Shown here one piece after another: positions 1 to 5,741 of a stretch of 5,741 bases of DNA. The translations under genes and the position numbers were made by a program. Location: assembly GCA_905480055.1 (NCBI GenBank), contig CAJQOW010000132.1:1-5741 (forward strand). The letters are read 5' to 3'. Source of the DNA: an uncultured Acidimicrobiia bacterium (GTDB lineage Bacteria; Actinomycetota; Acidimicrobiia; UBA5794). The number at the start of each line of letters is the position of its first letter. Within the stretch, counting starts at the first letter, position 1. The notes under the pieces were generated by a model. That model was given only the letters and a program-made list of their open reading frames with translations. It was not told the origin of the DNA and made no database searches.

Positions 1-716
1 AGGTGAAGGAGGCGTATCGATCGGGGCGTTCCCGCCTCATCACCGTGATCGCCGCAGTACTGCTGGCGACCAACTGGGGCGTGTTCCTGTGGGCGGTCAC
101 GCATGATCAGGTCGTTGAAGCATCGCTCGGATACTTCATCAACCCGCTCGTATCCGTAGCCCTCGGTGTGGTGGTGCTGCGGGAACACCTGAGACGACTC
201 CAATGGGTTGCGGTCGGCATAGCGGCCGGCGGCGTCACGTTGATGACCATTCGGGTCGGCACCCTTCCCTGGGTAGCGATCGTCCTTGCGCTGTCCTTCG
301 GTCTCTACGGGTTGCTGAAGAAGAACCCCGCAACACCGAGCCCACTCGTGTCCCTGTTCGGTGAAGTGTCGGTCCTGGCACTCCCCGCACTCGTGGTCAT
401 CACCCTGTTTCGAGACAGCCAGACAGACGGTTTCGGGTCTTCGCTCGGAGTGAGCCTGTTCCTCGTGGGCACAGGCCTCATCACAGTGGTTCCGCTCCTG
501 CTGTTTGGCGCAGCGGCCAAGCGCATCAAGCTCTCCACAATCGGGTTGCTGCAATACATCGCACCCACACTGCAGTTCCTGCTTGGGGTGACGGTGTTCG
601 ACGAGCACCTCTCCACAGATGCACTCATCGGATTCGTGTTCGTGTGGATGGCACTTGCCATCTACACGTGGGACAACCTCAGGTCCACCACTCGAACGGG
701 GTCGATCGTCGTGTGA
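1..716 (+). CDS. RarD-type EamA/DMT family permease, 5'-truncated by window edge
   Basis: An inner-membrane permease of the drug/metabolite transporter superfamily, RarD branch; the substrate is unknown. 237 residues are readable, and bases 1-2 belong to a codon cut by the edge. RarD proteins are usually near 300 residues, so roughly the first 60, about two helices, lie outside the window. The GTG at position 3 is an internal Val codon, not a convincing start. The family hallmark is plain: N-W-G-V-F-L-W-A-V (residues 24-32), then E-A-S-L-G-Y-F-I-N-P-L-V-S (40-52), and a second-repeat G-L-L-Q-Y-I-A-P (181-188). About eight hydrophobic segments follow one another (about 13-32, 41-60, 67-84, 88-105, 117-136, 148-170, 178-198, 206-224). 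The C-terminus is short and polar. The stop codon abuts the stop codon of the convergent gene. The family is confident; transport specificity cannot be read from the sequence. Confidence 0.9.
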   Translation, partial: VKEAYRSGRSRLITVIAAVLLATNWGVFLWAVTHDQVVEASLGYFINPLVSVALGVVVLREHLRRLQWVAVGIAAGGVTLMTIRVGTLPWVAIVLALSFGLYGLLKKNPATPSPLVSLFGEVSVLALPALVVITLFRDSQTDGFGSSLGVSLFLVGTGLITVVPLLLFGAAAKRIKLSTIGLLQYIAPTLQFLLGVTVFDEHLSTDALIGFVFVWMALAIYTWDNLRSTTRTGSIVV

Positions 717-1106
717 TCAGCTTTCGTCGGAAGACACCGCATCGGCGATGGCATCGATGGCCTCTGCGGCCTTCTCGCCAGCTTCTGATGCGGAAACGCC
801 CTGATCCTCAGCAGCCTCTTCAACGTCGTGAGCCACCTCGGTGAGGTCCTCGACAGCGTTCTGCACGTCTTCGACGTAGTGGTCCTCGGTGCTGGGCTTG
901 CGGGCGCGCACGCCTGCAACCACGGCATCCTGGATGCTGGCGAGCTGATCCTCGCTCACCCGGTCGCCGAGCTTGACCGCGAGCATCTCTCGAATCTCGT
1001 CGTCAGACATCGACTCGAAGCGCTTCTTCGAGAGATAGGAAGCCACGGCACCGGCGATCATCGCCATGAACAGCAGCAGGAAGACGAGCTTGATCAGTTT
1101 TTTCAT
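717..1106 (-). CDS. small acidic single-pass membrane protein, function unknown
   Basis: A 129-residue protein with no family I can name. It opens M-K-K-L-I-K and has one hydrophobic segment at about residues 5-24, closed by K-K-R (27-29). The rest is a long, strongly acidic, Ala-rich region predicted to be helical. Residues 33-66 (M-S-D-D-E-I-R-E-M-L) look like a compact helical hairpin. Residues 77-129 are almost all Asp, Glu, Ala, Val and Ser and could form a coiled coil or a disordered tail. There is no signal-peptidase site, so the segment is probably a membrane anchor. The start is fixed by a GGAGG Shine-Dalgarno 5 nt upstream. The frame stays open back to 1361, but that extension overlaps the upstream gene and has non-protein-like composition. 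The gene lies 52 bp after the HisA-like gene on the same strand and may be co-transcribed with it. The coding call is good; the role is unknown. Confidence 0.75.
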   Translation of the reverse strand: MKKLIKLVFLLLFMAMIAGAVASYLSKKRFESMSDDEIREMLAVKLGDRVSEDQLASIQDAVVAGVRARKPSTEDHYVEDVQNAVEDLTEVAHDVEEAAEDQGVSASEAGEKAAEAIDAIADAVSSDES

Positions 1107-1111
1107 GAGAA

Positions 1112-1116
1112 CCTCC
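1112..1116 (-). promoter_or_regulatory. Shine-Dalgarno of the small membrane protein
   Basis: On the minus strand GGAGG sits 5 nt before the ATG at 1106-1104. This canonical site decides the start and rules out the longer upstream open frame. It contrasts with three other genes here that lack a well-placed ribosome binding site. Confidence 0.8.
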
Positions 1117-1158
1117 AATAGCTGAAGGTAACGGGCTCTGAGGCTCAGGCCGCCACGA

Positions 1159-2028
1159 TCACTCTGATGTGTCGGATGCGAGCCATTGAACGAAGTCGGT
1201 CGCCGATTCAGCATCGCCTGCCGGCGCGATGTCCCGGTAGAGCACCAGTGCCGCATCGAGTTCAGCCCTCGACCATGGGCCGCGCATCTGACCGGTTGCA
1301 GCCAGCGCTGCGGCGCACTGTTCAACGGTGAATCGGCCGGCGGTGACCTCACGGCCAACAACGACCCCGGCGACCCGCTTGTCTTCGACCTTCAGGTCAG
1401 TCAGCTCGGCAATGTCGTTGAGATCACGCACGCCTCCAGCGGCGATGACGGGTTCATCAACGAGTGACAGCGCCATCGAGAGTGCTTCGTAGTTTGGGGG
1501 CTCGACAAGCGCGTCACGCCCAACTTCCGTGATCATGAAGGCTGCGGCGCCTCCCGATGACAGGTTGATCAGCGTCTCTTCGAGGTACTCACCTGTTCGC
1601 TCGGTCCAACCATGGATGGAAATCTCGAGATCCGGGTGGACATCGAGGGCCACCACGATGCGGTGCGGGTGAAGGCGGTTCAACTCCCAGAACAACACCT
1701 GGTCGATGATGGCGAGCGTCCCGACGACAACCCTCCACGCGCCCATGTCGAGCACGCGCTGCACATCCACCTGCGACCGGACACCACCACCGACCTGAAC
1801 CGGGATGTCGACGGCCTTGATGATCGATGAAATCAGTTCGCGGTTCTTGTAGTCGCCATAGGCGGCCGCATCGAGGTCCACAATGTGGAGCCTGTCTGCC
1901 CCCTTGTTCACCCAGCCCTTCGCCCTGTTCACCGGGTCGTCATCGAGCGCAATGGCTTCGCGGACGTCGCCGTGCGGTAGGCGGACGGCCCTGCCGTCGA
2001 GAATGTTCACGCGTGCATAGAGATCCAT
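1159..2028 (-). CDS. HisA/PriA-like phosphoribosyl isomerase family protein with Asn at the first catalytic position
   Basis: A 289-residue (beta/alpha)8 barrel of the HisA/HisF/PriA family. Family members isomerise the phosphoribosyl-formimino intermediate (ProFAR) of histidine synthesis; PriA also isomerises PRA for tryptophan. Family marks: L-D-G-R-A-V-R-L (10-17), H-I-V-D-L-D-A-A (48-55), phosphate loop G-G-G-V-R (80-84), V-A-L-D-V (126-130), H-G-W (139-141), I-T-E-V-G-R-D-A (166-173), second phosphate loop A-A-G-G-V (196-200) and V-V-V-G-R-E (222-227). Aligned with M. tuberculosis PriA, the general base Asp11 is Asn8 (codon AAC, 2007-2005) and Arg143 is His139. Asp130 and the general acid Asp175 are kept as Asp129 and Asp172. 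About 40 residues beyond the barrel (from about 248) exceed the usual 240-250. No his or trp gene is adjacent. Fold is certain; classical activity is doubtful, and a changed reaction or non-catalytic role is possible. Confidence 0.85.
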   Translation of the reverse strand: MDLYARVNILDGRAVRLPHGDVREAIALDDDPVNRAKGWVNKGADRLHIVDLDAAAYGDYKNRELISSIIKAVDIPVQVGGGVRSQVDVQRVLDMGAWRVVVGTLAIIDQVLFWELNRLHPHRIVVALDVHPDLEISIHGWTERTGEYLEETLINLSSGGAAAFMITEVGRDALVEPPNYEALSMALSLVDEPVIAAGGVRDLNDIAELTDLKVEDKRVAGVVVGREVTAGRFTVEQCAAALAATGQMRGPWSRAELDAALVLYRDIAPAGDAESATDFVQWLASDTSE

Positions 2029-2034
2029 ACCTTC

Positions 2035-2040
2035 AACCTA
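2035..2040 (-). promoter_or_regulatory. candidate -10 box (TAGGTT) of the HisA-like gene
   Basis: The minus strand reads TAGGTT, then six bases, then the ATG at 2028. TAGGTT fits the TANNNT consensus of actinobacterial -10 elements. Transcription starting 6-7 bases downstream would begin at or next to the start codon, giving a leaderless mRNA. The GAAGG inside the spacer is too close to the ATG to be a good Shine-Dalgarno. No convincing -35 is seen. Confidence 0.35.
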
Positions 2041-2154
2041 CCCGTAGTAGCCCGGCTGTGGAGCACAAACGCATCCGGCCAACAGGCGACACATTGATGG
2101 CGGACTCCGCTCGGCAACAGCTCTGGGACCTTCCAACACCGGCGAGAAAGACCT

Positions 2155-2188
2155 CGGGTGGGGCAGAGCTCGACCTCTACCCCACCCG
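2155..2188. terminator. strong hairpin, possible terminator or RNA structural element
   Basis: CGGGTGGGG (2155-2163) pairs perfectly with CCCCACCCG (2180-2188). Inside it, after one mismatch, AGAG (2165-2168) pairs with CTCT (2175-2178) around a six-base loop. This is the most stable hairpin I see in the window. On the plus strand it is followed by only TTT; on the minus strand by AGGTCTTTCTC. It therefore lacks a true U-tract, and the orientation and role are open. Confidence 0.5.
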
Positions 2189-2266
2189 TTTCGCAGCCCG
2201 GCACCGAACCCCCGAAAGGTGCCTAGCTTCTGCTCGCGCTGCGAGTACAGGGCTGCGGAATGCGTG

Positions 2267-2485
2267 CTGGCGATACCGCTCCCCTGACGATCAACAAGGT
2301 ATCCGGCCAACATGAACGCAAGGTGACCGCAGTTCGACAATGGAGTGATTGTTGCCAAGCCTCACGAGGGGACAGCAGGATGGGGCAAGCCCCAAGGCTC
2401 AAGGCCCATGGCTGGGATCACGAGACGTTCCCGAGTACCAGCTACGAGGTACCAACGAGCGAAGCTCGTCTAGCGGTATCGCCAG
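2267..2485. repeat. 14-bp perfect inverted repeat, arms 2267-2280 and 2472-2485
   Basis: CTGGCGATACCGCT (2267-2280) is the exact reverse complement of AGCGGTATCGCCAG (2472-2485). The right arm lies in the 3' end of the IF-1 gene and covers the first two bases of its stop codon plus the codons for W-R-Y-R. The arms are about 190 bp apart. There are no flanking duplications or transposase, so this is not evidence of an insertion sequence. It may be a relic of local duplication and inversion, or chance. Confidence 0.6.
2455..2469 (-). terminator. short hairpin directly after the IF-1 stop
   Basis: ACGAGC and GCTCGT form a perfect six-bp stem around a three-base loop. The hairpin touches the IF-1 stop codon at 2472-2470. 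Its place, right after the last codon, suggests a 3'-end or terminator role. There is no T-run, as is common in GC-rich actinobacteria. Confidence 0.45.
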
Positions 2486-2694
2486 ACGATGCGGCCCATC
2501 GTGGGGTCGTAAGCGGACACGTCGACCTCGACGGCATCCCCGGGGATGATGCGGATCATGCGACCCTTGCGCATCTTGCCGGACGCACGGGCAGTGACCT
2601 CATGTCCCGTTTCGAGTTTCACCCGAAACGTGGCATTTGGGAGCGTTTCGGTCACAACGCCCTTTGCCCTGAAGTAGTCGTCCTTGCCTGCGAT
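2470..2694 (-). CDS. infA: translation initiation factor IF-1, apparent AUC start codon
   Basis: IF-1 is a single OB-fold protein that binds the 30S A site with IF-2 and IF-3 during initiation. The 74-residue product matches the family throughout: T-L-P-N-A-T-F-R-V (17-25), G-H-E-V (30-33), S-G-K-M-R (38-42), I-R-I-I-P-G-D (47-53), and Y-D-P-T-M-G-R-I-V (62-70). Aligned with E. coli IF-1 (72 aa) it has one extra residue near the N-terminus and one in the 42-46 loop, so 74 is the expected length. There is no ATG. After the in-frame TAG at 2706-2704 the only codons before homology begins are GAG, ACA, CTC and ATC. The ATC (2694-2692) sits where Met1 should be, 6 nt after AGGAG. The first standard codon, GTG at 2655, would leave 61 residues without the first half of strand 1. 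No rpmJ, rpsM or rpsK follows, so this lies outside the usual ribosomal operon and may be a paralogue. Confidence 0.88.
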   Translation of the reverse strand: MAGKDDYFRAKGVVTETLPNATFRVKLETGHEVTARASGKMRKGRMIRIIPGDAVEVDVSAYDPTMGRIVWRYR

Positions 2695-2700
2695 GAGTGT

Positions 2701-2705
2701 CTCCT
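2701..2705 (-). promoter_or_regulatory. Shine-Dalgarno AGGAG that supports an AUC start for IF-1
   Basis: On the minus strand ATAGGAG is followed by ACACTC and then ATC. The six-base gap from AGGAG to ATC is ideal for initiation at that codon. The site also overlaps the upstream in-frame stop TAG (2706-2704), so no further N-terminal extension is possible. Confidence 0.65.
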
Positions 2706-2776
2706 ATCGATTCGGCCGCGTTGCATGGCGCACAACGGCCGGGCTGAGGAGGCAATCGTAGTGAGGGATAGGGCAT

Positions 2777-2793
2777 CTCGGCACTCAGCCGAG
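2777..2793 (-). terminator. hairpin downstream of the stress-protein gene
   Basis: CTCGGC (2777-2782) and GCCGAG (2788-2793) form a perfect six-bp stem with a five-base loop. It begins about 14 bp after the stress-protein stop codon and before the IF-1 leader. It has no T-run, so it is at best a weak or factor-assisted terminator separating the two genes. The remaining leader contains TACGAT (2760-2755), a possible but unsupported -10 for IF-1. Confidence 0.35.
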
Positions 2794-2807
2794 CGAGCAG
2801 ACGCCTG

Positions 2808-3413
2808 TCACACGCCTACGGGCGTCTCGAATCCCTCTGGTTTCACGGTGAGCACAGCTGTGTCGATCAACCCGAGCACATGCTCGGCCGTGTTGCCCAT
2901 GAACACGCCCTTCAGGCCCGTCCGCGCAAGCGTGCCCATCACGACGACACTCGGCTGAACAGTCTCGTTGATTGACGGGACGGCCGAACCTGCGTCGCCC
3001 TTCACAAGGTGGATCTCCGTCGGCACATCGATATCCGGCTGGAAATCCATCAGTCGCTTGAGTCCCATTTCGGCGGCCGCGTGTGTCAGCTCAACCATCT
3101 CATCCACTTCGCGCGAAGGCGGTCGATGCCGACCGCGGCGCAACATGGATTCACCCTCGAGACGCCAGGCGTGGATCACGTGAACGGATCCTCCTTGCAA
3201 TGCTGCGAGTGATGTCGCCAGCTCCAACAGCGTCACATTGAGGGAATCATGCCTCGGTTCGGAGTCGAGGGGCCCAACGGCGACAGCAACGTCACGACTC
3301 AGCCCGTCGCTGCCAGAATCCACCCACACGGGCACCGGGCACTTGCGCAACAGGTGCATCGCCACGGAGGAGCCCCCTGCCCCTCGTCGCCATCTCGTCT
3401 CATCGAACGGCAC
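2808..3413 (-). CDS. universal stress protein, UspE-like: intact second UspA domain with the tail of the first
   Basis: A cytoplasmic universal stress protein resembling the tandem-domain UspE group. Residues 13-31 (G-G-S-S-V-A-M-H-L-L-R-K-C-P-V-P-V-W-V) are the last helix and strand of a first Usp domain. Residues 40-195 are a complete second domain: opening strand D-V-A-V-A-V-G-P, H-V-I-H-A-W (78-83), S-V-V-V-M-G-T (155-161) and G-N-T-A-E-H-V-L (173-180), ending L-T-V-K-P-E-G-F-E-T-P-V. E. coli UspE ends very similarly. The G-x2-G-x9-G-[ST] ATP motif of the nucleotide-binding subgroup is altered (Ala163, Asn174), so ATP binding is doubtful. The GTG at 3413 is the first start-type codon of the open frame but falls inside the first domain: in-frame codons above it still read H-G-H-D-L-V-V up to a TAG at 3452-3450. 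The open frame is therefore probably a remnant of a gene of about 290 residues. Confidence 0.75.
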   Translation of the reverse strand: MPFDETRWRRGAGGSSVAMHLLRKCPVPVWVDSGSDGLSRDVAVAVGPLDSEPRHDSLNVTLLELATSLAALQGGSVHVIHAWRLEGESMLRRGRHRPPSREVDEMVELTHAAAEMGLKRLMDFQPDIDVPTEIHLVKGDAGSAVPSINETVQPSVVVMGTLARTGLKGVFMGNTAEHVLGLIDTAVLTVKPEGFETPVGV

Positions 3414-3665
3414 GACAACCAGATCATGGCCATGTCTGGAGGAGGCGGGCTACCTGTCTCACGAGAAGGTTGGCCGTAGAAATCGATATGAGGTCCATCC
3501 GGACCTCCCCTCCGCCACCCCCTCGAGGATCATCTCGAGATCGGAGCGCTCCTCAGGGTCCTCGCCGACCGCAAGTGAACCAGGCGCTCATTGGTCCCAC
3601 GAGGGATGACGGGCATCACGCGAAGTAGCCAGACCCTCCCCCTCCACGAAACGCGCCGCGCAGAG
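3414..3665 (-). pseudogene. frame-scrambled first UspA domain of the adjacent stress-protein gene
   Basis: This stretch has no intact open frame. Read on the minus strand, recognisable Usp-domain pieces follow one another in changing frames: C-A-A-R-F-V-E-G (3662-3639), R-V-W-L-L-R-V-M-P-V-I-P-R-G (from 3637), L-A-V-G-E-D-P-E-E-R-S-D-L-E-M-I-L-E-G-V (about 3575-3516), M-D-L-I-S-I-S-T-A-N-L-L-V-R-Q-V (from 3498) and H-G-H-D-L-V-V, which joins the intact frame. The switches fall near 3638, 3575, 3507 and 3432. Outer, middle and last pieces share one frame, so the two others are compensated excursions. Stops in the main frame occur at 3590-3588 and 3452-3450. Two switches lie at runs of G, so slippage or sequencing error is possible. 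The first strand and start codon, which should lie toward 3700, are not recognisable. The promoter and start of the divergent permease gene occupy that place. Confidence 0.6.
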
Positions 3666-3696
3666 GTTGTTGCCACACGACCTACCTCTGGGCGGC

Positions 3697-3702
3697 TAGT
3701 TT
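3697..3702 (+). promoter_or_regulatory. candidate -10 box (TAGTTT) of the EamA permease gene
   Basis: TAGTTT fits TANNNT and ends seven bases before the ATG at 3710. No purine-rich Shine-Dalgarno lies in that gap. The geometry predicts transcription starting at the A of the ATG, a leaderless mRNA. No clear -35 is visible. Confidence 0.4.
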
Positions 3703-3709
3703 CGTTCGG

Positions 3710-4591
3710 ATGCGCAATCGGGTCATCATCGCCGTCCTCGCCGCCGCCCTCGGCTGGGGCCTTGCCGGCGTCGGGACGCGAGCCGCGTATGAACTCGGTG
3801 CCAATACGGTCACTGTCCTTGCGATCCGAACGATTGTGGCCTCTGTCGCGCTCGTCGTATGGATGGCCGTTTCACGTATATGGCCGTCCGGGATGGCTTG
3901 GCGACACGGAGCAATAGTGGGGACGCTCCGGATTGGACTGGCACCTCTGCTCTTCATGGCCTCGCTCAACTACATCTCTGCAGGGGTTGAGGGACTCGTC
4001 ATCACCCTGGTGCCTGCAACGACTGCAGTACTGGCTTCGATTCTCATCCACGAGACCGTCTCCCGACGTCAGATACTCGGTCTCGTCATCGGGCTGGCCG
4101 GGACGGCGGTGATCGCAGGCGCAGGGGACTCTGGCCTCGGCAGCGAGGGAAACGTCGCATATGGGTTCGCCCTTTCCGGCCTGGGAGTCATCGTCGGATC
4201 TCTATCGGGGGTGTTGCAGCGCAAGTACGCACCTCTCCACGACACCGTCGAACTGGCCGCACCGATGTTCGTGTCCGGCCTTGCTGTGTCCCTGGTCGCA
4301 GGGTTGTTCATTGGCTTCGACGACGTCAGCGCCTATGAGACAAGCCTGTGGCTGCTGCTCCTCGTACTCGGTTTGGGGTCCACGCTTCTCCCGTTCGGAG
4401 CCACCCTCTATGCGTCAAAGCATGCCTCCGCGACGCTGGTCTCGATCACGGCATACCTCGCCCCCCTCGTTGCCGTGATTGGTGGCGTGCTGATCCTCGG
4501 CGAGGAATTGACACCCATCATCATGCTGGGCGCGGCCCTCGCCGTCATCGGTGTTGGATTGGTCGGCAGACCACGGCGCACCCAGACCTGA
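3710..4591 (+). CDS. EamA/DMT family permease
   Basis: A complete 293-residue inner-membrane permease of the drug/metabolite transporter superfamily with two tandem EamA repeats of five helices each. Approximate helices: 5-24, 33-52, 66-86, 93-112, 121-138, 149-168, 181-202, 212-234, 241-262, 268-286. Typical repeat features are visible. The first repeat has the helix-4 proline P-A-T-T-A-V-L-A (102-109), then a charged turn H-E-T-V-S-R-R-Q (114-121) and G-L-V-I-G-L-A-G-T (124-132). The second has the equivalent A-P-L-V-A-V-I-G-G (251-259), G-E-E-L-T-P (264-269) and G-A-A-L-A-V-I-G-V. The length is normal for the family and the short Arg-rich tail is usual. The substrate cannot be deduced; members move amino acids, nucleosides or other small metabolites. 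It is only distantly similar to the RarD-type permease at the left edge, so the two are not a recent duplication. The oxygenase gene follows 50 bp downstream. Confidence 0.92.
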   Translation: MRNRVIIAVLAAALGWGLAGVGTRAAYELGANTVTVLAIRTIVASVALVVWMAVSRIWPSGMAWRHGAIVGTLRIGLAPLLFMASLNYISAGVEGLVITLVPATTAVLASILIHETVSRRQILGLVIGLAGTAVIAGAGDSGLGSEGNVAYGFALSGLGVIVGSLSGVLQRKYAPLHDTVELAAPMFVSGLAVSLVAGLFIGFDDVSAYETSLWLLLLVLGLGSTLLPFGATLYASKHASATLVSITAYLAPLVAVIGGVLILGEELTPIIMLGAALAVIGVGLVGRPRRTQT

Positions 4592-4629
4592 AGGGTCGCC
4601 GGACGCAACCAGACCGCGCTGTGGCTCCG

Positions 4630-4635
4630 TACAGT
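4630..4635 (+). promoter_or_regulatory. candidate -10 box (TACAGT) of the oxygenase gene
   Basis: TACAGT matches TANNNT and ends six bases before the ATG at 4642, three before the ATG at 4639. The gap contains no Shine-Dalgarno. The spacing favours 4642 as the start on a leaderless transcript, independent of the permease upstream. Confidence 0.4.
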
Positions 4636-4641
4636 TTCATG

Positions 4642-5580
4642 ATGCGAATTCCCGCCATGCTCAACCCACGCACTGCCGTGGCCGATTCAACGGCCGGGCT
4701 CTTCGCGTACGCCGACTATCCCCTCGCACGTTCGCTCGACTATCCCGGAGATCCGGGGCTCTTCGGCCCGGGATCACCTTCGTGGCATGTGCTCGGCGAT
4801 GTCTCATCGTTCGTAGGCGGCATCAGGGCCCTGATGATCCAGGCAGCCCACCCGGAAGTGGTCGCTGGCGTGGCCGATCACTCGACGTACGAGGTTGACC
4901 CGTTGGGACGCCTCTCGCGCACGAGCTCATACGTGACAGCAACCGGATATGGGGCGATGCCCGAGGTCGAGGAGGCACTCGCTGTGGTTCGCCGCGCACA
5001 CGTGCCGGTGAAGGGCGTGTCGCATCGTGGCACCGCGTATTCGGCAACTGGAGGGGACTTCGCCTCCTGGGTTCACAACGTCCTCATCGACTCATTCCCG
5101 ACGGCCCATCAGGTGTTCGGACGGGCGCCCCTGTCAGTCGAGGATGCGGATGCCTTCGTCGCGGAACAGACGAAGCTCGGCGCCATGTTGCGGTCAACGG
5201 ACCTGCCGACGACGCAACATGGACTCTCGCAGTGGATCGCCGAACATCCAGCACTCGAAGCTTCGCCCGGTATGGAGGCGACGATGCGCTTCCTGCGGAA
5301 GCCACCACTCCCGATCGGTGTGAACGTGGGATATCGCGTGTTGTTCCAGGCTGCGGCGGCCACCATTCCCGAACGCCTTCAGCTTCTCCTCGGTGTCAAG
5401 CAGGTTCCCGGTGCCCTGCCCGCGGGAAAGGCAATGATCAACGCACTCCGATGGTCCATGGGATCTTCGCCGTCGTGGTGGCTCGCACTGGAACGAACGG
5501 GCGCACCGATACCACCGGGCGTGGACTTCCGACGTCCACCCCCCGCTGTCGGTGCAGCCGAGCGGTTCGTCAGCACCTAA
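4642..5580 (+). CDS. oxygenase MpaB family protein (DUF2236, rubber-oxygenase-like domain)
   Basis: A 312-residue protein of the MpaB/DUF2236 family, which includes fungal MpaB and the latex-clearing rubber oxygenases. Characterised members bind b-type heme and cleave isoprenoid chains. Family marks in order: L-D-Y-P-G-D-P-G-L-F-G-P-G-S-P-S-W (32-48), M-I-Q-A-A-H-P-E-V-V-A-G-V (65-77), a polar D-H-S-T-Y-E-V-D-P-L-G-R-L (79-91), V-R-R-A-H-V-P-V-K-G (116-125), and S-W-V-H-N-V-L-I-D-S (142-151). R90-L-S-R-T94 reproduces the Arg-x3-Thr spacing of the Lcp active site (Arg164, Thr168). His120 is a candidate heme ligand by position; His70 and His145 are alternatives. These assignments are inferred. 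No signal peptide is evident, so it is probably cytoplasmic. The substrate is unknown; such genes are common and multi-copy in actinobacteria. Starts at 4639 or 4657 are possible. The open frame back to 4348 overlaps the permease and is not protein-like. Confidence 0.85.
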   Translation: MRIPAMLNPRTAVADSTAGLFAYADYPLARSLDYPGDPGLFGPGSPSWHVLGDVSSFVGGIRALMIQAAHPEVVAGVADHSTYEVDPLGRLSRTSSYVTATGYGAMPEVEEALAVVRRAHVPVKGVSHRGTAYSATGGDFASWVHNVLIDSFPTAHQVFGRAPLSVEDADAFVAEQTKLGAMLRSTDLPTTQHGLSQWIAEHPALEASPGMEATMRFLRKPPLPIGVNVGYRVLFQAAAATIPERLQLLLGVKQVPGALPAGKAMINALRWSMGSSPSWWLALERTGAPIPPGVDFRRPPPAVGAAERFVST

Positions 5581-5603
5581 GGGTCTGTCCGCCCTCTGCT
5601 ACC

Positions 5604-5617
5604 CGACCGGAGGGTCG
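5604..5617. terminator. short hairpin between convergent genes
   Basis: CGACC (5604-5608) and GGTCG (5613-5617) form a five-bp stem around GGAG, 24 bases after the oxygenase stop and before the end of the convergent gene. A bidirectional terminator is expected here, but there is no U-tract. The assignment rests mainly on position. Confidence 0.3.
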
Positions 5618-5633
5618 TCGACTCGAGCGCCGC

Positions 5634-5741
5634 TCATTCGTCGGCGAGGCTCCAGGCTTGTTTGAGGGACACCTTGCTTCCGGTGCGCAAAGCAGCCCCC
5701 CGGTATACGCGTGAACCGACCCTCACGAGCAGGACGATGGT
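5634..5741 (-). CDS. C-terminal fragment resembling an ABC-2 type transporter permease, cut by window edge
   Basis: Only the last 35 residues and the stop codon are inside the window. They read T-I-V-L-L-V-R-V-G-S-R-V-Y-R-G-A-A-L-R-T-G, then S-K-V-S-L-K-Q-A-W-S-L-A-D-E. The end of a hydrophobic helix followed by R-V-Y-R-G-A-x-L-R-T-G and a short Lys/Trp tail resembles the C-terminus of ABC-2 permeases of the NatB/YhaP type, where a similar Y-R-x-x-x-L-R-T-G sequence follows the last membrane helix. Such proteins are export permeases paired with an ATPase. The fragment is too short to be sure. The frame is open to the edge, and the gene converges with the oxygenase gene across 53 bp. Confidence 0.6.
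   Translation of the reverse strand, partial: TIVLLVRVGSRVYRGAALRTGSKVSLKQAWSLADE

Follow-up and report, generated by a model that had tools for sequence, protein, structure and literature searches.

The infA locus and its start region

The window, that is, the whole stretch of 5,741 nucleotides analysed here, comes from a contig of an uncultured Acidimicrobiia bacterium and carries a gene for translation initiation factor IF-1 (infA) on the minus strand, flanked by a universal stress protein gene and a hisA-like gene. The features relevant to this work, in the direction of infA transcription, are the following:

3413-2808, minus strand: universal stress protein gene, upstream of infA
2704..2706, minus strand: in-frame TAG at codon -4, overlapping AGGAG
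2701..2705, minus strand: AGGAG, Shine-Dalgarno sequence
2700-2695, minus strand: spacer of 6 nt between AGGAG and ATC
2692..2694, minus strand: ATC, proposed start codon of infA
2689..2691, minus strand: GCA, codon 2
2653..2655, minus strand: GTG, codon 14, the first standard codon past the ATC
2470..2694, minus strand: infA (IF-1), 74 codons from ATC followed by the stop TAG (2472-2470)
2028-1159, minus strand: hisA-like gene, downstream of infA
Farther out in the window: two EamA transporter genes and an MPAB/Lcp oxygenase gene

The IF-1 protein of the window scored 89.8 bits against TIGR00008 (cut-off 61.15), covering model positions 1-69 of 69, and it also matched PF01176 and the IF-1 chains of solved structures; the alignments displayed for these chains had one gap, located at the MRKGRM loop. 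Residues 4-74 aligned with residues 2-71 of chain 1ah9, as expected if the protein has one additional residue near the N terminus and another in the MRKGRM loop. The initial annotation of this DNA had described a 74-residue IF-1 with two single-residue insertions, in agreement with both the codon count and this alignment; it had further placed the ATC at the position of Met1, 6 nt past AGGAG, with no ATG, GTG, TTG or CTG between the in-frame TAG and the ATC, and the coordinates bear this out, the intervening codons being GAG, ACA and CTC.

Regarding other features of the window, the hisA-like protein (1159-2028, minus strand) reached 183.6 bits, below the HisA NCBIfam cut-off of 228.95, and may be a diverged HisA. 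The search of the window against Rfam returned zero matches, i.e., no known leader RNA element, and a simple scan of 2300-3000 found no promoter- or terminator-like site. A leader RNA element at infA was rejected as a candidate on these two results and on the lack of conservation from -60 to -16 among related sequences.

Start codon conservation within and outside the clade

A scan of genome contigs for IF-1 relatives gave at least 419 confirmed relatives, of which the best 80 were analysed. Seven loci among these 80, all from MAGs and one of them from Acidimicrobiia bacterium UBA5794 (G002), encode IF-1 at 95-97% identity, and ATC stands at the start codon in 7/7. The IF-1 query was also run against 138 genomes from the order to which G002 belongs, with matches in 122 and none in 16; clade-type IF-1 was present in 12 of the 138 genomes, including all seven scan loci, and again the start codon was ATC (12/12). 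The window and these 12 genomes, a clade of Acidimicrobiia-type actinobacteria, constitute the 13-sequence comparison used below.

The initial annotation had suggested aligning the locus across related genomes, where an ATG at this codon would have indicated a sequence error. In the alignment, GGAG, the 6-nt spacer and ATC GCA GG[CT] were common to all 13 sequences; ATG or GTG at this position occurred only in more distant genomes, and sequencing error is excluded because ATC is kept across a clade. Mean pairwise identity among the 13 sequences was 31% from -60 to -16 and 78% from -12 to -1; within the gene, third codon positions reached 51%, and first plus second positions together 97.5%. Codon 2 was fixed at the nucleotide level (GCA in 13/13), unlike the remaining five alanine positions shared by the 13 sequences, whose codons vary; in 116 sampled gene stretches of G002, GCA accounts for 25% of alanine codons. 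Since ATC dominates the isoleucine codons both in the G002 sample (78%) and within clade infA (43 of 53 internal Ile codons), the third base of the ATC is by itself weak evidence, and what counts is that ATG occupies the start codon in none of the 13 sequences. Judging from these patterns, the nucleotides themselves are conserved between -14 and codon 2, in the manner of a start region, and the retention of ATC is more than chance, given the scrambled third positions and upstream DNA.

No standard start is common to all 13 sequences. Upstream of the ATC, codon -4 is TTG in 6/13 and ATG in 1/13, which could suggest that translation truly begins four codons upstream and that the Ile is internal. 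We consider this very unlikely, since codon -4 is TAG in the remaining 6/13, including the window, where it blocks an upstream start; TTG or ATG at this codon was rejected as a general start on that basis. Moreover, at least four changes between TAG and non-TAG are required on the tree, which would hardly be bearable for a start codon in use, and codon -4 overlaps the Shine-Dalgarno sequence. Codons -2 and -1 differ in residue, whereas residues 1-14 are identical in 13/13 despite many silent changes. Extra initiation at -4 might occur in the seven TTG/ATG lineages, above all at the ATG of G001. In this genome (L092), the frame is open for 73 codons upstream of infA, with the ATG at codon -4, and G001 may also make an IF-1 longer by four residues.

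Standard codons are likewise available downstream (in the window, the GTG at 2655), as a downstream start or a decaying gene would allow. However, the first downstream standard codon shifts among the 13 sequences (codon 14 in 8, codon 13 in 2, codon 15 in 1 and codon 25 in 2), and 5/13 have GTT or GTC in place of the GTG at 2655, which was rejected as a general start on this ground. In the initial annotation, a start at this GTG was expected to cost about 13 conserved residues. Furthermore, no second infA was found in the clade draft genomes: TIGR00008 gave one match in each of 7 clade genomes, and the IF-1 query gave one full match in each of the 12, drafts in which a second copy could be missing. 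We regard a downstream start or gene decay as scarcely credible, and it is close to certain, as far as sequence comparison can tell, that infA of the clade is translated from AUC. As for copy number, G102 showed a weak partial second IF-1 match within a long frame, and several non-clade genomes (G010, G025, G028, G106, G115, G121, G126, G127 and others) gave two or three infA-like matches.

Outside the clade, 78 further infA loci of the order were examined, one per genome (18 + 60), so that the 12 clade and 78 other genomes represent 90 of the 122 matched genomes; of the 32 outside this set, G008 and G009 were examined separately and have GTG as infA start. A standard start was present in 78/78, at the position of the clade ATC or no more than 3 codons from it. 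Weak infA starts are found order-wide, with 36 ATG, 23 TTG and 19 GTG among the 78 loci (L104-L121 and L314-L373). In the four nearest outside genomes by score, the standard start lies exactly at the clade ATC codon, being ATG in G101, G069 and G067 and GTG in G105. Similarly, among the best 80 of at least 419 relatives, all 73 non-clade loci have a standard start within 5 codons, a loose test in which chance codons are possible. A Shine-Dalgarno match (at least 4) was found in 57/78 outside loci versus 13/13 in the clade, and thus GGAG by itself is unremarkable. The start codons inside and outside the clade are best explained by one switch to ATC in its common ancestor. A tree built from neighbouring genes and infC separates the clade from four outside genomes with support of 97/93; this tree resolves 7 of its 14 inner branches, includes several short rows and represents the outside genomes mostly by infC. 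In 396 genomes of the phylum, a pattern search for AKKDGA-type infA with an ATH start gave 0 matches; the ATG control matched only 14, so that the zero carries little weight.

The genomic context of infA also differs. Clade infA lies near hisA in 6/7 loci and near the MPAB/Lcp oxygenase gene in 7/7, a neighbourhood that spans 1159-5580 in the window, whereas among 18 non-clade loci (about 3 kb each) the oxygenase gene was found in 0/18 and a distant hisA-like match in 1/18; infA seems to have been relocated at the time of the start-codon change. Clade IF-1 proteins are 95-99% identical to that of the window, and the neighbouring hisA and oxygenase proteins mostly only 60-80%.

Start codons of infC and other genes

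The gene for IF3, infC, was located in 21 of the 22 genomes searched (none in G104), and its 5' end was readable in 20. Its start was ATC in all 11 clade genomes and in 8 of the 9 others, the exception being G093 (L126), with ATT versus ATC in the other 19. From these sequences, infC had a non-standard start before the clade arose, as could be predicted from E. coli (ATT) and Streptomyces (ATC), and infA joined this pre-existing kind of start. The two start regions are alike, with GGAG(N6)ATC GCA GG in infA and GGAG(N8)ATC GC[AG] GA in infC of most clade members. Thus, the parallel with infC drawn in the initial annotation turned out to be stronger than proposed, since infC of these clade genomes itself starts with ATC (11/11).

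That two genes, infA and infC, start with AUC could also mean that AUC is a general start codon in this lineage, owing to an altered initiator tRNA or relaxed ribosomes. We find this highly improbable on three grounds. The initiator tRNA loop was CAU in 21/21 matches, obtained in 16/18 genomes and 11/12 clade genomes (none found in G102), with a pattern that left a free base only at the first anticodon position. The infB gene had a standard start in 8/8 clade loci whose 5' end could be read, one more being cut at a contig edge. Finally, a partial survey set 1.18 Mb of G002 against 1.03 Mb taken from four further genomes of the clade, which amounts to fewer than half the genes of a genome. Of 1042 matched G002 frames, many of them antisense, 210 remained after filtering by identity and overlap; the analysis took in 200 of these, and 147 ortholog pairs were scored. 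Among these 147, 101 had a shared standard start as leading candidate, 20 had no candidate and 26 had alternative or mixed starts; 8 of the 26 had a Shine-Dalgarno match and were inspected by eye (3 credible, 5 false), the remaining 18 staying outside the inspection. The credible non-standard starts were those of infC (ATC), infA (ATC) and miaA (CTG), so that infC and infA were the only credible AUC starts among the 147 pairs. As regards miaA (TIGR00174), CTG follows GGAGG or GGAG at L206:14153-15070 (G002) and at L224 from 2157 (G003), and the gene seems to begin at CTG in these two clade genomes.

Proposed control of infA and known systems

IF3 is the textbook example of feedback through start-codon choice, and we know of no explanation of how IF1 is kept matched to IF3 in cells. 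According to the passages available from PMC5472188, infC starts with AUU in E. coli and with AUC in Streptomyces, and IF3 autoregulates its own translation by start-codon discrimination. AUU, AUC and AUA are described as start codons against which IF3 discriminates, and IF1, together with IF3, as antagonising non-canonical complexes; GTG and TTG lie outside this discriminated class, unlike AUC (PMC4611024, in part). Furthermore, IF3 binds the 30S subunit with higher affinity when IF1 is present, and omission of IF1 leads to more non-canonical initiation (earlier work cited in extracts of PMC5187519). Raising IF3 in a purified system reduced initiation at third-base mismatches, e.g., AUU/CAU, in a survey that, in the portion available, left out AUC/CAU (PMC10158994).

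We propose, at a probability of roughly 60%, that the AUC start subjects infA of the clade to start-codon discrimination by IF3/IF1, with a negative feedback that it shares with infC. On AUC, the initiator tRNA would form two Watson-Crick pairs and be mismatched at the third position, the 30S subunit could still engage thanks to GGAG and the invariant early codons, and IF3, with the help of IF1, would reject the resulting complexes. Low activity of IF1 or IF3 would weaken this rejection and allow more IF1 to be made, plus more IF3 from the AUC of infC; at high activity, both factors would be kept down. With infA added to the known infC feedback loop, both fidelity factors would be set together. 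Because discrimination is chiefly the work of IF3, with IF1 assisting, IF1 may act only slightly on the AUC of its own gene. The further step, that infA and infC form a two-gene initiation-fidelity regulon in which joint IF1/IF3 activity sets both rates via one sensor, is more tentative, and we would give it slightly less than even odds.

The AUC start may, on the other hand, be real and merely throttle output to a fixed low level, without feedback, and such a weak start would give an identical sequence picture. Many non-clade infA genes of the order already carry weak starts (the TTG and GTG counted above), and a slow drift toward weak starts could reach AUC without any sensor. Still, AUC belongs to the class discriminated by IF3/IF1, so some response to these factors would be expected (PMC4611024, in part); infC uses the identical codon; and GGAG, fixed in 13/13, would be odd if low output alone were wanted. 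We therefore hold fixed low output to be unlikely, if well short of far-fetched, and feedback to be the better bet, because the codon is shared with infC and GGAG is fixed.

If the feedback reading is true, a bacterial IF-1 would be autoregulated via its own start codon. In the open-access literature searched, outside which most subscription journals lie, there was no report of such autoregulation, nor of AUC or AUU as an infA start; what is new is that start-codon discrimination, known for infC, would here act on IF-1. The clade, with ATC, GGAG and codon 2 fixed and silent sites scrambled, would constitute a natural experiment on IF1/IF3 coordination. On the practical side, gene finders restricted to ATG, GTG and TTG will truncate or over-extend clade infA.

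Among known systems, infC resembles clade infA in having an AUH start behind a good Shine-Dalgarno sequence in the gene of an initiation fidelity factor (PMC5472188, in part). The differences are that the gene here is infA, that its autoregulation is what we infer, and that its AUC start is recent, outside-clade infA being standard in all loci examined. The sigR gene of Streptomyces also has a non-standard start kept across an actinobacterial group, with standard starts unused; it differs in encoding a sigma factor, in starting with GTC, and in that repression by IF3 has been demonstrated experimentally (same passages of PMC5472188). In E. coli, pcnB is likewise chromosomal and has an AUU start that limits translation (as stated in the available part of PMC9410913), although it does not encode an initiation factor and hence has no self-directed loop. 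The closest case found of an IF-1 gene with a non-AUG start is chloroplast infA, with UUG (Hirose 1999, cited in the portion available of PMC9845219). It differs in that UUG is canonical in bacteria and free of IF3 discrimination. Eukaryotic eIF1, according to work attributed to Ivanov from 2010, is reportedly autoregulated through a poor start context. Like the proposed infA control, this is a fidelity factor tuning its own synthesis by start-site stringency, and it differs in using a scanning system and a poor context instead of a non-AUG codon. The factor with which eIF1 is compared is IF3 (PMC9410913, in part), whereas IF-1 shares PF01176 with eIF1A.
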